A DNA stretch of 64,000 nt from Oscillospiraceae bacterium. GTDB lineage: Bacteria; Bacillota; Clostridia; Oscillospirales; Oscillospiraceae. Shown here one piece after another: positions 1 to 64,000 of this stretch. Location: positions 1-64,000 of the forward strand of contig JAJBUU010000011.1 in the NCBI GenBank assembly GCA_020860205.1, read 5' to 3'. The position numbers and the translations under genes are program-made. The first letter of the stretch is position 1, and each line of letters begins with the position of its first letter. Below the pieces are notes generated by a model. The model searched no databases. It was given only the letters and a program-made list of their open reading frames with translations, and was not told where the DNA came from.

Positions 1-177
1 TGGGTGCTCACATTCTGGGGACCTTTTGCGCTACTTTCATTTTACCGAAAACAGTCTTCTTATATAATATTGTTTCGTATGAGCAAAACATAGCGCATAA
101 AGTGAGGGAAATTTTCCAAAACAAGGCATTTCGCGCTGCCTCCCTTTATCAATTCCTTCTGCGTTTTATGCGAAGTA

Positions 178-3100
178 TCAATACTCAAATTCGCCCTCAA
201 AGGCCATAACCGTGCTGCCGGTGAGGATCAGGCGCTCCTCCGTGTAATTTACGGTCAAATCGCCGCCGAGCAGCTTTACCGTGATATCTACGCCGGGGTC
301 GCAGAAGCCGTTCACCACAGCCGCAGCCGCCGCAGCGCAAGCGCCGGTTCCGCAGGCCAGCGTCTCCCCGCTGCCGCGCTCCCAGACCCGCATCCGCAGC
401 GTTGTGCGATCCACCACGCGGACAAACTCCGTATTGATCCGCTCCGGGAACAGGTCCAAAAACTCGAACTTCGGTCCGATTTTTTCCAAATCCAGCCCGT
501 CTATCGCGTCGCAGAACGTGACACAGTGCGGGTTGCCGACATTGACACAGGTGACACGGTAAGGCGTTCCATCCACAGTGATGGGATAGTCCACCATGCG
601 CGGCACATCCACCTGCGCGGGGAGCTTTTTCGGGTCAAAATCTGCGCATCCCATGTCCACGGAAACGGAGTTGACCTTTCCATCCCGCAGATAAAGGTGC
701 AGCGGGTGGATACCGGCAATCGTTTCGATGGAAATATACTCGCTGCGGACGTAGCCCTTTTCGTAGAGATATTTGCCGACGCAGCGGATATTGTTGGCCG
801 CCATGCGTCCCTCGCTGCCGTCCCGGTTGAACGAACGCATCTTCGCGTCCGCAACGGTGGAACGCTCGATGAGCACGATACCGTCTGCGCCGATGCTGTA
901 ATGCTGGGTGCAAAGGCTGACGCAGAGCGACTCCGGGCAGGTGATCGCCCCGTCAAAATTCTCGATGAAAATGTAGTCGTTGCCACAGGAGTGCATTTTG
1001 GTAAAGTGGATTTTCTGCCGCCACGGACGCATTGCGTTGATGTCCACCAGCTCGGTATTGTTCAGGTTGTATCGGCTGGCGATGATCTCCGCCACAGCGG
1101 TCGCAGTGTCCAGACTGGTCATGCACGGGATACCAAGCTGCATGGCGCGGCGGTGCAGCGCGATATAGTCGCCCATCGTGGCGTTGCGCACAGCACCAGT
1201 ATAGACGATGTAGCTGATTTTTCCCGTTTCCATCAGCTCGTTGATCTCCCCCGTGTCGATGGAGGAAACGGTCGTCACTTCGATTCCGAGCTGACGGATG
1301 GCCGCTGCGGTACCGGCGGTGGCATAAAGTGTGACGCCAAGGTCGAAAAACTGCTTGGCCAGCGCAATGATTTCCTGATGGTCGTTTTCCTCCACGGAGA
1401 GGAAGATTCCGAACCCGCGTTCCCGCCGGTGCGGCACGGAGAATCCGGCGGCGGTCAGCCCCTTAAAGAGCGCCTCCGCCATCGTCTTGCCAACGCCCAG
1501 CACCTCGCCGGTGGATTTCATCTCCGGCCCAAGGATGGAGTTTGCATCGGAGAGCTTTTCAAAGGAGAACACCGGCACCTTCACCGCGCAGTAAGGCGGC
1601 GTGCGGTAGAGTCCGATGCCGTAGCCCAAATCGCGCAGGCGGTGTCCCAGCATGACCTTGGAAGCCAGGTCCACCATCGGTACATTCGTCACCTTGCTGA
1701 TATATGGCACTGTGCGCGACGCACGGGGGTTCACCTCGATGACGCAAAGCTCGTTTTCATAGATGAGGTACTGGATATTGACCAGTCCCTTTGTGCCAAG
1801 GGCAAGCGCCAGTTTGGTGGAACAGTCCTGAATTTTTTCCAAAAATCTGTCGGAAAGATTATAGGGCGGGTAGACCGCGATGGAGTCGCCGGAGTGAACG
1901 CCCGCGCGCTCGATATGCTCCATGATACCGGGGATCAGCACGTCTTCCCCATCGGAAATCACGTCCACCTCCAGCTCCGTGCCGGGCATATATTTATCCA
2001 CCAGCACCGGATTTTCGATGCCGCCGGAGAGGATGGTTTCCATATATTTGCGGGTCTGCGCTTCCGAACGGGAAATGGTCATATTCTGTCCACCGATGAC
2101 GTAGCTGGGACGCAGCAGCACCGGATAGCCAAGCTGCTGTGCGGCGTCCACCGCTTCCTCCACGCTGTTCACGCCAAAGCCCTTTGGCCGCCGGATGGAA
2201 AACTGCTCCAGCAGCGCGTCAAAGCGGGCGCGGTCCTCCGCGATGTCGATGCTCTCTGCCGAAGTGCCGAGAATGCGGATGCCATGCCTGTCCAAAAATT
2301 CCGTCAGCTTGATGGCGGTCTGTCCGCCAAACGCGACCACCACGCCGATGGGCTTTTCCACCTGGATGATGTTCATCACATCCTCCGGCGTAAGCGGCTC
2401 AAAATAGAGTCGGTCGGCGGTATCATAGTCGGTGGAAACGGTTTCCGGGTTGTTGTTGACGATAACCACGTCATAGCCCATCTCCCGCAGCGTCCAGACA
2501 CAGTGGACAGAGGAATAGTCAAACTCGATGCCCTGTCCGATGCGGATGGGGCCGCTGCCAAGCACCATCACCACATCGCGCCCGGAGCGCACAAAGGCGC
2601 GCGCCTCGCAGGTTTCGTCGCAGGTGGAGTAGAAATAGGGCGTTTCCGCGTCAAATTCCGCGCCGCAGGTATCCACCATCTTGTAGCTGAACGCCCGTCC
2701 GGGCAGCGACGTTTCTCCGCTCAGGCGCTCTATGGCGGCGTCTGTATAACCCAGACGCTTCGCCATTTCGTAATCGCCGTCGCCAAGACCGTTGGCGATT
2801 TTCTGCTCAAAACGTGCCAGATTTTCTATCTTATACAAAAACCAAAGGTCGATTTTGGTAATGTCGTGGATCTGCTCCACCGTCATGCCGGATTTGAGTG
2901 CTTCAAAAATCGTAAAAATACGGTGGTCGTCCTGCGCGGCAAGGCGCTCCGTAAGCGGTCTGGCATCCAGCGGCGGAGCGTTCAGGGTGTCATAGCCGAT
3001 TTCCGCGCCGCGCACGGCCTTCAGCAGCGCCATTTCAAAGCTGCCCGCGATGGCCATGACCTCGCCGGTGGCCTTCATCTGCGTACCAAGCCGACGGCTG

Positions 3101-4203
3101 GAGCCGGGGAACTTGTCAAACGGCCACTTTGGGAACTTGACCACAACGTAGTCCAGCGTCGGCTCAAAGCAGGCGCAGGTCTTGCCGGTGATGTCGTTCT
3201 GAATTTCATCGAGCGTATAGCCCAGCGCGATTTTGGTCGTGATTTTCGCAATGGGATAGCCTGTCGCCTTGCTCGCCAGCGCGGAGGAGCGGGAAACGCG
3301 GGGGTTCACCTCGATGACCGCATACTCAAAGCTGTCCGGGTTCAGGGCAAACTGGCAGTTGCAGCCGCCGACAATGCCCAGCGCGGTGATGATGTCCAGC
3401 GCGGCGGAGCGTAGCATCTGGTACTCGCGGTCAGCCAGCGTGAGCGCGGGCGCGACAACGATGCTGTCCCCTGTATGAACGCCGACGGGGTCAAAGTTTT
3501 CCATGGAGCAGACGGCGATGACGTTGCCCGCTGCATCGCGCATGGTTTCAAACTCAATTTCCTTCCAGCCGGAGATGCACTTTTCCACCAGAACCTGCGT
3601 GATCGGAGAGAGATCAAGCCCCGTCTTTGCGATGGTGCGCAGTTCTTCTGCGTCCTCCGCGATACCGCCGCCGGAGCCGCCCAATGTGAACGCCGGACGC
3701 ACGATGACCGGGTAACCGATGTCCTCCGCAGCGGTCAGCGCCTCCTCCACCGTCTGTGCGATTTCGGATGGCACGACCGGCTGGCCGATGGCGCGCATGG
3801 TGTCGCGGAACTGCTCGCGGTCCTCCGCCTTGTTGATGGCTTCGATCTGGGAGCCAAGCAACCGCACGCCGTATTTTTCCAGCACGCCTGCGTTTTCAAG
3901 CTGCATGGCGATGGTCAGGCCGGTTTGCCCGCCCAGCCCGGCCAAAAGGCCGTCCGGTCGCTCCTTTTCGATGATGCGGGCGACGGTCTCCTCGTTCAGC
4001 GGTTCCAGATATATCTCGTCTGCCAGGTGCTTGTCCGTCATGATGGTGGCGGGGTTGGAATTAACCAGCGCCACGTTCACGCCCTCCTGCCGCAGCACAC
4101 GGCAGGCCTGCGCGCCGGCGTAATCGAATTCCGCAGCCTGTCCAATGACGATGGGGCCGGAACCGATGACCAGCACCTTGCGAATCGTTTTATCCTTCGG
4201 CAT
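178..4203 (-). CDS. carB: Carbamoyl-phosphate synthase large subunit fused in frame to a C-terminal diaminopimelate epimerase-like (DapF) domain
   Basis: N-terminal ~1060 aa is CarB ([33 protein letters not shown]-type motif, two ATP-grasp halves, MGS domain); the same ORF continues with [20 protein letters not shown]...[16 protein letters not shown], a DapF fold signature. Confidence 0.95.
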   Translation of the reverse strand: [1341 protein letters not shown]

Positions 4204-4209
4204 TTTCTC

Positions 4210-5271
4210 TCACTCCCCTTCCATCATGGCGATAAAGCGGTCAAATAAAAATGCGGTGTCCCGCGGTCCCGCGCAGGCCTCCGGATGGAACTGCACCGTA
4301 AAGCAGCGCAGCTCAGGATACTCCATCCCCTCGCACGAGCCGTCGTTCGCGTTGACAAAGGTTTCCCGTCCAACGCCCGCCAGGCTTTCCGCGACCACGG
4401 CATAGCCGTGGTTCTGGCTGGTAATAAAGGTGCGGCTCCCATCCGAAACGCGGGCGGGCTGGTTCGCGCCCCGGTGTCCATATTTCAGCTTGACGGTTCT
4501 GCCGCCCATCGCCAGCGCGGTCAGCTGATGTCCAAGACAGATGCCGAACACAGGCACCTTGCCGATGATTTTTTTCAGCTCCGCGATGCACTGCACGTTT
4601 TCCTCCGGGTCGCCGGGACCGTTGGAGAGCATCACGCCGTCCGGCGCGGCGGCAAGTATCTCCTCCGCCGGCGTATCCTGCGGCACGACCGTCACCTCGC
4701 AGCCGCGCGCGCAGAGCGAACGGACGATGTTCCGCTTTGCGCCGTAGTCGATCAGCGTCACGGAAAAGCGGCGCTGTCCCTCCGCAGGATAGACCGTCTT
4801 TTCCCGGCAACTCACCGCAGCGACCACACCGGACACGCGGTAAGCCTGGATAGCGTCCAGCGTCTGCGGTACGGAGGAACAGATAGCGGCGTTCATCACG
4901 CCCTCCTCCCGGATGATGCGCGTCAGCTCGCGCGTGTCCACGCCGCAGATACCGGGAATGCCGTTTTCCTTCAAATACTGCTCCAGCGCTCCCTCCGAAC
5001 GGAAATTGGAGGGTTGGGCGCACAGCTCGCGCACCACATAGCCGCGCAACGCGCTCTTTCCCTCGAAATCCGGGGAGATCACGCCATAGTTGCCAATCAG
5101 CGGAAAGGTCTGTATCACGATCTGTCCCGCATAGCTGGGGTCGGTCAGCGTTTCCAGATACCCCACCATGCCTGTGGTGAACACGATCTCGCCAATGGCG
5201 TCCGTTTTCGCGCCGATGCGTTCCCCTTCAAATATTTTTCCGTTGCTCAAAACCAGATATGCCTTGCTCAT
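4210..5271 (-). CDS. carA: Carbamoyl-phosphate synthase small subunit
   Basis: MSKAYLVLSNGKIFEGERIG... and glutaminase motif GICLGHQLTALAMGG; next to carB. ORF track start is further upstream; MSKAYLV start preferred. Confidence 0.95.
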   Translation of the reverse strand: MSKAYLVLSNGKIFEGERIGAKTDAIGEIVFTTGMVGYLETLTDPSYAGQIVIQTFPLIGNYGVISPDFEGKSALRGYVVRELCAQPSNFRSEGALEQYLKENGIPGICGVDTRELTRIIREEGVMNAAICSSVPQTLDAIQAYRVSGVVAAVSCREKTVYPAEGQRRFSVTLIDYGAKRNIVRSLCARGCEVTVVPQDTPAEEILAAAPDGVMLSNGPGDPEENVQCIAELKKIIGKVPVFGICLGHQLTALAMGGRTVKLKYGHRGANQPARVSDGSRTFITSQNHGYAVVAESLAGVGRETFVNANDGSCEGMEYPELRCFTVQFHPEACAGPRDTAFLFDRFIAMMEGE

Positions 5272-5322
5272 ACCATTCTCGCCCTCCCGCATAGTTCTCT
5301 CGTTTCCAACGGTCTGGCCTCT

Positions 5323-6309
5323 TTACAGCGTAGCGGCCATGACAGCCTTGATGGTGTGCATCCGGTTCTCCGCCTCGTCAAAGACGATGGAGCGCGGCCC
5401 GTTGAATACCGCGTCCGTGACCTCCATGCAATCCAGACCATATTTTTCAAAAATTTCCCGTCCCGTTTCGGTTTTCAGGTCATGGAACGCGGGCAGGCAG
5501 TGCATAAAGCGGCACTGTGCGCCTGCGGCGTCCATCAGCTCCTCCGTGACGCGGTAGGGCAGCAGATCGTCAATGCGCTCGCGCCAGACGGCCTCCGGCT
5601 CCCCCATTGAAACCCAAACGTCGGTATAAAGCACCGCAGCTCCCTGCACGGCCTCCATCGGATCGGTGCAAAACTCCAGCGTTGCACCGCTTTCCGCCGC
5701 AATGGCGCGGCAGGTTTCCACCAGCGCGCCGTCCGGGAAATATTTTTCCGGCGCACAGGCCACGAAATGCATCCCCATTTTTGCACAGCCGACCATCAGC
5801 GAATCGCCCATGTTGTACCGCGCGTCGCCCAGATAGACCAGCTTGACGCCCTTCAAGCTGCCAAAATGCTCCTGCACGGTCAGAAAATCGGCCAGTATCT
5901 GCGTCGGGTGAAATTCATTCGTCAGCCCGTTCCAGACGGGAACGCCGGATTCCTTCGCCAGCGTTTCCACAACCTCCTGCCCGTAGCCACGGTACTCGAT
6001 GCCGTCAAACATCCGTCCCAGCACCCGTGCGGTATCCGCGACGGACTCCTTTTTGCCCATCTGGGAGCTTTTCGGGTCAAGGTAGACAGCATGAACGCCC
6101 AAATCCGCCGCCGCGACCTCAAAGCTGCACCGCGTGCGGGTGGATGTCTTTTCAAAAATCAGCGCCACGTTTTTCCCCTCGTGCATCCGATGGGGGATCC
6201 CGGCCTTTTTCTTCGCCTTCAGCTCTGCGGCCAGCGCCAGCAGCTCCGCAATTTCATCCGGGGTAAAATCCAGCAGCGTCAAAAAGCTGCGTCCCTTCCA
6301 GTTTGTCAC
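5323..6309 (-). CDS. argF: Ornithine carbamoyltransferase
   Basis: STRTRCSFEVAAADLG and FMHCLPAFHD motifs; GTG start overlaps the argH stop (GTGA). Confidence 0.93.
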   Translation of the reverse strand: MTNWKGRSFLTLLDFTPDEIAELLALAAELKAKKKAGIPHRMHEGKNVALIFEKTSTRTRCSFEVAAADLGVHAVYLDPKSSQMGKKESVADTARVLGRMFDGIEYRGYGQEVVETLAKESGVPVWNGLTNEFHPTQILADFLTVQEHFGSLKGVKLVYLGDARYNMGDSLMVGCAKMGMHFVACAPEKYFPDGALVETCRAIAAESGATLEFCTDPMEAVQGAAVLYTDVWVSMGEPEAVWRERIDDLLPYRVTEELMDAAGAQCRFMHCLPAFHDLKTETGREIFEKYGLDCMEVTDAVFNGPRSIVFDEAENRMHTIKAVMAATL

Positions 6310-7691
6310 GATTCCATCTCCTCCAGGCTCTTTTTTACAAATGCGATCTGCGCTTCCACGGAACGCACAGAGGTTCCGCCCAGACTGTTGCGGCTGTCCA
6401 CACAGCGCTGCAAGTCGATCGCCGCGAACACATCCGCCTCGATCAGCGCGCTGTGCTGCCGATATACCTCCAGCGGCAGCGTTTCCAGTACGCAGCCGCG
6501 CTGGATGCACTCCGAAACAAGCTGCCCGGAGATTTTATACGCGGAACGGAACGGCAGACCCTTGCGCACCAGATAATCCGCAAGGTCCGTCGCGTTGATA
6601 AAGCCCTCCTGCGCAGCGCGACGCATCCGCTCCGGACGGGTCTGCATCGTCTGGATCATCGGGGTAAACACGCGCAGGCATTGCTTCACCGTGTCACAGC
6701 CGTCAAAAACGGACTCCTTGTCCTCCTGCATATCCTTATTGTATGCCAGCGGCAGGCCCTTCATCACGGTCAGCAGCGCCATCAGGTCACCATAGACCCG
6801 ACCCGTCTTACCGCGGCAAAGCTCCGCCATGTCGGGGTTTTTCTTCTGCGGCATGATGGACGACCCGGTGGTGTAGGCATCGTTCAGCTCCACGAATCCA
6901 AACTCCCAGCTTGACCACAAAATCAGTTCTTCCGAAAGGCGGCTGAGGTGCATCATCAGCACGGAGAGCGCGGAAAGCAGCTCAATGCAGAAATCGCGGT
7001 CGGAAACGCCGTCCAGGCTGTTCTGCGCCACAGAATCAAAGCCCAGCCGCCGCGCCTCAAACACGCGGTCGGTGTCATAGGTTGTTCCGGCCAGCGCGCA
7101 GCAGCCGATGGGACTGACGTTCATCCGCCGACGGCAGTCCGCCAGGCGGTCAAGGTCGCGCAGCAGCATCATCGCATACGCCAGCAGATGGTGACCGAAC
7201 GTGATCGGCTGGGCGCGCTGCATATGCGTATAGCCGGGCAGGATGTCCGCTTTGTGCGCCTCCGCCTGTGCGTTCAGCGCAACGATCAGGCCGCGTGTCA
7301 GCGTGGAAATCTCCGCGATCTCGTCCCGCAGATACATCCGCAGGTCCAGCGCCACCTGGTCGTTGCGGGAGCGCGCGGTGTGGAGCTTTTTCCCCACGTC
7401 GCCCAGCCGCTCGGTCAGCACCTGCTCCACGAACATATGGATGTCCTCGCAGTTTGGGTCAAACACAAGCGTCCCCGCATCCAGGCCGTCCAGAATGTCC
7501 TGCAGGCCGTCGATGAGCTGTTCGGCCTCCGCCTCTGTCAAAATTCCCTGCGCGCCCAGCATTGCGGCGTGCGCCATGCTGCCGGTGATGTCCTGCCGGT
7601 ACATCCGGCAATCAAATTGCAGGGAGGAATTAAAATCGTCCGCGATGCGGTCCGTTTCGCCGGTCGTGCGTCCGGCCCATAGCTTTGCCAT
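6306..7691 (-). CDS. argH: Argininosuccinate lyase
   Basis: GSSIMPQKKNPDMAELCRGK signature; next to argG and argF. Confidence 0.96.
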   Translation of the reverse strand: MAKLWAGRTTGETDRIADDFNSSLQFDCRMYRQDITGSMAHAAMLGAQGILTEAEAEQLIDGLQDILDGLDAGTLVFDPNCEDIHMFVEQVLTERLGDVGKKLHTARSRNDQVALDLRMYLRDEIAEISTLTRGLIVALNAQAEAHKADILPGYTHMQRAQPITFGHHLLAYAMMLLRDLDRLADCRRRMNVSPIGCCALAGTTYDTDRVFEARRLGFDSVAQNSLDGVSDRDFCIELLSALSVLMMHLSRLSEELILWSSWEFGFVELNDAYTTGSSIMPQKKNPDMAELCRGKTGRVYGDLMALLTVMKGLPLAYNKDMQEDKESVFDGCDTVKQCLRVFTPMIQTMQTRPERMRRAAQEGFINATDLADYLVRKGLPFRSAYKISGQLVSECIQRGCVLETLPLEVYRQHSALIEADVFAAIDLQRCVDSRNSLGGTSVRSVEAQIAFVKKSLEEMES

Positions 7692-7777
7692 CGTCGTTCT
7701 CCATCTCCCCCGGCGCGCCGCCCTCTGCCCGAAAAATTTTTCCGGGCAAAGCGCGGCGCGTTGTTTTCCTGTTCCGT

Positions 7778-9001
7778 TTATTTCAGCAGGTTCTTCTCCC
7801 GCAGTGCCTGCACCTGCGTCGGCAGGCCCCAGATATTGATAAAGCCTTCCGCCTGCGCCTGGTCATAGTCGCTCTCGCCAAAGGTCACAAGCTCCTCGGA
7901 ATAGAGGGAGTAAGGCGAGGTAACGCCGGCGGGGATGATGTTGCCCTTGTAGAGCTTCAGCTTCACGCTGCCGGTGACGAACTCGTTTGCCTTATTTGCA
8001 AAGGCGGTCAGCGCCTCCTGCAGCGGAGAGAACCACTTCCCGTTATAAATCAGGTCGGCATAATCCACGGCGAGCTTCTGCTTCTCGTGCAGCACCTCCT
8101 TGTCCACGGTCAGCATTTCAAGCTGCGCATGGGCAAAATAAAGGATGGAGCCGCCCGGCGTTTCGTAGACGCCGCGGTCCTTCATGCCGATCAGACGGTT
8201 TTCCACAATGTCGATGATGCCAACGCCGTTCGCGCCGCCAATGCGGTTGAGCGCGCGGATGATCTCGCTGGCCTTCATCCGTTTGCCGTCCAGCGCCACG
8301 GGCGCGCCGGACTCAAACTCCAGCGTCACATAGGTCGGCGCGTCCGGAGCCTGCACCGGGGAAACGCCCATCTCCAAAAAACCCGGCTTGTCATAGTCCG
8401 GCTCATTGGCGGGGTCCTCCAAATCCAGCCCCTCATGGCTGAGATGCCAGAGGTTTTTATCTTTGGAATAGTTGGTTTCGCGTGAGATTTTCAGCGGCAC
8501 ATGGTGCGCCTCCGCGTAGTCGATCTCCTCATCTCTGGACTTGATATCCCATTCACGCCACGGGGCGATGATCTTCATACCGGGCGCAAAGCGCTTGATG
8601 GCCAGCTCAAAGCGCACCTGATCGTTCCCCTTGCCGGTCGCGCCGTGGGCGATGGCGTCCGCGCCCTCCGCCAAAGCGATCTCCGCCAGCTTGCGGCCGA
8701 TGATCGGGCGCGCGAACGCGGTGCCGAGCAGATATGTTTCATACTTCGCGTCCATTTTCAGCGACGGTATGATGACCTCATCCACCATTTCGTCCACAAG
8801 GTCCGCAATGATCAGCTTGCTTGCGCCGCTGCGGACGGCCTTTTCCTCCAGACCGTCCAGCTCGTCGCCCTGTCCCACGTCTGCGGCCACCGCGATGATC
8901 TCGCAGTTATTGTAGTTCTCCTTCAGCCACGGGATAATGATCGACGTATCCAGACCGCCGGAATAGGCAAGCACGACCTTTTTGATGTCCTTCTTGTTCA
9001 T
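7778..9001 (-). CDS. argG: Argininosuccinate synthase
   Basis: [22 protein letters not shown]-terminus. Confidence 0.96.
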
Positions 9002-9080
9002 ATCAAAGCTCCTCCAATTTCGCTTTTCCAGAAATCAAACAATCAAACGGCGGACACTTTCCGCCATGTTCGCTTCTGGC

Positions 9081-9124
9081 ATTATACGAGCTTGCGCGAA
9101 AAAAGTCAAGAATAAATATTCATT
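9081..9124 (-). promoter_or_regulatory. Predicted argG operon promoter overlapped by an ARG-box-like operator
   Basis: Minus strand TTGACT (9109-9104), 17 bp, TATAAT (9086-9081); AATGAATATTTATTCTTG (9124-9107) matches WNTGAATWWWWATTCANW except one position and overlaps the -35. Confidence 0.65.
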
Positions 9125-9323
9125 ATTATGTGAATTTTATAAATTCCCCGCGGCGTTTTGAAAATTTTCATGAATTTCAGGCATCACCGCATAAGCCGGC
9201 GGGAAAGACCTGAAAAAAAACAACCGTCAGCCGCCGCAGGCGCGGTTCCGCGGGAACGCTTTCAGAAATTCATGCTGCATCGGGCCGGATGTCCATGCGC
9301 ACGTATCCCGGTCGGGGACCCGG

Positions 9324-11195
9324 TTATGCACCGCAGAGCGCCTCCCATTCGGCATAGAGCGCATCCAGCGCCTCCTGCAGGGCGGTCTGCTGCGGCTCCA
9401 ACTCCAGCAGCTTCTGGTAGTCGCTGGCAAATTCCTCCGCCTGCCGGTTCAGCTCCGCAAGGCACGCCTCCTGCCGCTCGATTTCCTTTTCCAGCCTGGA
9501 AATCTGCTTTTCCGGACTGACTTTTGCGGTTTTTCTGGTGGCTTTCGGCGGCTTTGCAGGCTCCGCGCGGCGCGGTTCCTGCGTCTGCTGGGCGCGCTGC
9601 CGTGCCTGATAGTCCCGGAACTGGCTGAAGCTGCCGCGAAAGTCCGTCAGTTCGCCGTTTTCAAGGTACCATATCCGGCCTGCAAAGCGCTCGATGAACC
9701 AGCGGTCGTGGCTGACAAAGAGCAGCGCCCCGCCATAATCCGCCACCGCGTCCTCGATCCATTCGCGGGAGGCGATGTCCAGATGGTTGGTCGGCTCGTC
9801 CAGGATCAAAAAGTTGATGTCGTGCCGCATCAGCATACAGAGCCGCAGACGGCTCAGTTCTCCGCCGGAGAGCGCGGAAACCGGCTTGAACACATCCTCG
9901 CCGGTGAATTGAAAGCGCGCCAGCCGATCCCGCGCCTGTTGCGGCTGGCAGTTTTCCTCATAAATCATCGTGTCGTAAAGCGTGCGCTCCGGATGCTCAA
10001 AGCGGATGATCTGCGGCAGATAAGCGGTCTTGACGGAGGGGCCAAAGCGCAGATGCCCCGCGTCCGGCAAAACCTCCTGCATCAGGATCTTCAGCAGCGT
10101 GGATTTGCCCGCGCCGTTGTCGCCCAGCAGCGCGATGCGGTCGCCGCCCTCAATCAGCAGCGAAAGGTCGCGGAACAGCGTCCGTTCCCCGAACGATTTG
10201 CCCACGCCATCCAGCAGAAGCACCTCGTCTCCGAAAAAGTCCCGCTGCAAAAACTTCACATCCAGCTTTTTCTGCACGCCGGGCTTTTCCACCCGCTCCA
10301 TACGGCTGATGCGCTTTTCGATGGAAAAGGCGCGCTTGTGCAGCAGCTCCGTACCGTGCTCGTGCATTTTCCGCGCCGTTTCGCTCAGGCGCGCGGCCTC
10401 AGCCGCCTCCTTTTCATAGCGCCGCTGCTGTTCCAGCAGCCGCCGGGCGCGCTCCTCCACATAAAAGCTGTAGTTCCCGGCGTAAAACTCCGCCTTTCCG
10501 TCCCGTATTTCGATGCAGCGCTGTGCGATGGTGTCCAGAAACCAGCGGTCATGCGAAACCGCCAGCACCGTGCCGCGAAAATGCAGCACATAGTCCTCCA
10601 GCCATTCCGTCGCGCGCAGGTCCAGATGGTTGGTCGGTTCGTCGAGCAGGAGGATGTCCGTGTCCTCCAGGATCAGCCGCGCCAGGTTCACGCGCGTCTT
10701 TTCCCCGCCGGAGAGCAGGTCAAAGCGCCGCTCCCGCATCTCCTGCGGGATGCCAAGTCCGTTTGCCACGCGGTTGCGCGCCACGTCCGTATCCCAGCCG
10801 CCCAGCCGCTCAAACTCGGCGCTCAGACGGTCATATTCGCGCAGCACTGCGTCGGAGGCGTCCTGCGCCATCTGCTCCGTCAGCTCCTCCATGCGTGCGG
10901 AGATTCCATCCAGGAACCGGTGCGCAGTTTTCAGCACATCCTCCACCGTGTAGCCGTCCGGGTAGACGGGGATCTGCGAAATCAGCCCCAGCCGCTTTCC
11001 GTTCGCAATAATGGCCTCACCATCGTCCGGCGCGCACGCGCCGGAGAGAATGCGCAGCAGTGTGGTCTTTCCGCAGCCGTTGCGCCCCAAAATGCCGATG
11101 TGTTCCCCGGCCTGAATGTCAAACGACAGGCCGCGCAGAATATCCTCGCCGCCATCATATGCCTTTGTCAGATTTTGTATGGAAATATCGATCAT
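9324..11195 (-). CDS. ABC-F family ATP-binding cassette protein
   Basis: Two ABC ATPase domains with LSGGE signatures, no TM segments, C-terminal coiled coil; start reset to MIDISIQNLTKAY. Confidence 0.9.
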   Translation of the reverse strand: MIDISIQNLTKAYDGGEDILRGLSFDIQAGEHIGILGRNGCGKTTLLRILSGACAPDDGEAIIANGKRLGLISQIPVYPDGYTVEDVLKTAHRFLDGISARMEELTEQMAQDASDAVLREYDRLSAEFERLGGWDTDVARNRVANGLGIPQEMRERRFDLLSGGEKTRVNLARLILEDTDILLLDEPTNHLDLRATEWLEDYVLHFRGTVLAVSHDRWFLDTIAQRCIEIRDGKAEFYAGNYSFYVEERARRLLEQQRRYEKEAAEAARLSETARKMHEHGTELLHKRAFSIEKRISRMERVEKPGVQKKLDVKFLQRDFFGDEVLLLDGVGKSFGERTLFRDLSLLIEGGDRIALLGDNGAGKSTLLKILMQEVLPDAGHLRFGPSVKTAYLPQIIRFEHPERTLYDTMIYEENCQPQQARDRLARFQFTGEDVFKPVSALSGGELSRLRLCMLMRHDINFLILDEPTNHLDIASREWIEDAVADYGGALLFVSHDRWFIERFAGRIWYLENGELTDFRGSFSQFRDYQARQRAQQTQEPRRAEPAKPPKATRKTAKVSPEKQISRLEKEIERQEACLAELNRQAEEFASDYQKLLELEPQQTALQEALDALYAEWEALCGA

Positions 11196-11205
11196 ATCTA
11201 TCCTC

Positions 11206-12516
11206 TTATCCCGCAACGGCAGCCTGAAGCACCGCGTTCGCCACAGGCCCGGCGTTGGAAAGGCCGCCGCCCCCGTGTTCCACGACCACGACAAAGGCAT
11301 AGGGATGCTCTGTGTCATCCAGAAAACCGGCAAACCATGCATGGCTGCTGCCATCGCCCACCTCAGCGGTGCCGGATTTGGCGCAGAGCGTCAGTCCCGG
11401 AAACCTGTCCGTACCGTAGGCATAGACCACATTATAATTCATCATGGACCTGAGCTTGTCCGCCGTATCCGCAGAGAGCAGACGGTCACCGCCGCCGCCC
11501 TCGCCGGAGAGCAGGCTCTGTCCCGCCGCAACGCCGCCGTTTGCGATGGCGGAAACATAACGCAGGAATGTGACGGGGCAAACCAGGTCCGTGGACTGTC
11601 CAATGCCCGACCATGCCAGCTCCGCGCTGCCGTCCGCCGCCGCCTCAAAGCTCCCTGCGGCGGTGGCAATGCCGTTGATGGACTGCGATTCCGTCAGGCC
11701 GAAGCGCGCGGCGTATGCTTCCAGCGTCCCGCCGCCCAGCTCCAGACTCAGCTCCGCAAACGCGCAGTTGCAGGAGTTGGCAAGCGCCTGTTCAATGGTC
11801 TGCGCCCCATGTACGCCGGAGCAGGTGATGGTATTCCCGTCCACTTCGGTGCTGCCGGTGCAGACAAAGCTGCGCGCATAAAGGTCGTCGATGTTCTCCA
11901 GCGCGGCGGCCAGCGTCACCAGTTTAAAAACGCTGCCGGGCGCGTAAGCGGCGCTGAGCGCGCGGTTCAGATATACCCCGTCATAGTAGCTGTTGTCCGC
12001 ATCAAAGCCAACGAGCGGGTCATAGCTGGGGGAGGAAACCATGCAGAGGAGTTCGCCCGTCGTATAGTCGCAGAGCAGTACCGCGCCGCTGCGCCCGGCC
12101 AGCGCCTCATAAGCGACGCGGTTGAGGCGCTCGTCGATGGACAGCGTTACCGTGCCGCCCGTGCCGGAAACGCCGCCCACGACGCTATAACCCGCAAGGC
12201 GATTTGCAAACGCGGTGAGCGCGCCGGTGCCGATGTTGCCGCCCGTATCTCCGACAGCGTGCAGACAGGCGATGCGCGTGGCAGCGTCCGCTGCATAAGT
12301 GCGCGCGCCGTCCGCGCTCCCGGCCAGCTCCACGCCGTTCCGATCCGTCACGGTCCCGATGGTAAGCGCGCCGCCGCTGTAAATATGCTGGTTGGCGGAA
12401 AAGCTGACCCACTGGTCATGCTCGTTTGCAAACCGGCAGACGTAGACGCACATTCCCAGCGCCACAGCCAGCGCGATCACCAGCGCCGCCCATGCGCGGC
12501 GTTTGACTTTTTTCAT
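11206..12516 (-). CDS. Penicillin-binding protein, transpeptidase family (FtsI/PBP2-like)
   Basis: N-terminal TM; YAPGSVFKLVTLAAAL (SxxK), CAKSGTAEVGDG (KSGT) motifs. Confidence 0.9.
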   Translation of the reverse strand: MKKVKRRAWAALVIALAVALGMCVYVCRFANEHDQWVSFSANQHIYSGGALTIGTVTDRNGVELAGSADGARTYAADAATRIACLHAVGDTGGNIGTGALTAFANRLAGYSVVGGVSGTGGTVTLSIDERLNRVAYEALAGRSGAVLLCDYTTGELLCMVSSPSYDPLVGFDADNSYYDGVYLNRALSAAYAPGSVFKLVTLAAALENIDDLYARSFVCTGSTEVDGNTITCSGVHGAQTIEQALANSCNCAFAELSLELGGGTLEAYAARFGLTESQSINGIATAAGSFEAAADGSAELAWSGIGQSTDLVCPVTFLRYVSAIANGGVAAGQSLLSGEGGGGDRLLSADTADKLRSMMNYNVVYAYGTDRFPGLTLCAKSGTAEVGDGSSHAWFAGFLDDTEHPYAFVVVVEHGGGGLSNAGPVANAVLQAAVAG

Positions 12517-14213
12517 GCGTCCGCCTCCCCGTCAATGTGCCGCCGGCTGAACAGCCGGACGGAAAAGCTGGCGTTCTGCCGCGTGTCCGCAGCCTTGATA
12601 AACGCCAGAAGCGCCCAGCAGGAGATCAGGCTGCTGCCGCCGCGTGAAACGAAGGGGAACGTCACGCCGGTAAACGGCAGCACATCGGTGCTGCCCAGCA
12701 CGTTCAGCGCAAGCTGCGCCACCAGGATCACGGCGGCGGCGCAGGCGGCGATGACATAATAGGCGCTGCGCCCGCGCGCGGCAGCACGCACGGCAAAAAA
12801 TGTGATGCCCAAAATCGCGGCGACAGCGCAGAGCGCGACGATCAGCCCCAGCTCCTCGCTGAGCAGGCAGAACACAAGGTCGGTGTCCGCCGCGAAAATA
12901 TCATGCAGCCAGCCGCTTCCGGCTCCCACGCCGGTCAGGCCGCCGCTGGCGGCGGCGGAGAGCGCGCGCGTCTGCTGCCAGCCGGTATTGTATGGGTCCT
13001 CCCAGATGTGACCCCACGCGGCAAAGCGCGTTGCGATATAGGGCTTTACCGTCAGCACCAGCAGTCCGGCGAGCGCCGCCCCCGCGACGGCGAGGAACAC
13101 CGTGGCAAAGCTGCCGGAGCGCATAAAGGAGATAACAAGGAAGGTGACGAAAAAAATCAGCGCCGTGCCAAAATCGCCCATCAGCGCAAGCGCGCCGACG
13201 CAGACGGCGGAAAAAGCGATGAAGAGAAACAGGTTGCGCCGCCGGAACAGCCTGTCCAGCGTTGCAGCGCCCACATAGACATAGGCGATTTTGACAAATT
13301 CGGACGGCTGCAGGGATACGCCGCCGATGCTCAGCCAGTTTGTTGCGCCATATGTGGTGTCGCCCGCAATGGCGTTCAGCAGCAGAAGCCCGACCGCGCC
13401 AAGCGTCACGAGCCAGCGGAGCGCCTTGACACGGCGCAGGTCGCGCAGCCACAGTCCCAGCAGCAGGAAGAGCAGCAGCCCCGCGAGCAGCAGAAGCACC
13501 TGCTTTAACATTTCGTCCGGCGCGGAGGACGCGGTAACGGCCACGCCCAGTGTGCAGAGGAAAAAGGCCAGCGTTTCCACCTCAAAACCGCGCCGGTCTA
13601 TGGCGCGCATCAGCAGGAAAAAGCTCCATTGCAGCAGGACAATAAAGGCAAAGCCCAGCACGGCGTTTCGCTGCGCGTCGCCGGTGTAGTTTTCCGCGTA
13701 TTCCAGCGCAAGCAGCACCTGAAAGATGGTCAGCAGCAGCAGCGTAACGCCCTGGCTGATATTCATGCCCGGCATACTGCGCCGCAGCTCCGTTTCCGCG
13801 CGCTCATCCTCGCTGAGCGCACGAAAGGTCATATCCGTATCTGCAAATGTCAGCCTGTCCCCGTCGCAGACGGCAAGACCGGCGCCATCATCGTGCAGCG
13901 CACCGTTTGCGGTCGCGCCGCCGGAGAGGTCATAGAGCGTCCATGCACCGTCATCCGAGCGGAGCAGCGCGGCGTGGGTGGGCTTCACATCGCCCGAAGC
14001 CAGTACCACATCGCAGCTCTTTGCGCGGCCGATGATGCATTCCCAGTGCCGCAGCTCCGCGCGCGTGCCGTCGCGGCCTTCCAGGAACGCCCAAAGCTCC
14101 GGCTCGTATTTTTCCCGAAGCATACTGCGGACGCAGCGCAGCAGCAGCCAGACCGCCAGCACAGGCAGCGCCCATTTTGCGGCGGCAAGCGTATAAGCGG
14201 TCAGCGCATCCAT
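12513..14213 (-). CDS. FtsW/RodA/SpoVE family protein with N-terminal FHA domain
   Basis: FHA-like CIIGRAKSCDVVLASGDVKPTHAALLRSDDGAWTLYDLSGG, then multi-TM SEDS domain (NWLSIGGVSLQPSEFVKIAYV, GVTFPFVSRGGSSLI); start reset to MDALTAY with GAGGAGAA SD. Confidence 0.9.
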   Translation of the reverse strand: MDALTAYTLAAAKWALPVLAVWLLLRCVRSMLREKYEPELWAFLEGRDGTRAELRHWECIIGRAKSCDVVLASGDVKPTHAALLRSDDGAWTLYDLSGGATANGALHDDGAGLAVCDGDRLTFADTDMTFRALSEDERAETELRRSMPGMNISQGVTLLLLTIFQVLLALEYAENYTGDAQRNAVLGFAFIVLLQWSFFLLMRAIDRRGFEVETLAFFLCTLGVAVTASSAPDEMLKQVLLLLAGLLLFLLLGLWLRDLRRVKALRWLVTLGAVGLLLLNAIAGDTTYGATNWLSIGGVSLQPSEFVKIAYVYVGAATLDRLFRRRNLFLFIAFSAVCVGALALMGDFGTALIFFVTFLVISFMRSGSFATVFLAVAGAALAGLLVLTVKPYIATRFAAWGHIWEDPYNTGWQQTRALSAAASGGLTGVGAGSGWLHDIFAADTDLVFCLLSEELGLIVALCAVAAILGITFFAVRAAARGRSAYYVIAACAAAVILVAQLALNVLGSTDVLPFTGVTFPFVSRGGSSLISCWALLAFIKAADTRQNASFSVRLFSRRHIDGEADA

Positions 14214-14481
14214 TTCCGCATTCTCCTCTCGTTGCATGGTTTCCGTTCGCGCAACCACGGCCATTGTTCCGCCAGCCACGATGGTCTCTTTCTGCGGCGT
14301 CGTCTTGGCGCGATATTACAGACGATACTATATCAGAATTGCATCAAAAATACAAACAAAATCCGTGCCACGCCGGAGCGTCGGCATCCGCTCAGTGCGC
14401 AGGAGGTTTCCGCTTCTGCCAATTTATGCAGCGCTGCCTTAAAAAAACGCTCCCGCCCTGTGCGGAGCATGGAAATTTTTC

Positions 14482-14510
14482 TTGACAAGCCCCGCAGGCG
14501 GTGCTATAAT
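14482..14510 (+). promoter_or_regulatory. SigA-type promoter upstream of Mn2+ riboswitch
   Basis: TTGACA (14482-14487), 17 bp, TATAAT (14505-14510). Confidence 0.8.
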
Positions 14511-14527
14511 TTTACTATAATTTTATA

Positions 14528-14660
14528 ATGTCTGAGGGAGTAGTGGCGTTTTTTTGCGCGGCAAGTCAACATACCGGCTCATGATTTGAGTCTGGCTTGC
14601 CTTAATAAACAAGACTCAGCGGGTACTGCGCGGCGCGACGCCTGAGGACTCTGCTCTCTT
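14528..14660 (+). ncRNA. yybP-ykoY (manganese) riboswitch
   Basis: GAGGGAGTAGTGGCG ... GTCAACATACCGGCTC ... AATAAACAAGACTCAG matches the yybP-ykoY core layout; sits before a UPF0016 gene and followed by a terminator hairpin. Confidence 0.8.
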
Positions 14661-14675
14661 TCCGGAATCTGTTTC

Positions 14676-14719
14676 ACTCAGGTACAGCGTATCCGCTGTA
14701 CCTGAGTTCTTTATTTTTT
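14676..14719 (+). terminator. Intrinsic terminator in riboswitch expression platform
   Basis: ACTCAGGTACAGCG-TATC-CGCTGTACCTGAGT followed by TCTTTATTTTTT. Confidence 0.85.
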
Positions 14720-14736
14720 GAAGGAGGGCTTTTTCC

Positions 14737-15399
14737 ATGCTCCTGTTTTTCCAGATTCTGCTGACCATGTTCATCGCGGAGATGGGCGACAAAACCCAGC
14801 TCCTGATGGTGGCGATGACCTCTCGATACCGGCTGCGGGACATCATCATCGGCTCGCTGCTCTCTATCCTTGCGTTGAACGCGCTGGCTGTGGCGTTTGG
14901 CGCGCTCATCAGCGCGCTGATCCCGACATGGCTCATCAAATTCATCGCGGGGCTGGCGTTTTTTTACTTTGCATGGTCCTCTCTGGGCGGCAAGGAGGAC
15001 GAGGAGGCGCACAATGAGAAACAAACGCGCCATCCGATTCTTGCGGTATTCGCCACCTTTTTCCTTGCGGAGCTGGGCGACAAGACCCAGCTCACCGCCA
15101 TCGCATTTGCCGCAAACAATGGCCTGCAAAACGCGCTGGTCGTCTGGGCAGCCTGCTCCATCGGCCTGTTCGCCGCCGACGTGGTCGGAATGCTGGCCGG
15201 TTATCTGCTGAAGGAAAAGCTGCCGGACAGCCTGATGAACAAAATAACGCTATGTATTTTCGCGCTCTGCGGCTTTTTCACCGTGGCAGAAGGCGCCGGG
15301 CTGCTGTTGGACGGCAGCGCGCTGCGCTGGGCGGTTGCCGGTATTGCTGCCGCCGCGTTCGTCTGCCTGTGTTTCCTGACCCGAAAGAAGCGGACATAA
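14737..15399 (+). CDS. UPF0016/TMEM165-GDT1 family putative Mn2+ exporter
   Basis: Two EMGDKTQL / ELGDKTQL motifs in a 6-TM protein. Confidence 0.92.
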   Translation: MLLFFQILLTMFIAEMGDKTQLLMVAMTSRYRLRDIIIGSLLSILALNALAVAFGALISALIPTWLIKFIAGLAFFYFAWSSLGGKEDEEAHNEKQTRHPILAVFATFFLAELGDKTQLTAIAFAANNGLQNALVVWAACSIGLFAADVVGMLAGYLLKEKLPDSLMNKITLCIFALCGFFTVAEGAGLLLDGSALRWAVAGIAAAAFVCLCFLTRKKRT

Positions 15400-15453
15400 A
15401 ACGGTCAGGGAACGCCGCCACAGGGAAACCACCAGCCCGCACGGGCAAAGTGA

Positions 15454-15489
15454 TCCCCTCTGCCTGTTCCATGGAACAGACAGAGGGGA
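15454..15489. repeat. Near-perfect 36-bp palindrome
   Basis: TCCCCTCTGCCTGTTCCATGGAACAGACAGAGGGGA; one mismatched pair. Confidence 0.8.
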
Positions 15490-15999
15490 CGTTTCGCATG
15501 AAGTCAGCGGAGGCAGATATATACCGCCATAAATACTTTTGCCTCCCCTGTTTTTTTCCTGACTTCGATCACCGCAGAAATCAGCCCCGGCAAAGCAATG
15601 GCTGAAAATACAATGATAATGCTCAATCTTCTCCGTACACGCTGCCGAGAACAACACTTGCTCTGCCGGAGGTCGTGGCGGCGCAGGCGATCACCCAACC
15701 GATTGCGCCAATAACTCCCGCTAAAAAGACAGCGCAGCTTAAAACGGGTTTCTTCATATGGACCTCTCCTTGTCTGTTTCTTTTTCTATAGAGACGCAAA
15801 AGACCTCCAAACGTTCCCGCTGTTTTTTCCACTGTACCATATCTTCGCCCCTTTTGCAGGGCCGAGACAACAGCAGCTGCTGACGGCACGGGAGGAAACG
15901 CTCCTGCGAGAGCGAGCGGGTCTCGCTTCCGCAGCGACGAAACCCGGCCCGTCAACGACACCCCCCAAGTCCGCCCCCACCAGGGATCTCTGAAAAGGA

Positions 16000-17052
16000 T
16001 CACCCGTCCCGAAAGGCGCGGAACGCGGTGGGCAGCGCGGCGCGCTCCTGCAACTCCGCGTCACGGAACCAGACAAAAGCCTCCGGCATTTCCCGACAGA
16101 GGAAATAATAGCAGCACATCTCCCACTCCACATGAGTGAAAATGTGGGTGCGGCGCCGCTCCCGCAGCAGCTCCGCCGGGGATACGCCCCACGCCGCCGC
16201 CTGTGCCGCAGCTTCCTCCGGCGCAAGCGCGCCCGGCACATTGGGGAACTCCCAAAGTCCGCCCAGCAGCCCGGTTTCCGGGCGCTTCCGGAGCGCGACA
16301 AACGACCCGCAGCGAAAATGGAACACAGTCATTTTCTCGCGCCGCCGCGCCGGTTTCGCAGCCTTGACCGGCAGCGTCCGCCAGCCTCCGTCCCGACTGG
16401 CGCAAAACGCCGATGCAGGACAAGCCGCGCAATCCGGCGCGCCGTTCGGCAGGCAGACAAGCGCCCCAAGCTCCATCAGCGATTGCGTAAACGCGCCGCA
16501 CGCGCCCGCGGGATAGACCGCCGCCAGCGCCGCGCGGACATCCGCCTTTGTTCCGGCATCGCTGATGGAGCGGTCGTCTCCGGTCAGGCGGGCGGTCACA
16601 CGCAGCACATTGCCGTCCACCGCCGGAGCAGGCTGCTCAAAGCAGATGGACGCGATGGCGCCGGCCGTATAATCTCCGACGCCCTTGAGCGCACGGATGG
16701 CAGCATAATCGGACGGAAAAACGCCGCCATGCTCGTTCATGATCTGCCGCGCCGCAGCCTGCAGATTGCGCGCGCGGGAATAGTAACCCAGTCCCTCCCA
16801 GAGCTTGGAAACGCGCTCCCAGTCCGCGGAGGCCAGACGAGCAATGTCCGGTATCTCACGCAAAAAGCGAAGATAATAGCGTTTCACGGCCTCCACGCGC
16901 GTCTGTTGCAGCATGATCTCTGAAAGCCAGACATGATAGGGCTCCCGGTCATGCCGCCACGGCAAATCCCGCGCATTCTCCCGGAACCACGGCAAAAGCG
17001 CCTCCGGCAGCCGCCGAAGCCGCTGTGCGCCATCCTGTTCCATCCGTTCCAT
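16000..17052 (-). CDS. mutY: A/G-specific adenine glycosylase
   Basis: LPWRHDREPYHVWLSEIMLQQTRVEAV; HhH motif; FeS cysteines CLPNGAPDCAACPASAFC. Confidence 0.93.
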   Translation of the reverse strand: MERMEQDGAQRLRRLPEALLPWFRENARDLPWRHDREPYHVWLSEIMLQQTRVEAVKRYYLRFLREIPDIARLASADWERVSKLWEGLGYYSRARNLQAAARQIMNEHGGVFPSDYAAIRALKGVGDYTAGAIASICFEQPAPAVDGNVLRVTARLTGDDRSISDAGTKADVRAALAAVYPAGACGAFTQSLMELGALVCLPNGAPDCAACPASAFCASRDGGWRTLPVKAAKPARRREKMTVFHFRCGSFVALRKRPETGLLGGLWEFPNVPGALAPEEAAAQAAAWGVSPAELLRERRRTHIFTHVEWEMCCYYFLCREMPEAFVWFRDAELQERAALPTAFRAFRDG

Positions 17053-17083
17053 CCCTCCTTTTCCGAACCCGTGCGCAGCGCCG

Positions 17084-17995
17084 TTAGTCCTGCGCCGCGT
17101 CAGCTTTATACGCCATCAGCTTCCGCATACGGTGATTGATGCCGCTCTTGCTCATACCACCCGGCGAGAGCAGCGCCAGATCGGCCAGGCTGGCCTCCGG
17201 GTTTGCGATGCGCAGCAGCGCAACCTCGCGCAAATCCTCCGGCAGATTTTCCAGTCCGGTTTCGCGCTCGATTTTGCGGATCTGTTCCAGCTGCGCCTGC
17301 GCCGCAGAAACGATTTTGTCCGCATTCGCGCTGTCGCAGTTGACGCGGCGGTTGACCGCGTTGCGCATATCCTTCTCCACCCTTGCGGACATGATCTCCA
17401 TCGCGGCGTTCGGCGCGCCAATCAGCGTGAAGAAGTCCTCGATTGCCTCGGACTGCTTGAAATAAATCACATAATGCCCCGCGCGCATGGTATCCTTTGG
17501 GGAGAACCCCAGCTCCAACAGGATGGAGAACATCTCACCGGAAACATTCTTGTGATCTGTGACCAGCTCCAGATGGTAGCCTTTTTCCGGGTCGGTAATG
17601 CTGCCGCCCGCCAGATAAGCGCCGCGCAGGAAGGACACGCGGCAGCAATCCTCCTCCAGCATTCCCAGATTGATATGATGCGCGACCGTCGCGGCAGCGT
17701 CATAGCCATAGCGGGCAAAAACCGTGCGGATCTTCTCCGCGTCCTGCATGAAAAATACCGTCTTGCTCCCCGTGTTTGCGCTGACCGCGTCAAAGCCGGA
17801 ATCTGCGCCGAAGGCGCGTTTCCAAAGGCGCGGCAGGCGCTGGGCAAAGTCCGGGCTGGCCGTAATAATTTTGATTTCCTTTGCGGAAAATGTGTTGGCA
17901 TAGAGCAGCACGCCGTAAGCCTCCGCCGCCGCGCAGCAGGCGCGGTTCAGCCCGGTGCGGCACAGCTCCGCCTTGACCCGTGCGGAAAACGTCAC
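17084..17995 (-). CDS. whiA: DNA-binding protein WhiA
   Basis: LAGGSITDPEKGYHLELV and C-terminal LSPGGMSKSGINHRMRKL. Confidence 0.93.
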   Translation of the reverse strand: MTFSARVKAELCRTGLNRACCAAAEAYGVLLYANTFSAKEIKIITASPDFAQRLPRLWKRAFGADSGFDAVSANTGSKTVFFMQDAEKIRTVFARYGYDAAATVAHHINLGMLEEDCCRVSFLRGAYLAGGSITDPEKGYHLELVTDHKNVSGEMFSILLELGFSPKDTMRAGHYVIYFKQSEAIEDFFTLIGAPNAAMEIMSARVEKDMRNAVNRRVNCDSANADKIVSAAQAQLEQIRKIERETGLENLPEDLREVALLRIANPEASLADLALLSPGGMSKSGINHRMRKLMAYKADAAQD

Positions 17996-18864
17996 CTTGC
18001 GCCCTCCTGCCGGTTCATATCGCGGTTCACCAGCTCCGCAGGATGCCCCTGCGCGTTGATGCGCTCCGCGAGCGCGCGTGCCACAGCGACGGAACGGTGC
18101 CTTCCTCCGGTGCAGCCCACGGCGATGGTCAGCATATGCTTTCCCTCCTCCACATACTGCGGAAGCAGGAATGTGATGAGCTGGTCAGCCAGCTCCACAA
18201 ATTTGTTCGACGCGCCATGCCGAAAAACAAAATCCCAAATCTCCTGATCCATGCCGCTTTTCTCCCGCAGCTCCGATACATAATACGGGTTCGGCAGGAA
18301 GCGCACATCCAGCACCATGTCCGCCTCTGCAGGGATGCCGTACTTGAAACCGAAGGACATGACACAAACCCGCAGCGTCCGTCCGTCCTCGTCCCCGACC
18401 AGCCGCCGGTAAATTTCCCGCTGGAGCTGCCCCAGCGTCAGGCTGCTGCTGTCGATCAGATAATCCGCGCATTCGCGCAGACGCTCCAAACGCATGGCTT
18501 CCAGCGCCACAGCCGCTTCCAGGCTCCCGGCCTCCGCCTGGAGCGGGTGGGGCCGGCGGGACTCCTTGTAGCGCCGGATGAGCGTCAGCACGTCCGCCGC
18601 CATAAATAATATTTCATATACGCAGCCCTGCGCCTTCAACTGCTCCAGCGCCTCGAAAATGGCGGATACGCCGCCCGCGTCCCGCAGGTCGGTGACGATG
18701 GCAACCTTTTCATAGCGTCCGCCAAGTCCCGCGCAAAATTCCGCCAGCTTTGGCAGCAGCGCCGCCGGAATATTGTCCACGCAATAATAGTCCATGTCCT
18801 CCAGCACATCCGCCGCGCGGGTCTTGCCTGCGCCGGACATTCCGGTAATAATCAGAAATTTCAT
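17992..18864 (-). CDS. rapZ: RNase adapter / nucleotide-binding protein RapZ (YvcJ)
   Basis: LIITGMSGAGKTRA Walker A; VGCTGGRHRSVAVA; overlaps whiA start (ATGA). Confidence 0.93.
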   Translation of the reverse strand: MKFLIITGMSGAGKTRAADVLEDMDYYCVDNIPAALLPKLAEFCAGLGGRYEKVAIVTDLRDAGGVSAIFEALEQLKAQGCVYEILFMAADVLTLIRRYKESRRPHPLQAEAGSLEAAVALEAMRLERLRECADYLIDSSSLTLGQLQREIYRRLVGDEDGRTLRVCVMSFGFKYGIPAEADMVLDVRFLPNPYYVSELREKSGMDQEIWDFVFRHGASNKFVELADQLITFLLPQYVEEGKHMLTIAVGCTGGRHRSVAVARALAERINAQGHPAELVNRDMNRQEGAR

Positions 18865-19015
18865 CTTTTGTGCACCTGTACGCCTTGACTGATACAATTA
18901 TAATAAAATATAATAAAACAATTTCTTCTCGTGATAAAATCAGGATAACTGTCTATATTTTTTAGCCCTGATTGGAAGGAGCCGGATGCCCGATGCTCCT
19001 CCAATCAGAGCTTCC

Positions 19016-19948
19016 TTAATCCCCCAGCAGCCGTACCTCCGGCTCCAGCTCCACGCCATAGGCCGCAAACACCGCCGCGCATACCCGTTCCATCAGCGCG
19101 CGCACGTCTGCGCAGGTCGCGCCGCCGGTATTCACGATGAACCCGGCGTGCTTACGTGAAACCATCGCGCCGCCGACAGACAGCCCCTTCAGTCCCGCAC
19201 CGTCGATCCATGCGGCGGCATAGCCGTTTTGCGGACGCTTGAATGTGCTGCCCGCAGAGGGCTGGGAAAGCGGCTGACTGGCGCGGCGTTTGGCCTGAAG
19301 CTCCGCCATTTGTGCGTCGATCACGCTGCGGTCGCCCGGCGTGCCACGCAGAAGCGCGGAGGTCACGATGTCTCCGCCGCTTTCGGAAAAGCAGCTGTGC
19401 CGATAGGAGAACGACAGCTCCGCCGCGCCGACATCAAACGGCTCGCCCTGCGCATTCATCGCGCGGACGGAAACAACGACATCCTGCATCTCGCCGCCAT
19501 AAGCCCCGGCGTTCATCACGACTGCGCCGCCGACAGAACCGGGAATGCCATGCGCAAATTCCAATCCGCTGAGCGACTGCGCCGCCGCATAAGCCGCCGC
19601 GCGGCTCAACAGGAGTCCCGCGCCCGCGCGCAGCCGATCCTCCCCTTCCGCCGCAACGCCGCCCAGCGCGTCCCCGATATGGACGACCACACCCCTTATG
19701 CCCGCATCCGCGACCAGCAGGTTCGTGCCGTTGCCGATCACCGTCGGCTCCACGCCTTTTTCCCACAGGAACCGCCGCAGGGCGGAAAGCTCCTCCACTG
19801 TGGAAGGTTCTGCAAACAACGCCGCCGGGCCGCCGATGCGGAAGGAGCAGTGACGCGCCATCGGCTCCTCCGTCAGCAGCCGCAGACCCGGAATGGTGCG
19901 CGCCAGCTCCGGCGCAAGACGCGCCGCATCCATCGCCCCCGCGCTCAT
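19016..19948 (-). CDS. murB: UDP-N-acetylenolpyruvoylglucosamine reductase
   Basis: FAHGIPGSVGGAVVMNAGAYGGEM signature. Confidence 0.95.
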   Translation of the reverse strand: MSAGAMDAARLAPELARTIPGLRLLTEEPMARHCSFRIGGPAALFAEPSTVEELSALRRFLWEKGVEPTVIGNGTNLLVADAGIRGVVVHIGDALGGVAAEGEDRLRAGAGLLLSRAAAYAAAQSLSGLEFAHGIPGSVGGAVVMNAGAYGGEMQDVVVSVRAMNAQGEPFDVGAAELSFSYRHSCFSESGGDIVTSALLRGTPGDRSVIDAQMAELQAKRRASQPLSQPSAGSTFKRPQNGYAAAWIDGAGLKGLSVGGAMVSRKHAGFIVNTGGATCADVRALMERVCAAVFAAYGVELEPEVRLLGD

Positions 19949-20910
19949 TCGTCAAAGCTGTCGCCGGTATCTATTTTTCCGTCGTGACGTTTCAAAAATT
20001 CGCGTGCCGTATTGTAGCCCAGCATCTTCTGCCGATGGTTCATCGCGGCGACCTCCAAAATGATTGCAAGATTGCGTGCAGGCGCAACGGGTATCGTGAG
20101 CTGCGGCACCTTCACCTCCAGAATTGTGGTGCTCTCCTCATCCAATCCCATGCGGTCATAGTGCATATCTTCCTTCCAATGTACAAAGTTCACCACCAGG
20201 TCAATGCGCGCCTTAGGCAGCACGGCGCCAATTCCATAAATGCGGCGCACGTCGATCAGTCCGACGCCGCGCAGCTCCATGAGGTACTGTATCATCTTCG
20301 GCGCACAGCCGTCCAACACGTACCGGCTCATGCGGCGAATCTCCACCGCATCGTCCGCCACCAAACGATGCCCGCGTTTGACCAGCTCCAGCGCGACCTC
20401 GCTCTTGCCGATGCCGGACTCGCCGGTGATCAGCAAACCCTCGCCATGCACCTGAATCAAAACGCCATGCACCGTCGTCCGCGGCGAGAGCGCGGTGCGG
20501 AGGGTATTGATGACCTGCGCGATAAATTCGCTGGTGTCCATATCCGTCGCCAGCAGCGTCACATCATATTTCTGCGCGCTCTTTAAGATCGCGGGGTCCG
20601 GCTCCACGGCGTTGCACAAAATCAGGACCGGGATATTCCGGGAAAAGAGCTGTCCCAGCACTTCCTCCCGCATTTCCGGCGAGAGCGTGGCAAGGAACGC
20701 GCTCTCCGAACGTCCCCACACACGGATGCGATCCACCTCGAAATAGTCGAAAAAGCCGATCAGCTGCAGCGACGGACGCGCCACATTATAATTGCCGATG
20801 CGCACATTCTCATAGTTCGCGGAACGGTGCAGGATCTCCAGATGATGTTCCTCCACAATATTTTTCAACGCGATTGTATATTTCGGTTTCATGCCCTTGA
20901 TTTCTTCCAT
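19945..20910 (-). CDS. hprK: HPr kinase/phosphorylase
   Basis: ITGESGIGKSEVALELVKRGHRLVADDAVEI P-loop and family motif. Confidence 0.95.
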   Translation of the reverse strand: MEEIKGMKPKYTIALKNIVEEHHLEILHRSANYENVRIGNYNVARPSLQLIGFFDYFEVDRIRVWGRSESAFLATLSPEMREEVLGQLFSRNIPVLILCNAVEPDPAILKSAQKYDVTLLATDMDTSEFIAQVINTLRTALSPRTTVHGVLIQVHGEGLLITGESGIGKSEVALELVKRGHRLVADDAVEIRRMSRYVLDGCAPKMIQYLMELRGVGLIDVRRIYGIGAVLPKARIDLVVNFVHWKEDMHYDRMGLDEESTTILEVKVPQLTIPVAPARNLAIILEVAAMNHRQKMLGYNTAREFLKRHDGKIDTGDSFDE

Positions 20911-21088
20911 GTCTACAGCCTCCATAATAATAAAATCGGTATTGCTGCATCCATCCGGAACGCAGGATGGATCGGATGCTTAGGAAATATTATATAAAAT
21001 TTCGGTGGATTTGGCAACCATTTTTCCCGTAAAAAACACGCTCTTTCACGCCATCCACCAAAAACGTGCGATTCCGGGAAAATTTCTC

Positions 21089-21117
21089 TTGCAATTCCGT
21101 TTGCTTTTTGGTATGAT
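21089..21117 (+). promoter_or_regulatory. Predicted rpmB promoter
   Basis: TTGCAA, 17 bp, TATGAT. Confidence 0.6.
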
Positions 21118-21177
21118 ATAAGGGCTGTTTTGGAAGCAAACAGCCTTATCCAGAGAAGCAAGGAGGTGCAGCATCAG

Positions 21178-21366
21178 ATGGCAAAATGCGAGTTTTGTGA
21201 CAAGGGCGTTTCTTTCGGTATTCAGGTGAGCCACTCTCACAGACGTTCCAACCGTGTGTGGAAGCCGAATGTGAAGCGCGTAAAGGTGATCCTCGACGGT
21301 TCCCCGAAGCACGTCTACGTATGCACCCGTTGTCTGCGCAGCGGCAAGGTCACGCGCGCGGTTTGA
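21178..21366 (+). CDS. rpmB: Large ribosomal subunit protein bL28
   Basis: MAKCEFCDKGVSFGIQVSHSHRRSNRVWKPNVKRVKV; SD AAGGAGG upstream. Confidence 0.95.
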   Translation: MAKCEFCDKGVSFGIQVSHSHRRSNRVWKPNVKRVKVILDGSPKHVYVCTRCLRSGKVTRAV

Positions 21367-21388
21367 CAATGTATGTTCCATCGGAATA

Positions 21389-21418
21389 AAGCCTGCCGGT
21401 TCCCGGCAGGCTTTTGTT
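21389..21418 (+). terminator. Intrinsic terminator after rpmB
   Basis: AAGCCTGCCGG-TTC-CCGGCAGGCTT + T-rich tail. Confidence 0.8.
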
Positions 21419-21592
21419 CCGCCCGCACCCCAAATCATGACCGAAACCCCATGCGCTTTGGGATACGTCAAAGCGCATTTTTTCGACAGCACGAAAATGA
21501 TACACTGATTCAAATTGCGGAGAATATTCAGGCAAAATAGAATCCTATTATACTCATATACTGAGAAGAAATAGTTGTGCCAAAAAATTTGA

Positions 21593-21850
21593 ATGGATGG
21601 TATTCGCATGAAAAACAACCAGATTTGGAGATATGTCTTTCCGGCACTTTCTGTTGTTTTGTGGATAGCGACAATCGTTCTTTTTTTCAGGGGTAACAGG
21701 GCTTATAGCACAACCGATTATGAAGCACAAATGCAGATAGCAAATGCCTTGAGATGGCAGCCTGCTTGCTTTGTCGGAGCTTTGATTTCAACCGCAGCAG
21801 CCTATGTCGCTTCTGAAATAGAGCAATACTTGAATGAAAACGAGGACTAA
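21593..21850 (+). CDS. Small two-TM hypothetical protein
   Basis: Two hydrophobic segments (VFPALSVVLWIATIVLFF, ACFVGALISTAAAYVA). Confidence 0.55.
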   Translation: MDGIRMKNNQIWRYVFPALSVVLWIATIVLFFRGNRAYSTTDYEAQMQIANALRWQPACFVGALISTAAAYVASEIEQYLNENED

Positions 21851-21924
21851 CCGCTATGACGAAGAAAAATTAAATTTGAAAGACAAACTATGTTGTTATT
21901 GCGGATTTGATCATCTGGTATTTA

Positions 21925-21959
21925 GAAAAAAAGCCCGCCTTGCAAGGCGGGCTTTTTTT
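21925..21959. terminator. Bidirectional intrinsic terminator
   Basis: AAAAAAAGCCCGCC-TTGCAA-GGCGGGCTTTTTTT. Confidence 0.85.
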
Positions 21960-21989
21960 GCATGATTTTTCTGCGATGCAGCCGGGCGT

Positions 21990-23720
21990 TTATTTTGCCG
22001 CCGCGTCTGCGTTGCTGCGATGGGGCTTTGCCAGCGTCTGGATGCCCTCGATGGCAAGCACGATGGCAAGGATGACCAGCAGGATGCCGATGATGGCCTG
22101 CGCCCAGGGACCCCAGTCCGCACCGCCGGCGGCGATCGTGATAAACTGGTTCCTTGTGTTGATAATCAGCGAGCAGATGGTGACGACCAGCATAAAGGCC
22201 ATCGGGAACAGGAACATCTTGTTGTTCTTGCCAATATTGCCAAGCCATGTGGCAACAGCCAGCAGACCCAGCGCAGCCAGAAGCTGGTTGGCGGAACCGA
22301 ACAGCGCCCAAATCTTGGCGTAGCCGTTCAGTCCAAGCAGAACGCCGAGAACAACGGTGATGACGGTGGCAACATAGGTGTTGCTCAGGAACTTCTTTGC
22401 GCCCTTGACATTGTCCTTCGTTTCGCCCTTTGTGGAGTCGATCCAGAACTCCTGGAACATGAAGCGCGCCAGACGGGTCGCGGTATCCAGAGAGGTCAGG
22501 CAGAACGCGGAATAGGTCAGGACAAGCAGGGTATACATGACGTTATAGGTGCCGGGGAACGCGCTGTCGATCATGTGGGCGATACCGCCGCCGAAAATCG
22601 CAGTCGCGCCGGAGAGCACGGAGTCCGGGTTCGCCTTGTTCCACGCATAGGCATAGGCAACCGCACACAGCGTCAGAATCGCAAGCACGCACTCCAGCAG
22701 CATACCGCCATAGGCGATGGGACGTGCATCCTTTTCCCGGTTGAGCTGCTTAGATGTGGTGCCGGAGGAAACCAGAGAATGGAAGCCGGAAATCGCGCCG
22801 CAGGCGATGGTGGTGAACAGCACGGGGAACAGATAAGACGAGCCGCCGCCCGTAGTATCCACCGTGGCCATACTGCTCATGGACGGACGCGCGACGATGA
22901 CGCCGACGACGGCCAGCAGCAGCATTGCATAAAGCAGGAACGAGGAGAGATAGTCGCGCGGCTGAAGCAAAACCCAAACCGGTGCAATAGATGCAACCGC
23001 GATATACACGGCCATGATCCACATCCATGTGGTGGTGGAAAGATAAATCGGGTGGAAGTTCATACCGATTGCGATGATGACAACGATAGCGGCCACGCCA
23101 ATGATGGAAGAAACGCCCATCGGCGCGTTGCGGCGGTAAACCAGGAAGCCGAACAGGATCGCAATGACGATGAACAGGAGGGAGACCATCGCAACGCGCG
23201 ACGCGGCCAGCGAGGCCACCTTGTCCACCACACCGTTTGCATCATATGTCGCGCCAAAGGTACCGGCCACGATGGAGGCAAACGCCGCGACGACGAGAAT
23301 CAGGGTCAGATAGGCAAAGATGATAAACAGACGCTTTGCCCGGCGGGACATATTGACGGAGATGATCTCACCGATGGACTTTCCGTCGTGGCGGACAGAG
23401 GCGAACAGCGCGCCAAAGTCATGGACGCCGCCGAAGAAAATGCCTCCGATGAGGATCCACAGCGCGCAGGGCAGCCAGCCGAACACCGCAGCGCTGATCG
23501 GGCCTGTGATCGGGCCTGCGCCAGCGATGGACGAGAAGTGATGTCCCATCAGAACAGGCGCTTTGGCCGGAACATAGTCCGCGCCGTCTTCCATCGTATG
23601 GGCCGGCGTGGGCTTGTCGCCCTCTCCAACGCCCCATTGTTTGCAGAGCCAGCGGCCATAGAATATGTAACCGATGGCAAGGATCACGACTGCAATGATA
23701 AGCAGCAGTAAACCATTCAT
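21990..23720 (-). CDS. cstA: Carbon starvation protein A (peptide/pyruvate transporter family)
   Basis: HHFSSIAGAGPITGPISAAVFGWLPCALWI signature; many TMs. Confidence 0.93.
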   Translation of the reverse strand: MNGLLLLIIAVVILAIGYIFYGRWLCKQWGVGEGDKPTPAHTMEDGADYVPAKAPVLMGHHFSSIAGAGPITGPISAAVFGWLPCALWILIGGIFFGGVHDFGALFASVRHDGKSIGEIISVNMSRRAKRLFIIFAYLTLILVVAAFASIVAGTFGATYDANGVVDKVASLAASRVAMVSLLFIVIAILFGFLVYRRNAPMGVSSIIGVAAIVVIIAIGMNFHPIYLSTTTWMWIMAVYIAVASIAPVWVLLQPRDYLSSFLLYAMLLLAVVGVIVARPSMSSMATVDTTGGGSSYLFPVLFTTIACGAISGFHSLVSSGTTSKQLNREKDARPIAYGGMLLECVLAILTLCAVAYAYAWNKANPDSVLSGATAIFGGGIAHMIDSAFPGTYNVMYTLLVLTYSAFCLTSLDTATRLARFMFQEFWIDSTKGETKDNVKGAKKFLSNTYVATVITVVLGVLLGLNGYAKIWALFGSANQLLAALGLLAVATWLGNIGKNNKMFLFPMAFMLVVTICSLIINTRNQFITIAAGGADWGPWAQAIIGILLVILAIVLAIEGIQTLAKPHRSNADAAAK

Positions 23721-23747
23721 GAAAGTTTCACTCCTTACATAACTATT

Positions 23748-24293
23748 CTATGCTTTTCTTTTTGCACCGAAGCTCCAACGCTTTGGCTTGGGGTCCAGCA
23801 CATTTTTCAAAGATTTCGCAGTTCTGCGGCCGTCCGGGTTAGAAAGGATCGCGCCCCTCCCCAGCTCAATCACTGTGGCATGAATTTCCATCCAGCCGTG
23901 AAGCGAAAATTGAAAATCTTTTCTGCGGCGGTAACGCTTCAGCGCGCGCAGCGCGCCCTCCTCCGCGCTTTCGCACAAAATCACCGCCACGATGTAGGAA
24001 TACATATGCTCTTTATGCGGGACGATACGTGGCTCGCCCAGCGCACCGGCCTGCTCCACGAGCTGCCGAAAAAGCGCCTCCGTCAGCTCCGGAACGGAGA
24101 AAAAATACACATACTCGTTCCGCGCAGCCGACCACATTTCGGCCTTGCGGGACAGGACATAAGCGGTCCCGACCTCGTGATATTCCGCCGTGGCCGCCAG
24201 CGGCGCGTCCGACGCGCTGCATCGGGAAACATCGTACCATGTTGCATAGGATGTCAGCAGACGCTCCAGCATTTGAGCGCGGTCTTTTTCCAT
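23748..24293 (-). CDS. Hypothetical protein downstream of cstA-divergent intergenic
   Basis: Intact ORF starting MEKDRAQMLERLLTSYATWYDV; no family recognised. Confidence 0.7.
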   Translation of the reverse strand: MEKDRAQMLERLLTSYATWYDVSRCSASDAPLAATAEYHEVGTAYVLSRKAEMWSAARNEYVYFFSVPELTEALFRQLVEQAGALGEPRIVPHKEHMYSYIVAVILCESAEEGALRALKRYRRRKDFQFSLHGWMEIHATVIELGRGAILSNPDGRRTAKSLKNVLDPKPKRWSFGAKRKA

Positions 24294-24536
24294 GTGTCCT
24301 TCTCCCTTTCCGCCCGGCACACAGAACGCCGCCCCCGCCGCTTTGCCACACACAGGGTACGATACGCTGCATACTGTATACCAAACGCTGTATACAGCGG
24401 CATTATATCACCATCTTTTGCAAAATTCAACTATTATTTATCTCGTCAGACAGGAAAAATGGGAAAACCTGTACGAAGCGCACGCTCGTAAAACGACAAA
24501 CGCGGACAAATCCGGGCATTTATCGCCCGGCACGGC

Positions 24537-24573
24537 AAAAAAACGGCACGCTCCTGCGAACGTGCCGTTTTTT
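24537..24573. terminator. Intrinsic terminator
   Basis: AAAAAAACGGCACG...CGTGCCGTTTTTT. Confidence 0.75.
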
Positions 24574-24632
24574 CCGGCGGGAACCGCCGGAGATGGTTCC
24601 CGCTTTTTGCTTTCATAAACCGGAGGCGCGTA

Positions 24633-25238
24633 TCACTCCTGCAAGACGCTGAGTGTACGCTGCGCGGCCGGAGCGTCCGGATTGGTGCAGACCAGCGGAA
24701 TCAGCTCGTCATGATCTTTGAACGCCAGCATATAGTTCATCTCCGGGTTGATGTCCTCCTTAAATTCGCCCGTCATGGTGCCGGTCTTGAGATCGACATT
24801 GACGGTTGCGATCAGGCGGCGGCGCTTTTTGCCAACGCAGACATAGACATGGCCGTCGCTCAAATCCGGCATCAGGTTCTCCTGCCGATCCACCGCGAGC
24901 GCAATGTGGCGGGACACCATCTCGTCATACTCGAATTTGTGCAGACCATATACGCCGAGCTTGCTGGTCGTGGCCTCGCTTACAAAGTCGTCCCACGTGA
25001 ACACGGCGCTCTGCGCATAACGCTCCCGGACGCCCTTGCTGTGCAGCACGTTGTCCGCCGCACGGCGCAGGCGGCTTTCGGCCATGTCCAGTATCTGTTC
25101 GTCCGACAGACTTTCGTAGGCGACGGAGCTGAGCTCCAGGATAAAGTCGATTTCTGAGGTAAAGCGGCTGACATGGTCGCCGGTTTTGTTGCGCAGCAGC
25201 GTAACGAGAATATTCTTTTTTGTCAGGCTTCCATTCAT
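24633..25238 (-). CDS. Hypothetical protein
   Basis: Intact ORF starting MNGSLTKKNILVTLLRNKTGDHVSRF; no family recognised. Confidence 0.7.
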   Translation of the reverse strand: MNGSLTKKNILVTLLRNKTGDHVSRFTSEIDFILELSSVAYESLSDEQILDMAESRLRRAADNVLHSKGVRERYAQSAVFTWDDFVSEATTSKLGVYGLHKFEYDEMVSRHIALAVDRQENLMPDLSDGHVYVCVGKKRRRLIATVNVDLKTGTMTGEFKEDINPEMNYMLAFKDHDELIPLVCTNPDAPAAQRTLSVLQE

Positions 25239-25505
25239 ATCGGTAAACCATCCTTTCTGCTGTAAGGTTTGTTCATATTTTGGCGCGGAACATCTGCCTT
25301 TTTTGCGCACTTATTACAAAAACGATTATACCACAAAAGTACCACAGGGTCAAGGAAAAGTTCTGCACCGCACGGAACAAAAGTATTTGCTTTTCTCTGT
25401 GCGTGTGGAGCTGCACCTGTGGATCTTCATTTGCGGCGGCGGGAACGGGGTGGATTTCGCCCCCACCCCTGCCCGCTCCCACAGACGCATTTGTGCTGTG
25501 AGCTA

Positions 25506-26291
25506 TCAAAGGCTGCCCTTCGACCACATCCGGCCGGTGTGATCCATCTCATATTCCCCTTGCAACAGCAGCTCGGAAACCGGAACGATGCGGTAACCGT
25601 TTTGCAGCAGGTATTCTATGACAGAGGGCAGCGCCTCCGGCGTGTGCAGCGCGGCGTTATGAAACAGGATGATGCTCCCGTCCTGCACGCCGGATGTGAC
25701 ACGCCGGTAAATCTCATCGGCGGAAAGCTCCTTCCAGTCGAGCGAGTCCACATCCCACTGAATCGTCTGAAGCCCCAGCTCGGACGCGGTTTCGATCACC
25801 GCATCGTCATATTCGCCATAGGGGCAGCGGAACAGCGTGGGCCGTGCGCCGGTCACGGATTCGATCTTATCGCAGCCTGCGGTCAGATTTGCGATGATTT
25901 CGTCATGCGTAAGCTGGGTAAAGTGCGCGTGGTCGTCCGAGTGTGTCATGACCTCATGTCCGGCTGCGGCGAGTGCCTGCACGGACTCCGGATATTTGTC
26001 CACCCACGCGCCGACGACAAAGAACGTCGCCGTTACGCCGTATTTTCCCAGAATGTCGATGAGCGTCTGGGTGTCCTCGTTGCCCCACGCGGCGTCAAAG
26101 GTCAGCGAAACGCATTTGTCGTCCCGCTGCACACTGTAAACGGGCAGCTTCCGCTCCGCCGGGGACGCGGAGGACAGAAAGGACGGCGTTATCGCCGTGA
26201 AAAACAGCGCCGCGATGAGCGCCGTAAATCCCGCGGCGCGCAGCAGCTCCTTTGTGTGGCTCACGCTTTTGTACCGGATTCGCTTCCGCAT
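25506..26291 (-). CDS. Polysaccharide deacetylase (CE4)
   Basis: CVSLTFDAAWGNEDTQTL, TEVMTHSDDHAH, RCPYGEYDD NodB-homology motifs; N-terminal TM. Confidence 0.9.
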   Translation of the reverse strand: MRKRIRYKSVSHTKELLRAAGFTALIAALFFTAITPSFLSSASPAERKLPVYSVQRDDKCVSLTFDAAWGNEDTQTLIDILGKYGVTATFFVVGAWVDKYPESVQALAAAGHEVMTHSDDHAHFTQLTHDEIIANLTAGCDKIESVTGARPTLFRCPYGEYDDAVIETASELGLQTIQWDVDSLDWKELSADEIYRRVTSGVQDGSIILFHNAALHTPEALPSVIEYLLQNGYRIVPVSELLLQGEYEMDHTGRMWSKGSL

Positions 26292-26480
26292 AACGCAGAA
26301 CCTCCTTCTTGGGCAGCGCCGCGCAAATGCGTCTGCGGCATCCCGCGGTCATTCCCCGCCGACGCCTCCCGCCGATTTATGCAGCGATGCCCTTGCATTT
26401 TTTGCTGCTATCATCCTATGTACAGGCTATGCAAAAAATGCAGGAGACTCCGCGCGGTGGTTCCGGATCGCGGCGGAGGT

Positions 26481-28088
26481 TCACCCCACGCCGATCTCTC
26501 CCAGCAGGCCGCGAACGCCATCCTCGCGCAGAATATCCTTATAATAGGAAAGCTCGTCCTGAATCAGCTCGTCTATCACTTCCATTCCAAGCAGCTCCAC
26601 CGGCGCGCGGTCGTCCGTCAGCAGATGACCGCCGCTTTCATACGGGGTCAGCCCCTGCGCGACCGCAGCCATCAGCGACCGCAGCTCCGCGTTTTCCAGC
26701 GCCTCCGCCCGCGCAGAGAAATCCGAAAACACATCCGTTTCCGCGGCAAACAGCTCCCGGTTGGAGTTATATGGCACGTCCACCGTCTGCACACAGGGAA
26801 AAACGGCGGAAATCGTATCGCAGAGATAGCTGTTGATGCTGTCCGCATCATCGGAATACATATTCAGATTCACCACCATCACGCCGCCGGGATTCAAATG
26901 CTCCTGCACCAGTGTGAAAAACTCCACAGAGGACATTTGAAAGGGGATCGTGATGTCCTGATAGGCGTCCACCATGATAACATCATAGCGCTGCTCGCTG
27001 ACAGACAGGAAGGTGCGTCCATCAGCCGTTGTCACGGAAACATTCTCCGGGAGCCGGAAATACTCCTGCGCCAGCTCCGTGATTTTTTCGTCGATCTCCA
27101 CGCCCTCGATTTTCGCAATGGCAGGAAAATATTCGCGGCACTGTGTGGCATACGTCCCCGTTCCCATGCCAAGAATGAGGATGCTCGCGTCCGCGTCCTC
27201 CGCGATGTCCGCCAGCACCGGCGCGGCCAGCGCATAGTCATAGTAATAACCGGTCAGCCCTCCGTCCTTTTCCATCACGGACTGCACGCCAAACAGGACG
27301 TTGGTGGACAGCACGATTTTGTCCCCGTCGTCCCGAACCTGTAAATAGTTATAGACGGACTCTCCCTCATAGACCAGATCGTCCTCCCAAAATGCAAAGC
27401 TGCTGCCCGCGCCGAACACACTGAACGCCACAAACAGCAGGGCGGAAACGATGCAGACCACCGCGCGGCGGCGGGCGCTGATGAAATAGAGCAGCCCCAG
27501 CAGGAGCAGCACGCCGGAAAAAATCAGGAATGTTGCGGCGGTGCCGACAGCGGGAATCGTGACAAAGGTGGGAACAAAGGTGCCGATGATGCTGCCGATG
27601 GTATTGAATGCGTTCAGCCGTCCGACCACGCTGCCGCTGTCATCCAGACTGTCCACCGTGAATTTGACGAGAGAGGGCGTGGTCGTGCCAAGCAGGAACA
27701 GCGGGAAAACGAAGATGATAATGCAGGAGAGGAAGCCCGCCCAGATGAGGAAAGCGCTTTCCACCGAAATGACGAGCAGACCGGAAACGCCCAGTATAAC
27801 GTACTTGCCGAGAAACGGGATTGCGGCGATCCAGACGGCGGCGATCAGCACACGGCGATAGAGCCGATCCGGATTCGGGTCTTTGTCCGCGCTGCGTCCG
27901 CCGTAGAGGTTGCCAAGCGCCATTGCGATCATGATCGTGCCGATGATGATCGTCCAGACGATTTGCGAGGAGCTGAAATAAGGCGCCAGCAGCCGACTGG
28001 CGCCCAGCTCCACCGCCATCACGGACATCCCCGCGAAAAATTCCGTCATATAAAGATAAAACCGGCTTTTCAAAATTCCTGCCTGCAT
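26481..28088 (-). CDS. Membrane-anchored spermidine synthase-like protein (fused TM and aminopropyltransferase-fold domain)
   Basis: N-terminal multi-TM region; C-terminal ILGMGTGTYATQCREYFP...VMVDAYQDITIPFQMSSVEFF. Confidence 0.85.
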   Translation of the reverse strand: MQAGILKSRFYLYMTEFFAGMSVMAVELGASRLLAPYFSSSQIVWTIIIGTIMIAMALGNLYGGRSADKDPNPDRLYRRVLIAAVWIAAIPFLGKYVILGVSGLLVISVESAFLIWAGFLSCIIIFVFPLFLLGTTTPSLVKFTVDSLDDSGSVVGRLNAFNTIGSIIGTFVPTFVTIPAVGTAATFLIFSGVLLLLGLLYFISARRRAVVCIVSALLFVAFSVFGAGSSFAFWEDDLVYEGESVYNYLQVRDDGDKIVLSTNVLFGVQSVMEKDGGLTGYYYDYALAAPVLADIAEDADASILILGMGTGTYATQCREYFPAIAKIEGVEIDEKITELAQEYFRLPENVSVTTADGRTFLSVSEQRYDVIMVDAYQDITIPFQMSSVEFFTLVQEHLNPGGVMVVNLNMYSDDADSINSYLCDTISAVFPCVQTVDVPYNSNRELFAAETDVFSDFSARAEALENAELRSLMAAVAQGLTPYESGGHLLTDDRAPVELLGMEVIDELIQDELSYYKDILREDGVRGLLGEIGVG

Positions 28089-28169
28089 CTGTTTGCTCCT
28101 GTTCGTTTGTAATCATGCGCCGCGCAGACCGCCGCGCTCATTGTGTGGTGCTACATTGACTTTTATCTG

Positions 28170-28703
28170 CTATAACGCCGTTCCCTTTCTGGGAACAAAG
28201 AAAGACTGCATATCCACCTGCTCCAGCTTCAGCAGCTTCACTTTTTTGTCGATTCCTCCCCCGTATCCGGTCAGGCTCCCGTTTGTCCCGACCACACGGT
28301 GGCAAGGCACGATGATGGAGATTTCGTTGTGTCCGACCGCACCGCCGACCGCCTGTGCCGCCATCCGCTTCATGCCCCTTTCGGCTGCGATCTGTTTTGC
28401 GATTTCTCCATAGGTCATGGTCTTTCCGTAGGGAATGGCGCACAGGATTTTCCAAACCGCATTTTGAAATTCGCTCCCCATCAGGTGCAGCGGAACGTCA
28501 AACTCCGGCTCCCGTCCTGCAAAATAGACGTCAAGCCAGCGCTTCACCTCCGTAAAAAGCGGTATCTCCCGTTCCTCATGCTCCTGATCCAGATGAAGCG
28601 CAAAATACTTCTGCCCCTCAAACCACAATCCGGTCAGTCCAACGTCATCCGCCGCCAGCAGAATGTCTCCGATTGGCGAGCGATAGCAACTGGTGTACTG
28701 CAT
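28170..28703 (-). CDS. ogt: Methylated-DNA--[protein]-cysteine S-methyltransferase
   Basis: IIVPCHRVVGTNGSLTGYGGG active-site motif. Confidence 0.95.
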   Translation of the reverse strand: MQYTSCYRSPIGDILLAADDVGLTGLWFEGQKYFALHLDQEHEEREIPLFTEVKRWLDVYFAGREPEFDVPLHLMGSEFQNAVWKILCAIPYGKTMTYGEIAKQIAAERGMKRMAAQAVGGAVGHNEISIIVPCHRVVGTNGSLTGYGGGIDKKVKLLKLEQVDMQSFFVPRKGTAL

Positions 28704-28852
28704 TCTGTTCTCCTTTGTTTTTTTGTTCAGCTCTCCCCCGTGCAAATGCGTCGCAGTGTCTGACGGCTGCTTTAGCCGTTCTTGCCGACTAATACGGTGA
28801 GGTCTGAATTATACCTGATTGTACTTTATATAACTATATTATATATTATATT

Positions 28853-29512
28853 TCAGTTTTTCCGCTCTGCGCGCAGACCACGTGCGCTCCGCGTGTCCTG
28901 CATCCCTTCCACGGCTCCGCCGGCCACCGCCCACAAATACAGGCTGGCAACGCTGCAACAGGGACTATAACGTCTGCGATATGCTTCAAACAGGCTCCTG
29001 TCAATTTCCGTGTGACGATGCACCATCCGCAGACCGCGCCGGATGGCCAGATCGTCAAAACTGAAAATATCCGGGCGCTGCAAGCCGAACAGCAGGATCA
29101 TCTCCGCCGTCCAAACGCCGACGCCCTTCAGCGCTGCCAACGCTCTGACCGCATCGGAATCCGTCATGCAGGAAATTTTCTGCAAATCAAATTCCCCGCG
29201 CTCCACCTTGCGGGCAAAGTCGCTTATGTATTCCGCCTTGCGGAACGTCGTCCCAAAGGATTGCAGCATATCCACGCCAGCCGACAGGACGCGCTCCGCG
29301 TTGATTGTGCCAAGCCCTGCCTGCATCCGCGCCCATACGGTGGCCTGCGCTTTGGTGGAGATCTGCTGCCCGATGATGTGGTGTACGACTGCGGAAAACA
29401 AATCTGTATCCACCTGCCGTGCGATATGTCCGATGCTGTCGATCACCGCGCCCAGCGCCGCGTCCCGTTGTTTCAAATAGTCCGTTTCCGCGCGCCCATA
29501 TTGAAAATACAC
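28853..29512 (-). CDS. DNA-3-methyladenine glycosylase II (AlkA-like)
   Basis: IIGQQISTKAQATVWARM, LKGVGVWTAEMILLF; GTG start with GGGAGG SD. Confidence 0.88.
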   Translation of the reverse strand: MYFQYGRAETDYLKQRDAALGAVIDSIGHIARQVDTDLFSAVVHHIIGQQISTKAQATVWARMQAGLGTINAERVLSAGVDMLQSFGTTFRKAEYISDFARKVERGEFDLQKISCMTDSDAVRALAALKGVGVWTAEMILLFGLQRPDIFSFDDLAIRRGLRMVHRHTEIDRSLFEAYRRRYSPCCSVASLYLWAVAGGAVEGMQDTRSARGLRAERKN

Positions 29513-29562
29513 GTCCAGACCTCCCGTTGTATATATGCAGGAGCGGCGTTTCTGACCGCGCC

Positions 29563-30662
29563 TTACAGACAGCTCCCCTTCGGGATCACCAGCGGCAGAC
29601 GCGCGCTGCCGCAAAGGTGCAGGTTTGCGGAAACCGTCACGTCCTTGTCCGTGACGACGCTGCTCAGGTCGGTATGCGCGCCGATTTCAGTATTGTTCAT
29701 GATGATGCAGTCGCGCAGGGAGCAGTCCGGGCCGACGCGCACGCCATTGAACAGGATGCAGCGCTCCACCCGTCCCTCCACGATGCAGCCGTCCGCCACG
29801 AGGGAATCATGCACCCGCGCCGCGTCGCCATAATAGGTACTGACGTCGCTCCGCGCACGGGTGGCGACCCGCCGCTCCTCCGGGAAAAGCTGCGCGCGCT
29901 TGATGGGGTCAAGCATCTCCATGCTGGCGCTGTAATAATCCTGTATGCTGGTGATAAAGCGGGCATAGCCGCTGTGCATAAACAGTCCCACGCGCCAGCC
30001 GTTCCCCATCATGTGCAGCAGTCCGTCGCGGTGGAAATGCAGCCGGTTGCTCTCGCTGCACCAGCGGATCATCTCCAGCAGCTTCTCCCGGCGCAGGATA
30101 TAGGTTTCCAGACTGCAAAGCCCCCGTCCCGGCGTCGTCTGGCGGCAGAGCAGGTCGCTCGCAAAGCCGTTCCCGTCCGGCAGGAAGGACTGGTGCAGAC
30201 CGTAAATCGGCTGCGTGGTACAGACGGCGGTGATGTCCGCGCCGCTCGCATAATGCGCTTCGATCAGGGCGCGCATATCAATATTGGCGCAGAGGTCGCC
30301 GCGCGTCAGGAGAATATAGTCCCGCTTTACGTCGTCCCGCAGGCGCGGATAGATGGAGTCCAGCGCGTCCATCGCACCGCCATAAGCACCGCGGTTCACC
30401 GGAGCCAGCAGCAGGTGCATTCCGCCGCTGTGGCGCACAAGGTTCCACGGTCTGCCGCTGGTGAGATGGTCCATCAGCGACTGGAAGCCATACTGCATGA
30501 CCACATCCACATCCGGAACGCCCGCGTTCATCATGCCGGACATGGCGAAGTCGATCAGACGAAAGCGCACGCAGAACGGCAGCGCCGCCGCGGTGCGCCG
30601 CTTGCACAGATCGCCCAGATCCGGATGCATATGGTAGGCATAAATCAATCCATGTACGTTGT

Positions 30663-30666
<4 letters not shown>
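29563..30666 (-). CDS. glgD: Glucose-1-phosphate adenylyltransferase subunit GlgD
   Basis: Nucleotidyltransferase/left-handed helix protein paired with GlgC; lacks full GlgC catalytic motif. Confidence 0.88.
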
Positions 30667-31862
<1,196 letters not shown>

Positions 31863-31959
31863 CTTGTCCGCCTCCAATGTATTGGTCTTGTCCAACCATA
31901 TGCCGCCCGCGCCGGGATCATGCAGGGAATATTTTTCGCGCGCGGCGGATTATTTTGTA

Positions 31960-31988
31960 ATTATACACGAAAATCGAAAGATTTGCAA
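31960..31988 (-). promoter_or_regulatory. Predicted glgCD promoter
   Basis: Minus strand TTGCAA, 17 bp, TATAAT. Confidence 0.65.
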
Positions 31989-32043
31989 GCCGTTCATTCG
32001 TAAAATCTAATTAAATTTCAGATAAAATCATCAGGAAGTCCCT

Positions 32044-33513
32044 CTATCGCTCCGCCGCAGGCGGAACAGGCGCTTCCCCGGCGGGCGGCGGCAGGAAATC
32101 AGCCTCCGTGATCTCCATCAGCGCGGTGCGGTCGGGTGCGGGAACGTCGTCCGCAGATGCGGCGGCCAGGCGGTCGGCCTGCCGGACGACCATATCCTCA
32201 AAAAGATTCCGCACGTCGCGCGCGTTGCCAAAATTATCGTCGCGCGCCGCGTAGAGCCGCTGAAAAAACGTCTCCGCCGCCGTGTGCGCCGCTTCGGTCA
32301 GCACATAGCCATTTTTTCGGCACATCCCCTCAAAGATTTCCAGAAGCTGCGCCCCGTCATAATCGTCAAAATAAAAATATTTGTTAAAGCGGGACTGCAA
32401 GCCGGGGTTGGAGCGCAGGAACCGCTCCATCGGCGCGGTGTAACCCGCTGCGATGACCACCAGCTCGTCGCGGTGATCCTCCATCGCCTTGAGCAGCGTG
32501 TCGATGGCCTCCCGGCCAAAGTCGTTCTCGCCGCCGACCAGCGCATAAGCCTCGTCGATGAACAGTACGCCGCCCAGCGCAGACTGGATGACCTCCTGTG
32601 TTTTCAGGGCGGTCTGTCCGACATAGCCCGCGACCAGCCCGGAACGATCCACCTCCACCAGCTGACCGCGCGGCAGCACGCCGATGGCTGCATAGAGCCC
32701 TGCCAAAATGCGCGCGACGGTGGTCTTGCCGGTGCCGGGGTTACCAAGAAACACCAGATGCAGCGAAAGCTCCGGGCAGGGCAGCTCCGCCGCCTGCCGC
32801 AGACGGCGCACCCGGATCAGGTTCATCAGGCTTTTCACATCCTTTTTGATGCCGTCCAGTCCCACCAGTGCATCCAGCTGCTCCATCAGCGCGTCAAAGT
32901 CTGGCGGCGCGTCACGCTGCGCCGGGGCGGTCTGCACGGCCTTCTCTCCGGAGACTGCGCCCGCAACGGCGGGCGGGTGCTTCTCGGCAAAGCTCGGCTC
33001 GCCGCTGGTAACATAGTCCGCCGCGCAGAGCGCCGGACGGGACGGTTTTACGCCACTGCTGTCGCAGATGGCGCGCAGTTTTTCCCCCGCGTCGGTGATA
33101 TATTCCGCCTCCGCAAAGCTCACATCGTCGTCCACGGCGGCCAGCGTCAGCAAAATGTTCGTCAGCATTCGGATAAAAACGCGTGAGCAGTCCGTGCCGT
33201 GCGTGCGGTCGTTTTCCGCAAGCGTCCAGAAAAAGAGCGGCGGCAGGAACTCCCCGCCCGCGCAGATTTTGCCCGTCAGCTCCCAGAGCAGCCACTGCGG
33301 TCTGACCGCGCCCTTTGAGTATATCTGGTTGATCGCGTCAACGTGCTCCTGTGTCACGCCGCCGGAGCGGCTCCAAAGCTGGCAGGCGCAGGTGCAGACG
33401 AACTGATCCAGCTCCCCGGATAGTCCCCGTCCTGCGATTTTATAAAACGCCTCCGTGTTTGCAATGTAAGTCTTATGCAGCTCCTCCGGCGAGCGTTTCC
33501 ATTTGCTGGGCAT
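32044..33513 (-). CDS. AAA+ ATPase, CbxX/CfxQ (SpoVK-like) family
   Basis: LVFLGNPGTGKTTVARILAGLYAAIGVLPRG, GGVLFIDEAYAL; start reset to MPSKWKRSPEEL. Confidence 0.88.
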   Translation of the reverse strand: MPSKWKRSPEELHKTYIANTEAFYKIAGRGLSGELDQFVCTCACQLWSRSGGVTQEHVDAINQIYSKGAVRPQWLLWELTGKICAGGEFLPPLFFWTLAENDRTHGTDCSRVFIRMLTNILLTLAAVDDDVSFAEAEYITDAGEKLRAICDSSGVKPSRPALCAADYVTSGEPSFAEKHPPAVAGAVSGEKAVQTAPAQRDAPPDFDALMEQLDALVGLDGIKKDVKSLMNLIRVRRLRQAAELPCPELSLHLVFLGNPGTGKTTVARILAGLYAAIGVLPRGQLVEVDRSGLVAGYVGQTALKTQEVIQSALGGVLFIDEAYALVGGENDFGREAIDTLLKAMEDHRDELVVIAAGYTAPMERFLRSNPGLQSRFNKYFYFDDYDGAQLLEIFEGMCRKNGYVLTEAAHTAAETFFQRLYAARDDNFGNARDVRNLFEDMVVRQADRLAAASADDVPAPDRTALMEITEADFLPPPAGEAPVPPAAER

Positions 33514-33606
33514 AGCGTTCCCTCCCCCGTCGTCTTTCGTCCTGCTGAAAGCATTCCGTTTCAAACAGAGTATATCCCCGAAACGCGCAGTTTGCAATGA
33601 TTTTGT

Positions 33607-33635
33607 TTGACAATCTGCGCCGTTGGTGATACTAT
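33607..33635 (+). promoter_or_regulatory. Predicted thrS promoter
   Basis: TTGACA, 17 bp, TACTAT. Confidence 0.7.
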
Positions 33636-33636
33636 A

Positions 33637-33897
33637 TTGGATACCAAATGCGACGATGGAGAAGCGGCCTTCATGGCTTGCCGGACAGAGAGGGACGCGC
33701 TGCGGCTGAGAGCGTCCTGCGGCAGCGAAGGCGGTACCGCTCCGGAGCGGCCCGGAAAAAAACGGGACGGGCGCGCCCGTTACAGCGCAGCTTGAGCGGC
33801 GCACAGCGCGGTATACCGTCCTGCGCCTGAACGCAGGGTGGAACCGTGTATTGATTGATGCACCCCTGTCCGGATGTGGCAGGGGCGCTTTTTTAAT
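33637..33897 (+). ncRNA. T-box leader (probable threonine)
   Basis: ATGGAGAAGC stem I start, GAACGCAGGGTGGAACCGTG T-box sequence (33829-33848), terminator GCACCCCTG...CAGGGGCGC-TTTTTT, directly upstream of thrS. Confidence 0.9.
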
Positions 33898-33944
33898 CTT
33901 CTATTTTTATCTTCAGAGATTTCGATTCAGGAGGCGTTTTTATC

Positions 33945-35702
33945 ATGGACGAAAAGAAAGAATCACAGTATACGTTTGAGAATGCGGAATACCGCCAGAC
34001 CTACTGGCACACCTGTTCGCATATCATGGCGCAGGCGGTCAAGCGGCTCTGGCCGGAGGTACGGCTGGCCATCGGGCCTTCCATCGCGGAAGGCTGGTAT
34101 TACGACCTTTCCGCCCCCTTTGCGTTTACGCCGGAGCATATGACGCAGATCGAGGAGGAAATGCGCAAAATCTGCAAAGAAAAGCTGAAGATCGAGCGCT
34201 TTGAGCTGCCGCGCGACGAAGCGCTGGAGCTGATGCGGGATGAACCGTTCAAGCTGGAGCTGATCCGTGATCTGCCGGACGACGTTCCCATCAGCTTTTA
34301 CCGGCAGGGCGAGTTTACCGACCTCTGCGCCGGGCCGCACCTGGACTCCACAGGCCGGGTGAAGGGCAACGCCATCCGCCTGCTGACCTGCAACGCCTCC
34401 TACTGGCGCGGCGATTCCAGCCGCGAGAGCTTGCAGCGCATTTATGGCATTGCGTTCCCAAAGAAGGACGCGCTGGATGCCTACCTGCAACGCATCGAGG
34501 AAGCGAAGAAACGCGACCATCGGCGGCTGGGCAGGGAACTGGGGCTGTTTTTGCTGATGGACGAGGGTCCCGGCTTCCCGTTCTTTTTACCAAAGGGCAT
34601 GACGCTGCGCAACACGCTGATCGACTACTGGCGCGAGGTACACCACCGCTACGGCTATGTGGAAATCTCCACCCCGGTCATCCTGAACCGCGCGCTCTGG
34701 GAACGCAGCGGCCACTGGGATCACTACAAGGAAAATATGTATACCACCGTCATTGACGGCGAGGACTACGCAGTCAAGCCGATGAACTGCCCCGGCGGAA
34801 TGCTGGTCTACGCATCCGAGCCGCACTCTTACCGCGACCTGCCGCTGCGCTGCGGCGAGCTTGGGCTGGTGCACCGTCACGAGCTGTCCGGCGCGCTGCA
34901 CGGGCTGTTCCGCGTTCGCTGCTTCACGCAGGACGATGCGCACATCTTTATGACGCGCGAACAGATGCAGGACGAGATCGTGAACACCGTCCGGCTGTTT
35001 GATGAGGTTTATTCCACCTTTGGCCTGCACTACAATGTGGAGCTTTCCACCATGCCGGAGGATCACATCGGCACGGAGGCCGAATGGGAGCAGAACCAGA
35101 ACATTCTGAAGAACGCGCTCACCAGCATGGGCAAAACCTGCGTTGTCAACGAGGGCGACGGCGCGTTTTACGGCCCGAAGCTGGACTTCCACATTGAGGA
35201 CTGTCTTGGCCGCACATGGCAGTGCGGTACCATCCAGCTGGACAGCCAGCTTCCGGAACGTTTTGCGCTGGAATATGTCGGCGCGGACGGCGCAAAGCAC
35301 CGCCCCGTGATGATCCACCGCGTGGTGTTCGGCTCCATCGAGCGCTTTATCGGCATCATCACCGAGCATTTTGCGGGCGCGTTCCCGACATGGCTCGCGC
35401 CGGTGCAGGCAAAGGTGATGAACATCACAGATCGCAGCGCGGACTATGCACGCGCCGTACAGGAAAAGCTGGATGCAGCCGGTATCCGCGCGGAGCTAGA
35501 TCTGCGCAATGAAAAAATCGGCTATAAAATCCGCGAGGCACAGATGCAGAAGGTGCCCTATATGCTGGTCGTCGGGGACAAGGAGACCGCAGACGGCAGC
35601 GTCTCTGTCCGCTCCCGCACGGGCGAGAACCGCGGCAGCCTGCCGTTGGAGGACTTTCTGGCACAGCTTCAGGATGAGGTGCGTACCCGCGCAATGAATT
35701 GA
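33945..35702 (+). CDS. thrS: Threonyl-tRNA synthetase
   Basis: Class II aaRS; MNCPGGMLVYASEPHSYRDLPLR motif; no TGS domain at N-terminus apparent. Confidence 0.95.
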   Translation: MDEKKESQYTFENAEYRQTYWHTCSHIMAQAVKRLWPEVRLAIGPSIAEGWYYDLSAPFAFTPEHMTQIEEEMRKICKEKLKIERFELPRDEALELMRDEPFKLELIRDLPDDVPISFYRQGEFTDLCAGPHLDSTGRVKGNAIRLLTCNASYWRGDSSRESLQRIYGIAFPKKDALDAYLQRIEEAKKRDHRRLGRELGLFLLMDEGPGFPFFLPKGMTLRNTLIDYWREVHHRYGYVEISTPVILNRALWERSGHWDHYKENMYTTVIDGEDYAVKPMNCPGGMLVYASEPHSYRDLPLRCGELGLVHRHELSGALHGLFRVRCFTQDDAHIFMTREQMQDEIVNTVRLFDEVYSTFGLHYNVELSTMPEDHIGTEAEWEQNQNILKNALTSMGKTCVVNEGDGAFYGPKLDFHIEDCLGRTWQCGTIQLDSQLPERFALEYVGADGAKHRPVMIHRVVFGSIERFIGIITEHFAGAFPTWLAPVQAKVMNITDRSADYARAVQEKLDAAGIRAELDLRNEKIGYKIREAQMQKVPYMLVVGDKETADGSVSVRSRTGENRGSLPLEDFLAQLQDEVRTRAMN

Positions 35703-35725
35703 TATCGACTCTTTTTGGGGGAACT

Positions 35726-36832
35726 ATGATCGAATTTGAAGAATACAAGGGAAAATTAAACGCGCTGAAGCCCACGCTGACCGAGCTGGGCGCGGCGCTG
35801 AAGCTGGACGACGCGCGCCGCGAACTGGAGGAGCTGCTGACCGCGCAGGAGCAGGAGGGCTTCTGGAACGACGTACAGAACGCCCAGCGCAGCCAGCAGC
35901 GCAGCAAGCAGTTGCAGGGAAAGATAGACAATTACGCAAAACTGCAAGGCGCGTGGGACGACCTTTATACCATCTGCGAGATGGCGCTGGAGGAAAACGA
36001 CGAGAGTATGCTCAGCGAATTGCAGGAGGGCTATGCGCGCTTTGAAACCGAGCTGGAGCAGACGCGCCTGCAAACGCTGCTGACCGGCGAATACGACGCA
36101 AACAATGCGATACTGACGCTGCACCCCGGCGCGGGCGGCACGGAAGCGCAGGACTGGGCCAGTATGCTCTACCGGATGTATACCCGCTGGACGGAGCGCC
36201 ACGGCTTCCAATACACGCTGATGGACTGGCAGGACGGCGATGAGGCCGGCATCAAATCCGCGACCATCAAAATCGAGGGCGAAAACGCCTATGGCTACCT
36301 CAAGAGCGAAAACGGCGTACACCGCCTGGTGCGCATCTCCCCGTTCGACGCCTCCGGCCGGCGGCAAACGAGCTTCGCCGCCGTGGAGGTCATGCCGGAA
36401 ATCACAGATACCAGCGAAATCGAGCTGCGGGACGAGGACATCAAAATGGACGTTTACCGCTCCTCCGGCGCAGGCGGACAAAAGGTCAACAAGACCTCCT
36501 CCGCCGTGCGTCTGACCCACCTGCCGACCGGCATCGTCGTTTCGTCGCAGGTGGAGCGCAGCCACTTCCAGAATCTGGAAAACTGCAAGGAGATGCTGCG
36601 CGCCCGCCTGGCCGAAATCAAGGAGCGGGAGCATCTGGAAAAAATCAGCGACATCAAGGGCGTACAGATGAAGATCGATTTCGGCTCCGCGATCCGCTCC
36701 TATGTATTCATGCCTTATACGCTGGCTAAGGACACGCGCACCGGCTACGAAAACGGCAACATCAACAATGTGATGGACGGCGACATCGACGGGTTTATCA
36801 ACGCCTACCTCGCCATGCACGCGGAAAAGTAA
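35726..36832 (+). CDS. prfB: Peptide chain release factor 2, continuous ORF
   Basis: VRISPFDASGRRQTS (SPF) and SSGAGGQKVNKTSSAVRL. Confidence 0.93.
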   Translation: MIEFEEYKGKLNALKPTLTELGAALKLDDARRELEELLTAQEQEGFWNDVQNAQRSQQRSKQLQGKIDNYAKLQGAWDDLYTICEMALEENDESMLSELQEGYARFETELEQTRLQTLLTGEYDANNAILTLHPGAGGTEAQDWASMLYRMYTRWTERHGFQYTLMDWQDGDEAGIKSATIKIEGENAYGYLKSENGVHRLVRISPFDASGRRQTSFAAVEVMPEITDTSEIELRDEDIKMDVYRSSGAGGQKVNKTSSAVRLTHLPTGIVVSSQVERSHFQNLENCKEMLRARLAEIKEREHLEKISDIKGVQMKIDFGSAIRSYVFMPYTLAKDTRTGYENGNINNVMDGDIDGFINAYLAMHAEK

Positions 36833-36842
36833 CACGCGGGCA

Positions 36843-37991
36843 ATGAGCAGAAAAAGAAAACACGGCGCGCGGCTTGGCGCGGCGGTACTTGCCGCTGCGC
36901 TGGCGGCGCTCGCCGGAACGGTCTATCTGCGCGGCACTGCCGAGCCCGCCAGCCCGGAAGCGACCGCGCCGCAGGAAACGCCGTCTCCCACGATCATACC
37001 GTCGCCAACGCCAGAACCAACGGCAGAGCCGACGCCCTCCCCTACTCCGTCCCCGGAACCGGAAACGGAGTATTTTGTTTTGAGCTTTGTGGGGGATTGT
37101 ACCTTCAGCAGCACCGCAGACATCCGCGATTATTCCGGCTCTTTTGAGTCCGTGGTGGGGGATGACCTCACATATCCCTTCGCCGCAACCGTACAGTATT
37201 TTGCGGACGATTATCTCAGCATCGCCAATCTGGAAGGGACGTTCACCACGGCGACGCTCTCCCCCGGCGCGCTGTTCGCCTTCAAGGCTGACTCCGCTTA
37301 TGCGGGCATTCTTCCGGCGGGCAGCATAGAACTGGTGACACTGGGGAATAACCATTCCGGCGACTATTTGGAGCAGGGACTTTCCGACACAAAGGACGCG
37401 CTGGACGCGGTGGGCGTCGCTTATGCCGAAAATGACGGCTGTTATCTTTACGAAAGCGGGGGCGGGCCAAAAATCGGCGTTTACTCCAAGCTCTTCCCGA
37501 CTGCGGCACAGGTAACGGCGGGCGTGGCCGCGCTGCAGGAAGCGGGCGCGGACATCATCATCGCCGCGCTGCACTGGGGCGACGAGGGCAAGTACCGCCC
37601 GACCGCAGACCAGCAGGCCATCGGCCATGCCGCAATCGACGCGGGCGCAGACATCGTGTACGGCTCTCACCCGCACGTTTTGCAGCCCGTGGAAACCTAC
37701 GGAGACGGGTATATCTTTTATTCCCTCGGCAACTGGAGCTTTGGCGGCAACACCGCGCCGCGGGACAGGGACACCGCCATCATCCAGATCACCGTGGCGC
37801 GCGAACCGGACGGAACGCTGTCGCTCTCGGAGGCGACGTGCATCCCATGCTGTGTTTCCGGTACTGACGGGGTCAACGACTATCAGCCCTGTCCTTACGA
37901 GGCGGGAACAGAGGACTATGACCGCGCCATGAGCAAGCTGGACGGCACATTCACGGGTGAGGACCTGACGATCAATTACAGCTACGACTGA
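36843..37991 (+). CDS. CapA family protein (metallophosphatase-fold, PGA synthesis-like) with Pro/Thr-rich linker
   Basis: LGNNHSGDYLEQGLSDT, GSHPHVLQPVETY; N-terminal TM, TPEPTAEPTPSPTPSPEPE linker. Confidence 0.85.
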   Translation: MSRKRKHGARLGAAVLAAALAALAGTVYLRGTAEPASPEATAPQETPSPTIIPSPTPEPTAEPTPSPTPSPEPETEYFVLSFVGDCTFSSTADIRDYSGSFESVVGDDLTYPFAATVQYFADDYLSIANLEGTFTTATLSPGALFAFKADSAYAGILPAGSIELVTLGNNHSGDYLEQGLSDTKDALDAVGVAYAENDGCYLYESGGGPKIGVYSKLFPTAAQVTAGVAALQEAGADIIIAALHWGDEGKYRPTADQQAIGHAAIDAGADIVYGSHPHVLQPVETYGDGYIFYSLGNWSFGGNTAPRDRDTAIIQITVAREPDGTLSLSEATCIPCCVSGTDGVNDYQPCPYEAGTEDYDRAMSKLDGTFTGEDLTINYSYD

Positions 37992-38073
37992 CTGGCGATA
38001 AATAAGGCAAAATGATGCAATCGCCGTGTAAACTGTCCGTATCATTGATCACACAAATCGGAGGGACACGGAT

Positions 38074-39807
38074 ATGGCGCGATATTGCAGCAACTGCGGG
38101 GCGGAACTGCCCGACGGGGAAAAATTCTGCCCCAACTGCGGCGCGGCCGCGATGGACGCGGACGACGCTGCGCTTTTTACCAAAATCACCGCGGAAACGG
38201 AGGTCTGGCGCAGCGAGGCGGACGTAAAGGGCGGCAGCGGAGCGCTGCGCGCCTTTGTCAGACGCCGCCGTGGGCTGATTTATGCCATCGCCGCACTGCT
38301 CGCTGCGGCACTCATCGCGCTTGCGATCATGCTGGTTCAGCCAGTTTCCAGAGTAACACGCTCGCTGCACGCGGGCGATTATGAAAACGCGCTCTCGGTC
38401 TACCGGAACGATGAACACCTCTCCGCCGGCGAACACAGTGACCGCGTGGAAACCGCGCTCCTTTCTGCGGCGGAGGACATCTGCACCCAGTTTGAGGCGC
38501 GGGAAACAGACGCGGAAACCGCGTCCATCGCGCTCTCCGTACTGGCCGCCTTTCGTTCGGACGGCGAAACGCTGCTTGCGGACTACTTTGCGCGCTTCTA
38601 TACGCAGTACGCATCCGAAACGCACGCCGAACAGGGCGACACGCTGTTTGCAGAAAGCGAATATCTCTCCGCCGCCGTCGAATACGCGCAGGTGACGGAG
38701 AGCGACAGCGGTTATTCTGCTGCGCAGGAGCTTTTGGCGGAAAGCCTGCTGCGCTACGCTGCCAGCGCCTGCTCGGAAGCCGATCTCGCCATTCAAAGCG
38801 GCGACTACGCCGCAGCGCTGACCCAGCTGCAAACCGCTGCGCAGGCGCTGCTGGACTTTGAAACGGTCAACGCGGATTTGGAGTATAAGCTGGACGCCTG
38901 CTATACACTCTATGAATCCGATTTGCTCGCGCAGGCGGACGCGCTGGCCGCATCGGAAGATTACAGCGGTGCGGCAGAGCTGATCGCGCAGGGTATGGCG
39001 CGCTTTTCGCTGGAGAGCGAGGCGCTCTCGGCAGCACAGACAGACTATGAGTCGCTTGCGGGCGGACAGACGGTTGCCGCCGCTGTGACGGAAAGCGACG
39101 CGCTCTATGACGCGGGGAGCTATGCGGAAGCGTTTGCCGTGCTGGAGGCGCTTTACGGCACGGAGGACGTGGAGGACGCGCAGGTGGATAGCGCGCTGGC
39201 CGCACTGGAATCCCGCTTCTCCACGGACAAAGTGGACGAGGCGGCGGCGCTGGCGCAGGGTGGACGCGACGCGCTGCCGGATGCGATTGCCGTACTGGAG
39301 GACGCGCTGGACGCGCGCGAACTGGCCGCACTCTCCGAATACCGGGACGAGCTGGAGCAATACCTGCCTGTTTCGCTGGCGGAGCTGCAATATGAGGGAA
39401 AAACCGGGACGCTGTTCCGCAGCTTCAGCGTGTTTGAAAGCCTGGATGGCACAGATTATGCGGACGGCTGGATTTGGGGTGAAAACGGCGCGGAGGTGAC
39501 GTTTGTTCTGGATGGCGCATACGATCTGCTGGAAGGGACGCTGGCTGTGCGCCGGGACGATTACGCAAGCGCGGGCGGCTATTTTGTCGTCCTCTGCGAC
39601 GGAGAACAGGTCTACCAGTCCCCGACGCTCTACCACTGGCAGACGGAATCCATCGCGGTATCGGTGGACATCTCCGGCTGCAATGAGCTGACGCTGCGCT
39701 TCATCAATGATTACACCGCCAGCACCGCAGACGGCGGCTACTGCTACCACGGCCTTTGCAGCCCGACCATCACAAAGGACCTGCCGCAGACCGCTGCGGA
39801 AGGCTGA
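38074..39807 (+). CDS. Zinc-ribbon domain membrane protein with TPR-like repeats
   Basis: CSNCGAELPDGEKFCPNCG, one TM, repeated helical region. Confidence 0.75.
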   Translation: MARYCSNCGAELPDGEKFCPNCGAAAMDADDAALFTKITAETEVWRSEADVKGGSGALRAFVRRRRGLIYAIAALLAAALIALAIMLVQPVSRVTRSLHAGDYENALSVYRNDEHLSAGEHSDRVETALLSAAEDICTQFEARETDAETASIALSVLAAFRSDGETLLADYFARFYTQYASETHAEQGDTLFAESEYLSAAVEYAQVTESDSGYSAAQELLAESLLRYAASACSEADLAIQSGDYAAALTQLQTAAQALLDFETVNADLEYKLDACYTLYESDLLAQADALAASEDYSGAAELIAQGMARFSLESEALSAAQTDYESLAGGQTVAAAVTESDALYDAGSYAEAFAVLEALYGTEDVEDAQVDSALAALESRFSTDKVDEAAALAQGGRDALPDAIAVLEDALDARELAALSEYRDELEQYLPVSLAELQYEGKTGTLFRSFSVFESLDGTDYADGWIWGENGAEVTFVLDGAYDLLEGTLAVRRDDYASAGGYFVVLCDGEQVYQSPTLYHWQTESIAVSVDISGCNELTLRFINDYTASTADGGYCYHGLCSPTITKDLPQTAAEG

Positions 39808-39868
39808 ACCGGATTTTGCTGCGGTTTGACAAATCGCCACAGCAGCGCCGAAAAGGATGGAATAACAG

Positions 39869-40609
39869 ATGATTTTTGACGGAGAAAAACTGCGCGCGGC
39901 TCTGCGTGACCGGACGCTGCCGGTTTATGTGCCGGAGAGTATCGACTCCACCAACCTGGAATGCCGCCGCCGCATTGAAGCGGGAGAAGGGCGCTGCCTT
40001 GTTGTGGCGGGGACGCAGACCGCCGGGCGTGGTCGGAACGGGAAACGCTTTTTCTCCCCGCCCGGCGCCGGACTTTATATGAGCCTTGCATTTCGCCCGG
40101 CGCAGGGCGCGGAAAACGCCATTGGCGTGACGACCTATACTGCGGTTGCCGCCGCGCGGGAAATCGCGCGCCTGACGGGGCGTTCCTGCCAGATCAAATG
40201 GGTAAACGATTTATTTTTGGACGGACGAAAGGTCTGCGGCATTTTGACCGAAGCCGTTGGCGACACGCTGATCGTCGGCGTGGGCGTCAACCTGCTTCCC
40301 ACGTCGGTACCGCCGGAGCTGGAAGGCATTGTCGGCTGCCTGAACTGCGCAGGCATTGCGGAGGAACTGGCCGCCGGTGTGACAAATGCGCTGCTGCAAT
40401 ACCATCCGGAGGATGCTTCCCACATGGAGGAGTACCGCCGCCGGTCTCTTGTGCTTGGACGTTCTGTCCGCTTTTTTCATGACGGCTGCCAGCGCGGCGG
40501 CGTTGCCGTCGCCATACTGGACGACGGCGCGCTCGTTGTTGATACGCCGGATGGCCGCGAAATGCTGCGCAGCGGCGAGGTTTCTCTCTCCGGCATCGCC
40601 GGGATTTGA
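39869..40609 (+). CDS. birA: Biotin--[acetyl-CoA carboxylase] ligase
   Basis: SIDSTNLECRR, TAGRGRNGKRFFSPPGAGLYMSL, IKWVNDLFLDGRKVCGILTE. Confidence 0.93.
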   Translation: MIFDGEKLRAALRDRTLPVYVPESIDSTNLECRRRIEAGEGRCLVVAGTQTAGRGRNGKRFFSPPGAGLYMSLAFRPAQGAENAIGVTTYTAVAAAREIARLTGRSCQIKWVNDLFLDGRKVCGILTEAVGDTLIVGVGVNLLPTSVPPELEGIVGCLNCAGIAEELAAGVTNALLQYHPEDASHMEEYRRRSLVLGRSVRFFHDGCQRGGVAVAILDDGALVVDTPDGREMLRSGEVSLSGIAGI

Positions 40610-40718
40610 TGCAATGTGAGTTCCCCAGCACAGAGCAGGATTTCGTGCCTGCGGGAGCGAAAAACGGCCCCATCAGCGACAAACCCCTGCCCCTTCTGTT
40701 GAATTATATTGCGCCGCC

Positions 40719-40747
40719 TTGACATTTTACTGCGGATTTGTTATAAT
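40719..40747 (+). promoter_or_regulatory. Consensus SigA promoter
   Basis: TTGACA, 17 bp, TATAAT. Confidence 0.85.
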
Positions 40748-40789
40748 CCCAAAAACAGGAAATGTCCTGAAATAAGGAGAGAAAACCAC

Positions 40790-42022
40790 ATGGATAAAAC
40801 GGCGTTTTATGCGTTTAGCTATGGCATTTATCTCTTAACAACGCGCGTCGGAACAGAGGACGGCGGATGCATCATCAACACTGCGGTGCAGTGCGCGTCC
40901 GACCCCAAACTGATTTCTATCTGCGTTATCAACCGGAACCACACCTGCGACATGATTCGGGAAAGCGGACGCTTCAATCTCTCTGTTCTTCCGGAAAACG
41001 CGCCCTATTCCGCCATCCGCCACTTCGGGATGCAGAGCGGGCGGGACGTGGACAAATTCGCTTCGCTGCCTGCGTACCCCCGGCTGGAAAACGGCCTGCG
41101 CGTTTCGCCGGAGGGCGTTGCGGTATTCGCCTGCCGTGTGCGCTCCGCCACCGATCTTGGCAGCCACACGCTCTTTGTCGCGGAGGTGGAGGACGCAAAA
41201 ACCTGCTCGGATGCGCGTCCCATGACCTATGCCTACTATCAGGCGCAGGTGAAACCAAAACCGCAGCCGGTGCGGAAATCCGGCTGGCGCTGCAAAATCT
41301 GTGGTTATGTCTACGAGGGTGAAACGCTTCCTGACAATTTCGTCTGTCCGCTGTGCGGTCATGGCGCGGATGATTTTGAAAAAACAGAGGAGATCCTCAA
41401 TCCCGATTTGAAACAAACGAAAGGAGCAACTACAATGAAAAAATGGGTATGTACAGTATGCGGTTATGTCTATGAGGGCGAACAGCCGCCCGCAGAGTGC
41501 CCGACCTGCCATGTCGGTGCGGACAAATTCAAAGAGATGAGCGGCGATGTGAAGCTGGCGGCGCAGCACGAGTTTGGCGTCTATGGCCAGACCGTCAAGA
41601 ACAATCCCGACGTTTCTGATGCAGATAAACAGTACATTCTGGAGCAGCTGAAGGCCAATTTTGATGCGGAATGCAGCGAGGTCGGTATGTACCTCTGCAT
41701 GGCGCGCGTCGCGCACCGCGAGGGTTATCCGGAAATCGGCCTTTACTGGGAAAAGGCCGCTTATGAGGAGGCAGAGCACGCCGCCAAATTTGCGGAGCTG
41801 CTGGGCGAGGAGTGCGAGCCGAACATGAAGGCCGACACCAAGTCCAACCTGGCATGGCGCGTGGACTGCGAATTTGGCGCGACGCAGGGCAAGGTCGATC
41901 TGGCCACCTGCGCCAAGAAGAACAATCTGGACGCCATTCACGACACAGTTCACGAGATGGCGCGCGACGAGGCTCGTCACGGCGTAGCCCTCAAGGGTCT
42001 GCTGGAGCGTTATTTCAAGTAA
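40790..42022 (+). CDS. Flavin reductase-like/rubredoxin (Hrb type) fused in frame to rubredoxin-like/rubrerythrin
   Basis: FMN-binding split-barrel N-terminus, [23 protein letters not shown] rubredoxin, then [25 protein letters not shown] and ferritin-like diiron domain; no stop between them. Confidence 0.88.
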
Positions 42023-42123
42023 TCGCTGTTCCTGCACCGAAAACTGACTGAAACCCTGTCAGAAAAAACGCATCCCCGGCGCGTTCCGCTTCACGGAACG
42101 TGCCGGGGGTGTTTCTTTTGGGA

Positions 42124-43518
42124 TCATCGCGTTTCCGCGATGTAGCGCGCGACGTATACGCCGCTGGCAGAGGCGTGCGAAAGGGAGTGCGTGATACCGC
42201 TGCAATCCCCAATGACAAACAGCCCTTCGTGGCTGGTCTGCAGGTGATCGTCCAGCGAAACTTCCATATTGTAGAATTTGACCTCCACGCCATAAAGCAG
42301 CGTGTCGATATTCGCGGTGCCGGGCGCGACCTTGTCCAGCGCATAGATCATCTCGATGATGCCGTCCAGGATGCGCTTGGGGATCACAAGGCTCAGGTCG
42401 CCGGGCGTGGCGTTCAGCGTTGGAATGGTGAAGCAGTCCCGAATGCGGTCCGGTGTGCTGCGCCGCCCCTGAATGAGGTCGCCAAACCGCTGCACGATGA
42501 CACCGCCGCCCAGCATATTGCTCAGCCGCGCGATGCTCTCGCCGTAGCCGTTGCTGTCCTTGAACGGCTCGGAGAAATGCTTTGCCACCAGCAGTGCAAA
42601 GTTTGTATTCTCTGTCTGGCGCGCCGGATCCTCGTAGCTGTGACCGTTGACCGTGACAATGCCGTTTGTGTTTTCGGTGACCACCGCGCCGCGCGGGTTC
42701 ATGCAGAAAGTGCGCACCAAATCACCGTATTTTTCCGTGCGGTAGACGATTTTGCTCTCATAAAGCTCGTCCGTCAGGTCGGAAAAAACTTCGTAGGGCA
42801 GCTCTACCCGCACGCCGATGTCCACGCGGTTGCTCTTTGTCGTAATGGAAAGCGCGTCGCAGACGCTCTCCATCCACTTGCTGCCGCTGCGTCCAACGGA
42901 GATGATGCACTGTCTGGCTTCAAAAGTTTCGCTCCCTGCGGTGACGCGGTAACCGTTTTCTGTGGCCTCCACCGTGCTGACTGCGGTATGGAACCGGAAT
43001 TCCACCCGGCTTTTCAGCGTTTGGTAAAGGTTTTGCAGCACCACATAGTTGATGTCCGTTCCCAAATGCCGCACGGAGGCGTCCAGCAGATGCAGCCCGT
43101 GGTGCAGCAGCGCTTTCTTCTGTGCGCTGCCCACAGCGGTATAGAGTTTTGTCCCCGCCGCGCCGTTGGCCACGTTGATTTCATCCACATAATGCATCAG
43201 CTCCATCGCCGCATCGCGGCCAATGTAGGCATAGAGCGTGCCACCAAATTCGTTTGTAAAGTTATATTTTCCATCGGAAAACGCGCCCGCGCCGCCAAAA
43301 CCATTCATGATGGAGCAGGGCTTACAGCCGATGCAGGATGTCACGGTTTTGCCGTCGATGGGACAGCGGCGCTGGTCCAGCGGATGGCCGGCTTCCAGCA
43401 CCAGTATGTTCAGCTCCGGGCGCAGGCGGCTCAGCTCATAAGCGGAGAAAATGCCGCCCGGCCCCGCGCCGATAATCAAAACGTCGTATTGCATGGTCAA
43501 ATCATCCCCGGAAATCAA
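42124..43518 (-). CDS. FAD-dependent oxidoreductase
   Basis: DVLIIGAGPGGIFSAYEL dinucleotide-binding motif. Confidence 0.85.
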   Translation of the reverse strand: MISGDDLTMQYDVLIIGAGPGGIFSAYELSRLRPELNILVLEAGHPLDQRRCPIDGKTVTSCIGCKPCSIMNGFGGAGAFSDGKYNFTNEFGGTLYAYIGRDAAMELMHYVDEINVANGAAGTKLYTAVGSAQKKALLHHGLHLLDASVRHLGTDINYVVLQNLYQTLKSRVEFRFHTAVSTVEATENGYRVTAGSETFEARQCIISVGRSGSKWMESVCDALSITTKSNRVDIGVRVELPYEVFSDLTDELYESKIVYRTEKYGDLVRTFCMNPRGAVVTENTNGIVTVNGHSYEDPARQTENTNFALLVAKHFSEPFKDSNGYGESIARLSNMLGGGVIVQRFGDLIQGRRSTPDRIRDCFTIPTLNATPGDLSLVIPKRILDGIIEMIYALDKVAPGTANIDTLLYGVEVKFYNMEVSLDDHLQTSHEGLFVIGDCSGITHSLSHASASGVYVARYIAETR

Positions 43519-44804
43519 CTTTGGTATTCAAATTCCACATCGTAGATGCTGATCGTGTCGCCATCCTTCACGCCAAGCGCTTCCAGACGGTCAAACACGC
43601 CGTTTTCCCGCAGCATCCGGTCAAAATACATCCGGCTCTCATAGTCCGAAAGGTTAACGCGCGCAAGCAGCCGCTGCGCCCATGCGCCCTCCACAGACCA
43701 ATAGTCCTCTGCACAGCGGCGGATCTGCAGCTCTCCGGCCTCCGGCGGTTCCGGTTCCGGCGCAACATAATCCGCTTCATAGCGGAGGACCGGCGGCAGC
43801 ACGGATAGCTCCCCGGCGATTGCCCTGACCAGCTGCGCCGTACCCTGATGTGCGGCGGCGGAGAGTTCAAAAAACGGGCAGCCCTGCGCCTCCACGTGCG
43901 CTTTCAACCTGTCGATGGGCGCACGCTCGCCCGGCGGCAGCAGATCGCACTTGTTTGCCGCAACCAGCATTTTGCGTCCGGCCAGCTCCGAGGAATAGCC
44001 GCGCAGCTCCGTCATAATCGTTTCAAAATCCTCCACCGGGTCGCGCCCTTCGCTGCCGGATACATCCACCAGATGCACCAGCAGACGGCAGCGGTCAATG
44101 TGGCGCAGGAAATCATGCCCCAGTCCCGCGCCCTCGCTTGCGCCCTCGGTAATGCCGGGAATGTCCGCCATAACAAAGCTGACCCCCTCGCCTGCGTAGA
44201 CCACGCCGAGATTGGGAAACAGCGTAGTGAAATGGTAATTGGCGATTTTGGGGTGTGCCTTACTGACAACGGAGAGCAGGGTGGATTTGCCGACGTTGGG
44301 GAAGCCGACCAGTCCCACGTCCGCGAGCAGCTTCAGCTCCAGCACCACCTCGCGGCGCTCGCCGTCCAGTCCCGGCTTTGCAAAGCGGGGAACCTGCCGC
44401 GTTGGCGTGGCAAAGTGCTGGTTGCCCCAGCCGCCGCGCCCGCCCCGCGCGATGACAAACGGTTCATCGTCCGACATATCGTGGAGAATGGCGCCGCTGT
44501 CCCGGTCACGGATGAGCGTACCGCGCGGCACACGGATGGTCAGGCTCTCTCCGTCCCTGCCGGAGCAGCGCTTGCCCTGACCGGGCATCCCGTTGCCAGC
44601 GACATACTTCCGCTTATAACGGAAGTCCATCAGCGTGGACATATGGTCGTCCACCACGGCGATCACGTCGCCGCCGCGCCCGCCGTCGCCGCCGTCCGGG
44701 CCGCCCGCGGCGATATATTTTTCCCGATGGAACGCAACTGCACCGTCGCCGCCGCGTCCTGCGGCGACGGAAATCGCCGCCTTGTCTACAAAAGATGTCG
44801 CCAT
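43515..44804 (-). CDS. obgE: GTPase ObgE/CgtA
   Basis: GGDGAVAFHREKYIAAGGPDGGDGGRGG, GFPNVGKSTLL, C-terminal OCT domain. Confidence 0.95.
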   Translation of the reverse strand: MATSFVDKAAISVAAGRGGDGAVAFHREKYIAAGGPDGGDGGRGGDVIAVVDDHMSTLMDFRYKRKYVAGNGMPGQGKRCSGRDGESLTIRVPRGTLIRDRDSGAILHDMSDDEPFVIARGGRGGWGNQHFATPTRQVPRFAKPGLDGERREVVLELKLLADVGLVGFPNVGKSTLLSVVSKAHPKIANYHFTTLFPNLGVVYAGEGVSFVMADIPGITEGASEGAGLGHDFLRHIDRCRLLVHLVDVSGSEGRDPVEDFETIMTELRGYSSELAGRKMLVAANKCDLLPPGERAPIDRLKAHVEAQGCPFFELSAAAHQGTAQLVRAIAGELSVLPPVLRYEADYVAPEPEPPEAGELQIRRCAEDYWSVEGAWAQRLLARVNLSDYESRMYFDRMLRENGVFDRLEALGVKDGDTISIYDVEFEYQS

Positions 44805-44891
44805 AGAAAAAACTGTCCCTCCGTCGTGCCTGTTCCAAGAAAAAGGCCGGACAGTGATCCTGTCCGGCCTTTGCGTTGTTTTTGCAATCCC

Positions 44892-45155
44892 TTACTGCTG
44901 CGCGGCTTCATAAACAGAAACCTGCTTGCGATCTCTGCCAAGGCGCTCGAAGCGCACGGTGCCATCCACGAGGGAATAGAGCGTGTCGTCCTTGCCTTTG
45001 CCAACATTGGTGCCGGGGTGAATTTTGGTTCCGCGCTGCCGGACAAGGATGTTGCCTGCCAGTACAAACTGACCATCCGCGCGCTTGGGGCCAAGACGCT
45101 TTGATTTGCTGTCACGGCCGTTTTTGGTGGAACCCATACCTTTTTTATGCGCCAT
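44892..45155 (-). CDS. rpmA: Large ribosomal subunit protein bL27
   Basis: [38 protein letters not shown]. Confidence 0.95.
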
Positions 45156-45218
45156 TTCGGTTTTACACCTCCATCTGTCAATCTTCTCTGTGCGAGCCGG
45201 AAAAAAACCGGAGCGCAC

Positions 45219-45536
45219 TCAGGCGTTGATCGTTTCGATCTGCACCTTGGTGTAGGGCTGTCTGTGACCCTGCGTGCGGCTGTAACCCTTTTTGGGCTTC
45301 ATCTTGAAAACGCGGATCTTGCGGCCACGCCCGTTTTTCTCGACCTTTGCGGTGACGCTTGCGCCGGAGACGGCGGGCGTTCCGAACACGGCTTCCTTGC
45401 CGTCCTCCAGGACCGCGAGAACCTGATCGAACGTTACGGTGTCGCCGGCTTCGACGTTCAGCTTTTCGATAAAGAGAACATCGCCCTCGGCAACGCGGTA
45501 CTGCTTGCCGCCGGTTACGATGATTGCGTGCTTCAT
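45219..45536 (-). CDS. rplU: Large ribosomal subunit protein bL21
   Basis: [26 protein letters not shown]. Confidence 0.95.
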
Positions 45537-45539
45537 TTC

Positions 45540-45640
45540 CCTGTTGCACCTGCCTTTCTGTTTGCAGACTCGCTTTTCAGGCGGGAGAGACAATGTAGCT
45601 CTCCGCTTGCAGCCTTTACAATGCGGCCTTAATACTTTAT
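45540..45640 (-). ncRNA. Possible L21 leader (ribosomal protein leader)
   Basis: Structured 5' region with several short stems directly upstream of rplU; family membership not verified. Confidence 0.35.
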
Positions 45641-45842
45641 CACTCCCGCGCGGGAATGTCAATCATTTTTTTCTGCGTTCGGAGCAGCAGTATTTCTTTT
45701 GCAGCGAACACGGCAGGTTTTCTCATGAAGCGGGGCATCCAGCCGCCGGCGGAGCTGGTTTTCCATGTCCCGGTGACTGCGTACTGCGGGGCAAATGATT
45801 GAAGATTGGCCAGAGAAGTGATGAAAGAGCGGCAATCTTCCC

Positions 45843-47252
45843 TTATTTCCCGTTTTCCTCATACACAGCCAACACGCCCTTATAGGTCATGTAGCAGTCG
45901 AATTTGGAAACCACCTCAAAGGGAGCGTGCATACTCAGAACGGGGACGCCTGCATCTATGGTGGAGATATTGCGCTTGGACATGAACATGGCAACGGTGC
46001 CGCCGCCGCCCTGATCCACCTTGCCAAGCTCCGCCATCTGCCAGACTACGCCGCGTTTTTCAAAAATGCCGCGCAGTTTCCCAACGGTTTCCGCGTCCGC
46101 GTCGTTCGTGCCGGACTTACCGCGCGCCCCGGTGTATTTGCTGATGCCCATACCATAGTTGGCTTTGGCGTTGTTGCGCTTTTCGCTGACCTCCGGATAA
46201 ACGGGGTCGAAGGCATTGCACACATCGGCGGAGATGCACAGGCTTTTTTCAAAGCAGCGGCGTTTCTCCACGCCCTGCGCGGCGCAAAGGTCCTCCATAA
46301 AACACTCGAACGCCTCGCTCTGCATCCCGGAGGTGCCCTCCGAGCCGATCTCCTCCTTGTCCGCCAGAATGCACACGGCGGTCTTTTCCGGCGTATGCAG
46401 GTCAAAGAGCGCCTTCAGCTCGGCATAAGCGCAGACGCGGTCATCGTGGCCATAGCCGCCGATGAAACTGCGATCCAATCCAATGTCGCGCGTGGGAAGG
46501 GCGGGAACGGCCTCCAGCTCGGCAGATAGGAAGTCCTCCTCCGTGATGCCGTAGCGGTCGTTCAAAATGCTCAGCACCGCCAGCTTGACGCGCTCCTTTC
46601 CCTCGTCGGCATAAGGCACGCTGCCCGCAAGCAGGTTCAGGTTTTCGCCCTTGATAATCTCCGGTCCTTTTTTCTGCATCTGTTCCCCGGCAAGGTGCGG
46701 CAGCAGGTCGGTGATGACAAACTGCGGGTCCTCCGCATCGCGCCCGATGACAATCTCCACTGTTTCCCCGTTTTTCAGCGCCACCACGCCGTGCAGTTCC
46801 AGCGGGATCGTCACCCACTGATATTTTTTGATGCCGCCGTAATAATGCGTCTTGAAATAAGCCATCTCCCCGTCCTCATAAAGCGGGAGCTGCTTCAAAT
46901 CCAGCCGCGGCGAGTCCACATGGGCGGCGGCCACGGTGCAGCCATCGCTGAGCGGCTGTTCGCCAATCACGGCAAGCAGCAGCGCCTTGCCCCGGTTGGA
47001 GCGATAGAGCTTCATCCCCGGCTGGATCGCCATCCCCGGCGTAAACGGGACAAAGCCGCGCGCTTCCGCCTGTGTGATCGCCTCCCGCACGGCTTCGCGC
47101 TCGGTGCGCGCTGCATCCAGAAATGCCTTGTAGCCGTTGCAGTAATCCTCCAGCGCCAGCCGCTCCGCCGTGTCGATCAGGTCATAGCCGTTTTTCTGCC
47201 GGTATAGGAGCTGCTCCCGCAGCGCTTCATTTTCTTTTTTCTGTTCCTCCAT
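45843..47252 (-). CDS. M18 family aminopeptidase
   Basis: AAAHVDSPRLDLKQLPLYED, GGYGHDDRVCAYAELKALF, LADKEEIGSEGTSGMQS. Confidence 0.92.
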   Translation of the reverse strand: MEEQKKENEALREQLLYRQKNGYDLIDTAERLALEDYCNGYKAFLDAARTEREAVREAITQAEARGFVPFTPGMAIQPGMKLYRSNRGKALLLAVIGEQPLSDGCTVAAAHVDSPRLDLKQLPLYEDGEMAYFKTHYYGGIKKYQWVTIPLELHGVVALKNGETVEIVIGRDAEDPQFVITDLLPHLAGEQMQKKGPEIIKGENLNLLAGSVPYADEGKERVKLAVLSILNDRYGITEEDFLSAELEAVPALPTRDIGLDRSFIGGYGHDDRVCAYAELKALFDLHTPEKTAVCILADKEEIGSEGTSGMQSEAFECFMEDLCAAQGVEKRRCFEKSLCISADVCNAFDPVYPEVSEKRNNAKANYGMGISKYTGARGKSGTNDADAETVGKLRGIFEKRGVVWQMAELGKVDQGGGGTVAMFMSKRNISTIDAGVPVLSMHAPFEVVSKFDCYMTYKGVLAVYEENGK

Positions 47253-48453
47253 GTTTGCATACCTCCGTGAAAAAATCCTTGCATTTTTGTTCAAACGCAG
47301 CCTGTGTGCCATCGTTGTGCAGCACATAGGCGCAGTGCGTTTCAAAGTAATCGTCGCTCCGCTGCGCGGCGATGCGCGCCCTTGCCATTTCATCCGTGAT
47401 ACCGTCGCGCGCCGTCAGACGCGCCACGCGGCGCTCCAGCGGCGCTGTAACCGCGATGTTGCAGGTCGTTCTGCCGCCAAGTGGAATATCCAGCAGGCCG
47501 ATTGCGTCCACTGCGGCGATCGTGCCGCCGCGCATGGCGAAGTCTGTCAGCCGCGCTTCCATCTCGTGCTCGACATATTTGTGTGTGATGCGGTTCAGCT
47601 CCGCCAGCGCCGCAGGGTCGGAGAACACCAGCGCGCCCAGGCGCTTTCGGTTCAGGATGTTGCCATCGTAAACGCCGCCGAAGCGCGCTTCTATTTCCGT
47701 GCGCATCGCAACGCTTTGCACGGTCAGCGTGTGATAAACCGCGTCCGCGTCCAGAACCAGCGCGCCCATCTCCTCCAGCGTATGCAGCGCCGTGGTCTTG
47801 CCGCTGCCGCTGCCGCCCGTGATACCGAACACGGTCAGATTTTCGCGCAGCACGGCGGCGATTTCCGCCGCATCCAGCGCGCCGCCGCGCAGCACACGAT
47901 AAGGCGCGCAGCTCATGTCCAGCACTGTGGACGCCAGACCGAGTTCGCTCTCGCCGCCGTCCAGAATCGCATCAATGTGTCCGTCAAAATACGCAGCGAC
48001 CTCCGAAACGGTGCGCGGGCTGGGCGCGCCGCTGGGGTTTGCGGAAGGCGCGGCGAGCGGAAATTCACACGCCCGCAGCAGCGCGCAGGTCAGCGGATGG
48101 TCGGGACAGCGCAGACCGATGGTTTCCCCACCGGCGCGCACCACCGGCGCTTCCAGCCCTCTGGAACGCAGCACAATGGTGAGCGGTCCCGGCCAGAATT
48201 TTTCCGCCAGCGCCGCCGCGCCCGATGGAACATCCGTCCCATAGCGCCCAAGCGCGTCCGCGTCCGGCACCAGCAGGCTCAACGGTTTGACCGCCGGTCG
48301 GCCCTTGACCTCATAAACGCGGCGTACCGCGGAGTCCGAGAGTGCGTTGCAGGCGAGGCCATAGACCGTTTCCGTCGGCACGGCGACTACGCCGCCGCCG
48401 CGCAAAATCTCTGCTGCGCGCCGGGTGTCTCCGGCCAGCAATTCGGTTTTCAT
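47227..48453 (-). CDS. TsaC/YrdC threonylcarbamoyl-AMP synthase fused to dephospho-CoA kinase (CoaE)
   Basis: N-terminal GGVVAVPTETVYGLACNA...KGRPAVKPLSLLV; C-terminal VFGITGGSGSGKTTALHTLEEMGALVLDADAVYHTL. Confidence 0.92.
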   Translation of the reverse strand: MKTELLAGDTRRAAEILRGGGVVAVPTETVYGLACNALSDSAVRRVYEVKGRPAVKPLSLLVPDADALGRYGTDVPSGAAALAEKFWPGPLTIVLRSRGLEAPVVRAGGETIGLRCPDHPLTCALLRACEFPLAAPSANPSGAPSPRTVSEVAAYFDGHIDAILDGGESELGLASTVLDMSCAPYRVLRGGALDAAEIAAVLRENLTVFGITGGSGSGKTTALHTLEEMGALVLDADAVYHTLTVQSVAMRTEIEARFGGVYDGNILNRKRLGALVFSDPAALAELNRITHKYVEHEMEARLTDFAMRGGTIAAVDAIGLLDIPLGGRTTCNIAVTAPLERRVARLTARDGITDEMARARIAAQRSDDYFETHCAYVLHNDGTQAAFEQKCKDFFTEVCKHGGTEKRK

Positions 48454-49532
48454 ATCGCATCGCCTCCTGTGTCCGCAGCGGTCAGCCGCGCCGCCTGATC
48501 CACGGCGGTCAGTGCGTCAATCAGCGGGTCAAGCTCCCCGTTCAAAACCGCAGGAAGCGGAAAGCTCCTGCCCTCCCCTGTCAGCCGATGATCCGTCGCC
48601 TGTCCGCGCAGAAAATAATAAGTGCGGATCTTCTCGCTGCGCGCCGCGCCGCCGACCTGGCTGCGTCGCACCGCCGCCACATCCGCGCTCTGGCGCTGCT
48701 GCGCCACTTCATAAAGCCGGGCACGCAGGATTTTCAGCGCGCGATCCTTATTCTTATACTGGCTCCGTTCATCCTGACACTCCACCACCATACCGGTTGG
48801 GAGATGCGTGACGCGGATGGCGGTTTCCGTCTTGTTGACCTTTTGACCGCCCGCGCCGGAGGAGCGGAAGGTGTCTATCTTCAGCTCGGCAGGATCGATG
48901 GAAAGCTCCACCTCCTCCATCTCCGGCAGCACCGCGACCGTGGCGGTCGAGGTCTGGATGCGGCCATTGGATTCGGTTTCCGGAATGCGCTTGACACAAT
49001 GGGTACCGGCTTCAAATTTCAGGCGCGACCACGCGCCCTCACCCTCCACGATGCAGCTGATCTCCCGGAAGCCGCCCAGCTCGGTGGCATTGACATAACC
49101 CGGTTCCACCCGCCAGCCGCGCCGCTCTGCATAGAGCGCATACATCCGGTAAAGGTCGGCGGCAAACAGCGCGGCCTCCTCGCCGCCGGTTCCGGCGCGC
49201 AGTTCCAAAATCACGTTGCGCTGATCCCGTGGGTCGCGCGGCAGCAGCAGTGTGCGCAGCGTCTGTTCCGCCTGCGGCAGCGCCGCGCGCACCTCCGCCA
49301 GCTCGCTCTGCGCCAGCTCCTTCAAATCGGGGTCGGTCAGCAGGGTTTTTGCCTCCTGCTCCGTCTGCTTCAGCTGCGTATAATGGCGATAAGCCTCCGC
49401 CAGCGGCAGCAGCTCCTTTTGCTCTCTGGCCAGCGCCGCGTAAGCGGAGGGGTCGGAATAGACCGCCGGGTCGTCCATTTGTGCGCAAATCTGCTCATAT
49501 CGTTTCATCACGCCGTCCAGCTTTTCCAGCAT
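48450..49532 (-). CDS. prfA: Peptide chain release factor 1
   Basis: RIPETES (PxT), RSSGAGGQKVNKTETAIRVTH; overlaps the tsaC-coaE start. Confidence 0.93.
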   Translation of the reverse strand: MLEKLDGVMKRYEQICAQMDDPAVYSDPSAYAALAREQKELLPLAEAYRHYTQLKQTEQEAKTLLTDPDLKELAQSELAEVRAALPQAEQTLRTLLLPRDPRDQRNVILELRAGTGGEEAALFAADLYRMYALYAERRGWRVEPGYVNATELGGFREISCIVEGEGAWSRLKFEAGTHCVKRIPETESNGRIQTSTATVAVLPEMEEVELSIDPAELKIDTFRSSGAGGQKVNKTETAIRVTHLPTGMVVECQDERSQYKNKDRALKILRARLYEVAQQRQSADVAAVRRSQVGGAARSEKIRTYYFLRGQATDHRLTGEGRSFPLPAVLNGELDPLIDALTAVDQAARLTAADTGGDAI

Positions 49533-49761
49533 ATGCCATTCCTCCCTGTTCACGGTTTACCCTGCTGATTATAACACAGGCGTTCCGGTTTGTAAACTTT
49601 TCTGTGGGGGCTGCCAATGGGACGAAAAGCAGTTATTAAAACTGTACCCCGGAAAATGGATACAGGTTTTTGTAAGGCAGCTTCCCCCCTGTTTCGTGGC
49701 AAACAGGTACACAAAATCCACATCGTATGAAACTGCATCGGGGAATTTAATGTGCTCATGA

Positions 49762-49815
49762 AAAAAATAACGGCGTAGCCGGATGATCTGCATACCAGTC
49801 TACGCCGTTATTTTT
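49762..49815. terminator. Hairpin/terminator downstream of glnA
   Basis: AAAATAACGGCGTAG ... CTACGCCGTTATTTTTTT. Confidence 0.7.
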
Positions 49816-49864
49816 TTGAGAGATTAAAAATTTCTAAGTTGCACAGCCTTTAACGGAGCGTTTG

Positions 49865-51961
49865 TTATACGCGGTAGAGCAGGTTGCCGTAGCTGGGATA
49901 GGGCCACGCTTCCTTGCTGACGATATCCTCCAGTGCATCGGCGGTTTCGCGGACGCGGCTCATTTGCGGCATGACGGTGTTCCGATAAGCCAGCGCGCGC
50001 TCGGTGAGCGGCTCGATTTGCGCGGTTTCCGCTGTGACGGCATCCAGCGCCTGACGGCGGCAATGCAGTTCATCGCAGAGGGTGGAAACATCATGCAGCA
50101 GCTCGGTTTCCGCTGCGCAGGGGAATGCAGCGCTCCCACCGCCGGCGCGTCCCTTTGCGTCAATGGTTTCCGCAAGGCCGCGCCCATAGCCAATCACTGC
50201 GGGCAGAATATCCCGCCGTACCATCTCGCTCATCACGCAGGCGTCTATATTGATCTGTTTGCAGTAATTCTCCAGCAGGATATCCATTACGGCAGCCATC
50301 TCTGTCCGGCTCATCACATGGTGCCGCTCGAACAGCTCCACGTTTTTCTCGTCCATCAGATGCGGGATCGCCTCCGCGCTGGAGGGATAATTGGAAAGCC
50401 CGCGCCGCGTCGCTTCCGCGATCCATTCCTCGCTGTAACCGTTTCCGGAGAAGATGATGCGGCTGTGGTCGCGCATGGTTTCCAAAATCAGGGCATCCAC
50501 TGCGGCCTGTATGTCCTCCGCGCCCTCCATGCGCTCGGCAAAAACGCGCAGGGACTCCGCAACAATGGTGTTCAGCACCGTGTTGCAGTCTGCCGCAGAC
50601 ATACTGGACCCAAGGGAACGGAACTCAAACTTGTTTCCGGTGAACGCGAACGGGGAGGTGCGGTTGCGGTCAGTGTTGTCGCGCGGAATATCCAAAACCG
50701 CGCCTGCGCCCAGCTTGAGCATCTGCGTCGCGCGGCTGGCATAATCCGGATGTCCGGCGTAAGAGGTCAGAAACGCCTCCAAATCCTCGCCCAGAAACAT
50801 GGAGATGATGGCAGGCGGCGCTTCAAATCCGCCCAGACGGTTGTCGTTGCTGGCGCAGGAAACGGAATAACGCAGCAGATCCTGGTATTCATCCACCGCA
50901 CGGATAACGGCGCAGACAAAGAGCAGGAAACGCACGTTTTCCTCCTGCGTTTTGCCAGGAGAGAGCAGGTTAATCCCGGTATCCGTGGAAAGTCCCCAGT
51001 TGTTGTGCTTGCCGCTGCCGTTGATACCGGCGAAGGGCTTTTCGTGCAGCAGACAGGTCAGGGAATGGCGGCGCGCCACCTTTTTCATGACCTCCATCAT
51101 CATCTGGTTGTGATCCACCGCGATGTTGCATTTGGCAAAGACAGGCGCCAGCTCATGCTGCGCGGGCGCGACCTCGTTGTGCTCTGTCTTGGCCGGAATA
51201 CCGAGCTTCCACAGCTCGTCGTTCAAATCCTGCATGAAGTCCGCAACGCGGATCTTCAGCGCGCCGTAATAGTGGTCGTCCATCTCCTGCCCCTTTGGCG
51301 GACGCGCGCCAAACAGGGTGTGGCCGGTATAGATCAAATCCTTGCGCTTGTTGTAGCGCTCGCGATCCACCAAAAAATATTCCTGCTCCAGACCGACGGT
51401 GGAATAGACGCTGCCGCACTTTGTACCGAAAAATTTCAGTACACGCTGCGCCTGCGTATTCAGGGCGGTCATGGAGCGCAGCAGCGGCGTCTTTTTGTCC
51501 AGCGCGTGACCGCCATAAGAGCAGAAGGCGGTCGGGATACACAGCACATTGCCCTTGATAAAGGCGTAGCTGCTGGGGTCCCACGCGGTATAGCCGCGCG
51601 CTTCAAATGTGGCGCGCAGACCACCGGACGGGAAGGACGAGCCATCCGCCTCGCCGCGGATCAGCGTTTTGCCGGAAAACTCCATCAATACGCCGCCGTC
51701 TCCGTTCGGGGTGAGGAAGCTCTCGTGTTTTTCGGCGGTGAAGCCGGTGTGCGGCTGGAACCAGTGGGCGTAATGCGTCGCGCCGTTTTCCAGCGCCCAT
51801 GTGCGCATACCGTCCGCGACGGCATCCGCGGTGGATAAATCCATCTGCGCTCCGGCGTCCACCGTGCGCCTGAGCGCATCGAACGCCTCCGGGGTAAGGT
51901 AGTGACGCATGGCGCGTTCATTGAACACCATGCTGCCGAACAGCTCGGACAGGTTTGTCAT
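49865..51961 (-). CDS. glnA: Glutamine synthetase type III
   Basis: GSIII N-terminus [59 protein letters not shown]. Confidence 0.93.
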
Positions 51962-52256
51962 CGCTGGGTTCCTCCTTTTTTGCATTCCGTCATTTATGGC
52001 AGCACCCGCCAAATGGTGCGGGAGCTGTTTTCTATATGCCTCCGTTGGAGACATCATGCACCTGATTTGAAAATTCCCCACCGCAGTGCGGTGGGGAAAC
52101 CGATCTTGTCTGCGTTTCAGGCAGCACCGCATCATTCCCGCAGAAAATCTTCCGCAAAGCAAAACACAGAAGTCTTTTGGGGATTTCAAGCGATCACGGC
52201 AAAGTACAGCGAAAGCTTTCCGTAAGACGCCGCAGCTCTGATAGTATGGTGTTGCC

Positions 52257-52487
52257 TTAATCCACGACCTCGACCGTGACTCTTTTGCCCTTGCGTTGGG
52301 CGACGGATTTCATCAGGGTGCGCACCTCTTTGATGATGCGTCCCTGACGGCCAATAACCTTGCCCATGTCGCCGCTGGCCACACGGATTTCAAAGACCGT
52401 GCCGCCTGCGTTTTCCTGCTCTGTGACGGAAACCGCTTCCGGCTGATCTACAAGGTTCTGCACGAGATAGGTCAGCAGTTCTTTCAT
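52257..52487 (-). CDS. khpA: KH domain RNA-binding protein
   Basis: [33 protein letters not shown]. Confidence 0.92.
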
Positions 52488-52510
52488 CTGAATCTAACCT
52501 CCTTTTTGCG

Positions 52511-52747
52511 TCAGCCTTCCGCCTTTTTCAGCAACGCCTTCACGGTGTCGGTCGGCTGTGCGCCGTTTGCGATCCAGTATTTTGCGCGCTCCAGATCCAC
52601 CTTGACCGCAGAGGGGTTGGCGGTCGGATCGTAAGTGCCCAGCTCTTCGATGAAGCGGCCGTCGCGGGGGAAATGGGGATCCGCGACGACGATGCGGTAA
52701 AACGGATTCTTTTTTGCGCCCATTCTGCGCAGTCTGATTTTGACCAA
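52511..52747 (-). CDS. rpsP: Small ribosomal subunit protein bS16
   Basis: [41 protein letters not shown]. Confidence 0.96.
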
Positions 52748-52897
52748 GATGATTCACCTCCATTTATGTTTTTGCACCAGGGTAATAAAAGTGCCTGTGG
52801 CGGCGCCATATCCGCAGGACGTTGCAGCGGAACTCCTGTGGCGCTGCCTGATATATACAGATGCCGACGGCATCGGTATAACGAAACTAACAAAAGC

Positions 52898-54259
52898 TCA
52901 AAGACCGAAGCCGGGTGGCATTCCGGGGAAGCCGCCCATTTTCTGCATCCGCTTCATTTTTTTGCCGCTCATGCCGTTCATCTGCTTCATCAGCTTGCAC
53001 ATTGCGTCAAACTGCCGCAGCAGACGGTTGACATCCACAACGGTGGTGCCGCTGCCGGCGGCGATGCGTTTTTTGCGGCTGGAACCGATAATGTCCGGGT
53101 TCTCCCGTTCTTTCGGGGTCATGGACAGCAAAATCGCCTCTGTGCGGGAGAGCGCCTTTTCGTCCAGCGTTGCACCGGAGAGGGCTTTTGCGTCCACGCC
53201 GGGCATCATGCTCAGGATGTCCTGCATACTGCCCATGCCCTTTAGCTGCGTGAGCTGGTCATAAAAGTCTGTCAGCGTGAATTTATTGGCGCGCAGACGT
53301 TCCTCCAGCTCTTTGGTCTTTTTTGCGTCCAGCTGCTGTTCCGCCTTTTCGATCAGGGTCAGCACGTCGCCCATGCCGAGAATGCGGCTTGCCATACGGT
53401 CGGGGTGGAACACCTCGATCTGGTCCAGCTTTTCCCCCACGCCGACAAACTTGATGGGCTTGCCGGTGACAGCCTTGACAGAGAGCGCCGCGCCGCCGCG
53501 CGCATCGCCGTCCAGTTTGGTCAGCATCACGCCGTCTATGCCAAGCGCCGCGTCAAAGGCGGTGGCCGCGTTCACCGCGTCCTGACCGGTCATTGCGTCC
53601 ACCACGAGCAGAATCTCCGCCGGGTCTGTCGCGGCCTTGATGTTTTTCAGCTCGTCCATGAGCTGCTCGTCGATGTGCAGCCGACCGGCGGTATCCAGAA
53701 ACACGAGGTCGTTTCCGTGCTTTCTCGCGTGTGCGATCCCGGCCTTTGCAATCTCCACCGGGTCGCCCTGTCCCATCTGGAACACGGGGATGTCGAGCTG
53801 TCTGCCGACGGTTTCCAACTGCTGGATGGCGGCGGGACGATAAACATCGCAGGCGACCAGCAGCGGTCGCTTGCCCTGACGGCGCATATAGGCGGCGAGC
53901 TTTGCGCCGTTTGTGGTTTTGCCCGCACCTTGCAGACCGACCAGCATCAGGACGCTGGGGCTTTGGCTGCTGATGTTGAGCTTTGCACTCTCGCTGCCCA
54001 TCAGGGAAACCAGCTCGTTATTGACGATTTTGATGACCATCTGGGCGGGGGAAAGGCTCTCCAGCACGTCTGCGCCGACTGCCTGTTCCGTCACTTTTTT
54101 TACAAAGTCCCTGACGACCTTGTAGCTGACGTCGGCTTCCAGCAGCGCAAGGCGTACCTCACGCATGGCCTCCCTGACGTCGGCTTCGGAGAGACGACCC
54201 TTGCCGCGCAGCTTTTTGAAAGCTGCGGATAATTTTTCGGAGAGCGATTCAAACGCCAT
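52898..54259 (-). CDS. ffh: Signal recognition particle protein
   Basis: MLVGLQGAGKTTNGAKLAAYM, LDTAGRLHID, Met-rich C-terminus. Confidence 0.96.
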   Translation of the reverse strand: MAFESLSEKLSAAFKKLRGKGRLSEADVREAMREVRLALLEADVSYKVVRDFVKKVTEQAVGADVLESLSPAQMVIKIVNNELVSLMGSESAKLNISSQSPSVLMLVGLQGAGKTTNGAKLAAYMRRQGKRPLLVACDVYRPAAIQQLETVGRQLDIPVFQMGQGDPVEIAKAGIAHARKHGNDLVFLDTAGRLHIDEQLMDELKNIKAATDPAEILLVVDAMTGQDAVNAATAFDAALGIDGVMLTKLDGDARGGAALSVKAVTGKPIKFVGVGEKLDQIEVFHPDRMASRILGMGDVLTLIEKAEQQLDAKKTKELEERLRANKFTLTDFYDQLTQLKGMGSMQDILSMMPGVDAKALSGATLDEKALSRTEAILLSMTPKERENPDIIGSSRKKRIAAGSGTTVVDVNRLLRQFDAMCKLMKQMNGMSGKKMKRMQKMGGFPGMPPGFGL

Positions 54260-54295
54260 TGCAGCGGTTCCTTTCTGATGGGATGCGGGCGCAGG

Positions 54296-54625
54296 TCAAT
54301 CGGACAGTTCCTGTAGTCCGGCGAGAATTTCACGCTTTTCCGGGCTGTCTGCCAGACGCTCCGCCACGGCGGCAAGGCGCTGCAGGGTTTCGCGCCGCCG
54401 CAGGGCGCGGGCAACCTGTCCGGTGCGCGCTTCAAAGCGCTGCAGCGCCTTTTCCGCACGGTGGATCTGTTCCCAAACGCCCTGTCGGCTGATGCCGCAG
54501 TTGTCTGCGATCTCTTGCAGCGACAGGTCGCTGTTGTAGTAAAGGTCATAGCACTCCTGCTGCCGTTCCGTCAGCAGGTCGCCGTAATAATCAAAAAGCA
54601 ATGTACGCCAAAGTGTATCGTCCAC
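54296..54625 (-). CDS. ylxM: YlxM/p13-like putative DNA-binding protein
   Basis: LLFDYYGDLLTERQQECYDLYYNSDLSLQEIADNCGISRQGV; next to ffh; GTG start with AGGAGG SD. Confidence 0.9.
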   Translation of the reverse strand: MDDTLWRTLLFDYYGDLLTERQQECYDLYYNSDLSLQEIADNCGISRQGVWEQIHRAEKALQRFEARTGQVARALRRRETLQRLAAVAERLADSPEKREILAGLQELSD

Positions 54626-54856
54626 AGGCAAGCCTCCTGATTCCAAACACAACGCCCATATTATACACGCCCGCCACGTCTCTGTCAAGTATTTTTCTTT
54701 ACAGTGGAGCGCATCCCGGAACCCTTTGCAGCAGACAACGAAAGATTTCCGCTTTGTCCGGGACGGTGAATTCATTTGTCGGTACCACGACCCCCGAATT
54801 GAGAATGAAGCAGCCGCGCTTACCCTTTGCGACAGCAGTTCCGTGTTCAGGAAAAT

Positions 54857-54885
54857 TTGACAAACAGGAGCAAATGATGTAAGAT
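54857..54885 (+). promoter_or_regulatory. Predicted cas3 promoter
   Basis: TTGACA, 17 bp, TAAGAT. Confidence 0.6.
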
Positions 54886-54986
54886 AAGTTTAGTGAAATT
54901 AACTATTTTCCGCGAACAGCATACACAAAGGTGTCTGCCGCGCCATGCTCGCGATCCATCACATATGAACAGAACAGGAGACAGTT

Positions 54987-57161
54987 ATGAACAAAGACGA
55001 ATACATCGCCCACCGCGCCGAAGATGGCCGTATCCAGACGGTAAAGGCTCACCTGGAGAAGACCGCCGAGCTGTCGGAAGGGTTTGCCGCCGCCTTCGGT
55101 GCGGCGGAATGCGGCCGTTTGGTGGGACTGATCCATGACATCGGCAAATACTCCCGGCCCTTTCAGCGGCGCATCGCCGACCCGGAGCACGCGCCTCGCA
55201 CTGACCACTCCACCGCAGGCGCACTGGAGGCGTGGCGGCAGAAGTTGGCTCCGGCGGCTTTCGCCGTAGCGGGGCATCACACCGGTCTGCCGGATTACGG
55301 TTCCAGACAAGACACGGCAGACAAATCCACTTTAGCGGGCCGTCTCCGGCGTCAGGTGCCGGATTGCAGTGCCTGGCGGCAGGAGGTAACGCTTCCGCAG
55401 GTATCTATGCCGTCCTATTTGGGGCAGGACAACTTTACCGACAGCTTTTTCACCCGGATGCTCTACTCCTGCCTGGTGGATGCGGATTTTTTGGACACGG
55501 AGGCCTTCATGCAGGGACATCAACCGCGGGGAGAATATGCGCCTCTGTCTGTCCTGTTGGACCGGCTCACCGCCAAAACAGACCGCTGGCTGAACGCCGA
55601 CACCGGCAGTGTTCTCAACCGCAGCCGCAACGACATCCTGCGCGCCTGCATAGACCACGGAAAGCAGTGGCCTTGTGGTCTTTACACCCTCACCGTCCCC
55701 ACCGGCGGCGGCAAGACCACTTCCTCCCTTGCTTTCGCACTTCACCATGCTATAGCGAATCAAATGCAACGGGTCATCTATGTCATCCCCTATACCTCTA
55801 TTATTGATCAAACTGTAGATGTCTTTCAGGGGATTCTGGGGGAGGAAAATGTCCTTGGGCATTACGGCGAGGCTGCTTTCCGCCAAAAGGAACCGGAAGA
55901 CCTGACGCCGGAGGAGTACCGACAGCTGCTGGCGGCGGAGAACTGGGACGCGCCGCTGATCGTCACCACCGCCGTGCAGTTCTTTGAATCCCTCTACGGC
56001 AACCGCAGCTCCCGCTGCCGGAAACTGCACAATATTGCAAACAGCGTTGTCATTTTTGATGAGGCCCAGACGCTTCCGCTCCCTTACCTTCGCCCCTGCG
56101 CTGCGGCCATCGCCCAGTTGGTAGAGCATTACGGCGTCACCGCCGTGCTGTGTACCGCCACGCAGCCTGCGCTTGGCTCGCTGTTTGCTGAACTCGCGCC
56201 CGGACTGCAAATGCAGGAAATCTGTCCCGGCGGCGCAGCGCTCTATCTGACCCTGCGGCGAAACCATGTGAAGGATCTGGGCAGCCTGTCTGTGGAGGCG
56301 CTGACCCTGCGTCTTTGCGCGCATCAGCAGGTGCTCTGCGTGGTCAATCGCCGCAAAACCGCGCAGCAGATCTACACCGGTCTGCCAAAGGATGGTGGCA
56401 GCTTCTGTCTGACCACGCTGCTGTGCGCCGCCGACCGTCGGGCAAAGCTCGTTGAGATTCGGGAGCGTCTCAAAGCTGGTCTCCCCTGCAGGGTGGTGTC
56501 TACTTCGTTGATCGAAGCGGGGGTGGACGTGGATTTCCCTGTTGCATACCGGGAGGTGGCCGGGCTGGACTCCCTTTTGCAAACCGCAGGACGGTGCAAC
56601 CGGGAAGGCCGGGAGACCGATCCCACCCGGCGTCCTGTATATCTGTTTGTTTTAGAGGATGTCGTGCCTCCAAAGATGCTGGAGCCGCAAATCACTGCCC
56701 TCCGCGCCGCACAGCGGGAGTGCGGCGAGCTGGACCTGCCAGACGCCATTGCATACTATTTTCAAACCCTGTACCGTGTCAAGGGGACGGAGGCAATGGA
56801 CAAAAAGAGAATCATGGACGCCTTTCTCCGCGGCTGGGAGGGCGTACAGTTTCCGTTTGCCGCAGTCGCCAGGGCGTTTGAGCTGATCGAATCTCCCACC
56901 CGAACGGTCTATCTGCCCGTCGACGCGGGGAACCCTCTCTGCAAGCAGCTCCAAGCCGGTCAGCGGAGCCGGACGCTCTACCGGAAGCTGGGTCCCTATA
57001 GCGTAGAGGTTTACCAAGAGCAATATGAAGCTCTCTATCGGGTGGGGGCGTTGGAACCCGTTGACGAGCGCTCCGCTGTGCTGACCGCCCTCACATGGTA
57101 TGACCGGGAGACGGGATTGAAATCCGATGCACAGGGCGGGCAGGGACTTTTCTGCGATTAA
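54987..57161 (+). CDS. cas3: CRISPR-associated helicase/nuclease Cas3 (type I-C)
   Basis: HD motif LIHDIGKYSRPFQRR, PTGGGKTTSSLAFALHHA, IFDEAQTLP, helicase C SLIEAGVDVDFPVAYREVAGLDSLLQTAGRCNREG. Confidence 0.96.
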   Translation: MNKDEYIAHRAEDGRIQTVKAHLEKTAELSEGFAAAFGAAECGRLVGLIHDIGKYSRPFQRRIADPEHAPRTDHSTAGALEAWRQKLAPAAFAVAGHHTGLPDYGSRQDTADKSTLAGRLRRQVPDCSAWRQEVTLPQVSMPSYLGQDNFTDSFFTRMLYSCLVDADFLDTEAFMQGHQPRGEYAPLSVLLDRLTAKTDRWLNADTGSVLNRSRNDILRACIDHGKQWPCGLYTLTVPTGGGKTTSSLAFALHHAIANQMQRVIYVIPYTSIIDQTVDVFQGILGEENVLGHYGEAAFRQKEPEDLTPEEYRQLLAAENWDAPLIVTTAVQFFESLYGNRSSRCRKLHNIANSVVIFDEAQTLPLPYLRPCAAAIAQLVEHYGVTAVLCTATQPALGSLFAELAPGLQMQEICPGGAALYLTLRRNHVKDLGSLSVEALTLRLCAHQQVLCVVNRRKTAQQIYTGLPKDGGSFCLTTLLCAADRRAKLVEIRERLKAGLPCRVVSTSLIEAGVDVDFPVAYREVAGLDSLLQTAGRCNREGRETDPTRRPVYLFVLEDVVPPKMLEPQITALRAAQRECGELDLPDAIAYYFQTLYRVKGTEAMDKKRIMDAFLRGWEGVQFPFAAVARAFELIESPTRTVYLPVDAGNPLCKQLQAGQRSRTLYRKLGPYSVEVYQEQYEALYRVGALEPVDERSAVLTALTWYDRETGLKSDAQGGQGLFCD

Positions 57162-57184
57162 GCGCGGTTTCGCCAAAAAGCAAA

Positions 57185-57213
57185 CGCACGGTGAGGCTCC
57201 TTCTCACCGTGCG
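57185..57213 (-). terminator. Minus-strand intrinsic terminator of the predicted mini-crRNA
   Basis: CGCACGGTGAG-AAGGAGC-CTCACCGTGCG (11-bp stem) then TTTGCTTTTTGG on the minus strand; no T tract on the plus side. Confidence 0.75.
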
Positions 57214-57241
57214 GCTGGATGGAAATCACCATCCTGTAAAT

Positions 57242-57266
57242 ATTTCAATCCACAGCTTTCGCTGAC
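57242..57266 (-). repeat. Solitary degenerate CRISPR repeat inside the cas operon
   Basis: GTC-AGC-GAAA-GCT-GTGGATTGAAAT versus array GTC-GCCCCCC-TCGC-GGGGGGC-GTGGATTGAAAT; identical 12-nt 3' end, same hairpin-plus-handle layout. Confidence 0.88.
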
Positions 57267-57272
57267 CTGACC

Positions 57273-57301
57273 ATTATAATCTTCTTCCCGCCTCTTGACA
57301 A
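57273..57301 (-). promoter_or_regulatory. Minus-strand promoter of the predicted mini-crRNA
   Basis: TTGTCA (57301-57296), 17 bp, TATAAT (57278-57273). Confidence 0.8.
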
Positions 57302-57323
57302 GTAAAATCTTTCGTGTTATACT
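57295..57323 (+). promoter_or_regulatory. Promoter of cas5-cas8-cas7-cas4-cas1-cas2
   Basis: TTGACA (57295-57300), 17 bp, TATACT (57318-57323); -35 overlaps the divergent minus-strand -35. Confidence 0.8.
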
Positions 57324-57340
57324 TCATGCCATGTTGCATT

Positions 57341-57360
57341 ATCACTATCCTATAAATGAA
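57341..57360 (-). promoter_or_regulatory. Predicted Cascade-binding operator: partial protospacer with TTC PAM in the cas5 leader
   Basis: Minus strand TTC|ATTTATAGGATAGTGAT matches guide ATTTACAGGATGGTGAT with mismatches only at positions 6 and 12. Confidence 0.8.
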
Positions 57361-57414
57361 CAGGAGATGAGAGCCGATGAAACGCCATCTATATAAGAAA
57401 GGAGTGAACGCAAT

Positions 57415-58062
57415 TTGTCCATCAAAATCGAGGTCTGGGGGCCATATGCCTGCTTTTCCCGTCCTGAGATGAAGACGGAAAGAGTATCCTATGATATCAT
57501 CACACCCAGCGCCGCACGGGGGCTGATCGAAAGTGTATTCTGGCATCCTGGTATACAGTGGTGTCTGGATCGCATTTACCTGCTCTCCCCCATCCAATTT
57601 ACCAACGTCCGCCGGAACGAGGTGAAGTCTGTGATACCGGGGAGCAGCGTTCTGTCCGTTATGAAAGGGGGCAAGGCGGACCTCGCCATCTACACCTCTC
57701 AGGACATCCAACAGCGAGCCGCCCTGATTTTACAGGATGTCCATTATGTCATTGAGGCGCACTTCAACATGACGGAAAAGGCCGCTCCCGGAGATAACCC
57801 CGGAAAGTTCCAGGAGATGACCCGGCGACGGCTGGCCAAGGGGCAAAATTACAGTACACCATATCTGGGCTGTCGGGAATTTCCTGCCAGTTGCCGGGAG
57901 TGGTCCGGCGGGGAGATCCCCGCCTTGCCGGTGACCCAGGACCTGGGCTATATGCTTCACTCCATGGACTATTCCGACCCTCAAAACATCCGCCCCCGCT
58001 TCTTCCGGGCAAAGCTGGTAAACGGGGTGCTGGATCTGCGGGATTGTGAGGTGGTCTCATGA
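57415..58062 (+). CDS. cas5c: Cas5c (Cas5d), type I-C crRNA-processing endonuclease
   Basis: IEVWGPYACFSRPEMKTERVSYDIITPSAARGLIESVFWHPGIQW; TTG start with AAAGGAG SD. Confidence 0.93.
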   Translation: MSIKIEVWGPYACFSRPEMKTERVSYDIITPSAARGLIESVFWHPGIQWCLDRIYLLSPIQFTNVRRNEVKSVIPGSSVLSVMKGGKADLAIYTSQDIQQRAALILQDVHYVIEAHFNMTEKAAPGDNPGKFQEMTRRRLAKGQNYSTPYLGCREFPASCREWSGGEIPALPVTQDLGYMLHSMDYSDPQNIRPRFFRAKLVNGVLDLRDCEVVS

Positions 58063-59810
58063 TTTTGCAGGCGTTGACCGAATACTATACCGCTCTGTTG
58101 GAGCAGGGCAGGATTTCGCCGCCCGGCTGGGACGCCGCCGCCAGGGTGAGCTATGGTCTGGAGCTGGCCGGGGACGGCACGCTGTTGCAGGCAATCCCAT
58201 ACCAGCGGACGGAGCAGCAGGGCAAGAAGCTGCTGAACAACCGGCTCATGCGCGTTCCCGCTCATGTCAAGCGCTCTGTCGGCGTGGCAGCGAATTTCCT
58301 GTGCGACACCAGTTCCTATCTGCTGGGGGCGGATGGCAAGGGAAAGCCAGAACGCTCATTAAAATGTTTTCTGGCCTGCAAAGAGTTACATCAGCGTCTG
58401 TTGACGGGGGTAGACACACCGGCAGCCCAGGCAATTTTGGCCTTCTTCGACCGCTGGCAGCCGGAACAGGCCGCCGCCCACCCGCTGCTGTCGCCGATTT
58501 GGAAGGAGCTTACCGGCGGAGGGAACCTGATTTTCTGCTTTGGCATGGAACCGGTAACGCAGGACCCTGCCATCCGCCAGGCCTGGCAGACGCACTACAG
58601 CGGCGGGGCGGAGGATGCCGAAATCGGCCAATGTCTGGTCACCGGCGAGGTCGGCCCCATCGCCAGGCTGCACCCTTCCATCAAAGGGGTGCGGGGTGCC
58701 AGTACGATGGGAGCCTCTCTGGTCTCCTTCAATGCTCCGGCCTTCGAGTCCTATGGTCACACCCAGGGCGGCAACGCCCCTGTGGGCGAATACGCCGCCT
58801 TTGCCTACACCACTGCACTAAACGCCCTGCTGGCGGACAGCCAGTACTGTCAGGTCATTGGAGACACCACCGTGGTCTGCTGGGCGCAGCACGGGGAACC
58901 GGCCTACCAGTCTGTGGGTATGATGGGACTGTCTGGCGCGGCTGCGGGCATTGATGACAGCGATCTGTCCGCCGTGCTGCACAAGCTGGCACAGGGAGAA
59001 CCTGTAGTTTGGGAGGGCGTGACCCTGGCTCCGGAGGAGCATTTCTACTTCCTGGGTCTGGCGCCCAACGCGGCCCGGCTGTCGGTGCGGTTCTTTCTTC
59101 GGGACAGCTTCGGCAAATTTATGCAGAACCTGGAAAAGCACTACCAGGACACCGCTATCATCCGTCCCGCCTACGACGCCAGGGAAAATATCCCCCTGTG
59201 GCAGCTGCTCAACGAGACGGTGAACCAGAACAGCCGGACTAAGGCCGCCGCTCCACAGTTGACCGGCGATGTGCTCCGCGCGATCCTCAGTGGCACGCCC
59301 TATCCCGCCACCCTCCTCAATGGCACGGAGCTGCGCATCCGGGCGGAGCGGGAGGTCACACGGGGCCGTGCGGCCATCATCAAGGCGTATTACCTGCGCT
59401 TGCGCAATCCTCACCCTGACTGTCCAAAGGAGATTTTACAGATGGAACTGAACGAAACCAGCACCAACGTCGCCTACACGCTTGGCCGGATGTTCTCGGT
59501 CTATGAACAGATCCAGCAGGCGGCCTATCCTGACATCAATGCCACGATCAAAGACAAGTATTTTAACGCCGCCTCCGCCACCCCAGCCACGGTGTTCCCC
59601 CTGTTGGGCAACCTGGCGGCCAAGCACCTGCGGGTGCTGGCACGGAACAATAAAGGTGCAGCGGTCAACCTGGAAAAAAAGCTGCAAACCCTCTCCGTTG
59701 TCATTGGGGAAGCATACCCAACCCGGCTGAACCTGCAGCAGCAGGGTTCCTTCCAGCTGGGTTACTACTTTGAAAATCAGGCTCGTTATCAGAAAAAGGA
59801 GGAAAAATAA
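58059..59810 (+). CDS. cas8c: Cas8c (Csd1)
   Basis: Position and length; Csd1-like motifs (FFLGLAPNAARLSVRFF, NTAYTLGRMF-type VAYTLGRMFSVYEQIQ). Confidence 0.94.
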   Translation: MILQALTEYYTALLEQGRISPPGWDAAARVSYGLELAGDGTLLQAIPYQRTEQQGKKLLNNRLMRVPAHVKRSVGVAANFLCDTSSYLLGADGKGKPERSLKCFLACKELHQRLLTGVDTPAAQAILAFFDRWQPEQAAAHPLLSPIWKELTGGGNLIFCFGMEPVTQDPAIRQAWQTHYSGGAEDAEIGQCLVTGEVGPIARLHPSIKGVRGASTMGASLVSFNAPAFESYGHTQGGNAPVGEYAAFAYTTALNALLADSQYCQVIGDTTVVCWAQHGEPAYQSVGMMGLSGAAAGIDDSDLSAVLHKLAQGEPVVWEGVTLAPEEHFYFLGLAPNAARLSVRFFLRDSFGKFMQNLEKHYQDTAIIRPAYDARENIPLWQLLNETVNQNSRTKAAAPQLTGDVLRAILSGTPYPATLLNGTELRIRAEREVTRGRAAIIKAYYLRLRNPHPDCPKEILQMELNETSTNVAYTLGRMFSVYEQIQQAAYPDINATIKDKYFNAASATPATVFPLLGNLAAKHLRVLARNNKGAAVNLEKKLQTLSVVIGEAYPTRLNLQQQGSFQLGYYFENQARYQKKEEK

Positions 59811-59811
59811 A

Positions 59812-60711
59812 ATGTCTGAACCCATTAAAAACCGCTATGAATTTGTCATCCTGTTCGATGTGGAAAACGGCAATCCCAACGGTGACCCTGACGCGGGCAA
59901 TATGCCGCGGGTGGACCCGGAGACCGGCTACGGTTTGGTCACTGACGTGTGTCTCAAGCGGAAGATCCGCAACTATGTGGAGGCCGTAAAAGAGGACGCT
60001 CCCGGCTACCGTATCTACATCAAGGACGGCGTCCCCCTGAACCGCAGCGACGCCGAAGCTCTGGACAAGTTTGGCTACAAGGGCGTGGACGAAAAGGGTC
60101 TGAAAGCCGCCAAAAAGGACGACCCCGCCCTGGACGGCAAGGTGCGCGATTTCATGTGCCAGAATTTCTACGATATCCGCACCTTTGGAGCCGTCATGAC
60201 CACCTTCGTCAAGGGCAACCTGAACTGCGGTCAGGTTCGCGGCCCGGTGCAGCTGTCCTTTGCCCGGTCGGTGGACCCCATCGTTCCACAGGAGGTCACC
60301 ATCACCCGCGTGGCCATCACCACTGAGGCGGATGCAGAGCGCAAGGGCACCGAGATGGGCCGTAAATACATCGTCCCCTATGCCCTCTACCGTGCAGAGG
60401 GGTATGTCTCCGCGAATCTGGCTCGTAAGACCACCGGCTTCTCTGAAACCGACCTTTCTCTGCTGTGGGAGGCCATTTTGAATATGTTTGAGACAGACCA
60501 CTCCGCCGCGCGGGGCAAAATGGCTGTCCGCAAACTCATCGTTTTTCGGCACGACAGCGAGCTGGGCTGCGCCCCGGCTTATAAGCTGTTTGACACGGTT
60601 CAGGTCTCCCGCAAAGACCCCGAAGCACCTGCCCGCGCCTATGGGGACTACGCCGTTACGGTGGACACCGCCGCCCTGCCTGCCGGTGTGACCTGTACGG
60701 AGCTGGCCTGA
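59812..60711 (+). CDS. cas7c: Cas7c (Csd2)
   Basis: KNRYEFVILFDVENGNPNGDPDAGNMPRVDPETGYGLVTDVCLKRKIRNYV. Confidence 0.96.
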   Translation: MSEPIKNRYEFVILFDVENGNPNGDPDAGNMPRVDPETGYGLVTDVCLKRKIRNYVEAVKEDAPGYRIYIKDGVPLNRSDAEALDKFGYKGVDEKGLKAAKKDDPALDGKVRDFMCQNFYDIRTFGAVMTTFVKGNLNCGQVRGPVQLSFARSVDPIVPQEVTITRVAITTEADAERKGTEMGRKYIVPYALYRAEGYVSANLARKTTGFSETDLSLLWEAILNMFETDHSAARGKMAVRKLIVFRHDSELGCAPAYKLFDTVQVSRKDPEAPARAYGDYAVTVDTAALPAGVTCTELA

Positions 60712-60715
60712 AACG

Positions 60716-61369
60716 ATGCAGGAGGACGAATACCTGCAGCTTTCCGGCATCCAGCACTTCGTCTTTTGCCGCCGCCAATGGGCGCTCATTCATCTGGAGC
60801 AGCAGTGGGCGGAAAACCTCCGCACCACCGAAGGGGCGCTGCTCCACAGGAACGCCCATGACGACCAGCAGCGCACCTGCCGTGGCGATCTGCTCACCGT
60901 CCGGGCCATGCGGGTCCACTCGGCCCGGCTGGGGCTTTCCGGGGAGTGCGACGTGGTGGAGTTCCGGCGTTCCCCCGACGGGGTTCCGCTGGCAGGGGAA
61001 AACGGCCTGTGGACGCCCTATCCTGTGGAGTACAAGCGGGGGCGGGTCAAGCCAACCTCCTGTGATGAAGCCCAGCTTTGCGCACAAGCGCTATGCCTGG
61101 AGGAAATGCTGTGCTGCACCATTCCATCGGGAGCGCTGTTTTACGGCCAACCCCGGCGGCGGCAGGAGGTCACCTTCACCCCGGAGCTGCGGACGCTGGT
61201 GGAAAACGCCGCTAAGGAGATGCATCAGATGTTCCGGCGTGGACATACCCCCAAAAGCAGGCCCACAAAGGGATGCAGCGCCTGTTCTATGAAGGATCTG
61301 TGTCTGCCCCGGCTGGCAAAAGCGTCCAGTGTTGCGGACTATCTGAAAGGGGCGTTGAAAGAACCGTGA
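60716..61369 (+). CDS. cas4: Cas4
   Basis: LSGIQHFVFCRRQWALIHLEQQW; C-terminal CSACSMKDLC FeS cysteines. Confidence 0.95.
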   Translation: MQEDEYLQLSGIQHFVFCRRQWALIHLEQQWAENLRTTEGALLHRNAHDDQQRTCRGDLLTVRAMRVHSARLGLSGECDVVEFRRSPDGVPLAGENGLWTPYPVEYKRGRVKPTSCDEAQLCAQALCLEEMLCCTIPSGALFYGQPRRRQEVTFTPELRTLVENAAKEMHQMFRRGHTPKSRPTKGCSACSMKDLCLPRLAKASSVADYLKGALKEP

Positions 61370-62397
61370 GACATCTGCTGAACACCCTTTTTGTCACCAT
61401 AGAGGACGCCTATACCACGCTGGACGGAGAAAACGTGGTGGTGCGCCGGGGGGAGGAAACGTTGGGGCGGTTCCCACTGCATATTCTGGAAGGCATTTTC
61501 CTGTTCACCTACCCCGGAGCTTCCCTAGCCCTGATGGGCAAGTGCGCCAGGGAAAATGTGAATCTGGTCTTTCTGACCCCCAGAGGGCGGTTCCTGGCTC
61601 GAACCTGCGGCATGAGCCAGGGCAACGTGCTGCTCCGCCGCGCGCAGTACCGGGCGGCGGACGACCCGCTGCAAAGCTGCCGCGTCGCCCGGAATATGAT
61701 CTTTGGCAAACTGAGCAACGCCCGGCAGGTGTTGGATCGGGCGCGCCGGGATCACGGCCCCCGGCTGGACACCCAGCGGTTTCTGGACGTTTCCGGCCAG
61801 CTCCAGGGGCTGCTGCCCCAAGTGCTGGAGGAAACCTCTCTGGATACCCTGCGGGGGCTGGAGGGAGCCGGAGCCAGCGCCTATTTCGGCCTGTTCGACG
61901 ACATGATTTTGCGCAATAAGGATGTCTTTTTCTTCCACGGACGAAGCCGCCGCCCGCCGCTGGATCGGGTCAACGCCCTGCTGTCCTTCGTCTACACCAT
62001 GCTGGGCAGCGAGTGCGCTTCGGCGTTGGAGATGGTGGGGCTGGACGCCTATGTGGGATTCCTCCACCGGGATCGGCCGGGGCGAACTTCCCTGGCTCAA
62101 GACCTGTTGGAGGAGCTGCGGCCCTGTATGGCGGATCGCTTTGCGCTGACCCTCATCAACAACCAGGAGGTCTCCGGCAAGGACTTCGAGGAGCAGGAAA
62201 ACGGCGCCGTTTTTCTGTCCGCCGAAGGCCGCAAGAAAGTGCAGCGAGCCTGGCAGGAGCGGAAGCAGGTGGTCATCACCCACCCATTTCTAAAGGAAAA
62301 AATCCCATGGGGACTGACGCCCTATGTGCAGGCGCTGCTGCTGGCCCGCTACCTCCGGGATGATCTGGACGGGTATCCACCGTTTATGTGGAAGTGA
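61366..62397 (+). CDS. cas1: Cas1 (type I-C)
   Basis: MRHLLNTLFVTIEDAYTTLDGENVVVRR; GTG start overlapping the cas4 stop. Confidence 0.95.
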   Translation: MRHLLNTLFVTIEDAYTTLDGENVVVRRGEETLGRFPLHILEGIFLFTYPGASLALMGKCARENVNLVFLTPRGRFLARTCGMSQGNVLLRRAQYRAADDPLQSCRVARNMIFGKLSNARQVLDRARRDHGPRLDTQRFLDVSGQLQGLLPQVLEETSLDTLRGLEGAGASAYFGLFDDMILRNKDVFFFHGRSRRPPLDRVNALLSFVYTMLGSECASALEMVGLDAYVGFLHRDRPGRTSLAQDLLEELRPCMADRFALTLINNQEVSGKDFEEQENGAVFLSAEGRKKVQRAWQERKQVVITHPFLKEKIPWGLTPYVQALLLARYLRDDLDGYPPFMWK

Positions 62398-62404
62398 GAC
62401 TGTT

Positions 62405-62695
62405 ATGCTTGTTGTCATCGCCTATGACGTAAACACCGAGGACGCCGCCGGGCAGCGCCGTCTGCGCAAGCTGGCCAAACAGTGTGTCAACTATGGTCAA
62501 CGGGTACAAAATTCAGTGTTTGAGTGTTCCCTGGACGCTGCCCAGTACCGCTTGCTTAAAGCGAAGCTCTGTGCTATAATGGACGTGGAGCGGGACAGCC
62601 TTCGGTTTTACAATCTTGGGAACAACTACCATGATCGGGTCGAGCATTTTGGGATCAAAGGCGGCTATGACGCCGCCGAGCCTTTGATTCTTTGA
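62405..62695 (+). CDS. cas2: Cas2
   Basis: MLVVIAYDVNTEDAAGQRRLRKLAKQCVNYGQRVQNSVFEC. Confidence 0.95.
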   Translation: MLVVIAYDVNTEDAAGQRRLRKLAKQCVNYGQRVQNSVFECSLDAAQYRLLKAKLCAIMDVERDSLRFYNLGNNYHDRVEHFGIKGGYDAAEPLIL

Positions 62696-62873
62696 CCCCC
62701 GGGCGCGAACGGGAAGCGAGCATCAAAACCCGGCTCTGTTCGCGCGAGCTGAACGGTCAAATTGCGTTAGTCTGGGAAGATTTTTTTCCAGTGCCGCATA
62801 CAGATTTGCCGTTTGGTTCATTATTTGTCGCAAAAATGTGCAACTTATCAAAAATTTTTTGTGCATTTTTGCT

Positions 62874-63111
62874 GTCGCCCCCCTCGCGGGGGGCGTGGAT
62901 TGAAATAATTTCATCCGGTGTCTGAATTTGTACATCTTCCGTCGCCCCCCTCGCGGGGGGCGTGGATTGAAATACGCTGATAACACCCAAGTAATCCGCA
63001 TCGGTGTAAGTCGCCCCCCTCGCGGGGGGCGTGGATTGAAATTTGTGGTGTTGGGAATTCTCTCAACGTACTTTCCAAGTCGCCCCCCTCGCGGGGGGCG
63101 TGGATTGAAAT
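62874..63111 (+). CRISPR. Type I-C CRISPR array: 4 identical 33-nt repeats, 3 spacers (34, 36, 36 nt)
   Basis: GTCGCCCCCCTCGCGGGGGGCGTGGATTGAAAT at 62874-62906, 62941-62973, 63010-63042, 63079-63111. Confidence 0.98.
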
Positions 63112-63271
63112 GATGACGCAAAAAGCCAAAAAAATCAAGCATACTATAGCAACGATCAAAATTACCGGCAGTAGTTTGACGCTCGGAACCACCTGAGCCC
63201 TTCCCGTTTTCACGGACACAAAAATGCTCAAAAATCCTGAATGAATCGCAGCCATTCTTCCTTATTCTTTC

Positions 63272-63400
63272 TCACGCAACTGCGGAGGCAGCGAGACGAG
63301 CCTCAAAAGCATTAGGCGAGACCCACTCCAGCACAGAATGCGGGCGCACAGAGTTGTAGAATGCCTCCATGTAAGCTCAAGAAACGCCTTCTGCTGCACA
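63272..63400 (-). pseudogene. IS3-family transposase OrfB C-terminal remnant
   Basis: Minus-strand YMEAFYNSVRPHSVLEWVSPNAFEARLAASAVA*; in-frame stop upstream. Confidence 0.7.
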
Positions 63401-63419
63401 CGAACAAACGGTAGCTTGG

Positions 63420-63510
63420 TTGATAAGATCAATGCCCTGGACGGCGAGTCCCGCATTGTCATGGAGTGTACCGGCCGTTACTATGAGCCGCTTAATCATC
63501 AAGTGCATTT
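63420..63510 (+). pseudogene. IS110-family transposase N-terminal remnant
   Basis: VDKINALDGESRIVMECTGRYYEPL resembles the IS110 VMEaTGrYhepl motif; truncated on both sides. Confidence 0.6.
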
Positions 63511-63534
63511 TTCAAAATTTTTACAAAATTTCCC

Positions 63535-63563
63535 TTTACATTCTATGCGCACTGTGCTATGAT
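63535..63563 (+). promoter_or_regulatory. Predicted promoter of the phosphoketolase gene
   Basis: TTTACA, 17 bp, TATGAT. Confidence 0.5.
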
Positions 63564-63792
63564 ATATGGGATGCACGTGACAAACGTCTGTAACGTCTCA
63601 TATAAGTATACAAGGCCGCCGTATTTTTCCCGATGGACGGTATAAAGCGGGCGCGGACAAGGGAAAATATGGGAAAGGCGGGCGCGGAACAGAATATGTA
63701 TGGAACGTGTGCAAAAAAACAGGAGCGGGCCGCTTGCGCATTGCGCGGCGCAGCCCGCGGGATGATCAAATCAAAAGGAGAAGGATCGCGGT

Positions 63793-64000
63793 ATGGATAA
63801 CGAACAATTAAGCAGCCACGAGGCGGCGCTGCTGGATCAGTGGTGGCGTGCGTCGAATTATCTCTCGGCCTGTCAGCTCTATCTGCTGGATAACCCACTC
63901 CTGAAGGAGCCGCTCACGCGGGAGCAGGTCAAGCGCAAAGTCGTGGGTCACTGGGGAACGGTGCCGGGACAGAACTTTATTTATACGCACTTGAACCGGC
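63793..64000 (+). CDS. Phosphoketolase (XFP family), 5' part, runs off the window
   Basis: ATGGATAAC... [83 protein letters not shown]. Confidence 0.9.

Follow-up and report, generated by a model that had tools for sequence, protein, structure and literature searches.

Why should two short sequences within one intergenic region agree in three runs of five bases and differ at every sixth position? The question is raised by a stretch of 64,000 nucleotides from an Oscillospiraceae bacterium, referred to here as the window, in which the gap between cas3 and cas5c harbours two such sequences, a putative guide and its target. The initial annotation explained the spacing by selection confined to the bases that Cas7 reads. 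The answer that emerges from the comparison of homologous loci is related, though not identical: the minus-strand segment 57301–57185 very probably encodes a type I-C cas-regulating RNA (CreR), which would direct Cascade to repress the operon that produces it. CreRs are crRNA-like RNAs that lead an effector to its own promoter, resulting in repression, and have been described for types I-B, I-E and V-A; in this circuit, the cas genes are expressed more strongly once array crRNAs or anti-CRISPR proteins divert the effector (PMC12737573, PMC13131331).

A predicted guide RNA gene inside a type I-C operon

The window contains an intact type I-C operon, in which cas3, cas5c, cas8c, cas7, cas4, cas1c and cas2 are all recognized by NCBIfam models (Table 1). 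The repeats of the adjoining array, 33 nt in length, are spaced by 67, 69 and 69 nt, so that the spacers measure 34, 36 and 36 nt and are, as had been proposed, longer than the stretch over which the guide pairs. The Cas7 protein displays a phmmer match (E 2e-107) to a Cas7 with solved structures, including 7kha and 8dej, and is the backbone subunit expected to set the six-nucleotide rhythm.

Table 1. Features of the type I-C locus in the window, in order of position
Feature	Position	Strand	Remarks
cas3 (helicase and HD nuclease)	54987..57161	+	Lies upstream of the regulatory gap; scores above cut-off with NCBIfam TIGR01587 and TIGR01596
Intrinsic terminator of guide RNA gene (predicted)	57185..57213	-	11-bp stem, TTTGCTTTTT tail; stem also present in the RNA fold
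Guide, positions 1–18	57224..57241	-	ATTTACAGGATGGTGATT; position 1 = 57241; 1–5, 7–11 and 13–17 match the target
Degenerate CRISPR repeat	57242..57264	-	CAGCGAAAGCTGTGGATTGAAAT; short hairpin and 3' handle GTGGATTGAAAT
Guide RNA promoter (predicted)	57273..57301	-	TTGTCA-17-TATAAT; 11 of 12 consensus bases
cas promoter	57295..57323	+	TTGACA-17-TATACT, TG before the -10; 11 of 12 consensus bases
Target (protospacer), positions 1–18	57340..57357	-	ATTTATAGGATAGTGATA; position 1 = 57357; sequence match
PAM	57358..57360	-	5'-TTC-3'; adjoins target position 1
cas5c	57415..58062	+	NCBIfam TIGR01876
cas8c	58059..59810	+	NCBIfam TIGR01863
cas7 (Csd2)	59812..60711	+	NCBIfam TIGR02589
CRISPR array	62874..63111	+	4 repeats GTCGCCCCCCTCGCGGGGGGCGTGGATTGAAAT, spacers 34–36 nt; 3' of the operon

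Two divergent promoters occupy the cas3–cas5c gap, and their -35 elements overlap (57295–57301; TTGACAA on one strand, TTGTCAA on the other), an arrangement that recurs in homologous loci L008–L012 and L017. As one -35 is common to both promoters, RNA polymerase may serve only one of them at once. The target is located just downstream of the cas -10 element, which corresponds to roughly +10 to +27 relative to a cas transcription start placed according to the -10. It is flanked by TTC, which together with TTT has been reported as a PAM of a type I-C system (PMC10865793) and is a motif accepted by a type I-C effector.

The degenerate repeat stands alone beside the cas genes, outside the array. 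Its 3' part has the same sequence as the array repeat, the handle GTGGATTGAAAT is intact, and a functional crRNA 5' handle appears to be encoded. Copies of this handle in the whole genome amount to four in the array and one at the guide RNA gene, the latter being the sole ectopic copy. The promoter and the terminator of the gene are predicted from consensus, and homologues display the same layout: most of them carry a -10-like element located around -37 relative to the guide, and the arrangement of the degenerate repeat is likewise kept. A search of Rfam returned weak CRISPR-repeat matches only and no match at the guide RNA.

Within this RNA, guide bases 8–13 can pair with bases 20–25 (GGATGG/CCATCC; window 57241–57217, minus strand), the latter lying outside the region of target pairing. 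A comparable guide hairpin of different sequence folds in L006, L007, L008, L010, L011, L012 and L017, and such a structure might act as a gate on access to the guide.

The guide and its target

Re-alignment of the two sites reproduced the three identical five-nucleotide blocks of the initial annotation at positions 1–5 (ATTTA), 7–11 (AGGAT) and 13–17 (GTGAT). The mismatches fall, to the base, at positions 6, 12 and 18, where the guide carries C, G and T and the target T, A and A; none occurs elsewhere within positions 1–18. The match is confined to this pair of sites: the pattern ATTTANAGGATNGTGAT, with one mismatch allowed, retrieves only guide and target in the 1.93 Mb genome, and the reversed pattern used as a control gives no matches. 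For TTCATTTANAGGATNGTGA, searched with up to three mismatches, 0.08 sites per window are expected from shuffling and two are observed, namely the target (no mismatches) and the guide (three mismatches, since the repeat, and no PAM, adjoins it). A CreTA toxin–antitoxin module was considered and set aside: the sole other genomic match of the guide is the site in the cas leader, where no toxin unit was identified.

Survey of type I-C homologues

Type I-C loci were gathered via Cas5c, yielding about 200 regions, some of which overlap. The scan required a repeat-like handle and, directly behind it, an 18-mer of any sequence that agrees with a site close by in 13 positions or more, a procedure that is blind to the position of mismatches. 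One hit (L051) passed this filter, yet resembles an inverted repeat with mismatches at 2, 3 and 5; results were computed with and without it. Its removal, together with that of duplicates, left 34 distinct pairs, and approximately three quarters of the scanned regions show no detectable CreR.

The mismatches of these pairs are concentrated at positions 6, 12 and 18 and are not spread evenly. From position 1 to position 18 their counts are 1, 0, 0, 0, 0, 26, 0, 2, 1, 1, 0, 27, 0, 2, 0, 3, 10 and 27, and from position 19 onward they are at background level. Positions 6 and 12 account for 53 of the 63 mismatches within positions 1–16 (exact P 2e-45 with all 34 pairs; 4e-32 for the 25 pairs whose guides are less than 13/18 identical; 2e-18 for the 17 pairs whose guides are less than 11/18 identical). 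The claim that pairing stops after position 17 is borne out both in the window and in the 34 homologous pairs, in which position 17 is partly eroded and the sequence is random from 18 onward.

Among 38 distinct hits obtained without a PAM filter, TTC was found in 28, TTT in six and CTT in one, so that 34 of 38 carry TTC or TTT. When the same scan was run with 40 permuted handles, a mean of 0.38 hits was recorded, with mismatches evenly spread; as the permuted handles offer fewer anchors than the real one (15 versus 68), scaling puts the number of false hits to be expected among the real ones at about 1.7.

Only the candidate pair of L102 clearly departs from the 6/12/18 rule: its PAM is GTC, and its mismatches lie at 7, 12 and 18. 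In L064, L079 and L085 the target does not cover the start of transcription but immediately precedes a promoter-like -35, its PAM side facing the promoter; the manner in which transcription is blocked may therefore differ in these three loci.

How paired and unpaired positions evolve

Changes were counted on a similarity network of the pairs, a minimum spanning tree. At paired positions 115 concerted changes, affecting guide and target together, were recorded versus eight one-sided changes: complementarity is maintained in the homologues by co-change. Positions 6 and 12 present the opposite picture, with no concerted changes, 34 one-sided ones and seven double changes that are unconcerted. Single comparisons illustrate both patterns: L006 and L007 differ at positions 3 and 8 in guide and target alike, and the sole difference between L010 and L017 is target position 6.

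The frequency with which guide and target agree at the skipped positions is that of chance. Identity at 6, 12 and 18 is seen in 8, 8 and 8 of 34 pairs, versus 7.3, 6.9 and 9.5 for random pairing, and mismatch rates at 6 and 12 are 0.76 and 0.79 in true pairs and 0.78 and 0.78 when guides and targets are mixed across loci. Match rates equal to random pairing indicate that these positions are unread, not mismatched by design. The initial proposal, selection only on bases read by Cas7, thus holds as regards the rhythm, while the mismatches themselves look neutral and not selected. Its wording is also better replaced by 'bases pairing with the crRNA', given that Cascade turns each sixth base out of the duplex while the remaining ones pair.

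Base composition adds a further feature. Of the 68 target bases at positions 6 and 12, 67 are A or T, and so are 101 of 102 when position 18 is included (34 pairs); at target positions nearby and further downstream the share is about three quarters (∼77%). The Fisher P for 6 and 12 against positions 19–28 is 2e-6, and 0.007 in the 17-pair set. Guide bases at 6 and 12 are 59% G/C. Opening a base pair at a flipped position gains no RNA–DNA pair, and an A-T pair may therefore be favoured. It is possible, though doubtful, that natural targets are under selection to carry the A-T pair, the cheaper one to open, wherever a base is flipped, which would amount to a design rule for Cascade binding; no such rule was found in the literature searched. 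The bias could partly reflect the composition of the local promoter, given that AT-richness extends to positions 1, 11 and 17.

Proposed mechanism and alternatives

The anatomy of the locus, the PAM, the pairing, the co-change, the six-nucleotide rhythm and the end of pairing at position 17 are established from sequence. On this foundation a chain of events can be envisaged, whose steps (transcription, processing, loading onto Cascade, repression and absence of cleavage) we infer. Transcription of the guide RNA would start at or near the degenerate repeat, and Cas5c would cleave the repeat hairpin to generate a normal 5' handle. Cas5c, Cas7 and Cas8c would then assemble on the guide RNA, and the resulting complex would bind the TTC-flanked site beside the cas transcription start through blocks 1–5, 7–11 and 13–17. 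Every sixth base would be kept outside the guide/target duplex, leaving positions 6, 12 and 18 free to evolve in both partners. With 15 paired bases only, Cascade positioned on the promoter would block RNA polymerase and would not recruit Cas3 for cleavage. Abundant Cascade would in this way repress its own operon, and repression would be relieved when array crRNAs or anti-CRISPRs draw the complex away.

Binding without cleavage, also suggested by the initial annotation, fits the end of pairing at position 17 and published data on spacer length. In one type I-B system, guides of reduced length bring about repression with neither interference nor primed adaptation (PMC10989794), and by analogy the 17-nucleotide match of the present type I-C system would repress without cleavage.

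Three other explanations deserve consideration. The guide could be a plain antisense small RNA that pairs with the cas mRNA at its 5' leader and needs no Cascade; the window target does lie within the transcript and the guide is complementary to its leader. However, antisense pairing predicts no TTC/TTT motif, no repeat handle and no six-nucleotide rhythm; G-U wobbles would account for just seven of 52 mismatches at positions 6 and 12; and the sites upstream of the promoter-like -35 in L064, L079 and L085 would fall outside that transcript, all of which makes this explanation very unlikely. Chance similarity, or a tandem duplication followed by random drift, draws on the fact that short AT-rich repeats occur near promoters, and for the single window pair the probability that three mismatches fall exactly on 6, 12 and 18 is 1 in 816. 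It is nevertheless refuted by the 34 distinct and unlike pairs that share the rhythm, and hits to permuted handles are rare and lack it; its residual probability is negligible. The statement that neither antisense pairing nor chance would predict the spacing is thereby upheld.

More weight, although still little, can be given to the idea that selection favours the mismatches at 6, 12 and 18 as such, because they would reduce binding or prevent Cas3 cleavage and primed adaptation. None of the 34 loci is matched at both position 6 and position 12, and the opposing composition of target and guide at these two positions (A/T and G/C, respectively) would suit such a scheme. Selection should, however, push the frequency of matches at 6, 12 and 18 below that of random cross-locus pairing, to which it is equal, and this alternative is accordingly improbable.

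Other CRISPR types

Two type I-B loci harbour a CreR-like unit: L185 (minus strand, 1994 onward), where mismatches at 6, 12 and 18 go with a TCA PAM, and L194 (minus strand, 2131 onward), with the same PAM and mismatches at 6 and from 18 onward. The handle of these two type I-B units, written ATTTAAAT or ATGTATTTAAAT, differs from the I-C handle. Many other type I-B loci showed the wrong flank, and a clear CreR was seen in L185 and L194 only.

Type V-A (Cas12a), whose effector is devoid of Cas7, served as a negative control. Seven loci yielded one credible CreR (L155), in which a stand-alone repeat is followed by a guide that matches a TTTA-flanked site contiguously at positions 1–11, position 6 included. 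The direction is right, but as it comes from a single locus no claim is drawn.

Comparison with known systems

The guide/target pairs of regulatory RNAs offer a free readout of the bases that an effector reads, usable for subtypes that lack a structure, and the combination of handle, PAM and 5-1-5-1-5 match provides a strong signature for finding more such RNAs. As judged from sequence, the case for CreR-type autorepression is strengthened for type I-C, a very common subtype. CreR in type I-C was not found in the literature searched, in which CreR is covered by summaries (PMC12737573, PMC13131331), and neither were mismatches at every sixth position nor a positional evolutionary test in CreR. 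That Cascade skips every sixth base is already known from structures and mutants, as is, from earlier work, the CreR class in types I-B, I-E and V-A; the type I-C members and the position-resolved evolutionary evidence are new, with priority uncertain.

The unit described here resembles known CreRs in its stand-alone degenerate repeat and guide beside the cas operon, in the partial complementarity to the cas promoter region, in the PAM on the target side and in the predicted autorepression. It departs from those of types I-B, I-E and V-A in that the effector is type I-C. In addition, a single repeat is followed by a terminator hairpin, with no second repeat, and the creR and cas promoters of this clade have one -35 in common.

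CreA of the archaeal type I-B CreTA module is a further relative, with a degenerate repeat and a partial match to a promoter. Its critical bases have been mapped by mutation to positions 1–5 and 7–11 (PMC8501985); position 6 is thus exempt, and these blocks correspond to the first two of the three found here. CreA represses a toxin gene through about ten critical pairs, whereas the present guide has a cas target and 15 pairs, and the CreA study does not include a position-by-position evolutionary test.

The mechanism behind the rhythm is supplied by the flip-out rule of Cascade. Flipping of every sixth base is documented for type I-E in vivo (PMC5904413), in seed libraries (PMC12871591) and for a type I-F3 CAST (PMC12774636); the last of these studies invokes the rule to account for a naturally occurring guide/target mismatch at position 12. 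The crystal/cryo-EM structure of type I-C Cascade reveals seven Cas7 subunits on the crRNA (PMC7684278; PDB 7kha); that work does not deal with regulatory guides, and the protein solved there is closely homologous to the Cas7 encoded in the window. In vivo off-target sites of Escherichia coli Cascade match position 6 above chance (45%) (PMC5904413), unlike the pairs analysed here, in which this position is at chance level. Whereas the flip-out studies report biochemical or single-guide observations, the present evidence is evolutionary and spans many loci: natural evolution mirrors the skip rule of Cascade, with guide and target co-evolving base by base except at positions 6, 12 and 18.
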